Assembly: GCF_001436255.1 (NCBI RefSeq)
Contig: NZ_AZEI01000076.1
Coordinates: 310,001-374,000, forward strand
Length of the DNA: 64,000 nt
DNA from: Lentilactobacillus rapi DSM 19907 = JCM 15042
GTDB lineage: Bacteria; Bacillota; Bacilli; Lactobacillales; Lactobacillaceae
Direction of reading: 5' to 3'
In this document: positions 1 to 64,000 of the stretch, in pieces
How positions within the stretch are numbered: position 1 is the stretch's first letter
How the letters are laid out: every line of letters begins with the position of its first letter
Notes under the pieces: generated by a model
The model's database searches: none
Told to the model about the DNA's origin: nothing
What the model saw: only the letters and a program-made list of their open reading frames with translations
Program-made: the position numbers and the translations under genes

Positions 1-192
1 CGTCAAAATTTCGGCAGCTGCATTAGCAGCCATCGTCACTGTGTCTTGGGTTTGTGGGATCACTGATTGCCTTCTTTGACCAATGCCAATCAAATATTTA
101 TTAGGATCCACGTTGCGAGCATTCGCCAGGTCTGTCATGTCAATATAATATGGAGAGGTGAAGAAGCCAATTTTATCAATTCCAACCGTCAT
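1..192 (-). CDS. mvaS: Hydroxymethylglutaryl-CoA synthase, N-terminal part (cut by window edge)
   Basis: Only the first 64 codons are inside the window. The peptide opens with MTVGIDKIGFFTSPYYIDM and continues with the DLANARNVDPNKYLIGIGQ-type segment that marks bacterial HMG-CoA synthases. The enzyme condenses acetyl-CoA with acetoacetyl-CoA in the cytosol, the first committed step of the mevalonate route to isoprenoids used by lactobacilli. The ATG at 190-192 follows an AAGGAG ribosome binding site at the usual distance. The catalytic cysteine lies in the missing part and cannot be checked. Identification rests on the N-terminal signature only. Confidence 0.88.
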   Translation of the reverse strand, partial: MTVGIDKIGFFTSPYYIDMTDLANARNVDPNKYLIGIGQRRQSVIPQTQDTVTMAANAAAEILT

Positions 193-285
193 AATCGTTC
201 TCCTTTTAAGAAAGAATGAGACCCAGACATCACGGATTAGCGTTCATATCTTAGCCTCATTATGTATAACATCTTAATTTTAAAA

Positions 286-537
286 TCATTCACTCACAAA
301 ATGAATCTTATAAGTGTCATGACCGTTCATTGACTCAATTTCCAGTCCCTCATGGAGATCACCTGCATAGACAAAGCCTTCGTGCTGATGACCAGTTGAG
401 ACAAACGTCCATTGAACAACTTGATTACCACTGAGTGCGGAGCCAAAGACCCGGACGCCAGTAAATGTTCCGGTGGTATTATCAGAAAGAATAACTTCTT
501 GATTTCCTAAATTTCCATTTACGTTTATAGTTAACAT
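286..537 (-). CDS. Small protein of unknown function, 83 aa
   Basis: I do not recognise this protein. It is short, has no signal peptide and no membrane segment, and alternates polar and hydrophobic residues (INVNGNLGNQEVIL, GTFTGVRVFGSAL) as expected of a small all-beta domain. It is acidic, with two histidines in a GHQHEG stretch. The ATG is preceded by an AGGAGAATT ribosome binding site, which supports real translation. It is a single gene between mvaS and the divergent PspC-domain gene. A weak AATGAG/CTCATT hairpin lies downstream at about 213-263. The function is unknown. Confidence 0.6.
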   Translation of the reverse strand: MLTINVNGNLGNQEVILSDNTTGTFTGVRVFGSALSGNQVVQWTFVSTGHQHEGFVYAGDLHEGLEIESMNGHDTYKIHFVSE

Positions 538-650
538 ACAATTCTCCTAGCATTTCGTTTGTACAACATCATAATATATCATAATTGAAATTCAAAAGCG
601 AATCAGGTATGGTGATCTTAGAAGCACAATCAACCAAAGGAGTGATTTTT

Positions 651-839
651 ATGAAGATCAATATTCGTAGATCAAAAACGGACAGAATCATTGGCGGCGT
701 TATTGGCGGCTTAAGTGAACACTACCATTGGAACGCCACTCTGGCACGGGTGCTATTTATCCTTTTTAGCTTAATCCCATTGGTTCCCGGAATCATTATC
801 TACTTAGTTCTTTGGATCTTAATGGCCGACCCCGATTAG
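651..839 (+). CDS. PspC-domain membrane protein, 62 aa
   Basis: A tiny PspC-domain protein. The N-terminal half contains the family signature (RSKTDRIIGGVIGGLSEHY) and the C-terminal half is one long hydrophobic membrane segment (about residues 30-57) ending in a short acidic tail. Such single-domain proteins sit in the membrane and are thought to act in envelope stress responses in Firmicutes; the exact role here is not visible. The start was placed at the ATG at 651 because AAGGAG lies just upstream. An in-frame extension back to 585 lacks a ribosome binding site and the family fold. Its 3' end nearly meets the convergent gene at 844. Confidence 0.8.
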   Translation: MKINIRRSKTDRIIGGVIGGLSEHYHWNATLARVLFILFSLIPLVPGIIIYLVLWILMADPD

Positions 840-843
840 TTAA

Positions 844-1500
844 TCATTTCGCAATTTTCTTAAGTGATCGGTGACCAAGCCAGTAAATAATCGCCAAAGC
901 CCCGAAGAAAATCACAAAAAACAAGATGAAGCATTCTAAAAAGAACGTATCTGGAAGCATGTTAATAACCGGATCCGTTCGCGGATCAAACAGCCAATCG
1001 TTATTTCGAAATAAGAGTTCATGAAAATAAATAAAGATTTGGTCAAAATTAATCAACATCATCACAATAATCATTAGCGAGAATGTGATTACAACCTTAA
1101 TTGGGGTAATCAGCAGCCACGTTAATGATTTTTTGTTTAACCAAGTTAATACATAACCGCTAATCGGGACTAGCACCAAGCCGACTAAATTATTAAATAG
1201 AATAAGGTGTCGGACATCGCTAAAATGCTGGATCCCCTTTTGAGAGCTAAAAAAGTAATAAAAGTGAAGTGACTTAATCCACGGAAACTGCAGATATTGA
1301 ATAATTTGCAGGTAGTCCCGCCTCAGCTGATGAGGTTCAAGTCCCGTGGCTGTTGTTAAGTGGAGTAACGGGATGTTAATTGAAAAAAGCCAAATACTAT
1401 TCACAGTTAAGAAAATAGCGAGCGATAAACACGCTAAAATAATGAGAACCGATATGCCAATTTGTTTGACCGTAAATTTCACATTAAAGCCGCCATTCAT
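844..1500 (-). CDS. TIGR01906-type integral membrane protein (DUF1461)
   Basis: 218 aa. There is a membrane segment near the N terminus (about 10-35), a polar external-looking domain with an RRDYLQIIQYLQFP stretch, then three further membrane segments (about 100-120, 130-150 and 190-210). This matches the TIGR01906/DUF1461 family found next to yutF-type phosphatases in Firmicutes. The biochemical role is not established. The ATG overlaps the end of the upstream HAD gene by 17 bases, suggesting translational coupling. A GTG at 1480-1482, just past that gene's stop, is an alternative start. Confidence 0.75.
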   Translation of the reverse strand: MNGGFNVKFTVKQIGISVLIILACLSLAIFLTVNSIWLFSINIPLLHLTTATGLEPHQLRRDYLQIIQYLQFPWIKSLHFYYFFSSQKGIQHFSDVRHLILFNNLVGLVLVPISGYVLTWLNKKSLTWLLITPIKVVITFSLMIIVMMLINFDQIFIYFHELLFRNNDWLFDPRTDPVINMLPDTFFLECFILFFVIFFGALAIIYWLGHRSLKKIAK

Positions 1501-2257
1501 CTAAACTATTAATTTGGTATGTTGGTTGCGCTTCCTGTTTAGCAACCTGATCAGGCGTTGATAAGCCCGTATAGACAAGCATAGTGTCCACTCCGGCATT
1601 GATTCCGGCCATGATATCGGTATTGTAATTGTCACCCACCATGACAACATCGTCCTTTTCCAAGCCAATCTTTTTAGTAGCACTATCGATAATTCTGGCC
1701 TTGGGCTTACCAATCATAATTGGCGCTTGTTGAGTGGCATAACGGACAAAATCAACGACTGCCCCGGCGCCGGGCATCATGCCCCGTTCCTTTGGAATAT
1801 TCGTATCTGGATTTGTCCCAATGAATGTAGACCCACTGCGAATTGCCAAAACTGCCTGGGCAAGTTTTTCATAGGTTAGATCTGAATCCAAGCCAATCAC
1901 GACATAATCAGGATGATCGGCATCTAATTGATAACCATTTGCCAAAATAACCTGCTTTAAGCCCATTTCCCCAACGATATAAACCGTTGGCCGATCCTTC
2001 TGTTTGTTTTCATTCATAAAATCAACAGTTGCCATCCCAGAGGTATAAACATTTTCAGGTTTAACAAAAATATCGTGATTTTCAGCCAAATTTTTAACCA
2101 CATCCCGTGGCAATTGGGTAGAATTATTGGTCACAAATAAAAATGGGATTTGTTTCTGTTGCAATCTTTCGACAAATCGCTTGGCTGCGGGTATTCGTTT
2201 CTTACCCGCATAAACGGTCCCATCGAGGTCGATAAAATAGCCCTTATACTGTTTCAT
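1484..2257 (-). CDS. HAD-family sugar phosphatase, NagD/YutF type (TIGR01457)
   Basis: 257 aa. The HAD motifs are in order: DLDGTVY near the N terminus (motif I, nucleophile Asp), VTNNST (motif II, about residue 45), a K in the IGKPKA segment (motif III), and GDNYNTDI (motif IV). Members hydrolyse small phosphate monoesters in the cytosol; the natural substrate is not known. The start at MKQYKGY was preferred over an ATG nine bases upstream because the GAAGGG ribosome binding site then has correct spacing. It sits between yutD and the TIGR01906 membrane gene in one transcription unit. Confidence 0.85.
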   Translation of the reverse strand: MKQYKGYFIDLDGTVYAGKKRIPAAKRFVERLQQKQIPFLFVTNNSTQLPRDVVKNLAENHDIFVKPENVYTSGMATVDFMNENKQKDRPTVYIVGEMGLKQVILANGYQLDADHPDYVVIGLDSDLTYEKLAQAVLAIRSGSTFIGTNPDTNIPKERGMMPGAGAVVDFVRYATQQAPIMIGKPKARIIDSATKKIGLEKDDVVMVGDNYNTDIMAGINAGVDTMLVYTGLSTPDQVAKQEAQPTYQINSLDEWRL

Positions 2258-2274
2258 TGACGCCATCCCTTCAG

Positions 2275-2847
2275 TTAATTTTTACTTTCACGAATAATGA
2301 AGTGGTGTTTGTTTGACTTTTCTTCAGCCTTGACAACCATATCCTTGTGTTTTCGACTAGGCTTTTTCTTGGTCGTCACCTTCTGTTCAACGAAGGCATG
2401 ATTTCGACGGGGACGATGGCTGTTGTGATTGCGATTCTTGTTTGAACGATGTCGATTTCGCGTATTGTGTGATTTTCGAACAATCGGTCGGGCTTCTAAA
2501 TTATGAATTACAAAATAAGGCGCCCCAAAATTAACGAATTCAAGAATATAGTCGTTCAATGCTGACACAAATGGACCAGTTTGAACCGCGCGGTCATCAT
2601 TATAAAAGCCCCGGAGCCGCAGTTTCCCGTATCCCCAATCACCAACAATATAATCAAACTGACTGAAAGCGGGATGATATCGACGGACAAACTCGTCAAA
2701 ATCAAATCCATGGGCGTGGTCTTCAACCAATTCATATTTATGATCATTGATTAAAAATTCAGTTTCGGTTGTTCGCGTAATTCGTGCCAGTGGTCGGCGC
2801 TTTTCAGCTTGTTGCTCGACGAGTTCGTCTAATTGCTTTCGATCCAA
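2275..2847 (-). CDS. yutD: YutD family protein (DUF1027)
   Basis: 190 aa. The conserved YutD core covers about residues 20-120 (ITRTTETEFLINDHKYELVED, SQFDYIVGDWGYGKLRLRGF, YFVIHNLEARPI). It is followed by a strongly basic tail rich in Arg, His, Asn and Lys (about 125-190), which could bind nucleic acid, although that is inference. The start is a TTG at 2845-2847 with a strong AGGAGG six bases upstream. The gene lies between yunD and the HAD phosphatase, the arrangement seen in Bacillus and lactobacilli. Molecular function is unknown. Confidence 0.82.
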   Translation of the reverse strand: MDRKQLDELVEQQAEKRRPLARITRTTETEFLINDHKYELVEDHAHGFDFDEFVRRYHPAFSQFDYIVGDWGYGKLRLRGFYNDDRAVQTGPFVSALNDYILEFVNFGAPYFVIHNLEARPIVRKSHNTRNRHRSNKNRNHNSHRPRRNHAFVEQKVTTKKKPSRKHKDMVVKAEEKSNKHHFIIRESKN

Positions 2848-2859
2848 AGTATCCCTCCT

Positions 2860-4251
2860 CTAGCCATTTAGTGGATAGTGTTTGGCAAGATAGTCACCAA
2901 AAACATCACGTAAGTTCTGATCATACAAAATCTCATTTTTCCCGATTATATCAATTGTTGGAAAAAATGGAATAAACAAATAATGGTCGGGCATGGCCAC
3001 CTGATAAGTCTTAATCGGTGACACTAACTCTTCTCTAAAGAATAGTTGACCAGCGTCTTTATCGTACCGTAGTCCATTATAATGCAATTCCCCAAAGTAT
3101 TTACCCCGGAAACCCATGCCTTTTTGTGGGAACTTGATCAAAAAGTTATGATTACGTTCCATTTCTTTGATCAATCGCCACAAATTGTAGCCATCTAAAG
3201 TAACTCGCATGACGTGCATTGCGTGAGGCAACATCTGATGAAGCTGATTTCGGTCAACAATGCCGGTTGGCAGATTTCTTAAAAATAATCCTGAATTGAG
3301 AATGCCAGCCTGAGTTTCAGCCTTTTCCATAATTGAATGCAATCCTTCATCAACTAACCTTGAATGGCCAACTAAATTAGTTGTCATTGGCGTCTTAATT
3401 CGGGCAAGCTTGTTTCTTGCTAACAGTGCTTCACCATGTTGTTGGTACTCAGTGATTTCACTGTCATCTTTAGGATCTACAGGTAAAGTCTCCGTTTTGG
3501 TAACGACTGCATGATCTTCAAGAATTTTGTGATGTTTATCGACCTTGATCGTAATCTCACCGATATAGTGGCCCCACTTTTCCGCGGCAGCCAACAAGGA
3601 TGTATTAATCCGCTCACCCTTAACCAGCAAATGATGAGTGTGAGATCCAATGATGACATCAAGCTCAGGAAACTTCCGGGCCAACCGTCGATCTACGTCG
3701 TGACCTAAGTGCGATAACAGAACCGCGATGTCATACTTACCTTTATTTTGCGTTAAAATTCTTGGTATCACCGCATCTGGTGAAATCGGGTCCCATCCCA
3801 AGATTGGGTAAGTTAACACGTACGGTGCAGTCAGACCAAGGATCAAAACTCGGGTCTTTTCAGGGGTTGTTACAATCTTAAATGGTTTTGCCCAGTGAGG
3901 AATCTGCTTGGTTTTATCATCTAAAATATTCGCCAATACCACATCAAAATTTGCATCGGTGTATAACTCATTTAGTTGCTCGTGACTATTGGTTAAGCCT
4001 TCATTATTGCCGATTGTGACCGCATCATAGTGGATCTGATTAAGTAGCTCAACATTCGCTTTGCCATTGGTCACTTCCGTCAATGGGTGCGCCCGATCAA
4101 CCGCATCCCCCAGATCCACTGTGATCACTGAAGAATTCTTTTGCTGATTCAAAAGCTCCCGGCGACTGGTAATAAAGCGCCGGATGCGCGGCCAATTTTC
4201 AAAATGTGAATGGATGTCATTTGTGTGTAAAATCGTAATTTTTTCAGTCAT
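2860..4251 (-). CDS. Bifunctional metallophosphatase/5'-nucleotidase, YunD type
   Basis: 463 aa. The N-terminal calcineurin-like metallophosphatase domain shows the two-metal motifs ILHTNDIHSHF, VDLGDAVD, IGNNEGL, LSHLGHD and IGSHTHH. The C-terminal half is the 5'-nucleotidase substrate domain. There is no signal peptide, so unlike exported UshA-type enzymes this one should act in the cytosol on nucleotides or nucleotide sugars. It is the first gene of the yunD-yutD-HAD-TIGR01906 set, with 12 bases between it and yutD. The substrate cannot be read from sequence. Confidence 0.85.
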   Translation of the reverse strand: MTEKITILHTNDIHSHFENWPRIRRFITSRRELLNQQKNSSVITVDLGDAVDRAHPLTEVTNGKANVELLNQIHYDAVTIGNNEGLTNSHEQLNELYTDANFDVVLANILDDKTKQIPHWAKPFKIVTTPEKTRVLILGLTAPYVLTYPILGWDPISPDAVIPRILTQNKGKYDIAVLLSHLGHDVDRRLARKFPELDVIIGSHTHHLLVKGERINTSLLAAAEKWGHYIGEITIKVDKHHKILEDHAVVTKTETLPVDPKDDSEITEYQQHGEALLARNKLARIKTPMTTNLVGHSRLVDEGLHSIMEKAETQAGILNSGLFLRNLPTGIVDRNQLHQMLPHAMHVMRVTLDGYNLWRLIKEMERNHNFLIKFPQKGMGFRGKYFGELHYNGLRYDKDAGQLFFREELVSPIKTYQVAMPDHYLFIPFFPTIDIIGKNEILYDQNLRDVFGDYLAKHYPLNG

Positions 4252-4268
4252 CCAATAACCACCTATAA

Positions 4269-4877
4269 TTACTGTCTTTTTGCAAAATCAATTGCCTTTT
4301 GTTCGACCATCTTTTCAATTTCTGCCTGAGAAAATGGTGTGCCAAAAGGCGGTTTCTGAGTTAAATAATCTGTTTCGGGCGTATCCACCCCAACGTTAAT
4401 GTTTTCTTTTACCGGCACTGCATAATGGTGAATATGTCCATGCAAATTGATAATTTGCTTCACAATCCCCAACATCATCGGGTAATGGGTCATGTAATAT
4501 TGACGGTGATTCATTTTAATCAAAACGCCAACATCATGAAATTCAAACTTGTTATGATTACCAACCGGATGATTGTGTTGCTGCAGATATTTAAATAAGG
4601 CTCGAGAATCATGATTGCCTTTAATGAGCACGAGTCGGCCATTGAGCTGATCAAGCACCTCAAAAATCTTTTCCAAGGCTACTTTCTCAGGGCGCGTATG
4701 CAAGATAGCAATGTCGCCCAAGTGGTAAACAATATCGTCAGGACCCACACGCTTATTCCAATTATTGATGATCGTTTCATTCATGTCTTCAACAGTCAAA
4801 AAGGGTCGCGGAGCAAATTCGCTCAGTCCCAATAATCGTTCATGAAAGAAATGAGTGTCAGCTGTAAAATATTGCAT
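4269..4877 (-). CDS. Calcineurin-like metallophosphoesterase
   Basis: 202 aa. The metal-binding motifs of the family are intact: FTADTHFFHERLLG at the start, YHLGDIAI, IKGNHDSRA, MTHYPMM and LHGHIHH. The HFFHE start is typical of a small cytosolic subfamily whose substrate is not known. An open frame continues upstream to 5009 into the end of the permease gene, but the family fold begins at MQYFTADTHF and that ATG has an AGAAG ribosome binding site, so 4877 is taken as the start. It may be co-transcribed with yunD, 17 bases downstream. Confidence 0.82.
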   Translation of the reverse strand: MQYFTADTHFFHERLLGLSEFAPRPFLTVEDMNETIINNWNKRVGPDDIVYHLGDIAILHTRPEKVALEKIFEVLDQLNGRLVLIKGNHDSRALFKYLQQHNHPVGNHNKFEFHDVGVLIKMNHRQYYMTHYPMMLGIVKQIINLHGHIHHYAVPVKENINVGVDTPETDYLTQKPPFGTPFSQAEIEKMVEQKAIDFAKRQ

Positions 4878-4951
4878 GAAAAGACTTCTTTCAATTAGAT
4901 TAAGTATACAGTCAATGATACCACCCGAGCAAAATGAAGTAATTAAAAAGT

Positions 4952-6325
4952 TTAGCTTTCCTTTGCTCGATCTGATATTGCTTTTACAACAAACAATGCT
5001 CCAAGCCAAATAATCGACCCAATGAGGGCAATCAGGGTGTCTGTTTTGAGGAGTAGCACAAAGCCAACAAAGACCAGGAATGCCAACACAAAGTAATCCG
5101 AAATTGGAAAAAGTGGCATTTTAAACTTCAGTTCAGAATGCTTGCCACTGCGTTTAACTTCGTGTCGGTACTTAATGTGGGCAACAACAATCATTCCCCA
5201 AACAAATAAGAAACAAGTCGTTGCGACACTTGAAATGAAGCTGAACACATTTCCCGGCATCATAATGCTTAATAAAACAATGACGGCAATCACAGCAGTG
5301 GAAAACAGGATGGCGTTAAACGGAATCTGCCTTCTCGACAATTTTCCAACCCGCTGACTAAATTTTGATTTCCCGCCATAGGTTAGGGAAAATAACATTC
5401 GACCAGTTGTAAATAATGAACTATTGCAAGCCGAAATTGCTGCTGTCAGGACCACAAAGTTGATGATAACCGCTGCAGATTTGATTCCGACACCTGCAAA
5501 CACCTGCACAAACGGGCTTGACACAGGTGAAACATGTTGCCAAGGGAAGATACTCATCAGTGCTAACAAAGATCCAATATAGAACAATAACACTCGGGTA
5601 GGCACTTCGTTGATACTTTTAGGAATCGTGACGGTCGGGTCCTGAGTCTCAGAAGCGGTCATGCCAATCATTTCAATCCCAGCAAAACTAAATAACACCA
5701 TCTGAAATGATAACACGAAGCCTTTAATTCCTTTTGCAAAAATCCCACCGTCGATAACGTTGCTGAGAGATGCGTGACCATATGGTGTCTTAAAATGGAC
5801 AGCAACCAAAATAATGCCAACCAAAATCAATGCCACAATTGCCACAATTTTAACGATAGCCAGCCAGAATTCAGTCTCGCCAAATGCAGAAACGGCAATA
5901 ATGTTAATGATAAATAAAATTGTCAGCAACACTAATCCGGTCAACCAAATTGGTATTTTTGGAAACCAGAATTGAACATAAAGCCCTGAGGCAGTCACCT
6001 CGGCCATTGCAATGGAAATCCAGCACATCCAATATGTCCAACCAATTGCAAAACCAATTTTATCACCGAGGTACTTCTCAATAAAAAATACGAACGAGTT
6101 GCTGCTTAAGTCAGACAGTAGCAGTTCACCCAGCGCTCTCATTAGCAGAAAACACGCCAACCCGGCAATCATATATGCCAGCATAATTGACGGTCCAGCC
6201 AAATGAATGGATTGACCGGCACCTAAGAATAGTCCAGTTCCAATCGTCCCTCCCAGCGCAATTAACTGCACGTGTCGATTCTTGAGCCCCCGAGATAATT
6301 GTTGATCATTCTGCTGATCGGTCAA
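4952..6325 (-). CDS. Amino acid permease, APC superfamily (AAT type)
   Basis: 457 aa with about twelve membrane segments. The N terminus carries the AAT-family signature RHVQLIALGGTIGTGLFLGAG (unwound helix 1 that binds the amino group), and the conserved FSFAGIEMIGMTASE segment lies near residue 225. It resembles proton-coupled permeases for lysine, D-Ser/D-Ala/Gly or GABA; the substrate cannot be decided from sequence. The start is TTG with AGGAGG seven bases upstream. It lies downstream of the ackA terminator on the same strand and is probably transcribed on its own. Confidence 0.85.
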   Translation of the reverse strand: MTDQQNDQQLSRGLKNRHVQLIALGGTIGTGLFLGAGQSIHLAGPSIMLAYMIAGLACFLLMRALGELLLSDLSSNSFVFFIEKYLGDKIGFAIGWTYWMCWISIAMAEVTASGLYVQFWFPKIPIWLTGLVLLTILFIINIIAVSAFGETEFWLAIVKIVAIVALILVGIILVAVHFKTPYGHASLSNVIDGGIFAKGIKGFVLSFQMVLFSFAGIEMIGMTASETQDPTVTIPKSINEVPTRVLLFYIGSLLALMSIFPWQHVSPVSSPFVQVFAGVGIKSAAVIINFVVLTAAISACNSSLFTTGRMLFSLTYGGKSKFSQRVGKLSRRQIPFNAILFSTAVIAVIVLLSIMMPGNVFSFISSVATTCFLFVWGMIVVAHIKYRHEVKRSGKHSELKFKMPLFPISDYFVLAFLVFVGFVLLLKTDTLIALIGSIIWLGALFVVKAISDRAKES

Positions 6326-6351
6326 TGAGTTGCCTCCTTTTTAAAAGAAAA

Positions 6352-6376
6352 GCCGTGATGCAATATCACGGCCAAA
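6352..6376 (-). terminator. Terminator of the ackA transcript
   Basis: Read on the minus strand, GCCGTGAT and ATCACGGC form a perfect 8-bp stem with a five-base loop, followed by TTTTCTTTT. It lies 35 bases after the ackA stop codon. Confidence 0.8.
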
Positions 6377-6410
6377 TACTTTTTGAACCTTTTTAAATCC
6401 GTTACTAAAT

Positions 6411-7610
6411 CTATTTTTGAGCTTGACGTAATCTTTCGATATCTCGGACGATCATCAACTCTTCATCAGTTGGAATCAACAAAGTTTTAACTTTTGAGCC
6501 TTCTGCTGAAAGATCGCGTTCAACGCCACGAATATCATTCTTTTTTGGATCAACTTTAATGCCAAAGTAATCCAATTTGTCAGCAACTTCTTGGCGAATC
6601 ATAATATCGTTTTCACCAATTCCGGCTGTGTAGACCAGTGCATCAATCCCATCCATTTCAGCAATGTAACTACCGATGTAACGAATGATTCGATTCTTGA
6701 AGATTTCACGAGCCAGCATTGCCCGATGGTTTGTATGCATGACACCTTCAATTTCACGCATATCTGCAGAAACGCCAGAAACACCAACTAAGCCGGACTT
6801 ATGGTTCAAAATATCAACCATTTCATCCATATCCTTGATACCAGCCTTATCCATCACATACTGAAGTGCTGATGGGTCAACGTCTCCTGAACGAGTTGCC
6901 ATTGTGATCCCAGCAACAGGTGAGAAGCCCATTGACGTATCAAATGATTTACCATCTTTAATCGCATCAATTGAGGCGCCGGCACCTAAATGAAGGACAA
7001 CCAGCTTAAGGTCTTCAAGTGGTTTGTTCAACATTTTAGCTGCTCGTTGAGAAACATAACGATAACTGGTACCGTGAGCGCCATATTTACGTACTTGGAA
7101 CTTTTGGTAATATTCATAAGGCAAACTGTACATGTAGTTAACTTCTGGCAGTGTCGTATGGAATGACGTATCAAATACTGCAACACTGATGACGTTGGGC
7201 AAGATCTTCTTGAAGGCTTTAATCCCCAGCAAATTAGCAGGTTCATGTAACGGCGCGAAGTCGGTCAATGATTCAATTTTCTTCATTACATCGTCATCAA
7301 TCACAACTGAATCAGGGAATAATTCACCACCAGCAACAATTCGATGGCCAACTCCGGTAATTTCGTTATAATCCTTGATAATCTTCAAACTTAGTAATTT
7401 GTCTAAAACAAGCTGAATGGCCTCTTCATGGTTCGCAATGTCTTCAGTGTCTTTAAACTTTTTACCATCGCCATATTTAATTGATACTTCTGATGAGCCA
7501 AGGCCAATTCGGTCAATGGCACCACTTGATAAAACTTTTTCTTCGGGCATTTGGAATAACTTGTACTTAAGTGTTGAACTACCAGCGTTAATTGCGATTG
7601 ATTTTCCCAT
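6411..7610 (-). CDS. ackA: Acetate kinase
   Basis: 399 aa, normal length. It converts acetyl phosphate and ADP to acetate and ATP, the main ATP-yielding step after phosphoketolase in lactobacilli. Family motifs are intact: INAGSSTLKYKLF at the N terminus, GHRIVAGGE near 87, the HLGAGAS phosphate-binding loop near 205, GDVDPSALQY and TAGIGEND near 325. The gene is 26 bases downstream of the ytxK-type methyltransferase and behind comG, the gene order found in Bacillus and many lactobacilli, and ends in a strong terminator. No cre site is visible in the short upstream gap. Confidence 0.97.
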   Translation of the reverse strand: MGKSIAINAGSSTLKYKLFQMPEEKVLSSGAIDRIGLGSSEVSIKYGDGKKFKDTEDIANHEEAIQLVLDKLLSLKIIKDYNEITGVGHRIVAGGELFPDSVVIDDDVMKKIESLTDFAPLHEPANLLGIKAFKKILPNVISVAVFDTSFHTTLPEVNYMYSLPYEYYQKFQVRKYGAHGTSYRYVSQRAAKMLNKPLEDLKLVVLHLGAGASIDAIKDGKSFDTSMGFSPVAGITMATRSGDVDPSALQYVMDKAGIKDMDEMVDILNHKSGLVGVSGVSADMREIEGVMHTNHRAMLAREIFKNRIIRYIGSYIAEMDGIDALVYTAGIGENDIMIRQEVADKLDYFGIKVDPKKNDIRGVERDLSAEGSKVKTLLIPTDEELMIVRDIERLRQAQK

Positions 7611-7636
7611 AACGATAAATTTGCTCCTCTAATATT

Positions 7637-8671
7637 TTATTTAAGATCTTTTTCTTCCCAAGCGTCAATTTCAGTTAGAAATTTGGCAAATGCTTGTTGG
7701 TCCTTGAATGACGGGAATTCTCCAAGCATAACCGGATCAGCTTGCTTAGCTTTTTCACCCGTGTTCTGTAAAATCAAGATTGCCTTTTGAGCGGCTGCAT
7801 TCTGGAATAACTCACTTGGCAAGTTAAGTAGGCCTTGTAAATAAATCCTGCCCTGCATCCATTTTAGCAGCTGCTTGGCTTCATCCGTCTGAAAAAGTTG
7901 ACTGGGAACCAAAAAGAACCCGAAGCCACCTTTTTTGACATGGTTCATTGCAAACTCAATCAACAAATGGTGAACGTATGAATGACCATTTTCAGAGTGA
8001 GTGGCAAATCCCTTGGCATTCTTATCAATTGGGTAATAACCAATTGGCAGGTCGCTAACGGCAACGTCAACCATGGGGGCCAGGACGTTTTGAACGGCAT
8101 CTTCATGAAATAATTCGGCATGAATGTGTTGAAGTTCAAATGAGTCGGCGGCAAGTTCAAACATGGCATCATCGTTTTCGATTCCGGAAACCGTTGGCGT
8201 TAATGACAATGTATTGCTTAACTGGTTATTTAAAGCTGTTAGTAAATTTCCAGTCCCCATTGCGGGATCAAGCAAGCTGATCGATTCAGTACCCCGGAAT
8301 ATTCCGGAAATGATATAGCCGATCACGTTAGCAATCGTATCAGGGGTTATTTGGTAATTAGCCTGAACATTGTCAACCCGAATCGCTTTTAGAATAGCCA
8401 TTTGAAGGCCCTTACGAAGTGTTTCAGAATCATATTCGCTTCGTTTAAATTCCGAACAAATATTGATTAACTTCTTTGCGTCGGCATCATTTAGCCCTGA
8501 TTCCTCAGTATCCGGATCCTGAATCACGGCCAATGTTTCGATGAGTGAATCCAAGTAGGATTGATCCCTAGCTTTTTGAATCAGCTCGCTGGCTCGGTTC
8601 AAAATGTCAAAGAAACGTTCAATTTGTCCTTCTGTCAGAATGCTCAACTCCTTTTCACAATACTTGAACAC
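7637..8671 (-). CDS. Class I SAM-dependent methyltransferase, YtxK type
   Basis: 344 aa. The helical N-terminal domain is followed by an N6-adenine methyltransferase-like fold with the SAM loop LDPAMGTGNLL (about residue 138). The catalytic motif position reads SDLPIGYYP rather than NPPY, as is usual for YtxK-type proteins, so adenine methylation should not be assumed. It is conserved between comG and ackA in Firmicutes, which suggests linkage to competence, but its substrate is unknown. The gap to comGG is 97 bases without an obvious terminator, so it may be read through from comG. Confidence 0.82.
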   Translation of the reverse strand: MFKYCEKELSILTEGQIERFFDILNRASELIQKARDQSYLDSLIETLAVIQDPDTEESGLNDADAKKLINICSEFKRSEYDSETLRKGLQMAILKAIRVDNVQANYQITPDTIANVIGYIISGIFRGTESISLLDPAMGTGNLLTALNNQLSNTLSLTPTVSGIENDDAMFELAADSFELQHIHAELFHEDAVQNVLAPMVDVAVSDLPIGYYPIDKNAKGFATHSENGHSYVHHLLIEFAMNHVKKGGFGFFLVPSQLFQTDEAKQLLKWMQGRIYLQGLLNLPSELFQNAAAQKAILILQNTGEKAKQADPVMLGEFPSFKDQQAFAKFLTEIDAWEEKDLK

Positions 8672-8768
8672 TATTAAATACTACCAGAAAAGGCTTTAAC
8701 AATTCAAGTAAGTTTACAAAAACACAAGGGTTGAAGTCAATAATCTTTCAATTCGCAAATAGATGAGG

Positions 8769-8999
8769 TTAATCGCGTTCTGCTTGGTGACTTTTTGCTG
8801 GCGGTTTGAGGTGCGACGGGTTATTGACCATTCGTTTATTTCGATAACTTTGCGTGATTTCATAAATCGTTGATATTTCTTTATTATAAGACACACATTG
8901 AAAAATTAAACATGTGAGTAAAATGCCTGTAAAAATGATTGCAACAACCGTCAATGATCCCTGACGGCCTTTATTTTTTACTGATTTTTGAATATGCAT
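8769..8999 (-). CDS. comGG: Competence pilus minor pilin ComGG (probable)
   Basis: 76 aa from the ATG at 8997-8999. It has a basic leader with a glycine (NKGRQG) followed by a hydrophobic helix (SLTVVAIIFTGILLTCLIF) and a short polar domain. As in other ComGG/GspK-like minor pilins, the glutamate at position 5 of the mature protein is missing. It is the last gene of comG and overlaps comGF by 29 bases. The open frame extends upstream to 9053; the start is uncertain because no clear ribosome binding site is present. Assignment is by position plus leader, since ComGG sequences diverge strongly. Confidence 0.65.
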   Translation of the reverse strand: MHIQKSVKNKGRQGSLTVVAIIFTGILLTCLIFQCVSYNKEISTIYEITQSYRNKRMVNNPSHLKPPAKSHQAERD

Positions 9000-9390
9000 A
9001 ACATGTTTGGTCGTTCGAAAAAGTAACGACTGTTTTAAGACACCCCCGATCACGTGACCACTTCACATCCTTAACAGCTGTTAATGCACGGATATGGCCC
9101 ATTTTGACACCGGTTATTCTAATCATGTCGTCGTAAAGTTGCATCTGATATTTTTTCTTGGTGACTGGGCTATACATTCTGACATCTTTTGACCGCACGT
9201 TTTGCAATTCAAACTTAAACCGCTCAGATTCAAGGATTTGGACATATGAATAGAAATCAACCTGATGCCGGTTGCGGGTTTGGCCAACATATTTAATCAT
9301 AACCACAACTGTCCAAACCGCGCAGATGCAGATCATTAAGCTCACTAAGCTTTCAATTAATAAATAGCCCTTCCGTTTCTTCCCCTTAAT
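8971..9390 (-). CDS. comGF: Competence pilus minor pilin ComGF with apparent ATT start
   Basis: About 139 aa. The frame contains a complete prepilin leader (KGKKRKG, then YLLIESLVSLMI with Glu at +5) followed by a ComGF-like beta domain (FELQNVRSKDVRMYS, QLYDDMIRI). No ATG, GTG or TTG occurs in frame between the stop at 9421-9423 and a GTG at 9343-9345, and that GTG lies inside the pilin helix after the cleavage site. The ATT at 9388-9390 shares one base with the comGE stop TAA and follows GAGAGGA by nine bases, so it is taken as the likely start; ATC at 9391-9393 is the alternative. It acts as a minor subunit of the DNA-uptake pilus. Confidence 0.72.
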   Translation of the reverse strand: MKGKKRKGYLLIESLVSLMICICAVWTVVVMIKYVGQTRNRHQVDFYSYVQILESERFKFELQNVRSKDVRMYSPVTKKKYQMQLYDDMIRITGVKMGHIRALTAVKDVKWSRDRGCLKTVVTFSNDQTCYAYSKISKK

Positions 9391-9577
9391 GATGAATTGT
9401 CCTCTCGTAATTTTTCCGTTCTACCACCATGACTCGCTGAGAATGATCAATATTTCGATTCATTTGCGTTGTGACGTGAATATAAAACAGGCTGAAAACC
9501 GAAATAATTGTTAACCCAATCAGTGAATCGATGGCAGTAAAGCCATTTCTAGTATATTGTTTTAAGACGATAACCAC
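9386..9577 (-). CDS. comGE: Competence pilus minor pilin ComGE (probable)
   Basis: 63 aa. The basic leader (KQYTRNG) is followed by FTAIDSLIGLTIISVFSLFY, a prepilin helix in which the conserved Glu at +5 is replaced by Asp. The remaining domain is very short. The gene overlaps comGD by 29 bases upstream and its TAA overlaps the probable comGF start. Position between comGD and comGF and the leader support ComGE; the body of the protein is too short and divergent to recognise alone. Confidence 0.7.
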   Translation of the reverse strand: MVIVLKQYTRNGFTAIDSLIGLTIISVFSLFYIHVTTQMNRNIDHSQRVMVVERKNYERTIHH

Positions 9578-9995
9578 TCCATCCTAATTGAATTCGCTGT
9601 TGATATTTTTCCTGGCCATCCGTGGTGTACCAATGAATCGTTCGAGGGCTTTCAAAACCGTCATCCGCCACAGAAAATTGAACATGCTGCTTGAGTTCTA
9701 ATGTACCAGGATAATCGATAGTTTTGCGTTTGATTCGCCGATCACCTGGAATAAAGACCATCCGATCACGATTGAAGTCAATTCGATAACCGGTATGATA
9801 AATTTGAGATTTAATGTTCATTTCATTCCAAGAATCTTCAACCGCTTCCCAGAAAATATTCTCCGCCGGATTGCCAACTTTAATCACTTTTGTCAATGCT
9901 AAATCTAGGAGCAAAACAGCCACGATGATACCCATATAAACAATCAACTCAATCATCGTAAACGCCGATTTATTTCGTGACTTCATTGTTTGCAA
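9549..9995 (-). CDS. comGD: Competence pilus minor pilin ComGD
   Basis: 148 aa. The prepilin leader MKSRNKSA is followed by FTMIELIVYMGIIVAVLLL, with Glu at +5; cleavage would follow Ala instead of the commoner Gly. The C-terminal part contains a GDRRIKRKTIDYPG loop and beta strands typical of ComGD. It would be processed by the prepilin peptidase (ComC, not in this window) and placed in the pseudopilus that carries DNA through the wall. It overlaps comGC by 26 bases and comGE by 29 bases. ATG at 9993-9995 or 9984-9986 are both possible starts. Confidence 0.82.
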   Translation of the reverse strand: MQTMKSRNKSAFTMIELIVYMGIIVAVLLLDLALTKVIKVGNPAENIFWEAVEDSWNEMNIKSQIYHTGYRIDFNRDRMVFIPGDRRIKRKTIDYPGTLELKQHVQFSVADDGFESPRTIHWYTTDGQEKYQQRIQLGWSGYRLKTIY

Positions 9996-10284
9996 TCTTC
10001 AGCCCTTCATCTTTAGCCTCTTTCACCTGTTTCTTGGTAAGATAGCCATCGCGACTTAATTCGGTAAAACCAACCGATTTAACAGTCGGATGCTGGCTGG
10101 TATAGGCATCTATCTGAGCCTGGACCACGGAACTCATGGCAGAGGTGTGCACAGATTGCGCATGTTTTCTCTGGTTGGTTAGGTTGGGAATAATAATCAA
10201 AATCAAGAGGGAAATAATGAACAACACGATCGTCATTTCAATTAGCGTAAAACCTGCTTTGGATTTCTTCAAAGTTTTTTTCAT
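9970..10284 (-). CDS. comGC: Major competence pseudopilin ComGC
   Basis: 104 aa. It has a textbook type IV pilin start: basic leader ending in KAG, then FTLIEMTIVLFIISLLILIIIPNL with Glu at +5 and the Pro at about +22. The soluble domain includes HAQSVHTSAMSSVVQAQIDAYTSQHP and the DGYLTKKQ segment that is conserved in ComGC. This is the main subunit of the competence pilus. It begins one base after the comGB stop, in the operon order comGA-GB-GC-GD-GE-GF-GG. Confidence 0.93.
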   Translation of the reverse strand: MKKTLKKSKAGFTLIEMTIVLFIISLLILIIIPNLTNQRKHAQSVHTSAMSSVVQAQIDAYTSQHPTVKSVGFTELSRDGYLTKKQVKEAKDEGLKIANNEVTK

Positions 10285-10285
10285 G

Positions 10286-11347
10286 TTAATACATTCCTTT
10301 CACTGAACTGTAAATTGGAACTAGCAGTTGGAAGTAAGTCGATACAATTGTGATGCCAATGATCATAAACATTGCGGGTTGAATGAAGCCAATCATTTTG
10401 TTGGTCGTCATAATCATTTCGTCAAACATTAATTTTGAGTACGCGGTCATTGAATTTGCCATTTCGGGGATCGTATTCCCGGAACTCATAAATTTCAGGA
10501 TCTCTTTGGGGATGAATTGATGCTGATTGACAAGTTGCTGGATTGATTGGCCACCAACAATCGCTTCATTCAATTGCTGACCAAGTTCATACAATAACGA
10601 ATGCGGATCAAACTCATTTAATGTGTGGTAAATTTCCTGCACACTTAGCCCGTTCTTAAGTAAGGTTGCCAAATTGCTGGCCAAATAATAAGCAATGTAT
10701 CGGCGACAAAGCGGCCCGACAAGTGGCAACTTGACTAGTATCTGAGCCCGCTTGATGGCATTTTGTCGCCGCAAATGCAGCCAGAAAAGAATACCGCCCG
10801 CAACTACAATGATGCCGATGCATTTAATGATCATCGTTGTCGGGTTCTTGGTTTGACCGGCGTTAATACTTGGCATGAGTTGTTCAATTTGTGGGAAAAC
10901 ATACACGTGAATCATTGTGATCAGAATCAGCAAAATTAAGCATAAAAACAGCGGGTAAACCAGGATCGCGTGAATTTTTTTAAATTGCTTGAGCTTCAGC
11001 CGATCAAAGGTGGCCAGCTCGGCCAATACTTCACGTAATTGCCCATGTCTTTCAGCTATCAGCAATTGGTGATATGACTGGGCGTCAACCATCGACTTAA
11101 TACTTTCTGAAAATGAATAACCATCTGTCAATTTTTGCTGGATTTCGATAACGCCGCTCGTCAATTGCTTATCAGTGTCAGCGATGAATCCCAACGCTTC
11201 TGTAAGTGAAAAGCCAATGTTTAACAAGTTGGCCAACGAATCAAAGAAATTCGCCTGAATGGTTGTATTCCATCGATTACCCCTGCCAATATTTTTGAAC
11301 AGTTTGCTCGGATACCAACCCCGACTTTTCTGCTTGTTTGAGCTCAT
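10286..11347 (-). CDS. comGB: Competence pilus platform protein ComGB
   Basis: 353 aa. A type II secretion F (GspF/PilC) family inner-membrane protein with two cytoplasmic helical bundles (FFDSLANLLNIGFSLTEALGFI near 40 and ASNLATLLKNGLSVQEIYHTL near 225) and three membrane segments near 125, 170 and the C terminus. It anchors the ComGA ATPase and drives pilus assembly. The start at 11347 was chosen over an upstream ATG at 11368, since the family N terminus is short and both lie inside the end of comGA. The overlap with comGA is 71 bases. Confidence 0.9.
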   Translation of the reverse strand: MSSNKQKSRGWYPSKLFKNIGRGNRWNTTIQANFFDSLANLLNIGFSLTEALGFIADTDKQLTSGVIEIQQKLTDGYSFSESIKSMVDAQSYHQLLIAERHGQLREVLAELATFDRLKLKQFKKIHAILVYPLFLCLILLILITMIHVYVFPQIEQLMPSINAGQTKNPTTMIIKCIGIIVVAGGILFWLHLRRQNAIKRAQILVKLPLVGPLCRRYIAYYLASNLATLLKNGLSVQEIYHTLNEFDPHSLLYELGQQLNEAIVGGQSIQQLVNQHQFIPKEILKFMSSGNTIPEMANSMTAYSKLMFDEMIMTTNKMIGFIQPAMFMIIGITIVSTYFQLLVPIYSSVKGMY

Positions 11348-12248
11348 TCTGCCAGTCACTCCAATCATAGTTTGTCATCGACGTTAATTTGTCGAAATCA
11401 TGGGCCACTAATAGAGCGCGTTGGTCCCCGCCAATTGTCGGCAACAGCCGCTGATAGGCAACTGCAGTCAATGCTTGAGAAATGAACTCATCATCAATTC
11501 CAAGCTGACTCAACCGTTGAATCACCCCAACTGGATCCTGAGCATGAACGGTTGTATATACCAAATGACCGCTCAGGGCGGCTTTAACCGCAGCTGCCGC
11601 TGTTTCCTGATCCCGAATTTCACCGATAATAAAAATATCTGGTCGATGCCGAAGACCGACCTTAATTAGATCGGCATAGTCCATCCCCGCGTCATGATTG
11701 ACTTGCAACTGGAGAAAACGGGATTCCTTGATTTCAATTGGATCTTCAATCGTCATGACAAATTCATCTGAAACCAAGTCTTTCACAAGATTATAGATGG
11801 TCGTTGTCTTGCCAGACCCGGTTGGCCCTGAAAACACGACTAATCCCCGACGCTGACTTAACTCAGCAATTGTCCGAATCTGATGATCATTGACGAAAGT
11901 CCCTTTCACATCTGCTAAAGAGTAAATAATTCGAATCACCATTGACTCATCGTCATTGAAGTTGCCGACCGACGATAATCGGAGTGCGTATTTTGCATCG
12001 CCACTATGCCATTCCATTGCGCCCAATTGTGGCCGCCGCTGCTCGCTCAAAGCCATGTCTGCTAAATACTTGCAATAATTCATCATTCTCCGGGCCTTTA
12101 AGTACCTAACTTGATCCCACAAAGTCACCTCCTGTTGACTTCTAATTTTGACCTGATATTCACCGTTCATTGGCAGAAAATAGATATCACTTGCCTGTCT
12201 GGATACCGCATCAGATAAAAGTGCATCAATTTGTTGGCTAATTTCCAT
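11277..12248 (-). CDS. comGA: Competence pilus assembly ATPase ComGA
   Basis: 323 aa. A type II/IV secretion ATPase with Walker A GPTGSGKTTT (about residue 140), an Asp box (DEFVMTIEDPIEI), Walker B (DIFIIGEIRDQETA) and a His box (GHLVYTTVHAQDP). The tetracysteine zinc motif of longer GspE/PilB proteins is absent, as normal for ComGA. It powers assembly of the DNA-uptake pilus. It is the first gene of the operon, with a ribosome binding site AAGGGGTGA. The 55-base gap upstream has no recognisable competence-sigma box. Confidence 0.95.
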   Translation of the reverse strand: MEISQQIDALLSDAVSRQASDIYFLPMNGEYQVKIRSQQEVTLWDQVRYLKARRMMNYCKYLADMALSEQRRPQLGAMEWHSGDAKYALRLSSVGNFNDDESMVIRIIYSLADVKGTFVNDHQIRTIAELSQRRGLVVFSGPTGSGKTTTIYNLVKDLVSDEFVMTIEDPIEIKESRFLQLQVNHDAGMDYADLIKVGLRHRPDIFIIGEIRDQETAAAAVKAALSGHLVYTTVHAQDPVGVIQRLSQLGIDDEFISQALTAVAYQRLLPTIGGDQRALLVAHDFDKLTSMTNYDWSDWQNELKQAEKSGLVSEQTVQKYWQG

Positions 12249-12303
12249 TTATTTCACCCCTTATTAGTTAAATACGGAGACTAAATGAAATTTATTTAGA
12301 AAA

Positions 12304-12332
12304 TAAAAAAAGATGGCCAAAAATGGTCATCC
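12304..12332 (-). terminator. Terminator of yebC
   Basis: Minus-strand hairpin with arms TGACCA and TGGCCA extended by GA/TC, loop of four to five bases, followed by TTTTTTT. It separates yebC from comGA. Confidence 0.8.
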
Positions 12333-12353
12333 TTGATTGGTTAAACTATTAAA

Positions 12354-13088
12354 TTAGTTGCCCTCAGGTAATGTAGCGGCTTCATAGACATCCTGCACAT
12401 CATCATTATCTTCAAGCTCATCGATCAAACCAGTGTATTGAGAAATCTTATCTTCCGGAACTTCGGTTGTGTTCTCTGGGAACATCCGGACTTCGGCCGT
12501 ATCCAAATCATAGCCCTTCTTTTGAAGCGCATCTCGTACTTCGGGCATGGATTTGGGATCAGTGAAGATTTGATATTCTTCATCAGTAGAATTCATATCA
12601 TCAGCACCGGCATCCAATGCGTCCATCAACATTGTATCTTCATCAGCATCAAGACCATCTCTAAGGATTACAATGTAACCCTTTCGATCAAACATGTATG
12701 AAACTGATCCGTTAGCACCAAGTGAGCCACCGTGATGAGTAAATGCGGAACGGACAGCAGCTGCCGTTCGGTTTTTATTATCAGTTAAAGCGGAAACCAT
12801 GATTGCAGTTCCACCTGGGCCATAACCCTCGTAAGTAATTTCTTCAAATTTGGCTCCACCAACACCGGAAGCCTTATCAATTGCTCGTTGAACGTTGTCT
12901 TTAGGCATGTTAGCAGCACGAGCTTTTTCCATTACCAAACGCAGTTGAGGATTATTTTCGGGATCAGGATCACCTGCTTTAGCGGCTTGATACAAGTCAC
13001 GTGATATTTTTTGGAAAATCTTTCCACGTTTAGCATCCTGGGCGTTTTTACGGCCCTGAATGTTATGCCATTTTGAATGTCCTGACAT
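12354..13088 (-). CDS. yebC: YebC/PmpR family regulator (TACO1 type)
   Basis: 244 aa, full length. The N terminus [25 protein letters not shown] and the segments [19 protein letters not shown] and [15 protein letters not shown] are diagnostic. The family has been described both as DNA-binding transcriptional regulators (PmpR) and as translation factors that relieve ribosome pausing at proline stretches (TACO1/YebC); sequence does not settle which applies. The C terminus is acidic. It has its own promoter (13138-13166) and terminator. Confidence 0.93.
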
Positions 13089-13137
13089 AATAACTCCTCT
13101 TTTCTAAATAGTTTACTAGTTTCAAACATACGACAAC

Positions 13138-13166
13138 ATCTTACCAGATACGTCCCAGCGTTTCAA
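13138..13166 (-). promoter_or_regulatory. Promoter of yebC
   Basis: On the minus strand TTGAAA, a 17-base spacer and TAAGAT form a good sigma-A promoter about 50 bases before the yebC start codon. Confidence 0.6.
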
Positions 13167-13247
13167 GATTTTTCAATCGATCCACAAGCGGACGTTTTCT
13201 GTAAAATGAAACCATCTTCAATCAAACTGAGCGTACCGGAAGCGAGA

Positions 13248-14249
13248 TTACTTTGTTGATTCACGCTTCATCAAACCATAAGGAAGCAAGACATTCTTCT
13301 CGTCAACTGGCTCGTTGTTCATTAACTTGGTTAACAAACGCATTGAAACCGCACCAATATCGTAAAGTGGCTGAGTAATTGACGACATTTTTGGTCGAAC
13401 CATCTCAGTTAATTTTGTATCGTTACTGGTAATGATTTCGAATTGTTCAGGAACTTTAACGTCGGCATCTGACATGCCATTCATGATACCGGCAGCCAAT
13501 TCATCATCAGTAACCATTGCTGCAGTGGCATTCACGGCCATTAATGCCGGTTGAAGCAAGGTGCCTGTCTTGTATGTATCATCAGTTTCAAACACCAGCT
13601 TATCATCATAAGCAATCCCGGCACTCTTTAAGGCCTGCTTGTATCCCTTCAAACGATACTTTCCATTAATTGCTTGATCAAGTGGCCCACAAACAAAGGC
13701 AACCCGCTTGTTCCCACGGTCGATTAAGTTCTTGACTTCTTCTTGAACGGCGGCAACGTAGTCAATGTTAACACTTGGGTTGTCTCCCTCATCATCAACA
13801 GATCCTGCCAAGACAATTGGTGTCTTAGTTCGTTTGAACTCTTCACGGAGCTTTTCAGTAATTTCGTTACCCATAAAGACAATGCCATCAACTTGCTTTG
13901 ACAGTAAGGTATTGAGCACCTTGATTTCTTTTTCGCTGTTAGAATCCGAATTGGTCAAAATAATATTGTATTTATACATCGTTGCAACATCATCAATTCC
14001 ACGTGCGAGTGAAGCAAAGTACATATTTGTCACATCTGGAACAATCACCCCAACCGTCGTGGTCTTTTTGCTTGCTAAGCCTCGTGCAACCGCATTTGGT
14101 CGATAGTCCAGCTTTTCGATCACGTCCAACACCTTTTTACGGGTGGCAGGCTTCACATTAGCGTTTCCATTCACTACTCTCGAGACAGTTGCCATTGATA
14201 CGCTAGCTTCTCGGGCAACATCATAAATTGTAATCGTTTGTTTATCCAT
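13248..14249 (-). CDS. ccpA: Catabolite control protein A
   Basis: 333 aa, LacI/GalR family. The N-terminal helix-turn-helix reads TITIYDVAREASVSMATVSRVVNGN, with a hinge helix RPNAVARGLASKKTTTVGVIVPD, then a periplasmic-binding-like core. With HPr-Ser46-P it binds cre sites and controls carbon metabolism. Identification as CcpA is strengthened by the divergent pepQ neighbour, the classic lactobacillus arrangement, and by a perfect cre palindrome at its own promoter. The start at MDKQTITIYDV (14249) has AAAGGG upstream; an in-frame extension to 14288 is not needed. Confidence 0.94.
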   Translation of the reverse strand: MDKQTITIYDVAREASVSMATVSRVVNGNANVKPATRKKVLDVIEKLDYRPNAVARGLASKKTTTVGVIVPDVTNMYFASLARGIDDVATMYKYNIILTNSDSNSEKEIKVLNTLLSKQVDGIVFMGNEITEKLREEFKRTKTPIVLAGSVDDEGDNPSVNIDYVAAVQEEVKNLIDRGNKRVAFVCGPLDQAINGKYRLKGYKQALKSAGIAYDDKLVFETDDTYKTGTLLQPALMAVNATAAMVTDDELAAGIMNGMSDADVKVPEQFEIITSNDTKLTEMVRPKMSSITQPLYDIGAVSMRLLTKLMNNEPVDEKNVLLPYGLMKRESTK

Positions 14250-14308
14250 AAAGATAGCCCTTTCTTCCATGTCACAATCTGTTTTCATCGATTTTCAAAA
14301 CACCATCT

Positions 14309-14337
14309 AATATAACAAATAAAAAGCCCGACGGCAA
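14309..14337 (-). promoter_or_regulatory. Promoter of ccpA
   Basis: On the minus strand TTGCCG, 17 bases and TATATT with an extended TG element (TGTTATATT). Transcription should begin near 14302. The cre palindrome lies directly upstream of the -35 box. Confidence 0.7.
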
Positions 14338-14339
14338 TT

Positions 14340-14353
14340 TGAAAACGTTTTCA
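14340..14353. promoter_or_regulatory. cre site (CcpA operator)
   Basis: TGAAAACGTTTTCA is a perfect palindrome matching the cre consensus TGWAANCGNTNWCA. It is centred near -44 of the ccpA promoter and about 75 bases upstream of the TATGAT box (14416-14421) of pepQ, so CcpA probably regulates its own gene and perhaps pepQ. Confidence 0.8.
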
Positions 14354-14455
14354 ATTAAATCATAAACTAACATTTGTGAAAATTCAAGTGTAAGCGGAAT
14401 TTTCTGCAGAATAGTTATGATATACTACTGGTAAAATATGAAGGAGTGGAACCCG

Positions 14456-15556
14456 ATGAATAAAATAGAAAAAGTCCAACGTTGGCTTGCTGACAATAAT
14501 GAAGATGTTGCCTTAATCAGCGATCCCAAAACAATCCAGTATCTGACTACTTTTTACAGTGATCCAGCTGAGCGGGTATTAATGTTGGTAGTCTTTAAGA
14601 ATGATGATCCATTCTTATTTGGACCTGCATTGGAAACTGAAGCAATCAAAGATACCGGTTGGACAAGTCCGGTTTACGGCTACTTGGACCATGAAGACCC
14701 ATGGAAAATGATTGCCGATCAAATTTCAGCCCGGCATGCTGACACCGAAAAGTTTGCGATTGAAAAGGCTCAGCTTTCCGTAGAACGGCTCGAAAACCTT
14801 CAACAGTTATTTCCAAACGGTGACTTTTCAGCAAACCTCACCCCGTTCATCGAGCGAATGCGGTTGATCAAGTCCGCTGACGAAATTGAAAAGCTTAAGA
14901 TTGCCGGGAAATGGGATGATTTTGCCCTCCAAAAGGGATTTGAAGCTGTTCAGGCTGGCAAAACCGAAGACCAGGTTGCTGCCGTTCTCCAATACGCCTT
15001 GATGCAAAATGGTATCATGGAATTGAGTTTCCCTTCACTTGTTCAATCCGCTGCTCACGCGGCTGAACCTCATGGTGCTACCAGTGAAAAGAAGATTGAA
15101 AACAATAAATTAGTCCTATTTGATTTAGGAACAGTTTGGCAAGGATACATTAGTGACGCTTCTCGAACAATTGCGGTTGGCAAACCTGATGAAAAATCAA
15201 TGGAGATCTATAAAGTTTGTCTGGAGGCACAACTCACGGCCCAAGCTGCAGTGAAACCCGGAGTTACCGCCGCCCAACTGGATAAGATTGCCCGTGACGT
15301 GATCGCCAAAGCCGGTTATGGCGAATACTTTATTCACAGATTGGGTCATGGAATGGGAATGAGCGAACATGAATTTCCATCTATCATGGAAGGTAATGAT
15401 ATGGAACTTCAACCAGGGATGTGTTTCTCAATCGAGCCCGGAATTTACATTCCAAACGTTGCCGGGGTCAGAATTGAAGACTGTGTCCATGTAACTGAAA
15501 CAGGTTCTGAGCCATTTACTCACACCACGAAAGAATTAAGATACGTCGAAAAATAA
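14456..15556 (+). CDS. pepQ: Xaa-Pro dipeptidase (prolidase)
   Basis: 366 aa. M24 metallopeptidase: a creatinase-like N-terminal domain (1-130), then the pita-bread catalytic domain with the metal ligands visible in FDLGTVWQGYISDASRT (two Asp), HRLGHGMGMSEHEFP (His), SIEPGIYIP (Glu) and GVRIEDCV (Glu). It releases proline from Xaa-Pro dipeptides in the cytosol. The start at 14456 follows AAGGAG by eight bases; an upstream in-frame ATG at 14438 lacks a binding site. It diverges from ccpA and ends in a terminator. Confidence 0.94.
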   Translation: MNKIEKVQRWLADNNEDVALISDPKTIQYLTTFYSDPAERVLMLVVFKNDDPFLFGPALETEAIKDTGWTSPVYGYLDHEDPWKMIADQISARHADTEKFAIEKAQLSVERLENLQQLFPNGDFSANLTPFIERMRLIKSADEIEKLKIAGKWDDFALQKGFEAVQAGKTEDQVAAVLQYALMQNGIMELSFPSLVQSAAHAAEPHGATSEKKIENNKLVLFDLGTVWQGYISDASRTIAVGKPDEKSMEIYKVCLEAQLTAQAAVKPGVTAAQLDKIARDVIAKAGYGEYFIHRLGHGMGMSEHEFPSIMEGNDMELQPGMCFSIEPGIYIPNVAGVRIEDCVHVTETGSEPFTHTTKELRYVEK

Positions 15557-15569
15557 TTTTAAGCAGACT

Positions 15570-15609
15570 AAAAGCCCTCATCGATGAAAAATCGCTTGGA
15601 GGGCTTTTT
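15570..15609 (+). terminator. Terminator of pepQ
   Basis: AAAAGCCCTC pairs with GAGGGCTTTT across a 19-base loop that can form a small inner helix, followed by more T residues. It starts 14 bases after the pepQ stop. Confidence 0.85.
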
Positions 15610-15811
15610 TGAGTTGAAGTCGTTATGTTAGAAACGTAAAAAGTAGACACATTCGCTTTGCATTTCCTTGGCGGACCTTAAAATAAAAAGGATGACGCTC
15701 GACCACCTGGATAAGAGGAGTATGACACGATATCCTTTTACAAAGCCTTAGTACACTTCTGCTGAAAGCACCAACTTTAAATGGCACCCAGACAATGAAT
15801 ACAAGTTTGCT

Positions 15812-16288
15812 TTATTTTTCTGGAGCCCCATCACCATCCGGCTTTGCCGCGTCTGACGAAGCCGCATTATCTGTTGATGGTTCATCGCTTTCTTCATTCA
15901 AATCATCATCGGCACTTGGGATTCCTGAATTTTTAAAAGCTTCGGTCGCATCAACAACAATGTCATCTTGGCTCTTCTCAGCATTACCATCCTCAGTCTC
16001 TTGTTGATTATCAGTGAAAGTCTTAGCTTTCTCTGAGAACTTTGAAGAAGCGTCCTTGACGTTACCCTTTGCCTGGTCCATCTCGTCTTTTAAAACATCT
16101 TTAAAATCACTCATCGCGTCATTTGCGTAAAACGCATAATCAACTGCCCGATCTCGCAATTCGTCTGATTTTTCACGCAAATTTTTCTTCATACGATTCT
16201 TTTTATCTTCATCTAATTTTTGATAGGCTGCATATAATCCAGCACCTAACAATCCGGCGAAAATTCCGCTTGCAAGTTTTTTACCCAT
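15812..16288 (-). CDS. YtxH-domain envelope-associated protein
   Basis: 158 aa. A short N-terminal glycine-rich hydrophobic segment (ASGIFAGLLGAGLYAAY) typical of YtxH proteins is followed by a charged helical region (about 28-100) and a disordered acidic tail rich in Asp, Ser, Glu and Ala. Such proteins are membrane-tethered and often stress linked; function is unknown. It lies 17 bases downstream of the DUF948 gene, its usual partner in Firmicutes, and has an AAGGAGG ribosome binding site. Confidence 0.8.
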   Translation of the reverse strand: MGKKLASGIFAGLLGAGLYAAYQKLDEDKKNRMKKNLREKSDELRDRAVDYAFYANDAMSDFKDVLKDEMDQAKGNVKDASSKFSEKAKTFTDNQQETEDGNAEKSQDDIVVDATEAFKNSGIPSADDDLNEESDEPSTDNAASSDAAKPDGDGAPEK

Positions 16289-16305
16289 ATGAACAACCTC
16301 CTTAT

Positions 16306-16728
16306 TTATTCTGTTGGATGATTCTTAGAGTGGCGATGGTTACGATACATATTCCAAGCAGATTTGCCAAACTTGCCAGCAATTCCAGCCGTGACACCCT
16401 TTTTACCGGTTTCTTTAACTTTTCCAGTCAGATTCTGAGTGGCCTTGTTAAGACTTGAAACGCTCTCACCTAAATCTGCAGCTGCTTGAAAAACAGGGGT
16501 TACAATATTTAATTTGTCGTTTACGTCTTTGACCAGACTATTGGATGTGGCCATGATTTTATCCGTCTGTTTGGTAATCACATCGACGTTGCTGGTCATG
16601 GAACGGATCGACGAATTCACTTCAGACATGGTTTTGCTGACCTTCATTAAGAACAAACCGATAAATAGTACGAGTAATAAAAACGCAATTGCGGCGATCA
16701 ATCCCGCGATCTGTCCAACTGTCATCAA
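16306..16728 (-). CDS. DUF948-domain membrane protein
   Basis: 140 aa. One N-terminal membrane helix (VGQIAGLIAAIAFLLLVLFIGLFL) is followed by a long coiled-coil-like region (MSEVNSSIRSMTSNVDVITKQTDKI) and a basic glycine-containing tail. This is the DUF948 pattern, resembling a truncated chemoreceptor-type helix. It is co-transcribed with the YtxH-domain gene. The role is unknown, possibly general stress as for the Bacillus homologues. The ribosome binding site AAGGAGG is strong. Confidence 0.8.
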   Translation of the reverse strand: MMTVGQIAGLIAAIAFLLLVLFIGLFLMKVSKTMSEVNSSIRSMTSNVDVITKQTDKIMATSNSLVKDVNDKLNIVTPVFQAAADLGESVSSLNKATQNLTGKVKETGKKGVTAGIAGKFGKSAWNMYRNHRHSKNHPTE

Positions 16729-16868
16729 GATTCCTCCTTGTGCAACAATTTACTTAAGAATAGCATTACCATCAGGGTTTGACAATGAAATTGTTTTTCA
16801 TGACACCTGTTTCAATTAACGGATTGATTTGCTAATATGTACTTATATCAAAGAATTGAGGAACCAAA

Positions 16869-17753
16869 ATGTTAAAAATAGTTAGTCCGATCATTTTATC
16901 AATTAATTGGAAACATTACGTCAACTTATTCGATTGGCAACAACTTCTCGTCCAAGTGAGCGAAAAAATTGGCGTCGTTTTATTATTAACACTTCTGATG
17001 TTAATTTGTCGCCGGCTTGGCAAAACAATCATTAACCATTTCTTTAAACGTTACCGGGAAAAATATCAGAATACAGTGACTGAAAAACGGATCAAAACAT
17101 TTCACACTCTCACGATGAATATTTTGGTCTATTGCTTATGGTTCTTTTGGATCTACTCAGTCTTATCCGCTATCGGGGTTCCCGTGGGTACATTGATTGC
17201 GAGTGCCGGTGTCTTTAGCTTGGCAATTGGTCTTGGTGCTCAGGGCTTTGTGACCGACATTGTCAGCGGGTTCTTCATCCTGCTTGAAAAGCAAATTGAA
17301 GTTGGGGAATATGTCCAGATTAACGCTATCCGAGGAACAATCAGCTCAGTTGGTCTGCGTACCACTCAAATTGTTGCCGACGATGGGACCCTCACGTTCA
17401 TTCCTAATCGAACCATCACGACAATCTCCAACATGTCTCGCAATAACATGACCGCAATGATTCAAGTGGCAATTCTCCCGGAAACCCCTATTGATAAAGT
17501 GATTCAGATTATCAATCAAATTAACGCTAAAGAGATTAAGAACTATCCAGATATTATTGGCCAACCGAAAGTGATTGGAACAGTCAATTTACCCAATGGA
17601 AAATTAGTTGTGCAAGTTAATATCACAACGAAAAACGGCGCCCAATATCAAATATCCCACGACTTCTTAGCAAAGTACCTTTCAGAGTTAAACAAAAATG
17701 GAATAACGCTTCCTAGCAGTCCGGTAGTGATGCCGGGAAACTCGCCCAAGTAA
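16869..17753 (+). CDS. Small-conductance mechanosensitive channel, MscS family
   Basis: 294 aa. Three N-terminal membrane segments lead into the pore helix with the family signature ASAGVFSLAIGLGAQGFVTDIVSGFFIL (about 110-138), then the beta domain beginning with EKQIEVGEYVQI and FIPNRTITTISNMSR. It should be a membrane channel that opens under tension to release solutes in hypo-osmotic shock. The size and form match the YkuT-type MscS of Bacillus. It is transcribed alone, diverging from the DUF948 gene, with a weak GAGGAACC ribosome binding site. Confidence 0.92.
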   Translation: MLKIVSPIILSINWKHYVNLFDWQQLLVQVSEKIGVVLLLTLLMLICRRLGKTIINHFFKRYREKYQNTVTEKRIKTFHTLTMNILVYCLWFFWIYSVLSAIGVPVGTLIASAGVFSLAIGLGAQGFVTDIVSGFFILLEKQIEVGEYVQINAIRGTISSVGLRTTQIVADDGTLTFIPNRTITTISNMSRNNMTAMIQVAILPETPIDKVIQIINQINAKEIKNYPDIIGQPKVIGTVNLPNGKLVVQVNITTKNGAQYQISHDFLAKYLSELNKNGITLPSSPVVMPGNSPK

Positions 17754-17851
17754 AATTGGTGGAAACATCACCGTACGCTTGCTAATTTGAAAAGAGAGAC
17801 TCAGCCTAACGCTGGATCTAGCTGCTCAGTAATATAAGAGCTGAACTTTCT

Positions 17852-17882
17852 GGTATTGATGACACTCATCAATGCCTTTTTT
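17852..17882 (+). terminator. Terminator downstream of mscS
   Basis: GGTATTGATGA and TCATCAATGCC form an 11-bp stem with one G-U pair and a three-base loop, followed by TTTTTT. It lies about 100 bases after the mscS stop. Confidence 0.8.
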
Positions 17883-18101
17883 AGTCAAAACAAGTTAGAA
17901 TGTCACCATCCCAGTTGCCTGATTTAAGTGTTTAATCAAAAATCAAAGTGAGGTATTGGGCTGTTCCAAATTAATCATCTTCGAATAATCCATTAAAAGG
18001 ACTTATCCCAAAAGATAAAGAGGGGCTGAGACATTAGTCGGCAAAGGTTTTAAAACATGAAGCACGGTTCATCAGAATTAAATTGATTCATATCTCAATA
18101 C

Positions 18102-18126
18102 AAAAAAACATCACCTTTCAGTGATG
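18102..18126 (-). terminator. Terminator of the acyltransferase/GT8 operon
   Basis: On the minus strand CATCAC, a six-base loop and GTGATG are followed by TTTTTTT, about 40 bases after the 18168 stop codon. Confidence 0.8.
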
Positions 18127-18167
18127 CAGATGAATCTCTGTCAATTTTGTTAATAACGTTAGAATGG

Positions 18168-19022
18168 CTAACCATAATGACCGGCGATATCTTGATTTTC
18201 AAATGCCGGTCGAAACGGTCGCTTGTAGGCTGCTTCGTATGCGGTCATTTTTTGCTGTTCGTCAATACGTCGCATTTTGTCGGCAACCTCCCGCGGCGTG
18301 CCCGACTGCTGATCGGGAAAGATGGGCGGTAATATATGAAATGTAAAATCAATTCCGTGAGGATCATTTTTCGTCGGAGCGTCAACCATTGAGACAAAGC
18401 AGGACACAATGGGAACGTTGAGTTTAACTGCATAGTAGTATGCCCCACGCTCAGCTGGTCGCGGTTTGCGATAATTAAACCACATCTCCCGCTCTGGATA
18501 TATTAAGATTGACTGCTGATGCGAAAGGGCCTGCTTTAGAAGGCTGATGAATTCGTGACCCATGTACTCAATGCTGTCACTAATTGGGATAGTGTCCGCA
18601 TAGGTCATCAAGAAGCCCAACATCCCGCTCATCTTTAGATTGGTAAGCTCGACGACAATTGCCAGATCAGGCTGCTTTAACGCAGAACGGACCAGCAGGC
18701 TATCAATGGGGCTAAAATGATTGCAGGTAATAATTGCCGGCCAACTGATATTGGTAAGATTTTCAGCCCCTCTCACCTTCATATCAGCCGCCGCCATATT
18801 TGCTGCCACGTTCATCATCGATCGTGCCTCAGCTCCTCGCCACTGGTATCGGTGGGTTTGGCGCAACGCAAGATAAGTCTTGAGAACCTCGTGCTGCTGA
18901 TCAAGATTTAGAACAGGATCATGAATTTCCACTTTATCATTGAAATGGCCGCGGTTGGCATTGGCTTCAATATTGGCAATCACCTTATCGCGATCACCAA
19001 GTTTTACTGGTGTAAAAGTCAT
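18168..19022 (-). CDS. PlsC-like acyltransferase (canonical HX4D)
   Basis: 284 aa. The lysophospholipid acyltransferase fold begins near residue 85. The catalytic motif is NHFSPID with His102 and Asp107, an intact HX4D dyad, and motif III reads IYPEREMW. It most likely transfers an acyl chain to a lipid-linked or glycolipid acceptor at the membrane; the acceptor is unknown. An unusual 80-residue N-terminal region precedes the fold. The start ATG overlaps the GT8 stop as ATGA, so the two are translationally coupled. Sequence around YPE, W, RP and GA(F/Y) is shared with the acyltransferase at 19988-20770. Confidence 0.78.
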   Translation of the reverse strand: MTFTPVKLGDRDKVIANIEANANRGHFNDKVEIHDPVLNLDQQHEVLKTYLALRQTHRYQWRGAEARSMMNVAANMAAADMKVRGAENLTNISWPAIITCNHFSPIDSLLVRSALKQPDLAIVVELTNLKMSGMLGFLMTYADTIPISDSIEYMGHEFISLLKQALSHQQSILIYPEREMWFNYRKPRPAERGAYYYAVKLNVPIVSCFVSMVDAPTKNDPHGIDFTFHILPPIFPDQQSGTPREVADKMRRIDEQQKMTAYEAAYKRPFRPAFENQDIAGHYG

Positions 19023-19969
19023 AGCGCAATTTTTACTCCTTGTTTTGAAATCGCCGCAAATGTCACCGGCGTCTTGATAATATTAACTGCCAACGCAATT
19101 AAATCTCGTTGATTTTTCTGATCACGTTCGGTTTGCTCAGGCGTCATCTGGGTAAGGTCATGTTTAAGTTCTGAATAAAAGCTGGTCTGCTTGGCATAAT
19201 GCCAGAAATAATCTTGCCGGGGTACATCGGCATATCGCCATGGTTTAGCAAATAAATTATAATGAATCAGTCGTGGCTTGACCGTTTGTGGGGTCGTGAT
19301 CTGAACATTCCACGAAGAATCAAGATAGCAAATTCGTTTTCTGGCAATGGCGTTCATATAATCCTGGTCTGGAGCCAAACTCTTAAAATAATAGCGATTA
19401 AGAAGATTAAGAAAATGATCAGCGAAGTGACACTCTCGCATTTCCTTCAAGTTCATCAGTAGGACCCCCGAGTTAACGTATTTCTGGGAATCAATGCCGA
19501 CCGCCTGATTGGCATAATCAATTGTTTCTGGAGTATGACCGATGAAATAGTCCGGAACCGCGCCAATTAAATTAGATCGTAACGAGATGTCGTACAACTT
19601 TGCGACGTCATCCAGAATTACCGTGTCGGCGTCTAAATAGAGCGCCTTATCCAAATCTGGAAACAATTCAGCGATAAATAGTCGGAAATAAATCGTAAAT
19701 GTAAAATAGTCGCTGCGCAATTTATTACCATGATCATCAATTGCGCGTTTTAACTGGGCATTAATTGTCACAAAGCTGATTGCCACGTTGGCTTGCTGGT
19801 AGGTTTTTAACAATTCTTGATTTGCTGTATTCAAATTATCACAGAGAATAATAAGGTGATACTGACGGGATGGATCGGTGTGGGCTGTCAATGACTTTAT
19901 CGCCACAGCCAAATACGCCGCGTAGTTATCATCGACCGCAAAGAACACTGGAATTTCTGATGATGACAT
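19019..19969 (-). CDS. Glycosyltransferase family 8
   Basis: 316 aa. A GT-A fold with FFAVDDNYAAYLAVAIKSL at the N terminus, the metal-binding DxD in LYLDADTVIL (Asp113 and Asp115), and the YVNSGVLLMNLKEMR and DQDYMNA segments diagnostic of GT8. Members transfer glucose or galactose from UDP-sugar to lipopolysaccharide, glycolipid or glycoprotein acceptors. There is no membrane segment, so it is cytosolic or peripheral. It is coupled by a 4-base overlap to the downstream acyltransferase and 18 bases from the upstream one, which points to a modified glycolipid, though the acceptor is inference. Confidence 0.85.
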   Translation of the reverse strand: MSSSEIPVFFAVDDNYAAYLAVAIKSLTAHTDPSRQYHLIILCDNLNTANQELLKTYQQANVAISFVTINAQLKRAIDDHGNKLRSDYFTFTIYFRLFIAELFPDLDKALYLDADTVILDDVAKLYDISLRSNLIGAVPDYFIGHTPETIDYANQAVGIDSQKYVNSGVLLMNLKEMRECHFADHFLNLLNRYYFKSLAPDQDYMNAIARKRICYLDSSWNVQITTPQTVKPRLIHYNLFAKPWRYADVPRQDYFWHYAKQTSFYSELKHDLTQMTPEQTERDQKNQRDLIALAVNIIKTPVTFAAISKQGVKIAL

Positions 19970-19987
19970 TTATTTTCCCCCTCTAAT

Positions 19988-20770
19988 TTACTCTGATGAA
20001 TCCGACCGCCGCTGATATTTCGCATACTGAACGTTGCTTTGACGGCTGCGAACAATCATCGCATGACGAACTTCATCGTGTAATTTTTCCTGGCGGACTT
20101 TTCTGGGCAGTGCCGAATCAGGATAAAACGGACCGTCGAAGTAGATAATCATTCGTGGTTTGGTAAATCCCCTTCGCTGCTGATAAGTTGCCGTCATGGC
20201 ATAACTGGCCACGTTGGCTGACACCGGATAGTGAAACGCCCCGTTTGGAAACGGCCGAATCCCTGTGTAGTAAGGCCAAACGTGAGCCTCCGGATAAACG
20301 AAGATACGCTGGTGCTGCTTGAGGCGAACCGTCATCGCCCGTTGGAATTGCATCATCTGTGACAATTTAGCCGGCAAAATCAACGCCCCGCCCATCGTCA
20401 GCATTTTTCCAACGATTGGAATTCCTAAGTTAGCAGCTTCAGCGATGGTGTATGCCCGGCGAGGAAGGGCCGCCAACATTGGGATAAAGACGTCACCCAG
20501 CGGTTGAGTGTGGTTTGCAAAAACGAACGCCCCCTGTTTCCCTTGAGTGCGCAGACAACGTTTGTTTTGAAAGGTCACGTGTAAAAACAAACGACAATAG
20601 ATCGTCGCAAAGCCAACGCACAACCCGGACACAATCGTTGAAGATAGTCGATAAACCCAATTCGTATGTAACCAAATAAATCCCGGTGGAATTGAAGCTT
20701 CTTGATGCTTAGTAAAAACGACATCATCATCCCAATTCCGGTAATAATACGTTTTCCCTGGGCGCCCCAT
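19988..20770 (-). CDS. PlsC-like acyltransferase with HX5D spacing
   Basis: 260 aa. The fold resembles lysophospholipid acyltransferases, with a hydrophobic segment near 45-65. The catalytic region reads FANHTQPLGDVF: His87 and Asp93 are separated by five residues instead of four. The downstream block FVYPEAHVWPYYTGIRP parallels YPEREMWFNYRKPRP of the neighbour at 18168. It may form a subfamily with altered dyad geometry or be inactive. It is the first gene of the three-gene operon, with GGGGAT upstream of the ATG, and diverges from the ABC exporter gene. Substrate is unknown. Confidence 0.7.
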   Translation of the reverse strand: MGRPGKTYYYRNWDDDVVFTKHQEASIPPGFIWLHTNWVYRLSSTIVSGLCVGFATIYCRLFLHVTFQNKRCLRTQGKQGAFVFANHTQPLGDVFIPMLAALPRRAYTIAEAANLGIPIVGKMLTMGGALILPAKLSQMMQFQRAMTVRLKQHQRIFVYPEAHVWPYYTGIRPFPNGAFHYPVSANVASYAMTATYQQRRGFTKPRMIIYFDGPFYPDSALPRKVRQEKLHDEVRHAMIVRSRQSNVQYAKYQRRSDSSE

Positions 20771-20975
20771 TCAATCATCCCCACTTCGAAAAATGAATCC
20801 CATACAGAACCCATTTTAATTGATAAGTCATTCACATGCCAATAATGGGTTCATTTTAGCATAGCTGTACTCAAAATACCGACATTTTCGTGAAATTGTT
20901 GTGTAATTGGAAACAGCTATGCTAGGATACTTAAGTTAACTCCTTTATTAAATTAATCATTCGAGGCCGTTGGTC

Positions 20976-22739
20976 ATGCAAAAACATCACTCAACAAAAT
21001 TTAATTTTAAATCATTTATCCAACTTATCAACCAAATTCATCCCCGCTATTGGCAGCTCATTTGCGGGTTCTTGCTTGGCGTCCTAGCAACTGGCATGCA
21101 GTTAGCAGTGCCGATGTTGGCCAAAACAATTATCAATTCAATTGGCCATGCCATCAATCATGGCTTGGTGATCGGCGTTACCGGGTTGTTCATTGCCAGC
21201 ACAATAATCGGCGCCGTTTCCGGCAGTATTCTTGGGTTCTTTGGTGAAGACGTCGTATACAAGCTCCGGGCCCGGCTTTGGCAAAAAATTTTGAATCTGC
21301 CAGTTGCCTATTTTGATCAAACCAAGTCTGGTGAATTAACGTCCCGATTGGTCAATGACTCCACCCAGGTTAAGGAGCTGCTGGCTAATTCCGTGCCACG
21401 TACTGCCACGTCGACAATTCAATTGGTTGGCGCCTTGATCCTGATGCTGATCATGGACTGGCGGATGACGTTAATTATGTTTATCGCCGTTCCGCTGGTT
21501 CTTGTCGGCCTCTTGCCAATCATCCGCGCGTCTCACAAGATTGCCCGGGCGCGCCAGGATGCCTTGGCAGACTTAAACGGAAAAGCTGGTGAAATGTTAA
21601 GCGAGATCCGGCTTGTCAAATCATCCACTGCCGAGCCCTTTGAACAAAAGGCCGGCAACAGCCAAATGGCCAGACTCTATCACATCGGGTTACGTGAAGC
21701 AATTTATGATTCAATTGCCGGCCCGGTTATGGGAATGATCATGATGGCAATGGTGATCGGCGTATTAGCTTACGGAGCAATTCGGGTTCGTCAAGGCGCT
21801 ATTGATATTGGTACATTATTTTCATTTCTGATGTATCTGGTCCAGCTCATTGGGCCTTTCACGGTTCTTGGCCAATTTATGACTGACGTGGCTAAGGCCA
21901 GCGGGTCGACAACCCGGATCCAGTCACTGCTTCGTGTTGTCGAAGAAGACCCGCATGTTGGTCTTACCACAAACATTTCCGGTAAGACTCTCAGAATGAA
22001 TGCGGTTAGTTTTTCATACCAGCCAAACAAACCAATCCTTCACGATGTGTCATTTGAAGCCGCACCGAACTCGGTAATTGCATTTGCCGGGCCGTCTGGG
22101 GGCGGAAAATCAACCATCTTTAGCCTTCTTGAGCGCTTTTATGAACCAGACAGTGGATCAATCACAATCGGTGAAACCCCCGTTAACTCGCTCAAGCTTG
22201 CCGACTGGCGCAGCCAAATTGGCTTAGTCGGCCAGGACGCCGCCATTATGTCGGGGACGATTCGCTATAATCTAACCTATGGCCTTCCTGGTTCATTTTC
22301 CGATGACCAATTGTGGACCGTTCTCAAGATGGCTTATGCCACTGACTTCATAAAAGCCATGCCCCAACAACTCGATACCGAAGTCGGCGAACGCGGAATC
22401 AAAGTTTCCGGTGGTCAGCGGCAGCGCATCGCCATTGCCCGGGCATTTCTCAGGGATCCCAAAATTCTCATGCTGGATGAAGCCACCGCTAGTTTGGATT
22501 CCGAATCAGAAATGATGGTCCAACACGCCCTTGATAAGTTGATGGTCAACCGAACAACCTTGGTGATTGCTCACCGACTCAGTACGATTACCGATGCCAA
22601 CGAAATTTACTTCATTGAGGACGGCCAAGTGAGCGGGCATGGCACTCACCAGCAATTGGTCGCCACCCATCCCTTATACCGGGAATACGTTCAAAATCAA
22701 TTTTCCACCGATAAAAAGCCATTACAACTTCAAACATAA
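20976..22739 (+). CDS. ABC exporter, fused permease and ATPase (BmrA/LmrA type)
   Basis: 587 aa half-transporter. Six membrane helices occupy about residues 20-300 and include the intracellular loop with VVYKLRARLWQKILNLPVAYFDQTKSGELTSRL. The nucleotide-binding domain has Walker A GPSGGGKST (about 371), signature VSGGQRQR, Walker B ILMLDEATASLD and the H-loop VIAHRLST. It should act as a homodimer exporting drugs or lipids. The ATG at 20976 with GAGG nine bases upstream is preferred over TTG at 20970. It diverges from the acyltransferase/GT8 operon, so export of a lipid made there is possible, but multidrug export is equally likely. Confidence 0.88.
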   Translation: MQKHHSTKFNFKSFIQLINQIHPRYWQLICGFLLGVLATGMQLAVPMLAKTIINSIGHAINHGLVIGVTGLFIASTIIGAVSGSILGFFGEDVVYKLRARLWQKILNLPVAYFDQTKSGELTSRLVNDSTQVKELLANSVPRTATSTIQLVGALILMLIMDWRMTLIMFIAVPLVLVGLLPIIRASHKIARARQDALADLNGKAGEMLSEIRLVKSSTAEPFEQKAGNSQMARLYHIGLREAIYDSIAGPVMGMIMMAMVIGVLAYGAIRVRQGAIDIGTLFSFLMYLVQLIGPFTVLGQFMTDVAKASGSTTRIQSLLRVVEEDPHVGLTTNISGKTLRMNAVSFSYQPNKPILHDVSFEAAPNSVIAFAGPSGGGKSTIFSLLERFYEPDSGSITIGETPVNSLKLADWRSQIGLVGQDAAIMSGTIRYNLTYGLPGSFSDDQLWTVLKMAYATDFIKAMPQQLDTEVGERGIKVSGGQRQRIAIARAFLRDPKILMLDEATASLDSESEMMVQHALDKLMVNRTTLVIAHRLSTITDANEIYFIEDGQVSGHGTHQQLVATHPLYREYVQNQFSTDKKPLQLQT

Positions 22740-22796
22740 AAGGCAACCAGATTAACGTTTTCCAATTTCGGAATTGTTAATCGAATTGCCTTTTTG
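22738..22796. terminator. Bidirectional terminator between ABC exporter and GT8 genes
   Basis: A compound inverted repeat: outer arms AAAGGCAA and TTGCCTTT, inner arms GATTAAC and GTTAATC. A and T runs on both sides allow use from both strands by the two convergent genes. Confidence 0.8.
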
Positions 22797-22798
22797 AT

Positions 22799-23674
22799 TT
22801 ATTGATTCAATTTACCAGCCGATGACGAATTTGCCGGAATAGAAGCCTCGTCATTCAATTCTTCGACAACGTTCTGGTATTCCGCCAAAATATCATCATA
22901 AATGTGTAGGTGGAGTTTTGCGTGCATCTCATCAACATCCCAGGGTTTGACGGACACGGTATGAATAATCGGCCAAAACGACCAGCGGGTGGAGAAATGT
23001 TGAAACACCGTGTCAATTTGCACATCCTGCTGCTCATTATAGCGTTCAGAGGCTAACCGCTTATGGTGCGCCAGCTTATTAATCGCTGACTGGTCAGGCA
23101 TAATCATTGGTCGTCGGCGGCAATAGTCACGGCAGCGTTTAAATAATCCGTCAGTCCGAATCGCCTTCAGATTAAGCAACAGCACTCCTGAATTTACGTA
23201 GTCAAAGAGCTGCCATTCGTGGTGGAAGAACCACCGACCGTAATGGTCAAGCACACCCACAAATTCGGTATTTTCCAATGACTGATGGTAAAACGATTCA
23301 AACGACTGCCGACAAACGACATCGGCATCCAGATAAAGAATCCGGTCAGAAAATTCCGGAATTAAGTCACTGTACAGCCGTAACATGCTATATGGTGTAA
23401 ACAAAGTGTTGATATTCGCACTTGGTGGGTCGGCGTTAAATAGCGCAGTCATGTCAATTTTAGTCACTGAGTGGGCCGAATTCTTGCGTTTGGCAATTTG
23501 ATCCAACACTGTGACATGCTTATCAGTTAGCGCGGAAAACTGCCGATGCCGATTCTGCAACGTACCGGTTAAAATAAAGATTCGCAATGGTTCTTGAGCA
23601 TGCTTAGTGAGTGATAAGATTGATATAATCAACCCATCAAGCATGCGGTCGTCCCCACAATATAGAATATCCAC
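22799..23674 (-). CDS. Glycosyltransferase family 8
   Basis: 291 aa. GT8 hallmarks: MDILYCGDDRMLDGLIISILSL at the start, DxD in LYLDADVVC (Asp116 and Asp118), YVNSGVLLLNLKAIR, MPDQSAINKL and a C-terminal KPWDVDE. It should transfer a hexose from a UDP-sugar to an envelope acceptor. It is clearly related to the GT8 at 19019 but divergent. It converges on the ABC exporter gene and shares its terminator. The nearest upstream gene on its strand is 370 bases away, so it is probably transcribed alone. It may work with the acyltransferase/GT8 operon, inferred from proximity. Confidence 0.85.
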   Translation of the reverse strand: MDILYCGDDRMLDGLIISILSLTKHAQEPLRIFILTGTLQNRHRQFSALTDKHVTVLDQIAKRKNSAHSVTKIDMTALFNADPPSANINTLFTPYSMLRLYSDLIPEFSDRILYLDADVVCRQSFESFYHQSLENTEFVGVLDHYGRWFFHHEWQLFDYVNSGVLLLNLKAIRTDGLFKRCRDYCRRRPMIMPDQSAINKLAHHKRLASERYNEQQDVQIDTVFQHFSTRWSFWPIIHTVSVKPWDVDEMHAKLHLHIYDDILAEYQNVVEELNDEASIPANSSSAGKLNQ

Positions 23675-24044
23675 ACCGTTTCATCCTTCCCCCAAACAAT
23701 CATTTCATTGAAAAGTGTGACATATTTGATCATAAATGGCAACCAGACATAACAGAAAATGAGGCGCTAAAAACAAGAAAAGGGGGGCAAAGGCAATTTG
23801 ATCCCAGAATCCAAATAAAAACAATGCATTCTAGTTTTGAATGACATTGTTTTTTGACATAGATAGCGGATATCAGCTATTTATCACAAGTTTTATCAAT
23901 ATAAGAATAGAGGACGAATTTGCATTTCTAAATGCTTTTCCAACGAGCGTCTTCGCCTCTGGCTTTATTAAATCTTAAGACCGGTTAACTTTCCCATTGC
24001 TAACCAACTATTCATTTTGTGGAAAGTCCTGATGAACACTTGAT
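23675..24044. other. Intergenic region of 370 bases between GT8 and cbpB
   Basis: No coding frame is supported. The only recognisable structure is the hairpin at 23816-23855. The rest should include the promoter of the GT8 gene, but no convincing -35/-10 pair was found. Confidence 0.6.
23816..23855. terminator. Hairpin terminator downstream of cbpB
   Basis: Arms ACAATG and CATTGT continue inward, past one C-A mismatch, as ATTC/GAAT. A runs precede and T runs follow on both strands. On the minus strand it would end the murI-rdgB-yfcE-cbpB transcript. Confidence 0.65.
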
Positions 24045-24560
24045 TTACGAACTACTCACGCTAGTCTTGTGATCGGTCTTTTTATTGGCCTGCATGTACA
24101 CAGGTAAAGCAATGTAATGCTTTGAAAAATTATGGGCAAGGTAATTAAGTTCCTTGAAAATTTCCCGCCGCGTAATAATTCCCTTAAATTCATTATTACC
24201 ATCAACATAAGGCAGAAAGTTTTCATCTTCCAAATAACGAAGAATAGCCTCTAAATTATCCCGCTCGTAAATTGTCGGCACTTCTTTTTGCATGACCTCT
24301 TTGACTTTCATTGTCTCTAGTGGTCGGGTTGTAATACCGGTGTCTTGCAGCATTTGTTCCGCAATCATCGACAAAGATACCAATCCCTTAAAATGATTAT
24401 GATTATCCAGAACTGGAATCTTGGCATATTTAATTTTTGTGAGTACGAGGAAAACGTGTTGAAGATTATTATCTTCGTTAACCGTTGCAACTAAATCTGC
24501 AGGGATCAGAATATCCCGCTTACTTTCCCTCATTACAGTTTCGATTGGCTTATCAATCAT
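24045..24560 (-). CDS. cbpB: CBS-domain protein CbpB, predicted cyclic-di-AMP binder
   Basis: 171 aa with two CBS domains (about 10-70 and 85-140), the second ending in GNNEFKGIITRREIFKELN. The length and arrangement match CbpB/DarB (YkuL) proteins, which bind cyclic-di-AMP and in Bacillus and Listeria act on the (p)ppGpp synthetase and pyruvate carboxylase. Binding here is inferred from the family. The C terminus is Ser/Lys rich. It is the last gene of the murI-rdgB-phosphoesterase set. Confidence 0.83.
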   Translation of the reverse strand: MIDKPIETVMRESKRDILIPADLVATVNEDNNLQHVFLVLTKIKYAKIPVLDNHNHFKGLVSLSMIAEQMLQDTGITTRPLETMKVKEVMQKEVPTIYERDNLEAILRYLEDENFLPYVDGNNEFKGIITRREIFKELNYLAHNFSKHYIALPVYMQANKKTDHKTSVSSS

Positions 24561-24580
24561 TGATGAACAAGGTCTCCTTT

Positions 24581-25096
24581 TTATTTAGTGAACGTGAAAT
24601 GTAAGTCCTTAACAGGGGTTAATTGACGGTCATAATACTGGACATCATACTGATTCTGATCCGCAGATAAAACTGCGTAAGTCCCGCCAATTGATGCATA
24701 TTTACCCCGTGGATATGAAATGCTGCCGGGATTCAGTAATAAGATCCCATCATCTTGGGTGACACCAAGTTGATGCGTGTGACCAAACAATGCAATGGTG
24801 GCTTGCTTGCTCCTTGCAAATAACTCTAAGGTAAGTAATCCGCCATTCACATTTTGGAGATGTCCGTGGGTAAGTAAAACCACCTCATCCCCAATCGTCA
24901 CAGTTTCATCAGTTGCAAAAGAACTCGCATCCATATTGCCAACAACAATATGGAGTTTTGCAACTAATGGATCATCTGCCTGAAACTCGGAATCCCCACA
25001 ATGGAAAATTCCATCAACCTTTCCGGCATACCGATCCACGATCTTTTCAATAATCTGACGATCACCATGATTATCACTGACAACGACAATTTTCAT
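24581..25096 (-). CDS. Small metallophosphoesterase, YfcE/YsnB type
   Basis: 171 aa from the ATG whose last base joins the rdgB stop as ATGA. Family motifs are complete: VVSDNHGD, HCGDSE, VVGNMD, LTHGH and FGHTHQLG. Members are cytosolic Mn-dependent phosphodiesterases with little-known natural substrates. It follows rdgB, its normal neighbour in Firmicutes. A GTG at 25105 is an alternative start but is too close to any ribosome binding site. Confidence 0.87.
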   Translation of the reverse strand: MKIVVVSDNHGDRQIIEKIVDRYAGKVDGIFHCGDSEFQADDPLVAKLHIVVGNMDASSFATDETVTIGDEVVLLTHGHLQNVNGGLLTLELFARSKQATIALFGHTHQLGVTQDDGILLLNPGSISYPRGKYASIGGTYAVLSADQNQYDVQYYDRQLTPVKDLHFTFTK

Positions 25097-25692
25097 TGAT
25101 CCCACAACCCTTGTAGTTTGTTAATCATGTTTCGAATGGCCCGGCCACGATGACTGATCATATTCTTATCATGAGTTGTCATCTCAGCCATGGTCTGTTG
25201 CTTTTCCGGAACATAGAAGAGCGGATCATAGCCGAAGTCGTTATCACCACGAGGAGCGCTCAGAATCTGCCCGTTCACTCGTCCAGCGGCTTCAACTTTG
25301 TCGCCTTCTGGAGTTAAATATATCAGAACTGATTCAAAATAGGCATCCCGATTGGATTTATTTTGCATTTCTTTAAGAAGTTTAGCGTTATTAGCTGCGT
25401 CATCATGATCGCCAGCATAGCGAGCTGAATGAACACCCGGGTCGCCATTCAATGATTTGACAACCAAGCCAGAATCATCGGCAATCACCGCTTGGCCAGT
25501 GTACTTCATAATTGCCTGAGCTTTGAGCGTTGCGTTTTCAGCAAATGTGGTGCCGGTTTCTTCAACGTCTGGTGCGTCTGGAAAATGCTTGAGTGATTTG
25601 ACAATAATTCCCGTGTCCTTGAAAGCATCTTCAAATTCGATAATTTTGTGATCGTTCTTGGAAACAATCACAATTTGATCTGGTTGTTTCAA
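25093..25692 (-). CDS. rdgB: XTP/dITP diphosphatase (RdgB/HAM1)
   Basis: 199 aa, standard length. Signatures VIVSKNDHKIIEFEDAF at the N terminus, TGQAVIADDSGLVV with the catalytic acidic pair, FGYDPLFYVPE, and SHRGRA near the C terminus. It removes XTP, ITP and dITP from the nucleotide pool and so prevents mutation. It sits 16 bases after murI and overlaps the phosphoesterase gene by four bases. Confidence 0.95.
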   Translation of the reverse strand: MKQPDQIVIVSKNDHKIIEFEDAFKDTGIIVKSLKHFPDAPDVEETGTTFAENATLKAQAIMKYTGQAVIADDSGLVVKSLNGDPGVHSARYAGDHDDAANNAKLLKEMQNKSNRDAYFESVLIYLTPEGDKVEAAGRVNGQILSAPRGDNDFGYDPLFYVPEKQQTMAEMTTHDKNMISHRGRAIRNMINKLQGLWDQ

Positions 25693-25708
25693 GTTATGAG
25701 CATCCCTT

Positions 25709-26503
25709 TCAGATATCTAAGTGATCAGCAACAACTTTTTTATTTAATAAATTTTCAGCAATCTTTGCAAATTCAGCTGGATTACCGGTAGTATGAAACT
25801 GGTTAGCGATGTTAGCAGCACCAGCCGATAGTTGTTGGTGCTTGTTCAAATACTCTGCGACTTTTTGAGCAGTGGCTATCCCTGGATCCACCAGTGACAC
25901 CTGCTGGCCAACGACGTTTTGAATTTCTTGACTCAAAACTGGAAAATGGGTACATCCCATGACCAGTGTGTCAATCGGCAAATCACTAAAATAGGCTAAC
26001 CGATTGTTAACGGCGACCTGAGCAGCTTGCGTTCCAGCCAGCCCTTGCTCAACCATCGTCACAAATTCAGGACAACCCAAAGCGTAAACGTGACTTTCCG
26101 GATTTAAATTTGTGATAATTCGTTGATAGTCTCCTGATCGAACGGTCCCATTTGTCGCAATCACACCAATCTGACCAGTAGCTGAAGTTTTAACAGCCGA
26201 TTCACTCCCCGGGGCAATGACGCCAATCACAGGGATTGGTAAAATCTGCTGAAGATATTCCAGCGAAGCGGCGGTTGATGTATTGCAAGCAATGACAAAT
26301 AATTTAACGTTTTGGGTCAACATATAGTCAGCAATCCGTTTTGTTAATGCTTTGACCGTTGCTGAACTTTTTTGCCCATACGGTAAATTGGCTTGATCGC
26401 CAACAAAGATGTACGATTCATTTGGAAGTATTTTGACAATTTGGCGGAGGACAGTTAAACCACCAACCCCCGAATCCATCACGCCAATTGGGCGATTATC
26501 CAC
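25709..26503 (-). CDS. murI: Glutamate racemase
   Basis: 264 aa. Converts L-Glu to D-Glu for peptidoglycan. Motifs: PIGVMDSGVGGLTV at the start, the first catalytic Cys in VIACNTSTA and the second in VMGCTHFPVL. The start is a GTG at 26501-26503 (VDNRPIG) with GAAGGA six bases upstream; the open frame continues to 26563 but the extra 20 residues are not part of the family. It heads the murI-rdgB-yfcE-cbpB operon and diverges from yslB. Confidence 0.95.
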   Translation of the reverse strand: MDNRPIGVMDSGVGGLTVLRQIVKILPNESYIFVGDQANLPYGQKSSATVKALTKRIADYMLTQNVKLFVIACNTSTAASLEYLQQILPIPVIGVIAPGSESAVKTSATGQIGVIATNGTVRSGDYQRIITNLNPESHVYALGCPEFVTMVEQGLAGTQAAQVAVNNRLAYFSDLPIDTLVMGCTHFPVLSQEIQNVVGQQVSLVDPGIATAQKVAEYLNKHQQLSAGAANIANQFHTTGNPAEFAKIAENLLNKKVVADHLDI

Positions 26504-26634
26504 CTGAATTCCTTCTTCCTTTATTGCTAATATCATTATCTTGCAAGCAATTAAGATATTCAACTAACAAAACAGACTTAGTAAATATATTGTATAATAA
26601 CTTTATTACATTTTGCATTGATGGAGATTAAAAA

Positions 26635-27156
26635 ATGGATAACGAAGCATATAACACATTGATTAACAGCAACAGTGGCACAGATATCCTTGGTCAAGAA
26701 CTCATTCGTGATGATCTATTACCCAGCATTTTAGGTAATGATTCACACGAGATTTCTTACTGGGCGGGTAAGCGATTATCTCGAACTCACCGACTCCCAA
26801 CTTATGAAGATTTGGAAACCTTCTTTAGCCAGTTCAAATTTGGTGATCTCAAATTACTGAAGCGGACCAACAGCCAGATCAACTGGCAATTAAGCGGCGA
26901 AATCGTCGCCAATCGCCTATCACTTTTTGAAGATCCTGATTTCTTTTTAGAATCCGGCTTCATTGCTCAAAGCTGCCAGTACATTCTTGATCAGCAAGCG
27001 GAATCTGAAGTCGAGAAGATCAACGCTTCCAAGGGAATTGTGTTGATCACCACTTATTTAAGCAAGGACAAGCCCAACGATGGCCAAGAGGCATCAGAAA
27101 TTTTCAAAATTGTTGAGAACTCTGATGATTCTATTGCTGAACCAAAAACTAAATAA
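26635..27156 (+). CDS. YslB family protein (DUF2507)
   Basis: 173 aa. The conserved core includes LGQELIRDDLLPSILGN, YWAGKRLSRTH and FLESGFIAQ. This is the DUF2507/YslB family of Firmicutes, structurally related to small-molecule binding V4R-like domains; function unknown. It is transcribed alone, diverging from murI. A TATAAT box at 26593-26598 lies about 40 bases before the start, but the -35 is poor. It converges on trxA and shares a terminator with it. Confidence 0.82.
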   Translation: MDNEAYNTLINSNSGTDILGQELIRDDLLPSILGNDSHEISYWAGKRLSRTHRLPTYEDLETFFSQFKFGDLKLLKRTNSQINWQLSGEIVANRLSLFEDPDFFLESGFIAQSCQYILDQQAESEVEKINASKGIVLITTYLSKDKPNDGQEASEIFKIVENSDDSIAEPKTK

Positions 27157-27169
27157 CTGTTTGCAATTT

Positions 27170-27214
27170 AAAAAGCGCTGTGAAGGCCTCTGAGGTCTTT
27201 CGCAACGCTTTTTT
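27170..27214. terminator. Bidirectional terminator between yslB and trxA
   Basis: AAAAGCG pairs with CGCTTTT, and TGTGAAGGCCT pairs with AGGTCTTTCGCA through G-U pairs. A and T runs flank both sides, serving both convergent genes. Confidence 0.8.
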
Positions 27215-27219
27215 AGACA

Positions 27220-27531
27220 TTAGTCAGTATATTGAGCCAATACCTTCTTAAGTTGTTCCTTTGGATGATAGCCAACGATTGTATCAACGACTTGGCCATC
27301 CTTTTTAACAAGCAGAGTTGGAATACTCATGATGCCAAATTTTGAGGCGGTATTCGGATTCTTGTCGACGTCCATTTTATTAAAGGTTACGTCAGCCATT
27401 TCATCTGCTAATTCTTCAACAACTGGTGATTGCATCCGACAAGGACCACACCAAGTTGCCCAGAAGTCTGTCAAAGTAACGCCTTTGGCAGTATCTTGCT
27501 CAAAAGTTTGATCTGTTGTTTCTTTAACCAT
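27220..27531 (-). CDS. trxA: Thioredoxin
   Basis: 103 aa. The active site is WATWCGPCRM, with the cis-Pro in IMSIPTLLV and the C-terminal IVGYHPKEQL. It is the general cytosolic disulfide reductant. The start MVKETTDQ follows GGGAG by eight bases; an upstream in-frame start at 27546 would add MGVFE and overlap that site. It lies 80 bases downstream of mutS2, as in many lactobacilli. Confidence 0.95.
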   Translation of the reverse strand: MVKETTDQTFEQDTAKGVTLTDFWATWCGPCRMQSPVVEELADEMADVTFNKMDVDKNPNTASKFGIMSIPTLLVKKDGQVVDTIVGYHPKEQLKKVLAQYTD

Positions 27532-27610
27532 TTCAAACACTCCCATCTTCTAATAAACTAATACTACCAATTATTTGAAAAAAAGCAAATAAGTTGCACA
27601 CAATTTATTA

Positions 27611-29974
27611 TTAAAATTTCACGATGGTGGATCCATCGCCACCCGCGTTGGGGGCAGAATAACCAAAGCTCTTTACCCGTTTATTGCGCTTTAAATAGTC
27701 TGTAACGCCTTTTCGAAGTGCCCCGGTACCTTTACCATGAATAATCGTAACAGACGGGTAACCGGCTAATAAGGCCGAATCAATGTATCGATCCAGCTCG
27801 TACATCGCTTCTTCATATCGATGACCCCGCAAATCGAGGGTTGGTGACATCCCGGTTGAACGAGTTCTGGAAACATGCGTTTGAAATTTTTGGTTTGATT
27901 TCTTCTCTTTACCAACTTTTTCAAGGTCAGCTTCATTGATTTTCATCTTGAGAATTCCAATTTGCACATCCCAGGTACCATTTTTTTCTTTTCCAATCAG
28001 GGAACCCTGTTGGCCGTATGATTTGACCAACACGTCGTCACCAGGATGAAAATCATGCTTAGCTTTTTCTTTGGTGAGCACCTTATTTTTCTTTAAATTA
28101 GGAGCTACTTCCAGCTTGTTGAGGGCACCCTTTGCATCGATTAATTCATTTTCTTTAACTGCGACTTTGCCGACCTGTTTTTGCTTTTGGTGAAGGTCGG
28201 CAATAATTTTATCAGCTTTCTTTTTAGCCTCTTCGACCACCTGATTCGCTCGCTCTTGGGCTTGCTCGGTTAAACGGTCTTTTTGGCTTTGATATTTATT
28301 AAATTGATCAGTCAATTCATGATGAAGTTTCGTTGATTCACTCAGCTGGCGCTGCAATTGATCTGCTTCATCATGAGCCCGTTTGGTTTGGGCCGTCAAT
28401 TCCTCAATCATGTTATTGATATCTTGATTTTTCGAATCGGTGAATGCCCGGGCATTGTCAATAATTTGTTTGGGGAACCCAAGCTTTCTGGCAATATTCA
28501 ATGCATTACTTTGACCGGGAATACCCATCAAGAATCGATAAGTTGGCCGTAAGGTATCGACATCGAACTCCATCGAAGCATTGATGACTCCTGGTCGATT
28601 ATATGCAAATGCCTTTAGTTCAGGATAGTGGGTCGTGGCAATTAATTCGCACCCAGTAGCATGAATTGCATCGATAATCGCCATTGCGAGCGCAGCCCCT
28701 TCTTTAGGGTCGGTCCCAGCACCCAATTCATCCAGTAACACTAAACTCTTTTTGGAAATGTGATGCAATATCGAAATGATATTATCCATGTGGGACGAGA
28801 AAGTACTCAAATTGGCTTCAATTGACTGCTCATCACCAATATCGGCAAAGACTTCATCAAACACGCCGATTTGGCTGTCTTCGTTTGCGGTAATAAACAG
28901 CCCCGATTGCCCCATCAACTGGAGAATGCCAACCGTTTTAATTGTAATCGTTTTACCACCCGTGTTTGGGCCGGTCACGATGATTGTTTGATACTGATCA
29001 CCAATCGCGATATCGTTAGCCACTACCCGGTCCTTATCAATTAACGGGTGCCTGGCTTGTCTCAAATTAACAACATTTTTGGAAGAAATCAGTGGTAGCA
29101 CACTACCAGTCTGATGAGCATACTTCGCTTTGGCATTGACGAAGTCGAGCTGACCAACCAAGTTCATATTTTGCATCAATTCATTTCGATATGGTCGAAT
29201 GAGATTGGTTAATTCAGCCAATATTTTCCGAACCTCGGCTTTTTCAGCAAGCTGATCCCTTCGAAGTTGGTTATTCATTTCAACCACGTTGCTGGGCTCA
29301 ACGTAGAGCGTTTGCCCAGAAGCACTTTGATCGTGGACAATCCCACCAAACCGTTGCTTGTATTCTGCCTTGATTGGCAGGACAAATCGGTCATCACGAA
29401 CGGTAATAATCGGTTCGCTGAGATATTTAGAATCCGATCCCTTAATAAATTTGCCCATCCTGGCCCGGATATCAGTCTGAGTGCGACCAATGGACTTTCG
29501 AATTGACCGCAACTCTGAAGAAGCGGAATCTAAGACCCGGCCATCATCATCGATCGAGGAAATCATTCGTTTGGTAATTTCCGGCATCAAAGTCAATTGA
29601 TCGACAGTTTTTGTCACTGTTCGCAAATGAACTGCCTCTTCTGCCAAATCATTGAAGAATGAATGAACCACCTGAACGGCTCTCAATAATTTAGTAATGT
29701 GGGCCAGCTCAGTCCCGCCTAATGAGGCGTCTTCAATGCGGAGTCGCTTCATGTACGGAGAAATTTCCGTTAATTTTGGAATTGGAATTTCGCCCTTCAA
29801 CCGGACAATATCAGCCCCATCAGCCGTTTCGTTGAGCCGATCAGTGACCACATCAAAATCTGGGCTGGGTCGTAAATTCCCCAAAATCTCATTGCCCCGA
29901 TCCGTTGTTAAATAAGCAGCCAGCTGCTGTTTAATTTTGTCATATTCGAGTGTTTCTAATACTTTTTCGTTCAT
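27611..29974 (-). CDS. mutS2: MutS2 family endonuclease/ribosome-rescue ATPase
   Basis: 787 aa. Core and clamp domains without the MutS mismatch-recognition domain; Walker A GPNTGGKTITIKT (about 335), Walker B LVLLDELGAGTDP, a long coiled coil (about 520-620, rich in Gln, Lys and Glu) and a C-terminal Smr nuclease domain with LDLRGHRYEEA and IIHGKGTGALRKGV. Proposed roles are suppression of recombination and splitting of collided ribosomes; both come from the family. The ATG overlaps the cvpA stop by four bases. Confidence 0.94.
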   Translation of the reverse strand: MNEKVLETLEYDKIKQQLAAYLTTDRGNEILGNLRPSPDFDVVTDRLNETADGADIVRLKGEIPIPKLTEISPYMKRLRIEDASLGGTELAHITKLLRAVQVVHSFFNDLAEEAVHLRTVTKTVDQLTLMPEITKRMISSIDDDGRVLDSASSELRSIRKSIGRTQTDIRARMGKFIKGSDSKYLSEPIITVRDDRFVLPIKAEYKQRFGGIVHDQSASGQTLYVEPSNVVEMNNQLRRDQLAEKAEVRKILAELTNLIRPYRNELMQNMNLVGQLDFVNAKAKYAHQTGSVLPLISSKNVVNLRQARHPLIDKDRVVANDIAIGDQYQTIIVTGPNTGGKTITIKTVGILQLMGQSGLFITANEDSQIGVFDEVFADIGDEQSIEANLSTFSSHMDNIISILHHISKKSLVLLDELGAGTDPKEGAALAMAIIDAIHATGCELIATTHYPELKAFAYNRPGVINASMEFDVDTLRPTYRFLMGIPGQSNALNIARKLGFPKQIIDNARAFTDSKNQDINNMIEELTAQTKRAHDEADQLQRQLSESTKLHHELTDQFNKYQSQKDRLTEQAQERANQVVEEAKKKADKIIADLHQKQKQVGKVAVKENELIDAKGALNKLEVAPNLKKNKVLTKEKAKHDFHPGDDVLVKSYGQQGSLIGKEKNGTWDVQIGILKMKINEADLEKVGKEKKSNQKFQTHVSRTRSTGMSPTLDLRGHRYEEAMYELDRYIDSALLAGYPSVTIIHGKGTGALRKGVTDYLKRNKRVKSFGYSAPNAGGDGSTIVKF

Positions 29975-30489
29975 ACGTTCACCTCACTGGAATTCTCATC
30001 CCAAATCTGCATCATCTTGTCGGACAGAATTGGGGTCTTGGTCACAATCCATTGAGAAATCGCCGATTGATCATATTGCTGATGAATTGCCTGACTGGGC
30101 AAGATCAACAAGAAACTCAATATAATAAAAACCAATAAATAATGTGAAATAAGATTCACCCCGCCGCCAAGTAATGAATTCACCTGACTAATAAGGGGCA
30201 GTTTGGTAACAGGTCTGATCATATTTCGGATCATCCTGACGAGCCTGGTAATGATCACAAATACGACTATAAATACGATCCACTTAATGATTGTTCCCAT
30301 CGAGGTGTTTTCCGAATGATTGTTCAAAATCCCAGCCAAAAAATCACTCACCGGTGTGGTAAAAATAATGGCTCCAATCGTTGCAGCAAAAAAACCGACC
30401 AGATTGAATAGTTCCACTACCAGCCCCCGGTGAATACCTCTTAGAAAGCCAATGATTAAAATGAAAAGAATGCCAATATCAAAAATCAT
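29971..30489 (-). CDS. CvpA family membrane protein
   Basis: 172 aa with four membrane segments (about 2-18, 24-48, 65-90 and 105-130) and the conserved GFLRGIHRGLVVELFNLVGFF motif of the CvpA/colicin V production family. The function is uncertain; it is usually linked to mutS2 in Firmicutes. The start at 30489 gives nine-base spacing from GAGAGG. Upstream in-frame ATG and TTG codons lie too close to that site. Translation is coupled to mutS2 by a four-base overlap. Confidence 0.85.
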   Translation of the reverse strand: MIFDIGILFILIIGFLRGIHRGLVVELFNLVGFFAATIGAIIFTTPVSDFLAGILNNHSENTSMGTIIKWIVFIVVFVIITRLVRMIRNMIRPVTKLPLISQVNSLLGGGVNLISHYLLVFIILSFLLILPSQAIHQQYDQSAISQWIVTKTPILSDKMMQIWDENSSEVNV

Positions 30490-30512
30490 CGTCATCAACC
30501 TCTCGTATTCGA

Positions 30513-30770
30513 CTAATCATTTTTGTGAGTTGAGTGCCCTTGCTGAAGATGTTTCTCTTCAAGTTCAAATTGCTTAGAAATTGCATTGAAAGCAATCAAA
30601 ATTGCCCGCTCTTCTTCTGTGGAAGTTGGCATTGCTTCATGCAATTGATTCAATTGTTCGTTGAGTAAATCAGTTACCGCCTGCATGTGTTCAACGGTTC
30701 CATTACCCACCAATACATAGTCTTTACCAGCAATTGTTGCTTTAAATCGCCGTTTCTCCTTTTTTTCCAT
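30513..30770 (-). CDS. zapA: Cell division protein ZapA
   Basis: 85 aa. Short N-terminal strands (RRFKATIAGKDYVLVGNGTVEHM) and a C-terminal coiled coil (VTDLLNEQLNQLHEA to QFELEEKHLQQG) match ZapA, which crosslinks FtsZ filaments at midcell. It is followed 24 bases later by cvpA and mutS2, the conserved zapA-cvpA-mutS2 order. Confidence 0.88.
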   Translation of the reverse strand: MEKKEKRRFKATIAGKDYVLVGNGTVEHMQAVTDLLNEQLNQLHEAMPTSTEEERAILIAFNAISKQFELEEKHLQQGHSTHKND

Positions 30771-30796
30771 TCACTCACATCCTAAAAAAATCAATT

Positions 30797-30838
30797 AAAA
30801 AGGACTGAGACAAAACTGACGCTTTGTTCTCAATCCCT
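30797..30838 (-). terminator. Terminator of the ireB-ruvX-DUF1292 operon
   Basis: On the minus strand GGGATTGAGAACAAA pairs with TTTTGTCTCAGTCC with a few G-U or mismatched positions, followed by TTTTTAATTG. It contains the GACTGAGACAAAA element found around lactobacillus terminators. Confidence 0.8.
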
Positions 30839-30866
30839 GCATCCATTTGATCAAATAACCGCCACT

Positions 30867-31181
30867 TTACTGGCCATCATCGTCTTGATCATCGCCATCT
30901 TTGCCTAAGAAGGTATTAAGGACTGATTCAATCATATCCCATTCCTTGTCGGTTTCGATTGCCTGAAGTTCACCGCCTTGAGGATCACTTGGGTCGTCGC
31001 CCTTTGGAAGCGCATATGCTTGGATTTCAACCTCATCATCATCGCTCTTGCCGGCTGGGTAAATCAGGATATAAGATCTGTCGAAGTCTTCTGACTTAAA
31101 AGTGAATAAAACGTCGTATAACGTTTCTTCACCATTGTCATCAACTAGTGTAATTTGTTGTTGTACTGGTTCATCTGCCAT
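30867..31181 (-). CDS. DUF1292 protein (YrzB family)
   Basis: 104 aa, strongly acidic. The beta-rich core (QITLVDDNGEETLYDVLFTF, RSYILIYPAG, DEVEIQAYAL) is the DUF1292 signature, and the tail GKDGDDQDDDG is almost all acidic. Function unknown. The start was placed at MADEPVQ (31181), which has ten-base spacing from GCGAGG; the ATG nine bases upstream is too close. It belongs to the conserved ireB-ruvX-DUF1292 set downstream of alaS. Confidence 0.87.
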   Translation of the reverse strand: MADEPVQQQITLVDDNGEETLYDVLFTFKSEDFDRSYILIYPAGKSDDDEVEIQAYALPKGDDPSDPQGGELQAIETDKEWDMIESVLNTFLGKDGDDQDDDGQ

Positions 31182-31196
31182 AATTTGCATACCTCG

Positions 31197-31631
31197 CTAA
31201 ATTTTTGTTAGTTTTCCTTTTCGGTCTAGATAGTTTTGCAGGATCAATCCTGCTGCTAACTTATCGATAACCTTTTTTCGCTTTTTCCGAGAAATATCGG
31301 CTTCTTCAGTAAGCATCCGTTGAGCCTCAACAGTTGTCAATCTCTCATCTTCAAAGTCGACCGGTAGATCAAACTTCTTCTCCAAACGCTTACCATATTG
31401 TTCGGAAGCCTCAGCTCTAGGCCCCAGCGAATTATTCATGTTTTTGGGTAAGCCAACGACAAAGCCGTCAACTTCATATTGATCGACTAGTTCTGCCACC
31501 CGATCTAAACCAAATTGTTGATTCTCCTCATCAATTGGAATGATTTCCACCCCTTGAGAAGTCCAACCAAGAGCGTCACTAACTGCAACTCCCACGGTCT
31601 TTGAACCAACGTCTAATCCCATTAATCTCAT
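31197..31631 (-). CDS. ruvX: Holliday junction resolvase-like YqgF/RuvX
   Basis: 144 aa with an RNase H-like fold. Motifs [19 protein letters not shown] (catalytic Asp), [12 protein letters not shown] and [13 protein letters not shown]. The family is essential in many bacteria and has been linked to pre-16S rRNA 5'-end processing and possibly recombination. Its ATG overlaps the ireB stop by four bases, so it is translated with it. Confidence 0.92.
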
Positions 31632-31921
31632 TTTTCACCTTTTTTTGTTTCTGTTGGCTGATTGCTTGGATGGTTGTCCAAATAGAAACGAACTAGTTCT
31701 TCGATTATCTCATCGCGTTCATGCCTGCGAATCAAATTACGAGCGTCCAAATTACGTGGAATATAGGCAGGATCACCGGAAATCAAATACCCAACTATCT
31801 GATTGTAAGGATTGTATCCCTTCTCCTCCAATGCGGCATACACAGTCAATAATGTATCTCGAACGTCTTTAGGCTGATCCTCATTGAAATTAAAAAACAT
31901 TGTTTTATCTAACGAACTCAT
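31628..31921 (-). CDS. IreB family regulatory phosphoprotein
   Basis: 97 aa. The sequence [51 protein letters not shown] is the strongly conserved IreB/YrzL (DUF965) core. In Enterococcus IreB is phosphorylated by the PASTA kinase IreK and affects cephalosporin tolerance; that role is carried over from the family. The start at 31921 follows GAGGTG with good spacing. The N-terminal threonine region contains the likely phosphosite. Confidence 0.9.
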
Positions 31922-32029
31922 ACGATTCACCTCTATGACATACGGTCATTTGTACTAATTTTAACTGATTATCCGTAAAACTACAATCAAGAGAGGCAAT
32001 GTAATCGACATGTAATCGCAGTGTAATAA

Positions 32030-34672
32030 TTATTTGTTAGTTAACCAATCAACAGCAGCGTTCATTGCCTTATCCAACCCGGCCGGATCCTTACCGCCAG
32101 CTTGGGCCATGTTTGGTCGACCACCGCCACCACCTTTAATGTTACCGGCGATTGATTTAATCAAGTCACCGGCCTTAATACCAGCTTTTACCTTATCATC
32201 CGCCACTGCAACAATTAAATTAGCTTTCTGGCCACTGCCAGTTCCTAACACTAATACATCTGAAAGTTTCTTAGATCGCCAAGTATCGGCCAGTTGTCGC
32301 AGCTGATCCATTCCAGCGTCTTTAATGATACCGGTAATGATCGTCTTGTCACCAGCTTGTTTCTTGTCATTAAAGACATTTTGGGCTTGCTGACCAGCCA
32401 GCTTCGCCTCGAGGGACTGCTGTTTTTGCTGAAGCTCTTTGATTTCATCTTGAACTTGAGTTACTCGGGTTGGCACATCCTTGATTTGGTTAACCTTCAA
32501 AGAACTGGCAATTTGATTGAGCTCTTTATTACGATCATTCAGTAATTTAAAGGCATCTTTGGAAGTAACAGCTTCAATTCGACGAATTCCGGCTCCAACA
32601 CCAGATTCCGAGACAATCTTAAACAAGCCGATGTCTCGCGTATTCTTAACGTGAGTACCACCGCAGAATTCGACTGAGAAGTCACCGATACTGACTACTC
32701 GAACCTTGTCACCATATTTTTCACTGAATAACGCAATCGCACCCATCTTCTTACCGGTCTTCGGATCAGTGACAACTGTGTCAACGTTCGTTTCGTTGAA
32801 AATTTGGCGATTCACCATGTTTTCAACTTTTTCCAAATCTTCGTCAGTCACCTGACCAAAGTGGTTGAAGTCAAATCTTAGATAGTTAGGCTCAACTAAT
32901 GACCCGGCTTGTTGAGTATGGCCACCCAAAACATTTCGTAATGATTGATCGAGCAAATGAGTTGCGGTATGGTTCTTTTCAACTCGACTGTGGAACAATC
33001 GATCAACCACTAAGTGATACTTGTTGCCCTTAATTAATGGCTCTTGAGTTTTCAAAGTGTGCAGGTTCTGACCATTTGGCGCATGTTGAACGTCAACAAC
33101 ATCGGCAACCTTATCGCCTTCTTCATCAAGGACAACTCCTCGATCAGCAACTTGGCCACCCATTTCAGCATAAAATGGGGTTTTATCGAAAATGACTTCA
33201 ACTGTCCCACCCTTTGACTGATTAACCAGCTTTTCATTTTCAATAATTTCTTCAATGCTGGCATGATCAACTTCGAGGGTATCATAGCCGACATATTCAC
33301 TATGATCTTTAACTTCAAGCAATAGATCACGTTGAACACCCATGGATTTAGCCCCACTTCTCGCATCACGGGCCCGTTGCTTTTGCTTATCCATTTCAGC
33401 TTCAAATCCCTTATGGTCCACTGTTAGGCCAACCTCCCCAGCTTCTTCTTGAGTCAGTTCAACTGGGAATCCATAAGTGTCATACAGTTTAAATGCCGTC
33501 GGGCCATCAATCACGGTTTGACTATTCTGCTTGGCATCAGTAATCACCTGGTGCAATAACTTCATTCCATCAGCCAATGTTTCGTTAAACCGATCTTCCT
33601 CGGACCGGATGACTTTAGCAATATAATCTTTTTGCTTCAATACTTCTGGATAATAAGATTCAAGTGTTTGACCAACCACTGGAGCCAATTTGTACAAAAA
33701 GGCCTCATTGATTCCCAAACGCTGCCCATTCACGATTGCCCGTCGAATTAGTCTCCGGATTACATAGCCACGGCCAACGTTGGAAGGCAAAGCACCATCC
33801 CCAATGGCAACAGTAATTGCTCGAGCGTGATCAGCAATAATTCTGAAGGCGACATCATCATGTTTATTAGCGTTGTATTTCTTGCCGTCACTTAACTTTT
33901 CGGTTTCCCTGATCATTGGCAAAAATAAATCGGTTTCAAAGTTCGTCCGGGCGTGTTGAAAGATCGAAACCACCCGCTCGAGACCCATTCCAGTATCAAT
34001 GTTCTTTCTCGGAAGAGGTTCATACGTATCTTGGGGCGTGTGGTTAAATTGTGAGAACACAATATTCCAAACTTCCAGCCAACGATCGTTTTCACCGCCA
34101 GGATAATTTTCGGGATCGTCAGCAGCCAAATTATCGAAATCAGCTCCACGGTCATAAAAAATTTCTGAATCAGGTCCTGAAGGTCCTTGACCAATATCCC
34201 AGAAATTATCCTCCATTTCAATGATGTGGTCGGGAGCAACACCCACTTCTTCCCAAAATTTCTTTGCATCTGTATCTTTGGGATAAACGGTCATATAAAG
34301 CTTCTCTTTATCCCAACCAAACCATTTTGGCGAAGTCAGCAATTCAAAAGCCCAAGTGATGGCTTCCTTTTTAAAATAGTCACCAACTGAAAAGTTTCCC
34401 AACATTTCAAATAATGTGTGATGCCGAGGCGTCTTTCCCACATTTTCAATATCGTTGGTTCGGATGCTTTTTTGAGAACTCGTCATCCGTGGATTCTTTG
34501 GAACCACCGAACCGTCGAAGTATTTTTTCATAGTAGCAACTCCGGAATTAATCCAGAGTAAAGTTGGATCCTCAACCGGAATCAAAGAGGCACTTGGTTC
34601 AATTGTATGGCCCTTTTCTTGAAAAAAGTCTAAAAACATTTGTCGGATTTGACCACTGCTTAAGTTTTTCAT
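32030..34672 (-). CDS. alaS: Alanyl-tRNA synthetase
   Basis: 880 aa, full length. Class II catalytic domain (KYFDGSVVPKNPRMTSSQKSIRTNDIENVG), editing domain with zinc ligands HTATHLL and CGGTH, and the C-Ala domain ending GGGGGRPNMAQAGGKDP. It charges tRNA-Ala and clears mischarged Ser and Gly. Two adjacent ATG codons (34675 and 34672) follow AAGGAG; the second gives better spacing. A longer open frame to 34768 runs through the T-box and is not used. It is regulated by the T-box leader and the consensus promoter upstream. Confidence 0.97.
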   Translation of the reverse strand: MKNLSSGQIRQMFLDFFQEKGHTIEPSASLIPVEDPTLLWINSGVATMKKYFDGSVVPKNPRMTSSQKSIRTNDIENVGKTPRHHTLFEMLGNFSVGDYFKKEAITWAFELLTSPKWFGWDKEKLYMTVYPKDTDAKKFWEEVGVAPDHIIEMEDNFWDIGQGPSGPDSEIFYDRGADFDNLAADDPENYPGGENDRWLEVWNIVFSQFNHTPQDTYEPLPRKNIDTGMGLERVVSIFQHARTNFETDLFLPMIRETEKLSDGKKYNANKHDDVAFRIIADHARAITVAIGDGALPSNVGRGYVIRRLIRRAIVNGQRLGINEAFLYKLAPVVGQTLESYYPEVLKQKDYIAKVIRSEEDRFNETLADGMKLLHQVITDAKQNSQTVIDGPTAFKLYDTYGFPVELTQEEAGEVGLTVDHKGFEAEMDKQKQRARDARSGAKSMGVQRDLLLEVKDHSEYVGYDTLEVDHASIEEIIENEKLVNQSKGGTVEVIFDKTPFYAEMGGQVADRGVVLDEEGDKVADVVDVQHAPNGQNLHTLKTQEPLIKGNKYHLVVDRLFHSRVEKNHTATHLLDQSLRNVLGGHTQQAGSLVEPNYLRFDFNHFGQVTDEDLEKVENMVNRQIFNETNVDTVVTDPKTGKKMGAIALFSEKYGDKVRVVSIGDFSVEFCGGTHVKNTRDIGLFKIVSESGVGAGIRRIEAVTSKDAFKLLNDRNKELNQIASSLKVNQIKDVPTRVTQVQDEIKELQQKQQSLEAKLAGQQAQNVFNDKKQAGDKTIITGIIKDAGMDQLRQLADTWRSKKLSDVLVLGTGSGQKANLIVAVADDKVKAGIKAGDLIKSIAGNIKGGGGGRPNMAQAGGKDPAGLDKAMNAAVDWLTNK

Positions 34673-34689
34673 CATTAATTCTCCTTTGA

Positions 34690-34893
34690 CAAAATAAAAC
34701 ACCGTTGCTAACAGAGACGCCGATTGACGCGGTACCACTCTGATTGCAACGATGTTTATCGTAACCACTTAATCTCTATAACGTAGAGTTGCGTTTTCAT
34801 GTGAAAGTTAAGAGAGCACTGATTGGTTTAAATCGTTTTTTACATCAACCAAAACGTTTCTAAAAGATAAATCCAATCAGCATATTCTTAAAC
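34690..34893 (-). promoter_or_regulatory. T-box leader of alaS (Ala)
   Basis: On the minus strand the RNA contains a Stem I with arms CTGATTGG and CCAATCAG. GCT, an Ala codon, follows the 3' arm at 34815-34817 and is read as the specifier. The T-box AGAGTGGTACCGCG is at 34728-34741, and a terminator pairs ACATCGTTGC with GCAACGGTGT before a T run. The TGGT of the T-box fits the A discriminator of tRNA-Ala. Uncharged tRNA-Ala should allow read-through into alaS. Confidence 0.9.
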
Positions 34894-34899
34894 AACCAA

Positions 34900-34928
34900 A
34901 TTATACTTGTTCGTTAAATTGCTGTCAA
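34900..34928 (-). promoter_or_regulatory. Consensus sigma-A promoter of alaS
   Basis: TTGACA, a 17-base spacer and TATAAT on the minus strand, a perfect match to the consensus. Transcription should start near 34893, just before the T-box Stem I. Confidence 0.92.
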
Positions 34929-34932
34929 TTAT

Positions 34933-36294
34933 TTACCTGTACCTTGATGAGCTATTCTTTCGTTGCTTTCGTTGGGCACGAGCTTCTTCACGCTTTTTAA
35001 CCCGACGGTCCATCTCATCTTTTCGGGCAATTGACATCTTGATTTGACGTTTATAACCAGGCTTGACTTTCTTCTTTTTCTTCTTAATCATGCCAATCAT
35101 GGTTGGATCAAGCTTCTCGTGCTTCTTGCGATGAGTCTTTCGACGATGGCGATCGTATGTATCGACAATCTCGTGATTACTCAATGCTTTTGGCTTGAAA
35201 TGAATCCCCATGTTCTCGAGTTCTTGAACGTCTTTTTCCTCATCCGGTGAATAGAGGGTAATCGACACTCCAGACATCCCATTCCGACCGGTTCGGCCAA
35301 CTCGGTGAATGAAAAATTCAAGATCTTCAGTCGGGATATCATCGTTAATGACTTCAGAAACCCCTTCGATATCAATTCCTCGGGCCGCGAGATCGGTTGC
35401 AACCACAAATTGGAAGTCCAGGTTTTTAACCCGTCTCATAATTTGCTTTCGTTCGCGGGGTTTAACACCGCCGTGAATCATTGCAACTTTCAGGCCCTGT
35501 TTCTTCAAATAATCTGTCAATTCTTCCACTCGTTTTCGGGTGTTGGCAAAAATCAAAACCAAATAAGGTTCCCCAACAGTTAAGAGCCGGTAGATTAACT
35601 GATTCTTATCGTGGCCCTTAGTCGAGATTAACCAGTTATCAATCGTGGGACTAATAATTGAGGAAACCGGAATTTCTTCAATGACTGGATTTTGCATATA
35701 TTTGCGGAGAAAAACATTGATCTTTTGTGGAATGGTGGCCGAAAAGACCATCATTTGGACATGTTTACCGAAGCTGGCAGCGATACTATCCACAACGTCT
35801 AAAAATCCCATATCAAGTGTCATATCAGCTTCGTCAATGACTAGTTGGGAAGCCGTATGAACGTCTAAGCCACCGTTTTTGATCAGATCCCAAATCCGAC
35901 CTGGCGTTCCAATGACGAGTTGTGGTTGTTCCCGCTTCAACTTGGTTTCCTGCCGCAATTTATCGGTACCACCAACATAGGCTCCGGTGGAAATCGGTTG
36001 ATCGCTGTGTTTAGCAATTTGTTTAGCCGCATCAATAATTTGGTAGGCTAATTCTCGACTTGGGGTGGTAATAACGGCTTGAACTTCGTGGACATCCGGA
36101 TCAAGCTGATTAAAGATTGGCAGTAAAAAAGCGTGCGTCTTCCCACTACCGGTAGCGGATTGCCCCACAACATCCCTGCCTTGCATAATCTTTGGAATCA
36201 GTTTTTCCTGAACTGGTGTCGGCGTAGAAAAACCAATATCCTTCAGGGCAGCCAATATATAGGGTTTTAAATTAAATTCTGAAAAATTGCTCAT
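34933..36294 (-). CDS. cshB: DEAD-box RNA helicase, CshB type
   Basis: 453 aa. All DEAD-box motifs are present: Q motif FSTPTPVQEKLIP, Walker A SATGSGKTHAF, TPGRIWDL, DEAD in LVIDEADMTLDMGF, FSATIP, and the C-terminal HRVGRTGRNG. The C-terminal 90 residues are very basic with KKKKKK and RKQRK runs, probably for RNA binding. It resembles Bacillus CshB, which acts in cold adaptation and RNA metabolism. It is immediately downstream of nrnA (8 bases) and ends at the alaS promoter. Confidence 0.9.
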   Translation of the reverse strand: MSNFSEFNLKPYILAALKDIGFSTPTPVQEKLIPKIMQGRDVVGQSATGSGKTHAFLLPIFNQLDPDVHEVQAVITTPSRELAYQIIDAAKQIAKHSDQPISTGAYVGGTDKLRQETKLKREQPQLVIGTPGRIWDLIKNGGLDVHTASQLVIDEADMTLDMGFLDVVDSIAASFGKHVQMMVFSATIPQKINVFLRKYMQNPVIEEIPVSSIISPTIDNWLISTKGHDKNQLIYRLLTVGEPYLVLIFANTRKRVEELTDYLKKQGLKVAMIHGGVKPRERKQIMRRVKNLDFQFVVATDLAARGIDIEGVSEVINDDIPTEDLEFFIHRVGRTGRNGMSGVSITLYSPDEEKDVQELENMGIHFKPKALSNHEIVDTYDRHRRKTHRKKHEKLDPTMIGMIKKKKKKVKPGYKRQIKMSIARKDEMDRRVKKREEARAQRKQRKNSSSRYR

Positions 36295-36302
36295 ATACTC
36301 TC

Positions 36303-37253
36303 CTACTTCTTGTAGTTAGAAACGACCTCATTTAAATCTTTGACGAATCCATCGATGTGCTTTTCGTCTTCAACCACGGCTCCACTCGCAAGTGGATGAC
36401 CACCGCCGCCATACTTTTTAGCAAGTTCATTGATCGAAGGACCCTTCGAACGTAACCGAATCCGGAACCCCCCGTCTTTTTGCTGAACAAAGATTGCCCA
36501 CGAAATCACATCTTTGATTTTCCCAGGTAATGGTACGACAGCTGATGTACTGTCATCGCCAAGTTTGAATGGCTCTAATACCTTATCTGAAAGGACCAGA
36601 TAAGCTGCTCCACTATCGAGGATGGTTAAGTTGTCATAAACATAGGCAGACAAACGGGCCAATGGAATATCAATCTCATCCTCAATCTTATTGACCTCAC
36701 TGGCTGAAAAATCATATTCAGTCAACTTAGACGCAACTGCTAAAGTGTGCGAGGAAGTTGATGGATACATAAACCGACCCGTATCACCCACAATCCCTGC
36801 GTATAATAATCGGGCACCTTCGGCAGGCATGGTCAACTCCGCACGATTAGCGGCAAAAAAGTCGTAAATCAATTCAGAGGTGCTGGAAGCTTCGGGCTCA
36901 ACCCACATGATATCGCCAAATGCATCATCGTTTGGATGGTGATCAACCTTAATCATCAGCTTGCCTTTATTGAACCGATCGTCGTCAACCCGTGGCTGAT
37001 TAGCTGTATCAACGACGATTACTAATGCATCTTTATACTGATCATCAGAAATCTCATCGGTTTTGCCAAGCCAAGCAAATCCATCGTACTGCTTACCAGC
37101 GCAAAGGATCGTTTTATCTGGGAAAGATGCCTTGAGAATTTGAGCCAATCCCATTTGAGAGCCGATCGCGTCAGGATCTGGTCGCTTGTGGCGATGAATG
37201 ATGATGGTTTTATATTGTTTAATAGTCGTTAAAATTTGTTCTTTAATTGACAT
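36303..37253 (-). CDS. nrnA: DHH phosphoesterase, NrnA type (nanoRNase/pAp phosphatase)
   Basis: 316 aa. N-terminal DHH domain with IIHRHKRPDPDAIGSQMGL, VIVVDTANQ and MIKVDHHPND, and a C-terminal DHHA1 domain ending in YGGGGHPLASGAVV. NrnA degrades short RNA oligonucleotides and 3',5'-pAp; some relatives also cleave pApA from cyclic-di-AMP turnover. It is probably co-transcribed with cshB, suggesting a joint role in RNA turnover. Confidence 0.9.
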   Translation of the reverse strand: MSIKEQILTTIKQYKTIIIHRHKRPDPDAIGSQMGLAQILKASFPDKTILCAGKQYDGFAWLGKTDEISDDQYKDALVIVVDTANQPRVDDDRFNKGKLMIKVDHHPNDDAFGDIMWVEPEASSTSELIYDFFAANRAELTMPAEGARLLYAGIVGDTGRFMYPSTSSHTLAVASKLTEYDFSASEVNKIEDEIDIPLARLSAYVYDNLTILDSGAAYLVLSDKVLEPFKLGDDSTSAVVPLPGKIKDVISWAIFVQQKDGGFRIRLRSKGPSINELAKKYGGGGHPLASGAVVEDEKHIDGFVKDLNEVVSNYKK

Positions 37254-37317
37254 GTCATTACTCCAATTACTTTATTGTCGAACACTTAAGTATACACTAG
37301 AACGCCAATAATATAAA

Positions 37318-38427
37318 CTAGGTCTTTTGAACATCGCCGTTATGGAATAAGTCCAATGCAATATTTTCGTACGTTAAATCATCCAGGTTAGTAATCGTGA
37401 TCCCTAATAGCCGGACACCGGTAGAAATATCAGGCATATCCGTCAACAAGTCACTTGCAAGGGCAAAGTAATCAGCTGGGTCATTTTTGATGTAATCATC
37501 CAAAGTCACGCGTTTTGTGAAGGTTGAAAAATCCTTGTACCGAATTTTGAGGACCAACGTCTTACCATGTTTCTTTTTGTTGTCCATTGCTTGAACCACC
37601 ATTTCAGCGATCCGTTGCAGTTGAGCGTCTACTTCTGAACTTGTCCTGATTTCCGGTCCGAAAGTCCGCTCTTTGCCAATTGACTTTCGAACTCGTTGAT
37701 ATTCAACTGGACGTTCATCAACGCCCCGGGCGCGTTCATACAAAACATACCCAAACTTGCCAAAATGTTTAATCAAATCCATTTGTGACCACTGCAATAG
37801 ATCAGCGCCGTTTGCAATCTGCAAGGCTTGCATTTTGGGAACTGTCTTTTTACCCACCCCGCGGAACTTCTCAATCGGTAACTTGGTCAGAAATTCAATG
37901 GCGTCTTTTTGAGGGATCACGGTAATTCCAACCGGCTTTGCGTAATCGGAAGCTTCTTTCGCCAAAAATTTATTATACGACACCCCCACGGAGCAAGTCA
38001 GCTTTGTTTGTTGCCAGATTTCTGTTTGAATCATTCTGGCAACCTGAATTGGATCAGAAAGATGCCGCTTGTTGTGAGTAATGTCTAGATAAGCTTCATC
38101 AAGGGCAACTGACTCAACCGCATCGGTAAATTGATGAAAAATTTCATGAATTTGATCTGAAACCGACCGATACAGGCCAAAACCAGAAAATCGAAAAACA
38201 GCTTTCGGACACAGCTCCAAAGCTTTCTGGGCACTCATCGCTGAATGAACGCCAAATCGTCGGGCATTGTAATTAGCAGTTGAAACAACCCCACGGCCAC
38301 CTGTCCTTCTTGGATCGCGAGCAACAATCAGCGGCTGGGTTTTCAAACTGGGATCTTCACGTTCTTCAATTGAGGCGTAGAAGGCATCCATATCAACATG
38401 TATGATCTTTCTACCGTTAACAGTCAT
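37318..38427 (-). CDS. dinB: DNA polymerase IV (Y family)
   Basis: 369 aa. Catalytic motifs [19 protein letters not shown] and [12 protein letters not shown] carry the metal-binding Asp and Glu residues; helix-hairpin-helix [12 protein letters not shown] near 185; little-finger domain at the C terminus. It performs error-prone translesion synthesis. The start MTVNGRK follows GAGG by eight bases. A longer open frame to 38514 would run through the promoter and LexA-type box and is rejected. Confidence 0.94.
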
Positions 38428-38445
38428 GATTATCAACCTCTTAAT

Positions 38446-38459
38446 CAAACGTACGTTCT
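38446..38459. promoter_or_regulatory. LexA-type SOS box upstream of dinB
   Basis: On the minus strand AGAACGTACGTTTG, close to the Gram-positive LexA consensus CGAACRNRYGTTYB with changes at the edges. It lies 19 bases before the dinB start codon and just downstream of a GATAAT box (38462-38467), where a bound repressor would block transcription. Confidence 0.65.
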
Positions 38460-38525
38460 CTATTATCGCAAAAAAAATGGTTGGCCAAAACATCACGTTC
38501 CGGTACCAACCCAAGTAATTGGAAC

Positions 38526-38945
38526 TTACTTACTTTCTTTATTCTGATCAGCTGCAGAATCGCTTGCTTGGTCAGAAGCCGCAGACTTATCATCAGCTGC
38601 ATCTGATGTAGGAGCCTCATCTGTTTTAGCAGAATTCGTCTTAGTATCAGTTGTAGCAGCCGGTGCAATACCCGGTTGCTTAATTTGAGCAACAGCGCTC
38701 AAATCAAAAACCAAGTAGATGCCATCACAATCCAAGGTAACGGTCTTTTCGGCTTCGTTGATTTCATCAACAACACCGTGTAAACGGCCAATTGTAACCA
38801 CTGAATCACCAGGTTTAATCTTCGACAATTGTTCCCGACGCTTTTGTTGCTGCTTTCGTTGAGGACGAATCATCAAGAAATACATCAATGCAAATAAGGC
38901 AACGATCATTAAGATCGAGAGATAACTACTAGAAGAACCATTCAA
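38526..38945 (-). CDS. yajC: Preprotein translocase subunit YajC
   Basis: 139 aa. One N-terminal membrane helix ([19 protein letters not shown]), the conserved [14 protein letters not shown] segment, and the small beta domain [19 protein letters not shown]. An unusually long Ser/Ala/Asp/Gln-rich tail (about 95-139) is probably disordered. YajC accompanies SecDF at the translocon. It follows tgt, the typical order in bacteria. Confidence 0.9.
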
Positions 38946-39005
38946 TATTTTTCACCCACACTTTCATAAGAATACTTTACCAAATAAGTTGTCAACCGTC
39001 TAGGT

Positions 39006-40169
<1,164 letters not shown>

Positions 40170-40180
40170 CTAATCAGCCG

Positions 40181-41221
40181 TTAATGAATGTACATTGCAT
40201 CCCCAAAACTAAAGAAACGGTACTTTTCTTGGATGGCATGCTCATATGCATTTAAAATGTTTTCCCTGCCAGTAAATGACGCAACCAGCATAACAAGCGT
40301 TGATTTAGGCAAATGAAAATTGGTGATAAATGAGTCCACCACTTGCCATTGATAGCCAGGCTTGATGAAAATATCTGTCCACCCTGAATCCGGCCGAATT
40401 TCACCGTTGAATTTAGTCCCAACAGTCTCTAACGTCCGGATAGAAGTTGTCCCAGTCGCAACGATTTTGCCACCATTGTGACGCACATCATTCAAAGTAT
40501 CGGCTGCTTCTTGAGATAAGCGATAGAATTCGCTGTGCATCTTGTGATCTTCGATATTTTCCTCGTCAACGGGCCGGAATGTTCCTAGTCCCACGTGAAG
40601 GGTTAAATATACCAGATGGACGCCCTTGTCAGCAACCTTCTGGAGTAATTCCTTTGTCCAGTGTAAGCCAGCTGTCGGAGCGGCCGCAGAGCCCATTTCC
40701 TTGGCGTAAACCGTTTGGTAGCGATTTGGGTCATCCAACTTCTCTTTAATGTATGGTGGCAATGGGGTCTCACCTAATTTTTCAAGAATTTCAATAAAAA
40801 TGCCCTCGTACTTGAATTCAATTTCTCGCCCACCATGATCCAATTCTTTAGTTACAACGGCCTTTAATTGGCCTTCACCAAAGTCGATCACAGTTCCAAC
40901 CTTAGCCCGCTTAGCAGGTTTCATTAACGTTTCCCAGCGGTCTGCCTCAATATTATGCAGCAAAAGGATTTCCATATTAGCCCCAGTATCTGCTTTGACA
41001 CCGTAGATTCGCGCAGGCATCACCTTGGAATCGTTCATCACTAACGCGTCTCCAGGATTTAAATAATCAATAATGTTGTAGAAATGCCGGTCCTGCATCT
41101 CACCAGTGTCTTTATTCAAAACCAGTAATCGAGACTCATCGCGATCTTTAATCGGTGTTTGCGCAATCAATTCATGAGGTAGATCATAATCAAAGTCTTC
41201 AAGTGTGTAATTTGTTTTCAT
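40181..41221 (-). CDS. queA: S-adenosylmethionine:tRNA ribosyltransferase-isomerase
   Basis: 346 aa. Signatures [26 protein letters not shown] at the start, [37 protein letters not shown] and [14 protein letters not shown]. It forms epoxyqueuosine in tRNA after Tgt. It lies 2 bases downstream of ruvB and upstream of tgt, the conserved ruvAB-queA-tgt-yajC chain. Confidence 0.96.
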
Positions 41222-41223
41222 AA

Positions 41224-42252
41224 TTAGTTCCCTTCGTGCTTATTCGGCATTGGGTAATTCAAATGATCGTAACCTTTTGGTGTAACCATTCTTCCCCTGG
41301 CTGTCCGTTTAATCAATCCAATTTGAAGAAGGTATGGTTCATACATTTCTGCAATTGTATCGGTTTCTTCGCCGATATTTGCCGCCAATGTATTTAAGCC
41401 AACCGGTCCACCATCATAATATTTAATCATCGTTTTCAATAGCTTAATATCTGTGTCATCCAAGCCCAAATCATCAACTTTAAGCTTGTCGAGCGCATAA
41501 CGAACAATCTCCAGATCAATGTGATCCCGATCGGAAACTTGAGCGAAATCCCGGACCCGTTTTAAGAGTCGGTTTGCAACTCGAGGCGTCCCCCTGGATC
41601 TTAATGCAATCTCATGGGCACCAGATTCAAGGATCGGGATCTGGAAAATGTCAGCCGTTCGCTTAACAATATCTTCAAGATCAGCAACCCGGTAATAGTT
41701 CATGTGTTCAACAATGCCAAACCGGTCCCGAAGCGGTGCAGCAAGCATTCCGGCCTGCGTCGTTGCTCCAATGAGCGTAAATGGCGGCAACGGGAAATGA
41801 ATCGGATGGGCTCCCGATCCCTGACCCACAATAATGTCGACGTAAAAATCTTCCATTGCAGAATAGAGCATTTCTTCAACAACTTTTGGCAACCGATGGA
41901 TCTCATCGATGAATAAGACATCCCCGGGTTGCAGCTCATTTAACAAAGAAAGTAAATCACCGGGCTTATCAATAGCAGGCCCACTAGTGGTCCGGATACT
42001 GACACCCATTTCGTTAGCAATCACCATGGCCAGAGTTGTTTTTCCTAATCCAGGCGGTCCATACAACAAAACGTGATCCAGAGATTCTTCCCGTTGCTTT
42101 GCGGCTTCGATATAAACACCCAATTTATTTTTAACGTCATCTTGGCCAATATATTCACTAAGCGTTTGTGGCCGCAGTGACTTTTCGATGCTGCTCTCTT
42201 CAGAATCAACATTATCGGGAGAAATAAGTCGATCATCTTTTGGTTCGGTCAA
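41224..42252 (-). CDS. ruvB: Holliday junction branch migration ATPase RuvB
   Basis: 342 aa. AAA+ motor with Walker [15 protein letters not shown] (about 65), Walker [11 protein letters not shown], sensor 1 GATTQAG, the arginine finger region APLRDRFGI, and a C-terminal winged helix ([16 protein letters not shown]). It drives branch migration with RuvA. It follows ruvA by 16 bases under the SOS-type promoter. Confidence 0.97.
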
Positions 42253-42268
42253 ATTATCATCCTCCCTT

Positions 42269-42868
42269 TTAATGCATCAGTAATTTAAGCCCCATGCTCA
42301 AATATTCGTCAGTCGACAGACCCGTTTTGGCTGCAAGTTCACTTTCAATTCCATCAACCTGCTTGGCGCCATATCCCAGTGCTTGAAGGGCAGATAAGGC
42401 ATCTGTTAATTCTTGGGATTGCGGAGTGGCACTCAACTTTGCCTGAGGCATCACCCCATCAGTTGCGATATCGTTTAACTTATCCTGCAGATCCAAAATA
42501 ATCTGTTGGGCGGTCTTCTTACCCACGCCAGGGAACTTCGTCAGAAATTTAACATCTTTGCTTTTAACTGCGGCAACCAGGCCATCACGGTCATTACCAG
42601 CAAGAATTGCTAAGGCACTCTTGGGCCCAATTCCGGAAACGGCGATCAATTTTTCAAACAATTGCTTATCTTCAATATCATGAAACCCGTATAAGAGAAT
42701 TGCTGAATCACTTACTGATTGATAAACATAAACCCGAACCGCCGTTTTGCTATCGATCTTAAATTGAAACGGGTCAGCTGCATAGATCAAATACCCAACC
42801 CCGCCAACAAGCAATACAATGTGAGTTGGCTTAATATCCACGACATAACCATCAAAAAACTCGAACAT
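42269..42868 (-). CDS. ruvA: Holliday junction DNA helicase subunit RuvA
   Basis: 199 aa. OB domain at the N terminus ([28 protein letters not shown]), two helix-hairpin-helix motifs ([16 protein letters not shown] and [14 protein letters not shown]) and the flexible C-terminal domain III ([18 protein letters not shown]). It binds the four-way junction and recruits RuvB. First gene of ruvAB-queA-tgt-yajC. Confidence 0.96.
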
Positions 42869-42885
42869 GAGAAACTCCTCTTCAA

Positions 42886-42913
42886 AAAACGTATGTTTGC
42901 TTGTTAAATTGTA
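42886..42913 (-). promoter_or_regulatory. SOS-type promoter of ruvAB with LexA-like box
   Basis: On the minus strand an extended -10 (TGATACAAT; TACAAT at 42908-42913) is followed immediately by CAAACATACGTTTT (42886-42899), which keeps the AAC-N4-GTT core spacing of Gram-positive LexA boxes but has A for G at the second base. A repressor there would cover the start site. Confidence 0.62.
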
Positions 42914-42943
42914 TCACAATTGACAGCTCACCACGACAATAAA

Positions 42944-44884
42944 TTAGAGAATCTCTTGGTCAGTGTGATGCGGGTCTTGGATTCGTTTGAACATTTTTTC
43001 GATATCTTCGTTGGTAAATTTAACAAGTACTGGGCGGCCATGAGGACAGTTATATGGATTTTCACACTCTGGCAAACGCTTGAGAAGGGCAACGGCTTGG
43101 CGCTCATCCAAATGATGATTAGCCTTAATCGCGCGCTTACAGCTCATCATGATGGCCGTTTTTTCTCGAAATGCAGCCACTGAAATTTTATGATCCGATA
43201 AAATCCAGTCAATCATTTCTTTGATTGTATCCTCTTCTTGACCAGCCTTAAACCACATCGGATGTTCACGGACAATGAAACTATTTTGACCAAACTGTTC
43301 CAGATGAATCCCCAGTGTCCTCAGCAAATCCAAATGTTCACTTATCAACAGAAAGTCAGCTGTTGAGTAGTCAAGGACAATTGGCACCAATAAATTCTGC
43401 TGATCGTCAGAAACTTCCCCAATTGCCTTTCGATAATGCTCGTAGTTAATCCGCTCCTGGGCACCGTGTTGGTCCACCAAATACATACTATCCGGGGACT
43501 CAGCAACCAAATAAGTTCCATGAATTTGACCAATGTATTGCAGGTTTGGAAAACCAGATTCAGAGACTAGTTCAGACTGTTCAGGTTTCTTTTGCCGATT
43601 CAGCGTACTGACAGATGGTACAGGTGGATTCCCAGCATCTTCAAAAATTGGAACTGCACTTGGTTCTGCCTGCATTAATTCATCAAATTGAGCAACGGCT
43701 GGACTATTTAGATCAGCCTTTGTCTTAACAACCACTGGCGTGACCTCAGGCTGATCCGCCGTAACCATCGGGGCAGGATCGGCTTCGAATAAAGGCTGAT
43801 TGGTCTGCTCTTGATCCGCTGTTGAAACATCAAACTGTCTTGGCGTCACGTTAAACGGCTTCTTAAAATCCCGAGTCGCGTCAGGAATCAATTGCTTGTC
43901 TGAAAGCATCTGCTTGATTGCCCCAACAATTAATTTGCCGATTTCAGGTTCATCGCTAATGCGGACTTCTTGTTTGGTTGGGTGAACATTGACATCAATC
44001 AAAGCAGGATCGATATCAACTTTAACCACTGCAATTGGGAACCTGCCGATCATCAATTTTGACCCGTAGCCTTCAATGACGGCTTTAGTGAGTGGATAAT
44101 TACGAATAAACCGACCATTCAAAATCAATGAAATATAATTGCGACTCGACCGGGTTAATTCTGGCAGACTCACAAAACCAGCTACATTAATATCCATGCC
44201 TTCCGCAGAAATCGGGGCCAACTTGGCAACGGTTTTGACTCCATAAATTGCGCCGAGAACCTGTCTCAAGTCACCCCTTCCAGACGTCCGTAAAAGTTCA
44301 CGGCCATTACTAATAAATGAAAAGGCAACTTCAGGGTGACTTAGTGCCAAGCGGTTCACGATATCTGAAATTTTGGCCAGTTCAGTGTTGGGAGAACTCA
44401 AGTATTTTAACCGTGCAGGGGTATTATAAAATAACGATCGGACTTCAACCGTGGTTCCTTTACGAGATTCAGCGGCTTTTTGCTCAACAAGCTTACCACC
44501 CTTATACTCGATTTGAGTCCCAATTGAACCCGTAGACGTCTTCATCAACACATTTGATACGGAACTGATACTCGGGAGGGCTTCACCACGAAAGCCTAAT
44601 GTCCGGACCCGAAAGAGATCCCGCTGCTCAGTAATCTTACTGGTCGCATGCCGTAAAAAGGCAGTCTTGACTTGGGAACTGTCAATTCCATTGCCGTCGT
44701 CCACAACTTTGATTAACTTTAAGCCAGAATTTTCAACGGTAATATCAATCTCAGTACTTTTGGCATCTATTGAATTTTCAACTAATTCTTTCACCACTGA
44801 TGCTGGCCGCTCGACAACTTCACCAGCTGCGATTTGGTCCGCTAAAATCGATGGTAATTCATGAATTTTATTCAAAGAGATCAC
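42944..44884 (-). CDS. mutL: DNA mismatch repair protein MutL
   Basis: 646 aa. GHKL ATPase N-terminal domain with [24 protein letters not shown] and [13 protein letters not shown]; a variable linker (about 335-440); and a C-terminal dimer/endonuclease domain with [13 protein letters not shown] (family DQHAxxERxxxE; Gly replaces the first Ala) and the zinc-binding CPHGRP motif. The metal-site residues are kept, so endonuclease activity is likely. It begins 1 base after mutS. Confidence 0.96.
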
Positions 44885-44885
44885 C

Positions 44886-47483
44886 TTACTCCCTGCTTAT
44901 CTTCTGTTGCCATTTATAGACTTGATTCATAATCTGCATTGGCGTTTTCGACATCAAATCAAGCTGCTTAATCTCAGAAACCACTTCAGCTTGGTTGTCA
45001 TCAACGGTTTCAAGTGGAAACAGCGAAATCTGCTCTTCAGTATCCGATTTAGGCTGGCGAGTTGGTTTTGGCTGCCTTCCCTTCCGCTTTTGATCGGCTT
45101 CCGCCTGCTGCTCTAATTTAGTAAGTATATCATTTGCCCGGCTCAATAGGTTGTTTGGTAACCCAGCCAATTTAGCGACGTGAATTCCGTAAGATTTATC
45201 CGCTGGACCTGGTTGAATTTTGTGAAGGAAAACTAATTCACCATTTGACTCAGTAGCACCAACGTGAACGTTTTGTAACTGTTTCAAACTCTCATCCAGA
45301 GTTGTCAACTCATGATAATGGGTAGAGAACAGCGTTTTAGCACCAATATTGTTATGCACATATTCAATAATCGCTTGAGCCAATGCCATTCCATCGTAAG
45401 TCGCAGTCCCCCGACCAATTTCATCAAATAAGATTAAACTGTTGGGCGTTGCATTCTCGATGGCATCATTGGCTTCTTTCATTTCGACCATGAACGTACT
45501 TTTTCCAGAAATCAGGTCGTCAGCAGCGCCAATTCGAGTAAAAATTTTATCAAAAACAGGCATCACTGCCTTCTTCGCAGGTACAAAACAACCAATTTGA
45601 TTCATGATAACCGCTAATGCCATCTGCCGCATATAGGTACTCTTACCAGACATATTGGGTCCGGTAATCAAAAGAACGCTCGTGTGGTCATCCATAGTAA
45701 CGTCATTTGGAACATACTGCTGATGGCCTAATACTTTTTCAACAACCGGGTGGCGGCCGTCTTTAATGGCCACCTCATGTTTAGCGGTCAGGGTTGGTCG
45801 AATAAATCGATATTCCTCACTAACGGCTGCAAAACTTTGTAAGACATCCACAGAAGCAATTGAATCTGCCAAATCTTGAATTCGCTTAATCGATTTTTTG
45901 ATGTCTTCACGAATTTTGACAAATAGTTTGTATTCCAGTGTCTTGCTCTGTTCTTCAGCTTCCAAGATCAGGGCTTCTTTTTCTTTTAATTCTGGGGTTG
46001 AAAATCTTTCTGCGTTCGCCAAAGTTTGTTTGCGCTGGTAACGATCTGCTGGTATTTTGCTCAAATTGACCTTGGTGACTTCAATATAGTATCCAAAGAC
46101 ATGATTAAAGCCGACTTTCAAATTATTAATGCCCGTTATTTTGCGTTCCTTAGCCTCAAGTTCAGCTAACCACTTTTGACCATTGTTAGTGGCATCACGG
46201 TACTTGTCCAGTTGATCATCAAAGCCATCCTTAATAACCCCACCATCCGTAACGGAAATCGGGGGTTCTTCAACAATCGCCGACTCAATTTCGCCGACAA
46301 CATCGTCTAGTGGAACGAGCTTTTCAAGCATGTCTTGAAAACTTTTGTCTGCAATTTGTTCCAAAATGTACTTAATCTTTGGCACCTGTTGCAAAGAAGC
46401 TTTCAACTGAATCAAGTCACGGCCGTTGACACTGCCAAAGGCGATCCTGCCAGCCAGGCGCTCCAAATCATACACCTTCACAAGTTCGTCCTGAAGCTGG
46501 TTGCGCTCATAATAATGATCAAGCAGGACCGCAACCGCATCGTGGCGCTCATTAATCTTATTAGCATTGACAAGTGGTCGTTCGATCCATTGTTTTAATT
46601 TTCGCCCACCCATTGCAGTCTTGGTTTGGTCCAATAGCCAAAGCAACGTCCCGGCTTTTTTACCGGTTCGAATATTTTTGATCAATTCAAGATTATATTG
46701 CGAATTGTGATCCATCTCCAGGAAGTCGGACGGTTCGTACACGACAGCCCGTTTAAGATGGCTCAGGCTGCGTTTTTGAGTGGTTTGAATATAATCCAGC
46801 AGCATCTTTAAAACGCGCCTCATGAGTGGATTATCAACGTCCTGGCTAAGGTAGCTGACCGAAGAATTGACTGGCACTTCCGTTTGGGTCGATCGGAGAA
46901 TGCCTAATTTTTTAATCGTCTCTTGAATCGTTGTTGGCAAGTCTGGATCAATGACTGTTTCTTTAGTTTGCAGTGAAACTAATTCGTTCACCAACTCAGC
47001 CTGCGTTGTCAATTCGGCAACTTTTAGTTCACCTGTCGACAAATCAACATATGAAAAAGCAAATTGTTGGCCTGACTTATCCGCGACCACGGCCGTTAAA
47101 TAATTATTTGTCTTGGCATTTTCGCTGCCAACGTCCACTTGGGTTCCGGGTGTTACCAACTGAATGACTTCGCGCTTAACCATCCCTTTAGTTAGCCTGG
47201 GGTCTTCCATCTGCTCACAAATCGCAACTTTGTAACCCTGATCTACCAAAATATCAATGTAATTTTTGACGGCTTTATGAGGCACCCCACACATTGGAAT
47301 CGGGTGCTCAGCATTCCGACTACGGTTAGTTAAGGTCAATTCCAAAAGCTGTGACCCTTTGATTGCATCCTCATTGAACATCTCATAAAAATCACCGAGA
47401 CGGTAGAATAAAAATGCGTCCGGATATTGGTCCTTAATCTTTTGATACTGTACCATCATTGGTGTTTGTGCTTGCTTTGCCAC
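44886..47483 (-). CDS. mutS: DNA mismatch repair protein MutS
   Basis: 865 aa. Mismatch-recognition motif [10 protein letters not shown] near residue 30, connector and lever domains, Walker [17 protein letters not shown] (about 610), [20 protein letters not shown], and a C-terminal tail with a basic, Gln-rich insert (about 800-830) and a putative beta-clamp motif EQISLFPL. It starts the mutSL pair; 54 bases separate it from ymdB. Confidence 0.97.
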
Positions 47484-47537
47484 CTATAAGTCCCCTTAAA
47501 TCAAATTCGTTTTTCCCAGTATGTTTAAGATGAGTGA

Positions 47538-48335
47538 TTAATTAATTTGGTCGTCCGTTAACATCACAGTTTTAATTTGTGTTGTATGGCCAGTCTTATC
47601 GTCAATATCGATGTAACAGCCGGAAATAATTCCCCGGCCAGTTTCTAAGACTTCAAATCGGGCAGGCCGTTGGTTCAAAAATCGGTTGATCACGCTTTCT
47701 GGCTTCATGCCCAGCATCCCATCTGCTGGACCAGTCATTCCGGCATCGGTCAAAAAGCCGGTCTTTTTGGGTAAAATTCGGGCATCGTTCGTTTGCACAT
47801 GAGTGTGCGTGCCGACAATCGCGGAAATCCGGCCGTCGAGATAACGGGCAATGGCTAATTTTTCACTAGTCGCTTCCGCATGAAAGTCCATAAAAATGCA
47901 GTGAGTGGTTTTGCTGATTTCAGTAATTAATTCATCCGCCAGCGCGAACGGATCGTCCAGATTATCCATGAAAACCCGTCCTTGAAAATTAAGCACTGCC
48001 AGTTGATGACCGTTGACGTTGACCATTGTATACCCTTTTCCTGGTGTCGTCCGTTTTGGAAAATTGTACGGGCGAATCAGGCGTTTGCTGTCATCGATGA
48101 AGTCCAATATTTCATTGTTGCTCCACGCATGATTACCTAGCGTGACAACATCAACGCCAGCACCCATCATTCTTTTGTAGATACTTTGGGTAATTCCTCT
48201 GCCCATGGGCGTTGCATTTTCGCCATTCACAACTGTTACCTGCGGGCGAAGCTCCTGTTTAAGCTTGGGTAGGTACGTTTCAATCATATGAACGCCCATA
48301 TTTCCAACAACGTCACCAATAAAAAGAACTCGCAT
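47538..48335 (-). CDS. ymdB: YmdB-type metallophosphoesterase (TIGR00282)
   Basis: 265 aa. Motifs MRVLFIGDVVGNMG, VVNGENATPMGRGI, TLGNHAWSNNE, DFHAEATSEK and GTHTHVQT with all metal ligands. In Bacillus YmdB hydrolyses 2',3'-cyclic nucleotides and affects biofilm and sporulation programmes. It lies directly after rny, as in Bacillus, suggesting a link with RNase Y. The start at 48335 follows GAGGAAAAA. Confidence 0.92.
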   Translation of the reverse strand: MRVLFIGDVVGNMGVHMIETYLPKLKQELRPQVTVVNGENATPMGRGITQSIYKRMMGAGVDVVTLGNHAWSNNEILDFIDDSKRLIRPYNFPKRTTPGKGYTMVNVNGHQLAVLNFQGRVFMDNLDDPFALADELITEISKTTHCIFMDFHAEATSEKLAIARYLDGRISAIVGTHTHVQTNDARILPKKTGFLTDAGMTGPADGMLGMKPESVINRFLNQRPARFEVLETGRGIISGCYIDIDDKTGHTTQIKTVMLTDDQIN

Positions 48336-48417
48336 TAACTTTTTCCTCAATACTTTCTAGTTTGTTTGAAATAATTTTAACATTTATAAAAGAAAAAAGA
48401 CCAGAGTCCCTGATCTT

Positions 48418-49998
48418 TTATCTTGCATATTCGACTGAACGAACTTCCCGAATCACCGTAACCTTAATGTGACCAGGATACTTCATTTCAGTTTCAATCT
48501 TTTGTTTAATCTTACGGGCAAGCACAATTGCTTGAGTATCCGTAATATCTTCGGGCTTTGCAATTACCCTGATCTCTCGACCAGCTTGGATTGCATAGCT
48601 CTTTTGTACCTCGTCAAAGCTGTCGGTAATTTTTTCAAGGCTATCAAGTCGATGGACGAAGCTTTCAAGTGAATCACTGTGAGCCCCTGGCCGTGAAATG
48701 GCAATCTTACCTGCCACCGCAACCAATTCAGCAATGATTGATTCGGGTTTATGATCTTCGTCATAACCCTTAATTGCATCAATCACAACTGGACTTTCGT
48801 GATACTTCTTGGCTAAGTCAACGCCAACTTGAACGTGTGAACCTTCAACCCCATTGTTAGCAGCTTTGCCGATATCGTGTAATAATCCTGCGCGTTTAGC
48901 TAAAGTAACATCCTCACCTAATTCTGATGCAAATGCACCAGTCAACTTTGCAACCTCAATTGAATGACCAAGTAAATTCTGACCATGGAAAATCTTAAAG
49001 TTCATCTGACCGACTAATTTGATCATCTCTGGACTCATTGAATGGATTCCTAAATCAAACAGGGTTTCTTCGCCAATATCTTGAATCCGCTCATCAAGTT
49101 CTTTACGGCTCTTTTCAACCATCTCTTCAATCCGAGCTGGATGAATCCGGCCGTCTTTAATAAGCTTCTCCAAGGTCATCTTGGCAACTTCCCGCCGTAT
49201 TGGATCAAATCCACTCAATACCACAGCCTGTGGTGTATCATCAATGATCAAATCAATTCCAGTCAGGGTCTCGAAGGTTCGGATATTTCGACCTTCGCGA
49301 CCAATGATTCTTCCTTTCATATCTTCGTTCGGAAGACTCACAACGGAAACCGTGGTTTCGGAAACCACATCCGCTGAACTTTGTTGAATTGCTTCGATGA
49401 TCAGATTCTTAGCATTTTCATCAGCTTCAGATTGAGCCTGGTAATAACTTTCCTTTACCATCCGGGCTTTCTCATCGGCCAACTGTTCACTAGTTTCTTG
49501 AATGATCAGATTACGGGCCTCTTCTTGAGTAAAAGCCGCAACCTTCTCAACTTCAGCTTGACGTTTTTGAATAAGTGAGTTTGCTTCTTCTTGTTGTGTA
49601 GTTAAGTTTTGTTGTTCACGATTAATTTTTTGCTCTTTTCGGTTAAGAGTGCTCTCTCTACGCTCAAAAGCACTATCTTTCCGGTCAAGAGCCTCTTCTC
49701 GCTGCAACAAACGATCCTCTTGTTTTTGAATCTCCGCTCGTCGATTCTTTAGTTCTTTTTCAACTGAAGAACGATAGCGATGGTTCTTTTCCTGAGCTGA
49801 CAAAGTTGCTTCTTTAACAACTGTTTCCGCCTTTTTCTTGGCTTCAACTAGAATGTTCTTTGCAGAACCATTTGCCGCATCAAGATCTTTTTCCTGGATC
49901 TTCTTTTGTGTAGACTTGCCGATAACAAAACTAATAATACCAACAAAACCAACAACAATAATAGCGATGATTGCGAGGATTATTCCAGCCATACTCAT
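48418..49998 (-). CDS. rny: Ribonuclease Y
   Basis: 526 aa. N-terminal membrane anchor ([23 protein letters not shown]), long charged coiled coil (about 30-200), KH domain ([38 protein letters not shown], in pieces) and HD domain with GLLHDIGKA (about 365). It starts mRNA decay at the membrane. The ATG at 49996-49998 follows GGAGG by nine bases. Confidence 0.96.
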
Positions 49999-50042
49999 GG
50001 CTTCACCTCCAAATCATCATAAAATGATTATTTTCTAAACCA

Positions 50043-50071
50043 ATTATAAGATGTTATTTGATTATTGACAC
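50043..50071 (-). promoter_or_regulatory. Probable promoter of rny
   Basis: TATAAT on the minus strand at 50043-50048, about 45 bases before the rny start. The region 17 bases upstream reads GTGTCA, only a partial -35. Confidence 0.5.
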
Positions 50072-50213
50072 AACTATCATTTTAATGTTTGTTGGCACTG
50101 GTGTCAATCATCTTATGCGGTAGCGATGATTAGTTGTATATGACAACTAATTTGCGAACTATCAAAATAAATTAATTTCTTTATACAAATCCTTTGTTGC
50201 CGTTATCCACTTG

Positions 50214-50255
50214 ATAAAAAAATGATTACCGCTAACAAACAGCAGTAATCACTTA
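50214..50255 (-). terminator. Terminator of the ald-permease operon
   Basis: On the minus strand TGATTAC, a mismatch, and GCT/AGC continue as an interrupted stem with GTAATCA, followed by TTTTTTTAT. It lies about 40 bases after the permease stop. Confidence 0.8.
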
Positions 50256-50295
50256 ATTTTATATCTATATACATTTTTCAGAAGTAATGGTACGC

Positions 50296-51741
50296 TCAAC
50301 TATTTGACTGAAGTGACTGATCATCTCGAGCAGCTTTCTTATCGCTACTGTTATCATCTTCAGAAGTAGCTTGTTCAAAATCAACATGGTGACGAGAATA
50401 AAGAATAAAGATTAAACCGCCAACAACTAACCAAATGAGATAAGTGATCCAAGCATCAAGCGTTGTACTAACCAACAAAACCAAACAAGATACCATTGCC
50501 AACACAGGAATTGTGTAACCTAGTGGTAATTTAAAAGGACGTTCCAAGTTAGGTTGTTCTCTTCTGAGTAAAACAACAATCAGTGAAATTAAAAAGAACA
50601 CACACAATGATCCCACGTTTGAAATTGTAGCCAACTGCTTAACGTTAGAAACTCCCGCCAAGACTGCCCCAATTGAGCCAATTAACCAAAGCGCCCGGTT
50701 TGGACTCTTACTAGATTGATTCAATTTTGACAAACCTCTTGGCAAAAAGCCACCTCGGCTCATGGACATCATAATGTTAGAAGCAGCATAGACAAATGCA
50801 TAAACAACAGCCAGAATACCAATGATAGCCCCTACTGAAACAATCTGGGCTGCCACGGTGTGCCCCTTCGCCATTAATACATAGGCCATCGACTCTGGAA
50901 CATTAAGTTGTCGATAACTTACCACTCCGGTCATAATTATACTTACCACAATATAAAGGGTGGTAACAACAACCAAGGAGATAATGATCGCTTTTGGTAA
51001 TGTCTTTTGAACATTCTTAGTCTCTTCTGCTGATGTAGCCAGTGCATCAAAGCCAAGAAATGTGAAGAATACTAACGAAGCACCTGAAAAAATCCCCCGT
51101 ACACCAAACGGCATGAATGGCGTCCAATTATTCACATTAACATTTTGAACTGCCACAACAATGAATAACAGAATGACTGCGAGTTTAATAATTACCAACA
51201 CATTATTAAAAATCTTACTTTCACTCGTACCTCGAGTTAAAACGAAAGTAATTAGTAAAATCATGAGCACCGCCGGTAGATTGACAATACCACCATTAGA
51301 AGGAGATGCCATTAACGATGTTGGTAAATTAATCCCGATTTCTGAAAGTGATGCCTTAACGTAACCTGTCCAACCATTGGCAACCGTAGCTAGCGTTGTA
51401 ATATAGACTCCAAGCAACGTCCAACCAGCAAGAAAGGCCATTCGTTGACCAATCGCTACCCATGCATAAACATATGCACTTCCCGAGTTAGGGATACTGG
51501 TTGTCAGTTCTGAATAACACAACCCGACTACCGCACTGGCAAAACCAGCAATCAAAAAGGAAACGATAACAGCCGGACCGGCAGCTGTTGCAGCAACGAT
51601 TCCAGTCAGGACTAAAATTCCGGTACCAATAATGGCACCAATCCCCATGATTGAAAGATCAAATAGCCCGAGTGTCCGCTCACGTTTACTATCTTTGGCA
51701 TTTTTCAATACCAAATCAATATTAATTCGACTATTTTTCAT
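50296..51741 (-). CDS. APC-family amino acid permease (cationic amino acid transporter type)
   Basis: 481 aa, about twelve to fourteen membrane segments. The signature LSIMGIGAIIGTGILVLTG and FFTFLGFDALATSAEETKN place it in the CAT/YfnA-like subfamily. The C terminus is a polar Asp/Ser-rich tail. Its gene follows ald by 36 bases with an AGGGG ribosome binding site, so it probably imports alanine or a related amino acid for Ald; that substrate is inferred from the operon only. It ends at a clear terminator. Confidence 0.85.
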   Translation of the reverse strand: MKNSRINIDLVLKNAKDSKRERTLGLFDLSIMGIGAIIGTGILVLTGIVAATAAGPAVIVSFLIAGFASAVVGLCYSELTTSIPNSGSAYVYAWVAIGQRMAFLAGWTLLGVYITTLATVANGWTGYVKASLSEIGINLPTSLMASPSNGGIVNLPAVLMILLITFVLTRGTSESKIFNNVLVIIKLAVILLFIVVAVQNVNVNNWTPFMPFGVRGIFSGASLVFFTFLGFDALATSAEETKNVQKTLPKAIIISLVVVTTLYIVVSIIMTGVVSYRQLNVPESMAYVLMAKGHTVAAQIVSVGAIIGILAVVYAFVYAASNIMMSMSRGGFLPRGLSKLNQSSKSPNRALWLIGSIGAVLAGVSNVKQLATISNVGSLCVFFLISLIVVLLRREQPNLERPFKLPLGYTIPVLAMVSCLVLLVSTTLDAWITYLIWLVVGGLIFILYSRHHVDFEQATSEDDNSSDKKAARDDQSLQSNS

Positions 51742-51777
51742 ATTGAATCCCCTGCTAAATCGTTGTTCTTAATTAAA

Positions 51778-52878
51778 TTAGTTAAATGGTTCGTAAGCCA
51801 AATTCAAACTTTCTGCAACAGCTTGGTTCGTGATTTTACCCTCGAACGTGTTAATTCCAGTTAAAACAGTATTGTCCTTAGCTGCCTCAGCTAGCCCTTT
51901 ACTTGCAATCTCAACGGCATAAGGCAAAGTTGCGCTTGATAATGCATCAGTAGCTGTCTTTGGTACGGCACCTGGAATATTGGCAACTGTATAATGAACA
52001 ACCCCATGAGAAATATATATTGGATCATCATGAGTCGTTGCCTTAACACTTGTTTCGAAGATACCACCTTGATCAATTGGTACATCAACAATAACAGACC
52101 CATCTTCCATACTCTCAACCATCTCAGTTGTGACCAACTTGGGAGCAGTATGACCTGGGATCAGAACTGCACCAACCACTAAATCAGAATTCTTAACGGA
52201 CTCAGCTATATTATGAGGATTAGAAATTAAGGTTTGAATTTTATCGTTGAAAATGTCGTCAACTTGAGCTAGACGCTGTGCGTTAATATCCAGAATTGTG
52301 ACGTTCGCACCTAATCCAACTGCAATCTTAGCAGCATTAAAGCCGACAGTTCCTGCACCAATAATTGTAATATTGCCACGATGGACTCCCGTAACACCTG
52401 GTAACAGAATTCCTTTACCTTGGTGAGGTTCTTCTAGAAAATGAGCACCGATTTGAATAGACATTCGGCCAGCAATCTCACTCATTGGGAAGAGTAGCGG
52501 TAAACCACCATTTCTGCCAACCATTGTTTCGTATGCAACCGCAGTTACTTTACTGTCCAGCAAAGCTTTGGTCAAATCAGGGTCCGCCGCCAAGTGGAAG
52601 TAAGTATAAACAATCAGATCTTCGTGGAAGTATTTATATTCGGATGGAAGTGGTTCCTTAACTTTAATAACCATCTCAACATTCCAAGCATCATCTACTG
52701 TTCCAATTTCTGCACCAACTTCACGATACTGGTCATCTGAAAAGCCAGAACCTACACCAGCACCTTCCTCAACAACCACGTCATGACCGGCATGAATTAA
52801 ATTAGCAACACCACTTGGAGTCATGCCAACACGATTTTCTTGTTCTTTTATTTCTTTTGGAATTCCAATCTTCATCAT
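51778..52878 (-). CDS. ald: Alanine dehydrogenase
   Basis: 366 aa. Signatures [44 protein letters not shown]-type segment with the substrate Lys, VTAVAYETM, and the NAD-binding loop [26 protein letters not shown] (in pieces). It interconverts L-alanine and pyruvate plus ammonia using NAD. It could feed alanine to the wall or deaminate imported alanine to pyruvate. A cre site in the leader suggests carbon catabolite repression, favouring a catabolic role. Two adjacent ATGs (52878, 52875) are possible starts. Confidence 0.93.
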
Positions 52879-52892
52879 GTATCATCCTTTCT

Positions 52893-52906
52893 TGAATGCG
52901 CTTACA
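52893..52906. promoter_or_regulatory. cre site in the ald leader
   Basis: On the minus strand TGTAAGCGCATTCA fits cre in the outer TG/CA and central CG positions. It lies 15 bases before the ald start codon, between promoter and ribosome binding site, where CcpA would block elongation. Confidence 0.65.
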
Positions 52907-53083
52907 TCTTTCAACACCATAAGATTAGCATGATACTATAGTAGATTCAAATAAAAGCATTTGTGATTTCTTATGCAATGAAGTATCTCTAATTATCAAC
53001 TGGCAACTATTAATTATCCATATTTTCAAATTAAAAGGTTCTCATTTATGAACGGGCTTGTTCAATATAGATCAATTCGAGGT

Positions 53084-53119
53084 CAAAAAAAGAAGCTTCC
53101 CATCATCGGGAACCTTCTT
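53084..53119 (-). terminator. Terminator of recA
   Basis: AGAAGGTTCCC and GGGAAGCTTCT form an 11-bp stem with one mismatch and a six-base loop, followed by TTTTTTT on the minus strand. Confidence 0.88.
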
Positions 53120-53145
53120 GTAATTGCTAAAAATATCCACGAACA

Positions 53146-54264
53146 CTACTTACCAATATTTAAATCAATATTTTCAGTTGCTTCGGTTTTGCTATCGGAT
53201 TTTTTAGAAGCCTTCGTGGCCTTCTTGTCATCTGATTTTGAAGACGACTTTGGCTTTTCGTCAGGAGCCGTATCGTCAGGAATTCCATACGCATCGCGAA
53301 CTTTTTTCTCAACCTCTTTAAACATATCTTGATGTTCCTCAAGGTATGATTTGGCGTTCTCGCGACCTTGACCAATCCGTTCCTCACCGTATGAATACCA
53401 AGAACCGGACTTATCGATAATATCTTTATCCACAGCCATATCGACCAATTCGCCAGATTGAGAAATTCCTTTCCCATACATAATATCCACTTCGGCACGT
53501 TTGAATGGTGGCGCAACCTTATTCTTCACTACTTTAATTCGAACTCGGTTACCAATGATATTGGTGCCGTCCTTAATTTGTTCAGCACGACGAATTTCAA
53601 GTCGAATGGTGGCGTAGAATTTCAATGCACGGCCACCAGGAGTGGTTTCTGGATTACCAAACATAACCCCGACTTTTTCACGAATCTGATTAATAAAGAT
53701 CGCAATTGTTTTGGTCTTGCTAATTGTTCCGGATAATTTTCGCAGTGCTTGTGACATCAATCGGGCTTGAAGACCAACGTGGGCATCCCCCATTTCGCCT
53801 TCAATTTCGGCCCGAGGTACCAAAGCGGCAACTGAATCGATGACAACAATATCAACTGCGCCACTCGTCACCAAAGCATCAGTGATTTGTAGTCCCTGCT
53901 CACCAGTATCAGGTTGCGACAGTAACAAATCATCGATATTAACCCCTAAATGGGTCGCGTAAACTGGATCCAACGCGTTTTCAGCATCGATATACGCAGC
54001 CGTCCCACCACGTTTTTGGACTTCAGCTACGGCATGAAGAGCAACCGTTGTTTTCCCAGAACTTTCTGGTCCATATACTTCAACGATTCTTCCACGAGGA
54101 TAACCACCAACTCCGAGCGCCTCATCGAGTGCAAGTGAACCGGATGGAACCGTCGAAATCTGCGTATCGGCTTTGTCGCCCATCCTCATGATGGACCCCT
54201 TACCGAATTCTTTTTCAATATTCTTTAAGGCTTTATCTAAAGCTACTTTTCTTTGGTCAGCCAT
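53146..54264 (-). CDS. recA: Recombinase RecA
   Basis: 372 aa. Walker [16 protein letters not shown] (about 65), the IDAENALDP segment, Walker [15 protein letters not shown], loop L2 region with [26 protein letters not shown] (in pieces), and a variable charged C-terminal tail rich in Lys, Ser and Asp (about 325-372). It carries out strand exchange and LexA cleavage and is needed for transformation along with comG. Own promoter with a LexA box upstream. Confidence 0.98.
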
Positions 54265-54305
54265 TGAATTCCTCCCATTTCCTTACCGGAAAAGTTTACC
54301 AACTA

Positions 54306-54334
54306 ACTATACTAATGATTTTCGAAAAAAGCAA
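54306..54334 (-). promoter_or_regulatory. Promoter of recA
   Basis: TTGCTT, 17 bases and TATAGT on the minus strand. Transcription would start near 54299, about 35 bases before the recA start codon. Confidence 0.75.
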
Positions 54335-54342
54335 TAAAAAAG

Positions 54343-54356
54343 GGAACAAAAGTTCG
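54343..54356. promoter_or_regulatory. LexA-type SOS box upstream of recA
   Basis: On the minus strand CGAACTTTTGTTCC, the CGAAC-N4-GTTC form of the Gram-positive LexA box. It lies eight bases upstream of the recA -35 and two bases beyond the stop of cinA. Confidence 0.75.
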
Positions 54357-54357
54357 A

Positions 54358-54828
54358 TTAATTATGAATTGCATCAAGCGCCATTTGTAGCCCAGCATCA
54401 ACCGATGCCTTTCTAATGGCATTTCGTTCGCCGGAGAAATGAAATTCTTTGGCAAATGTCTGTTGGGTGCCATATGCAATCCCGATCCAAACAGTACCAG
54501 CTGGATTACCTTCAAGTTCATCTGGACCCGCTACGCCAGTGAATGATACACCTAAATCTTTTTTCATAATTGAACGAGCCTGATTAGCCATCCAGATTGC
54601 GGTTGGCTCACTTACAACGCCGTTCTCTTCAATCACTTCGCTGGGAATGTTCAATAATTGCTCTTTAACTTTATTGGAGTATGTTACGAACCCTCCTTCA
54701 AACACTTCAGAAACGCCAGCAACGTTCCCAAGAGTGCTCTGAAATTGTCCGGCGGTCAGACTTTCGGCTGCAGTAATCGTGATATGTCGTTTGATTAGTT
54801 CATTAACCAACTTCTGTTCAAGTGTCAT
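54358..54828 (-). CDS. CinA C-terminal-type nicotinamide-nucleotide amidase, stand-alone
   Basis: 156 aa. It matches only the C-terminal amidase domain of CinA (PncC): ITAAESLTAGQFQSTLGNVAGVSEVFEGGFVTYSN, in pieces, and VSFTGVAGPDELEGNPAGTVWIG. The enzyme deamidates NMN to nicotinate mononucleotide. The N-terminal molybdopterin-like domain of full CinA (about 250 residues) is absent, and no trace of it precedes the start. Start MTLEQKL follows AAAGGGG. It keeps the cinA position directly before recA. Confidence 0.87.
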   Translation of the reverse strand: MTLEQKLVNELIKRHITITAAESLTAGQFQSTLGNVAGVSEVFEGGFVTYSNKVKEQLLNIPSEVIEENGVVSEPTAIWMANQARSIMKKDLGVSFTGVAGPDELEGNPAGTVWIGIAYGTQQTFAKEFHFSGERNAIRKASVDAGLQMALDAIHN

Positions 54829-54892
54829 CTCTATTGCCCCTTTCATTTATTAAATACGTAAAATACATTTCAAAAATTTAAATTCAACGAAA

Positions 54893-54955
54893 AAATAACA
54901 AACGAGGACAAGGTTATGACAAAATATCCTGTCCAACCACTGACCTCGTTTTTAC
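54893..54955 (-). terminator. Weak terminator-like hairpin after pgsA
   Basis: On the minus strand AACGAGG and CCTCGTT close a long, partly paired loop, followed by TTGTTATTTTTT. It may end part of the pgsA transcript ahead of cinA. Confidence 0.4.
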
Positions 54956-54969
54956 TTCATATGAACTTA

Positions 54970-55551
54970 TTAAAATGAATCTGCAAATACAGATCGATTC
55001 TGAACAAAATAATCAATACCCGAATAGATCGTGAAGAACAAGCAAGTGTACAGCATAATCTGATCTAATGGGAAGTTAATGGCCGCAAAGAAGACATTAT
55101 TCAAGAAGAGCAGAATAATGGCCAGCATCTGAGTCGTTGTCTTAATCTTTCCGGGCCAAGCAGCAGCAATAACTGCGCCATTATTTTCAACAATAATCAA
55201 TCTTAGTCCAGTAACGGCCAATTCCCGACAGACGATGATGGCAATCACCCATGCTGGAACTTCCCCAATCTCGACGAGGAAAATAAAAGCAGTCATGACA
55301 AGCATTTTATCAGCCAAAGGATCCGCAAATTTTCCAAAGTTGGTGACTAAATGCCTTCTCCGGGCAATTTGCCCATCCAAAAAATCAGTGAGAGAAGCCA
55401 CAATAAAGATAATAGTGGCAACCCAGCGGGCATTCCCAATAACTGTCCCGGCAATCGTGACACTACCCGAAAAAATGGGTGCGGCAAGAATTAGAATGAA
55501 AAACGGAATCAAGATAATTCTAAAGATCGTTAATTTATTTGGTAAATTCAT
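54970..55551 (-). CDS. pgsA: CDP-diacylglycerol-glycerol-3-phosphate 3-phosphatidyltransferase
   Basis: 193 aa, four or more membrane segments. The CDP-alcohol phosphotransferase motif DG-x2-AR-x8-G-x3-D-x3-D is complete in DGQIARRRHLVTNFGKFADP and the following LADK. It makes phosphatidylglycerol phosphate, the step to phosphatidylglycerol and cardiolipin. The start MNLPNKLTIFR follows GGAGG. It lies 24 bases after rodZ. Confidence 0.95.
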   Translation of the reverse strand: MNLPNKLTIFRIILIPFFILILAAPIFSGSVTIAGTVIGNARWVATIIFIVASLTDFLDGQIARRRHLVTNFGKFADPLADKMLVMTAFIFLVEIGEVPAWVIAIIVCRELAVTGLRLIIVENNGAVIAAAWPGKIKTTTQMLAIILLFLNNVFFAAINFPLDQIMLYTCLFFTIYSGIDYFVQNRSVFADSF

Positions 55552-55575
55552 GTTTTCCTCCACCAGCCAGTCTCA

Positions 55576-56652
55576 TTAATAACCGTTTGTTGTTCCAGAC
55601 GTGTTGGTATTGCCAGTTGTACCAGTGTTCCCAGTTGTTGTGCTAGCAGATCCGGTAGTCGTTCCGTTCGTTGTTCCAGTTGTTGTACCCGTTGAACCGG
55701 TTGTTGTGGTTGCAGAACTGCTCGTTGCTGCAGAACTGCTGCTTGATGATTGGGCAGCCGTTGATTTACCAAATTGTAACGTAATAACTCTAACTTGGCT
55801 TGATCCATTATCAACTGGGTCTGCTACCTTCAGCTTTTTGCCGCCGACGTAGATTGAGGTCTGCGCAGCGTTACCAGCATTAACAGTAACGGTACTGGTC
55901 CCACTTGGAATGGCAACCGTATGAGACTTTCCACCTGTCAAAGCGGCTTGCCACAAAGTTGTGCCATCTGCCGAAACTGCAGTCCATGCGCTGGTTGCAG
56001 CAGAAGCAGTCATAATTCGAAGGGTTGTCTTGCCTTTAACGCCGCCTACTCGATAGGTCACGTCACTACCAGATGCTGTTACTTTCTTAAAAGTAATTGC
56101 TTTTTTCTTAGGTGTCTTGGCTTTTGCTTTACTCTTAGTTGAACTACTTGATTTTGCTTTATTATTTTTGTCACCAGAAACTGAAACTTTGGAAGTCTCA
56201 ATTTGAGTTTTGGACGTGTCCCGGGTACTCTTTGCTGCCGCAACCCAAATCGCAACCAAAATAATCAAAACAATAACAGATACTGACGCAATCGGAATAT
56301 ATCTCCGCAGCTTTTCGTTTCGCTGGTCCACTTTCCGTTGTGCCGATCGCGTTTCTGGATTATCATCATTCACTCGGTCAACATATTCCGGATCTTCAGT
56401 ATCGGGAAGCTTTTCTTCATATTGACTCAGCAACTCAGTTCCATCCAAACCAACAGAATCAGCATACTGCTTCACAAATGCCCGAACATAGAATTCTCCA
56501 GGAAGGTCATCAAAATTATTATCTTCAATCGCAATTAAATAACGTTTTTGAATCTTGGTATTTTTTTGCAGGTCATCAAGGGTATAACCCTTTGCCACTC
56601 TGGCATCATGCAGTTTCTTCCCAATTGTTAAGCTATCTTTTTCGTCACTCAT
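55576..56652 (-). CDS. rodZ: RodZ-like cell-shape protein with low-complexity tail
   Basis: 358 aa. Cytoplasmic helix-turn-helix domain (IGKKLHDARVAKGYTLDDLQ), basic juxtamembrane stretch, one membrane helix (YIPIASVSVIVLIILVAIWV, about 110-130), an extracellular DUF4115-type beta domain (about 190-290), and a C-terminal tail of about 55 residues made almost wholly of Thr, Gly, Ser and Asn. RodZ couples MreB to the elongation machinery. It sits between the M16 peptidase gene and pgsA, its normal place in lactobacilli. Confidence 0.9.
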   Translation of the reverse strand: MSDEKDSLTIGKKLHDARVAKGYTLDDLQKNTKIQKRYLIAIEDNNFDDLPGEFYVRAFVKQYADSVGLDGTELLSQYEEKLPDTEDPEYVDRVNDDNPETRSAQRKVDQRNEKLRRYIPIASVSVIVLIILVAIWVAAAKSTRDTSKTQIETSKVSVSGDKNNKAKSSSSTKSKAKAKTPKKKAITFKKVTASGSDVTYRVGGVKGKTTLRIMTASAATSAWTAVSADGTTLWQAALTGGKSHTVAIPSGTSTVTVNAGNAAQTSIYVGGKKLKVADPVDNGSSQVRVITLQFGKSTAAQSSSSSSAATSSSATTTTGSTGTTTGTTNGTTTGSASTTTGNTGTTGNTNTSGTTNGY

Positions 56653-56715
56653 ACGTATTCTCCATTACAATTAATTATTCACTTAATTCAGTATATCATA
56701 CGATATTTTTATTAG

Positions 56716-58005
56716 TTATTGATGATCGTGATTAGTACTAATAACAACTTCTTGCATCGTTGCTCGATCCAAAAATGAATGAGCAATTTCTGCAACATCT
56801 TGCAAGGTTAAGGCTTTTAAAATCTCAACCTCATCATATATTGTAACAGGTTCCCCAATGAAGCCGTCAAACTGACCACTAATCGCCTCTTCAGAATCCA
56901 TCATTTCAATATAGTTCCCAAGTTGTTCGTTTTTTTGTAGTTGAAATTCTTGGGTCTTTGATAAAATTGTTGACGGAATTTCATGAATGATTGTTCGAAT
57001 TCTGTTAATGAATTCTGCCGTTTGACTTGTGTCACAACCAAGAACCGCAAAATGAAATCCACGTTCGTTTTCAAACTCCCATGAAAATGAATCATCAATG
57101 ATTCCATCATGGTATAGTTTATCATACTCCCCGGCGTTTTCGCCGAAAAACAGGTCAAACATGATCGAAATACCAATTTCGTATCTTAAACCTGCCCGAC
57201 CGCTCGGAACTGGATCGTTTCCCCGGAGGCCGATCGTTACTTTTGGACGAGCAACATTCATGTCAACATGGTGAACCTTCTCTGGCTTGTTTTCAGAAAA
57301 ATCAATTAATCTTTCAATCGTTTGTGGTTTCGGCTTAGGTTTGGTTTGTTGATTGGCTAAAATCCAGCCCAACGTTTCTTCTGGCTCAACTTTTCCTGTA
57401 ATAAATAATGACATATTATCAGGCCGATAAAATGACTGATAAGCAAGCTGAACATCAGCGAGTTGAATCTGATCAACTGTTTGAACCGTCCCGGCAATAT
57501 CCATTGCCAACACAGAATCAGGATAAAGTTCGCTGATTGTGGTGAAATATGCCTGGTTATCCGGATCATTTTGGTACATATTAATTTCTTGATCAATGAT
57601 GCCCTTTTCTCGCTGAACCTTTTCAGCTGTGAAATAGGGCTCTTGAACGAAATTTAACAAGATATTGAGATTATCTTGAACTGATTCAGTCGTTGAAAAC
57701 AAAAAATTAGTCTTCGTAAAACTCGTATAAGCATTAGAGCGGGCACCAGTTTGATTAAAGAGTTCAAAAACATCATAATCTTTTTTATCAAACATCTTAT
57801 GTTCAAGAAAGTGCGCAATCCCAGCGGGCTGAACCACCTGCTCACCATTTACACGGAAAGACCGGTCGATTGACCCATAATTGACGCCTAGAATTGCCGT
57901 CGTTTTATTAAAGCCGGGCTTAGGCTGAATGTAAACCATCATCCCATTGGCCAAGCGACTCACAAATAATTTTTCATGATAGGTTGGATAATCAATCAAC
58001 TCCAT
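56716..58005 (-). CDS. yfmH: M16-family peptidase, YfmH type (intact zinc site)
   Basis: 429 aa. The inverted zinc motif HFLEH is present near residue 70 in GIAHFLEHKMFDKKDYD, with a downstream Glu in REKGIIDQEI. It forms a pair with the inactive homologue YfmF just upstream; the pair has been linked to modification of elongation factor P in Bacillus. It starts inside the end of yfmF (14-base overlap) with a GGAGGG ribosome binding site. Cytosolic. Confidence 0.9.
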   Translation of the reverse strand: MELIDYPTYHEKLFVSRLANGMMVYIQPKPGFNKTTAILGVNYGSIDRSFRVNGEQVVQPAGIAHFLEHKMFDKKDYDVFELFNQTGARSNAYTSFTKTNFLFSTTESVQDNLNILLNFVQEPYFTAEKVQREKGIIDQEINMYQNDPDNQAYFTTISELYPDSVLAMDIAGTVQTVDQIQLADVQLAYQSFYRPDNMSLFITGKVEPEETLGWILANQQTKPKPKPQTIERLIDFSENKPEKVHHVDMNVARPKVTIGLRGNDPVPSGRAGLRYEIGISIMFDLFFGENAGEYDKLYHDGIIDDSFSWEFENERGFHFAVLGCDTSQTAEFINRIRTIIHEIPSTILSKTQEFQLQKNEQLGNYIEMMDSEEAISGQFDGFIGEPVTIYDEVEILKALTLQDVAEIAHSFLDRATMQEVVISTNHDHQ

Positions 58006-59272
58006 TGGTTCCCTCCTCACTATTTAATGTAAAGACTGCTCGTAATTGAAGCCGTTTGGCAACCGCAGAAATAGCGGTGCGATTAACTGAATTGACTTGA
58101 GATTCCCATTCCGTGTCAGCAATTGAAAATCCCATAATTTGCTGAAGGTACTGCTTATCAATTAAAGCAGCTAAATGATCGCCTTCTGAGCGATGTTGAT
58201 TAATAAGCGCTTGTTTAATACCGGCCAGAAGTTGGTCGTCGTAATCACCGGCGACGATTTTATTCAGCTGTTGCGGAACCATTTGTGAAACTTGCTTTTC
58301 GTTTTTTTGATCGATCCCTGCTTGAACAGTTACCATCCCGAAAAGCGAATTATAATTGCTATGAATGTCATACGCCAAGCTCTCTTTCTCGCGGACATTT
58401 GTAAATAGCAACGATTGCGAAGAGCCGCCAAATAACTGATTAAAAATCATTGCTGCAAAATAATCCTGATCTCCAAAATAGATTGGCAACTGATACCCCA
58501 TACTCAAAATACTTTGAGAACCGACAAGCGTTTGTTCCCCGGTTGCAACTTGACTAACAGGAGCAGGAATCACTTTTAACTCATATTTGGCCGGTTGACG
58601 ATCGCCGAAGCTCCGGAATCGACTCAATTCAGTTTGAATCTTGTCGATGGCCACATCGCCGCCGACCAATATTGTAATTTCGGCCGTTTTGAGAATAGTC
58701 AAATAGTACGTATATAGTTGCTTTGGGGTAATCTGTTTAAATGAAGCCACATCGCCCAGTAGAAACGCCCCGTGATCTGGATCATTTGGATAATACAACC
58801 GTTGTAATTGAAGCGTGGCATAATATTCCTTGTTATCTACAATCGAATCCAAATAATTAATCATATTGGTTTGATGAATCTTGAAGTATGCAGCGTCAAA
58901 TTGACCTTCGTTCGCCAGCGGATTTTCGATCATTTCCTCAAGAAAAGAAAACACTTGGGTGGTTAAGTCCTGATCCCCAGGTAAATAACGGTCATTAGGA
59001 TAGGTCATCTTCACTTGGAGAGTATGTTGATTACCATAACGAAGGACAGAAACGCCGTAACTAGCTCCATACATCTCAGATAACTTCCGGGAAACCAACA
59101 TCTCACTGTGATATTTGGCGGAAGCGTTCTCTAACAATTCCGCCAATAAAGCAAGCTTGGCAAAATTTCGATGATTAGTTGGAAATGTAAAATTAATCAC
59201 AACTTTGGTATTTTTAAATTTTTTCGTAGGAACAACCTGAAGTTGCACCCCATTGGCAATCTGATAAGCCAC
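57992..59272 (-). CDS. yfmF: M16-family peptidase homologue, YfmF type (no zinc motif)
   Basis: 426 aa. Same two-lobed M16 fold as YfmH, but the zinc motif position reads LLAELLENASAKY and lacks HxxEH, so it is probably the non-catalytic partner. The second half keeps the LFGGSSQSLLFTNVREKESLAYDIHS block typical of M16B proteins. The start is GTG with GAGGAGG upstream. It starts the yfmF-yfmH-rodZ-pgsA unit. Confidence 0.88.
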   Translation of the reverse strand: MAYQIANGVQLQVVPTKKFKNTKVVINFTFPTNHRNFAKLALLAELLENASAKYHSEMLVSRKLSEMYGASYGVSVLRYGNQHTLQVKMTYPNDRYLPGDQDLTTQVFSFLEEMIENPLANEGQFDAAYFKIHQTNMINYLDSIVDNKEYYATLQLQRLYYPNDPDHGAFLLGDVASFKQITPKQLYTYYLTILKTAEITILVGGDVAIDKIQTELSRFRSFGDRQPAKYELKVIPAPVSQVATGEQTLVGSQSILSMGYQLPIYFGDQDYFAAMIFNQLFGGSSQSLLFTNVREKESLAYDIHSNYNSLFGMVTVQAGIDQKNEKQVSQMVPQQLNKIVAGDYDDQLLAGIKQALINQHRSEGDHLAALIDKQYLQQIMGFSIADTEWESQVNSVNRTAISAVAKRLQLRAVFTLNSEEGTNGVD

Positions 59273-59507
59273 TTAACTTCCTCCTCAATTATTCACAGAT
59301 TTTATACTAAGATAAATCAATGGAATTCTCAATACAATTCTGGAAATGTAAGAAAAAATAAAGAGAGTGGCAATCCATATCCGATTGCTCGCACAGTCCA
59401 TCAACAATTGGGGAATAATAAGTCCGCTCACGTCGGTTAAAGGTAGGCTAGAATAAATTATCCCTCCCTGGTTATTATGTGAAACTTTTTCTCTGAACTC
59501 ATCTCTA

Positions 59508-59536
59508 CAAAAAAAGAACTGACAGCTGCCAGTTCC
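59508..59536 (-). terminator. Terminator of the T-box-controlled ABC transporter operon
   Basis: On the minus strand GAACTG and CAGTTC flank a short loop with further self-pairing, followed by TTTTTTTG. Located 8 bases after the binding-protein stop. Confidence 0.85.
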
Positions 59537-59543
59537 TCAACAA

Positions 59544-60395
59544 TTATTTATTAATCAACGTACTATCACGATCCGTCCCGAACCATTTCATATCAATCTT
59601 ATGAAGCTCACCGTTCTTTGCCAGTTTATCAAGGCCAGCGTCAATTTTTTGCTTCAACTCGGTGTCACCTTTTCTCATCCCGACACCATAATATTCAGAT
59701 GGGAATTCACTGGGAATACTTCGATAACTTGCGCGATTCTTTTGATGACCAATGTAATAACCTGCATAAATACTATCAATCAGCAAGCCTTGAATCCGGT
59801 TCGCATTCAAATCAATAAAGGCTTCAGTAAACGAATCATACAAGATCGGAGAGTGACCCTTGATCCGATCTTTAAGCAATTTAGGTTGATTATCGATATC
59901 CATTGCCCCAGCTGATCCTGCTTGAACCCCCGCAACCTTGCCTTTCATATCTGCAAAGCTGGCGATGTGGTTTTTCTTCTTAGATACCAAAACCTGCTCA
60001 TTCTTTAGATAAGGCTTACTAAAAGTTAATTTCTTTTCCCGTTGCGGATTGATTGAGAAACCATTCCAGATAAGGTCAATTGTGCCATTCCGGAGTTCCG
60101 TGACGTTCATTGACCAATCAATCGGTTGAAAATCAACCTTGATTCCATACAGTTTAAAGACGGCTCTGGCTAGGTCAACATCATAGCCAACAACCTTGCC
60201 ACTTTTCGTTTGAAATCCCATTGGCACGAAGCTGTCATCCAATCCGACCACAATTTCCTTTTGTTTTGATACAACGGACCAAGTGTCAGGATTAGTATTC
60301 ATCTTTTGTCGATTTTCATAACGACAACCTGATAATCCCAAAACAATCAGCAGAAGGACGATGATCAGTGGACTTCGTTTTAAAAGTTTTGACAT
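59544..60395 (-). CDS. Amino acid ABC transporter substrate-binding lipoprotein
   Basis: 283 aa. Lipoprotein signal peptide with a basic start, hydrophobic core and lipobox LSGC, then a family 3 solute-binding domain (IVVGLDDSFVPMGFQTKSGKVVGYDVDLARAV and LIWNGFSINPQREKKLTFSKPY, in pieces). It is tethered to the outer membrane face and delivers a polar amino acid to the permease. Start MSKLLKR (60395) is preferred because the ATG at 60401 overlaps the AAGG ribosome binding site. The T-box reading suggests cyst(e)ine as substrate; the sequence alone does not show it. Confidence 0.88.
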   Translation of the reverse strand: MSKLLKRSPLIIVLLLIVLGLSGCRYENRQKMNTNPDTWSVVSKQKEIVVGLDDSFVPMGFQTKSGKVVGYDVDLARAVFKLYGIKVDFQPIDWSMNVTELRNGTIDLIWNGFSINPQREKKLTFSKPYLKNEQVLVSKKKNHIASFADMKGKVAGVQAGSAGAMDIDNQPKLLKDRIKGHSPILYDSFTEAFIDLNANRIQGLLIDSIYAGYYIGHQKNRASYRSIPSEFPSEYYGVGMRKGDTELKQKIDAGLDKLAKNGELHKIDMKWFGTDRDSTLINK

Positions 60396-60409
60396 AAACA
60401 TCCTTCTTT

Positions 60410-61045
60410 CTAATCGATTTGTTCCACCCGTTTGATTTCGTCAGCGACATTTTGGGCAAAATCCATATCATGGGTAACCACAATCTGAGTCATCTGTTGT
60501 TTCTTCAAGCCTAAAATAATTTCGGCCACCTCATCTCTCAAGGCTGGATCCAAGGCTGATGTAGGTTCATCATAACAAAGAATTTTAGGATTCATTGCCA
60601 AAGCCCGAACAATGGCAACTCGTTGCTTTTGGCCGCCAGATAATTGGAACGGATATAAGTCTTCTTTACCTTCCAACCCCAATCTAGCCAAAAGCTCGCG
60701 AGCTGTTTTCTGAACTTCAGCCAACGGTAACTTTTTGACCATCGTCGGAGCCAGTGTGATATTGCCCATCACGGTCAAGTTGGGAAACAGTTGGTAATCT
60801 TGGAAAACAACGCCGATAATCGTATCTTTTTGATCCGTGTTTGTCGGATCAAACTGGGTCCCATTCCAGAAAAACTGTCCTTGGTTCACCGACTCTAGTC
60901 CAGTGATGCATCGCAATAGCGTCGTTTTCCCAGCTCCAGAGGGACCAACGATTGCCATTATTTCATTATCTTTGACAGTCATCGAAAGGTCATCAATCAC
61001 AGTCTTTGTGCCGAACTTTTTCGTTAAGTCTTTGATTTCTAACAT
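60410..61045 (-). CDS. Amino acid ABC transporter ATP-binding protein
   Basis: 211 aa. Walker A VGPSGAGKTTLLRC (about 36), signature LSGGQKQRVAI, Walker B ILCYDEPTSALDP and H-loop VVTHDMDFA. It has the GlnQ/HisP-type length and order for polar amino acid importers, but is somewhat shorter than the usual 240 residues because of a trimmed C terminus. It lies 18 bases after the permease and 14 before the binding protein. Confidence 0.92.
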   Translation of the reverse strand: MLEIKDLTKKFGTKTVIDDLSMTVKDNEIMAIVGPSGAGKTTLLRCITGLESVNQGQFFWNGTQFDPTNTDQKDTIIGVVFQDYQLFPNLTVMGNITLAPTMVKKLPLAEVQKTARELLARLGLEGKEDLYPFQLSGGQKQRVAIVRALAMNPKILCYDEPTSALDPALRDEVAEIILGLKKQQMTQIVVTHDMDFAQNVADEIKRVEQID

Positions 61046-61063
61046 TTAAATTCCCTCCTCAAG

Positions 61064-61708
61064 TTATTGCCAAACATTTTCGCGTTTTTCAATCATTTTC
61101 AAGACAATCGTGCAAACTGCTGTAAGCGCCAAGTAAATGATTCCGACTAAGATCAAAGGCAGCAAAGTGACATCCCTTGCAGTCGCTACATTTCCGGCTC
61201 TCAGCAGGTCGCCCAAACCAATAACGTAAACTAATGAGGAGTCCTTCACCAAATTGATAACTTCATTTCCAATTGATGGTAAGACAATCTTGAAAACTTG
61301 AGGGATTACAATCTTACGGATGGTCTGGCCATAACTCAATCGGAGAACTCGAGCACTTTCAAATTGCCCCTTTGGAACAGATTGGAAACCACCACGGAAA
61401 ATTTCACCAAAGTAAGCAGTGTAATTAAGGATAAAAGCAAACAATGCGGCATCATAACGTTGGAAAATAATTCCTAAAATTGGTAATCCATAAAATACAA
61501 AAATCAATTGCAATAACAACGGCGTCCCACGCATTAGCCAAACATAAATATTTAGCAGCCAAACCAACGGCTTGAATTTTTGGATCAACCCCAAGCCAAC
61601 CAAGGCACCCAATGGGATTGAGGCAATTAACGTCCAAAAGAAGATCGATAACGTCATTTTGGTACCTGATAACAATGCTGGTAAAATTTGTTCGATATAT
61701 TGAATCAT
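61064..61708 (-). CDS. Amino acid ABC transporter permease
   Basis: 214 aa, five membrane segments. It has the HisM/GlnP signature YFGEIFRGGFQSVPKGQFESARVLRLSYGQTI (in pieces, about 100-130), including the EAA loop with Gly that contacts the ATPase. The ribosome binding site GGAGGAATGT precedes the ATG at 61706-61708. It is the first gene behind the tandem T-box leader. Confidence 0.92.
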   Translation of the reverse strand: MIQYIEQILPALLSGTKMTLSIFFWTLIASIPLGALVGLGLIQKFKPLVWLLNIYVWLMRGTPLLLQLIFVFYGLPILGIIFQRYDAALFAFILNYTAYFGEIFRGGFQSVPKGQFESARVLRLSYGQTIRKIVIPQVFKIVLPSIGNEVINLVKDSSLVYVIGLGDLLRAGNVATARDVTLLPLILVGIIYLALTAVCTIVLKMIEKRENVWQ

Positions 61709-61724
61709 TTGACATTCCTCCAAT

Positions 61725-61760
61725 AAAAAAGTCCCCTCGAGAAATTAATCTCAAGAGGAC
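61725..61760 (-). terminator. T-box terminator, module 2
   Basis: GTCCTCTTGAG pairs with CTCGAGGGGAC (two G-U pairs), followed by TTTTTTATT, directly before the permease ribosome binding site. Confidence 0.88.
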
Positions 61761-61815
61761 GATGGTTTTCGCGGTTCCACCTCAGTTTGCAACAACTTCA
61801 CAGTTGCCGTCTCAC

Positions 61816-61950
61816 GGAGTTTAGTATTAATCATAAAAAAATCCTCTTAAGCCAACAAAATGACTTAAGAGGACGATTGTGATCGTGGTTCCACCTCAAT
61901 TTCGTCTCCCACTCGTGTGAAAGACCTCAATAAGTTTAATACTAAACTCC
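61816..61950. repeat. Perfect 15-bp inverted repeat bracketing T-box module 1
   Basis: GGAGTTTAGTATTAA at 61816-61830 (plus strand) and its exact reverse complement at 61936-61950. The arms lie just before the first T-box module and just after its terminator in the RNA, so they could pair only in transcripts that have passed terminator 1. Confidence 0.85.
61833..61874 (-). terminator. T-box terminator, module 1
   Basis: TCCTCTTAAG pairs perfectly with CTTAAGAGGA, followed by TTTTTTTATG. Confidence 0.9.
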
Positions 61951-62117
61951 AGCAATAACGCGCTTACCGCTTTTCCCTACTCAATTCAGAAAAATGACTC
62001 CCAGACGTGAGGCAAATTGGTTAGTTGCTTAACTTCCACCTTGATAAGCTCTCTGTAAACTAATCCAATTCACGGTTCTGATCACAGTCTTTAATACTCT
62101 TTAATTAATTAAAACTC

Positions 62118-62146
62118 ATGATAAACGTTTTGTTAGATATCGTCAA
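62118..62146 (-). promoter_or_regulatory. Promoter of the T-box-controlled ABC transporter operon
   Basis: TTGACG, 17 bases and TATCAT on the minus strand, just downstream of the minD stop. Transcription should begin near 62111. Confidence 0.75.
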
Positions 62147-62153
62147 GTTGTTT

Positions 62154-62960
62154 TCAGCTTTTCTTGAACCAATGAGTGACTTTTTGCCAGAACGTTGGCT
62201 TAACTTCGTCCTTAAGCTCCATCAAAGGGACCGATTCTCCTACAAGACGTCTGGCAATATCTCGATAACCTTGACCGGCAGGATTTTCTGGTTGCAAGAC
62301 AACCGGTTCACCCTTGTTTGACGTGGTAATGACCGCATCATCATCTAAAACAATGCCCAACAATTCAACGCCTAGATGGTGAGTAATTTCATCCACGTCC
62401 ATCACTGAACCATCCTTCATCATATGCTGCCGAATTCGGTTGATAATTAAACGCGGTTGTTCTTGTAATGGGTGTTGTTCCAGCAAGCCAACCACCCGAT
62501 CGGCATCTCGGACAGCCGAAATTTCAGGGGTTGTGACAATGATTGCACTGTCTGCTCCGGCAATGGCGTTCATAAATCCCTGCTCAATTCCGGCAGGACA
62601 GTCAATCAAAATAAAGTCGAAATCCGGTTTTAGTTCATCCACAATTTCTTTGACTTGATCTTGATTCAATGCTGACTTATCAGTGTTTTGAGCAGCAGGT
62701 AACAGATAGAGCAAATCGTCGAACCGTTTGTCCTTCACCAACGCCTGAGCCAACTTAGCTCGACCGGTTGCGACGTCGACAATGTCATACATAATCCGAT
62801 TATCCAGACCAAGGACAACATCCAAGTTACGTAACCCAATATCAAGATCTAAGAGGCATACTTTTTTGCCAAGCATTGCCAGGGCGGTTCCAATGTTGGC
62901 AGAAGATGTGGTCTTGCCAACCCCTCCCTTACCTGAAGTTATAACGTAAGCCTTACCCAT
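62154..62960 (-). CDS. minD: Septum site-determining ATPase MinD
   Basis: 268 aa. Deviant Walker A GKGGVGKTTSSANIG, switch segments DLDIGLRNLDVVLGL and DCPAGIEQGF, and a C-terminal amphipathic membrane-targeting helix (FWQKVTHWFKKS). It positions division by carrying MinC to the membrane. The start overlaps the minC stop by eight bases. No terminator is seen before the downstream ABC operon promoter. Confidence 0.96.
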   Translation of the reverse strand: MGKAYVITSGKGGVGKTTSSANIGTALAMLGKKVCLLDLDIGLRNLDVVLGLDNRIMYDIVDVATGRAKLAQALVKDKRFDDLLYLLPAAQNTDKSALNQDQVKEIVDELKPDFDFILIDCPAGIEQGFMNAIAGADSAIIVTTPEISAVRDADRVVGLLEQHPLQEQPRLIINRIRQHMMKDGSVMDVDEITHHLGVELLGIVLDDDAVITTSNKGEPVVLQPENPAGQGYRDIARRLVGESVPLMELKDEVKPTFWQKVTHWFKKS

Positions 62961-63636
62961 TAATGACTCCTCCTATCTGATTAAAGAACTTAGGGTTAAT
63001 CTGCTTTAAGTCCTCAACGTTTCCGTAATCGAGCACGTGCAAATCATTGACGTAAATAACGGTTCCACTATTCATCTTACGCTTTGTATCGTCTAAAATC
63101 TCGAATTGTTCGCCAATTCGAACCTGTTGTGCATTATGTACATCCCCGATAATCATTTTATCTTCAAAATCGGGTGCTCCGGCTTGAATAATTCCCTTAA
63201 CGTCACCAAGAACATAGATGTTACCACTGACGAGTAATTTACCGCCCTCGTGAACTTTACCTAGGAATAAGACATCTCCTTGAATATGCGCTTCTTGGCC
63301 ATTCCGAATGATCTGGTCAATCACGTGGACGCTGAGTTGTTCCAACATCTGCGCGGATTGATCTTTGGTAATCACATCGGATGTTATCTTATGCACGGAA
63401 AAGTAGGGATAATCCGAAAAGATTGTCTCGATTTTTGACCGATCATCTGCAGACCATAACCGCATCCCAGTATAAATATCGAATGAAATTGTTTGCGGAT
63501 GAGTTGATGCTGTTTGAGTCTTCAAACTGTTCAATAATTTTCTCAACGAAGAAAAAATATCTTCAGCATTTGAATTCTCATCCAGAACGATTTCATAACC
63601 ATCCTTTGTACCCTTCAACACTGCTGCATCTTGCAT
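62953..63636 (-). CDS. minC: Septum site-determining protein MinC
   Basis: 227 aa. N-terminal FtsZ-inhibiting domain (VLKGTKDGYEIVLDENS), then the C-terminal beta-helix (ISGNIYVLGDVKGIIQAGAP-type repeats, VRIGEQFEILDD) that binds MinD and FtsZ. Order mreD-minC-minD matches the mre/min cluster of Gram-positive rods. Ribosome binding site AGGAGGGG. Confidence 0.92.
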   Translation of the reverse strand: MQDAAVLKGTKDGYEIVLDENSNAEDIFSSLRKLLNSLKTQTASTHPQTISFDIYTGMRLWSADDRSKIETIFSDYPYFSVHKITSDVITKDQSAQMLEQLSVHVIDQIIRNGQEAHIQGDVLFLGKVHEGGKLLVSGNIYVLGDVKGIIQAGAPDFEDKMIIGDVHNAQQVRIGEQFEILDDTKRKMNSGTVIYVNDLHVLDYGNVEDLKQINPKFFNQIGGVING

Positions 63637-63650
63637 GCTTTAAACCCCTC

Positions 63651-64000
63651 CTAGCGCCTATGAGTCCTATACAATGTCTCAATCGGAAAATAGAGAATCG
63701 CTAAAAAGACAAGATTGAGAGCCAGCGTAGGTGCTAACGTATTTACTAAAAATTGTGAGACCGAAGTCGACGCTTGGCCAATGAAAGCATTCGCAACAAA
63801 TCCCAAAGTTACTAATACGGTGATTCCGAGGAAATAGACCAAGAAACCACTCATGAAACTTGGCGGTAATTGTTGATAAATTACCTGACAAAGGTAGACA
63901 ACCAGTGGAAAAATGAAAACGTATACGCCCAAAATGCCAGTATAATACATATCAAAAATAAACCCAATAATTGCTGCCCAGGCACTTAAATGAAGCTTCT
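63651..64000 (-). CDS. mreD: Rod shape-determining protein MreD, C-terminal part (cut by window edge)
   Basis: At least 115 codons of a hydrophobic protein run off the right edge; the frame stays open beyond the internal ATG at 63950 (LHLSAWAAIIGFIFDMYYTG), so the true start lies outside. At least three membrane segments and the conserved GFIFDMYYTGILGVY block fit MreD, part of the elongation complex with MreC and RodA. The start of mreC should lie further right. It ends 14 bases before minC. Confidence 0.85.
   Translation of the reverse strand, partial: KLHLSAWAAIIGFIFDMYYTGILGVYVFIFPLVVYLCQVIYQQLPPSFMSGFLVYFLGITVLVTLGFVANAFIGQASTSVSQFLVNTLAPTLALNLVFLAILYFPIETLYRTHRR

Follow-up and report, generated by a model that had tools for sequence, protein, structure and literature searches.

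T-box leaders with duplicated terminator-antiterminator elements were reportedly recognized as a structural class by Vitreschak et al. in 2008. The leader described here fits this class, in which a single specifier domain is reportedly combined with two expression modules. The dual-module class as such is old, and the new part would be a linker helix in which one strand is shared by both modules, if such a helix is truly unreported.

The passages considered from the 2020 T-box review count partially tandem T-boxes among the elements whose mechanism is unknown, and a shared-strand swap helix is not mentioned in them (PMC7583486). Complete tandem T-boxes (trp, thrS, ilv, leu), as presented in the relevant part of PMC12452182, resemble the present leader in having two serial terminators under tRNA control, but they repeat the whole sensor, whereas the leader here has only one. 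With regard to gene context, the relevant passages of PMC9413887 describe for Lactobacillus that hisYZ*X transporters are preceded by His T-boxes, and the RF00230 His T-boxes of such hisXYZ*-type transporters in Lactobacillales are the closest counterpart of our locus in this respect. For five Enterococcus species, the same passages report tandem riboswitches ahead of operons for histidine transporters; these possibly have the architecture found here, as family f3 of this order shows it (see below), although they are described there as tandem riboswitches. An alternating linker helix appeared neither in the passages considered from PMC7583486, PMC9413887, PMC12452182, PMC2494555, PMC7778990 and PMC2965389 nor in the titles surveyed. 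Such a helix would turn the open question of how partially tandem T-boxes work into a few defined mutants. The first-pass annotation of our locus had left open how one Stem I could serve two sites, and the shared-strand helix may be a concrete and testable answer.

Anatomy and gene context of the leader

The leader is located on the minus strand of the window, i.e. the whole stretch of 64,000 nucleotides from Lentilactobacillus rapi DSM 19907 that was analyzed. It starts near position 62111, ends at 61725 and represents a His-type T-box, in which one Stem I with the specifier CAC is followed by two Stem III/antiterminator/terminator modules. The Rfam model RF00230 matched at 62094-61866 over its full length (model 1-219; 91.8 bits, E 8.5e-21), which is below the gathering score of 93. 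A gathering-level scan of the whole 64-kb window brought 0 families over their cut-off, so matches were taken by E-value. Among the 43 T-box matches in the genome of the window, 33 stay under the gathering score of 93 and only 10 exceed it; hence, the cut-off is strict here and the leader is still filed as a T-box. A default Rfam scan would miss most T-box matches of this genome. The second RF00230 match (61808-61755) covers only model positions 163-216, i.e. Stem III and the T-box/antiterminator without Stem I, and it is weak with 17.0 bits and an E-value of 0.16. Further matches to PyrR, DLEU2 and MIR7991 (E 0.88-2.5) were at chance level and have been discarded.

A promoter-like site, TTGACG-17-TATCAT, precedes the leader at 62118-62146, but it is only suggestive, because shuffled sequences give 1.1 such sites. 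The Rfam alignment and the sequence define the single Stem I at 61997-62094 with its AGAGAG and GGTGGAAG distal loops; the arms proposed by the first-pass annotation (62014-62026 and 62057-62070) correspond to its upper part. The specifier triplet CAC for His was read by eye from the Rfam alignment at 62007-62009 and is conserved in relatives. According to the same alignment, Stem II with a CTGAA...AGTA S-turn-like bulge occupies approximately 61971-61996, followed by the IIA/B region with the F-box CGTTA at 61951-61970; this motif is invariant in the 39 rows of the alignment described below, which were cut to begin there. Module 1 contains Stem III (61904-61925; predicted fold and Rfam), T-box 1 with antiterminator 1 (GAGGTGGAACCACG ... 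CCTC; 61868-61897; sequence and Rfam) and terminator 1 with its U-tract (61834-61874). In module 2, Stem III is placed at 61789-61808 by the weak second Rfam match, T-box 2 with antiterminator 2 (GAGGTGGAACCGCG ... CCTC) at 61755-61783 by sequence and Rfam, and terminator 2 with its U-tract at 61725-61760. Both T-box cores read GAGGTGGAACC, running downwards from 61897 and from 61783 on the minus strand, and are identical as noted before. The terminator search found the two hairpins at 61874-61841 and 61760-61731, compared to a mean of 0.3 in shuffled sequence, and the whole leader folds far more strongly than its shuffles (z -6.1). Thus, the T-box bulge sequence, the antiterminator and the competing terminator are present in both modules.

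The initial description of a single Stem I with two T-box cores and two terminators has thereby been confirmed on the minus strand by Rfam, the sequence and the terminator search. The gap between terminator 1 and T-box 2, previously estimated at about 50 bases, measures 57 nt, too little to accommodate a further Stem I. Together with the second Rfam match, which lacks this element, the gap rules out a second Stem I between the modules. The Rfam model search, which had been proposed to distinguish one from two Stem I elements, thus returned one full match and one match restricted to Stem III and the antiterminator, and supports the claim that one specifier domain serves two modules. Compared with the RF00230 T-box, the leader is alike in Stem I, CAC, Stem II, the IIA/B region with F-box, Stem III, the T-box bulge and the terminator. 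It differs in having the Stem III/antiterminator/terminator unit twice and in a linker hairpin with one 5' and two 3' strands.

The leader is flanked on one side by a MinD-like gene (62960-62154; a name given by eye) and on the other by the operon of an amino-acid ABC transporter. This operon, all of it on the minus strand, codes for a permease of 214 aa (61064-61708), an ATPase (60410-61045) and a substrate-binding protein (59544-60401). NCBIfam assigned no substrate to this transporter; among the matches listed, only the domain model TIGR01726 for the permease was over its cut-off, the best families of the ATPase were GlnQ-like but below equivalog cut-offs, and the substrate-binding protein stayed below curated cut-offs. 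The operon is probably a histidine importer, a substrate taken from the gene context in the passages of PMC9413887. Another T-box match is found in the window at 34710-34904 on the minus strand (genome match C12:344710-344904; 74.4 bits, below the gathering cut-off), where it stands before an open reading frame (32030-34768) that looks by eye like alanyl-tRNA synthetase.

Conservation of the doubled module

Genome contigs were scanned with the permease as anchor, i.e. without selection on the leader, and the best 80 of 547 loci were kept. All of these 80 belong to Lactobacillaceae by title, the nearest 11 to Lentilactobacillus. Both modules occur in 77 of the best 80 loci, with cores 100-133 nt apart, when the core pattern is widened to take in second cores of the type GGTGGCACAGCG. 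The other 3 of these 80, from Secundilactobacillus malefermentans, S. oryzae and Liquorilactobacillus ghanensis, have a single module; by eye, the single-module leaders (L107, L109, L134) retain a linker hairpin. A search with the leader DNA gave matches in 86 of 199 genomes, and the best 30 loci were kept (L031-L060). These were found by likeness to the doubled leader itself, and all 30 have two cores. They include all 24 genomes of the genus, i.e. the own genome and 23 others, so that the loss of one module in close relatives, named initially as a sign of a decaying duplicate, did not appear. The leader of L. dabitei duplicates, over the compared stretch, one that is 99% identical to that of the window.

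The first-pass annotation had presented the doubled layout as unusual. A strict pattern for two close T-boxes, taken on the pattern alone with any downstream gene and regardless of the number of Stem I elements, matched in at least 38 of 111 sampled Lactobacillaceae genomes from 15 of 40 genera, and once in the genome of the window. Among 398 genomes of the class it was found in at least 13, namely in the window's own, in 2 of family f3, 9 of family f14 and 1 of family f25, compared to 1 of 398 for a reversed-pattern control. Within these families the corresponding lower bounds are 32 of 78 genomes in f3, 16 of 41 in f14 and 1 of 23 in f25. Family f3 belongs to the same order as the host of the window and has a dual architecture before a permease that is similar by eye.

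Two sets of leaders were used in the following. From 110 Lactobacillaceae loci (L031-L140), 3 with a single module and 15 duplicates were removed, leaving 92 unique leaders; from the 32 matching genomes of f3, 30 had loci and entered the set and 2 had none. The specifier CAC was detected by a regular expression in 89 of the 92 Lactobacillaceae leaders, by eye in the other 3, and in 30/30 leaders of f3. A terminator-like hairpin follows both T-boxes in 92/92 and 30/30 leaders, and the antiterminator A1 helix is possible in both modules in equally all of them, both being counts without chance control.

It is extremely improbable that the second module is an ordinary T-box expression platform duplicated by accident or now in decay. 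The single modules in 3 of the best 80 loci would fit such a decay, as would the more variable second core, which is GGTGGNACA or GGTGGAATC in 13 of the 92 leaders (e.g. L073, L074, L082, L096), whereas the first core is GGTGGNACC in 92/92, the search pattern permitting only such variants in either module. However, both modules persist in 77 of the best 80 loci, and terminators as well as possible antiterminators accompany both T-boxes throughout the 92 Lactobacillaceae and 30 f3 double leaders.

In the Lactobacillaceae set, modules 1 and 2 share about 64% identity when taken from one leader and 64% when taken from two; across leaders, identity is 69% among modules 1 and 66% among modules 2. 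Since the identity within a leader is no higher than that between leaders, these comparisons suggest that the duplication predates the divergence of the sampled leaders. A duplication common to Lactobacillaceae and f3 found no support from the identities (65% between modules 1, 61% between modules 2, 67 and 62% for the cross comparisons).

A linker helix with a single 5' strand and two candidate 3' partners

Between the IIA/B region and Stem III, the leader contains a linker hairpin composed of a 5' strand (A), a loop and a 3' strand (B1). In the window, strand A with the hairpin loop extends over 61936-61950 and is the sole 5' strand of the linker helix according to the inverted repeat, alignment, covariation and fold. 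B1 (61932-61938), the first 3' partner of A at the start of module 1, is defined by the predicted fold and covariation. A second copy of the 3' strand, B2 (61816-61830), opens module 2 with no 5' strand of its own apparent. An inverted repeat of 20 nt and 90% identity (61950-61931/61835-61816), absent from the first-pass annotation, encloses module 1, and its 15 outer-end pairs are perfect; thus, A (61950-61936) and B2 (61830-61816) can form 15 perfect pairs around module 1, whereas A:B1 is a 7-pair hairpin. By eye, linker hairpins also exist elsewhere in this genome in some single T-boxes such as L011 and L015.

The energies support pairing of the one 5' strand with the 3' strands of both modules in Lactobacillaceae as well as in f3. 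With the linker region located by fixed offsets from the T-box core, the A:B2 duplex had a mean of -19.0 kcal/mol in the 92 Lactobacillaceae leaders, compared to -6.4 for the local hairpin and -2.0 for the B2 region folded alone, and it was more stable than both local folds combined in 92/92. Relative to shuffled B2 regions, z was below -2 in 85 of the 92. When B2 partners were swapped between 64 Lactobacillaceae representatives, the native A:B2 was superior in 3729 of 4032 comparisons. The 30 leaders of f3 behaved similarly, with -17.5 for A:B2 and -6.5 for the local hairpin, higher stability than the local folds in 30/30, z < -2 in 25/30 and the native over the swapped partner in 604 of 650 comparisons. 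Nevertheless, the native B2 ranked first among all partners of A in only 15 of 64 Lactobacillaceae and 10 of 26 f3 representatives.

A:B1 is a hairpin, hence any copy of B1 will pair with A by descent. On this basis, the second strand could be regarded as a passive relic: the 3' half of the linker hairpin would have been copied along with the module, its remaining complementarity to A would be functionless, and the resemblance of B2 to B1 agrees with such an origin. Nevertheless, we consider such a relic decidedly unlikely. The bases of the hairpin loop are paired by native B2 to 91% and by swapped partners to 46% in Lactobacillaceae (70 and 54% in f3), and because this loop is unpaired in A:B1, its complementarity to B2 is not simply inherited from B1. 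The loop columns also covary with B2 (see below), and the equal module identities of 64% within and between leaders suggest an old duplication with time to drift. The arguments for selection acting on A:B2 are confined to this loop pairing, the covariation and the absence of an own 5' strand for B2. In several f3 leaders (L165-L180), the region before T-box 2 seems by eye to be complementary also to sequence 3' of B1 as far as the TGAG motif in module 1, which gives the impression of an active dismantling of module 1.

Covariation was counted in Lactobacillaceae only, using a MAFFT alignment built from sequence alone of 39 divergent leaders, a divergence-filtered subset of the 92. The following figures are indicative rather than a formal test, since the window's own sequence served to define the helix and phylogeny is not preserved in the shuffles. 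For A:B2, 87.7% of the cells were paired compared to 76.6 in shuffles, changes on both sides occurred in 7 of 11 pairs compared to 4.7 (a number reached by 2 of 500 shuffles), and double-change cells amounted to 51 compared to 14.8. Pairing dropped to 33-53% when the partner was slid by 1-3 columns. The end pairs are poorer, being unpaired in 16 of 39 leaders at columns 13/192 and in 11 at 23/182. Columns 21-23, which form the loop in the window's hairpin, covary with B2. For A:B1, 95.1% of the cells were paired and double changes affected 3 of 7 pairs, a number that 45 of 500 shuffles reach, while its 18 double-change cells were reached by 0/500. Within these limits, covariation supports the pairing of A with both 3' strands in Lactobacillaceae.

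Measured from the base of the linker helix, the T-box core lies at nearly the same distance in both modules, namely 36.7 nt (sd 1.7) in module 1 via B1 and 36.4 nt (sd 1.6) in module 2 via B2. In 88 of 90 Lactobacillaceae and 29 of 30 f3 leaders, the two values differ by no more than 3 nt; the 2 Lactobacillaceae leaders omitted from the 92 had no common A base paired. The search for pairing covered 32-66 nt upstream of the core in module 1 and 32-60 nt in module 2, which bounds the range but not the agreement of the two values. Hence, A:B2 would place T-box 2 where T-box 1 had been.

A candidate switch between the two modules

The anatomy and conservation of the leader, the complementarity and covariation of A:B1 and A:B2, and the equal spacing are computed. 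From these we infer co-transcriptional strand displacement, re-docking of the second module, use of the same tRNA and a regulatory gain. In our main reading, to which we assign a probability of roughly two in three, read-through of terminator 1 is followed by an exchange of modules, in which A swaps from B1 to B2 and module 2 takes the place of module 1 next to the single specifier domain. One decoding domain, consisting of Stem I, Stem II and the IIA/B region, would then serve two interchangeable discriminator/terminator modules in turn. Module 1 would be used first, tethered by the short A:B1 linker hairpin. Uncharged tRNA-His would stabilize antiterminator 1, RNA polymerase would pass terminator 1, and B2 would be transcribed. 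The upstream part of B2, which is complementary to the loop of A:B1, could serve as a toehold for the displacement of B1, leading to the much longer A:B2 helix with module 1 looped out. Stem III of module 2 and T-box 2 would now be at the former distance of module 1 from the decoding domain, and the 3' end of the tRNA would undergo a second test ahead of transcription of the operon. Most simply, this would add a fail-safe terminator that limits leak-through while Stem I remains single. If true, this would represent natural serial checking by one RNA sensor through strand displacement and a principle for designing RNA devices that leak less.

Equilibrium folding backs such a switch in part. In these models, which leave out tRNA, pseudoknots and kinetics, strand A of the window pairs with B1 at 0.84 before B2 is available and with B2 at 1.0 once it is out. 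Across the sets, 72 of 92 Lactobacillaceae and 24 of 30 f3 leaders had A:B1 above 0.5 at terminator 1. A:B2 exceeded 0.5 in 71/92 and 19/30 once B2 was out, and in 62/92 and 13/30 once T-box 2 was out. The combination of A:B1 at terminator 1 with A:B2 when T-box 2 is out applied to 46 of the 92 and 12 of the 30 leaders.

The enclosure of module 1 by A:B2 could also be read as insulation, i.e. the helix would pack module 1 away to avoid misfolding with module 2, and the position of T-box 2 beside Stem I would be incidental. With about 64% identity between the two modules of a leader, cross-pairing is possible. Nonetheless, we regard pure insulation as improbable, because it needs neither an equal distance from helix to T-box (within 3 nt in the 88 of 90 leaders) nor the use of A, the very strand of the hairpin that tethers module 1.

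The number of tRNA molecules involved is a related point. A first tRNA could stay on Stem I and T-box 1 while a second engages T-box 2 mainly by its acceptor end, which would give a steeper response, since two uncharged tRNAs would then be required. T-box 2 retains its bulge sequence; the expectation of two tRNAs is stated for complete tandem T-boxes in the relevant part of PMC12452182, and a sharper response in that of PMC9413887. This scenario appears unlikely for our leader: a second Stem I is absent, A:B2 would draw module 1 away from Stem I, and the equal T-box spacing from the shared helix is simplest if module 2 needs the one decoding domain. If the tRNA is retained, the gain would be less leak and not a steeper response.

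A wider version of the module exchange would describe the leader as a relay, in which the tRNA is held by one decoding domain and checked twice while a loop-toehold swap exchanges the modules in one docking site, so that the leak of the two stages would multiply to a lower value with only one sensor present. It further supposes that this design originated independently in two places, on the linker hairpin in His leaders of Lactobacillales and on Stem III in Phe/Tyr leaders of other Bacilli. We hold this extended version only tentatively, its chances being somewhat short of even.

The doubled antiterminator/terminator also characterizes 21 dual leaders in genomes of families f14 (L141-L149, L154-L164) and f25 (L153). 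Their likeliest specifiers, picked from regular-expression candidates, are Phe (TTC) in 16 and Tyr (TAC) in 5. Here, 20 of 21 leaders had a duplex of higher stability than their local folds, and the duplex was superior to swapped partners in 281 of 380 pairs, while z < -2 versus shuffles was obtained in only 5/21. A:B2 exceeded 0.5 once B2 was out in 8/21, and both switch criteria applied to 5/21. Unlike in the His sets, the module identity is higher within leaders (79%) than in the comparison (72-75%). A strand-swap rule with Stem III as the swapped helix in Phe/Tyr leaders is thus suggestive, the direction being right and the statistics weak. By eye, the second unit of these leaders is without the 5' half of Stem III, i.e. 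the 5' strand that occurs once is Stem III's own. Finally, some of the proteins encoded downstream of the f14/f25 dual leaders look by eye like chorismate mutase.
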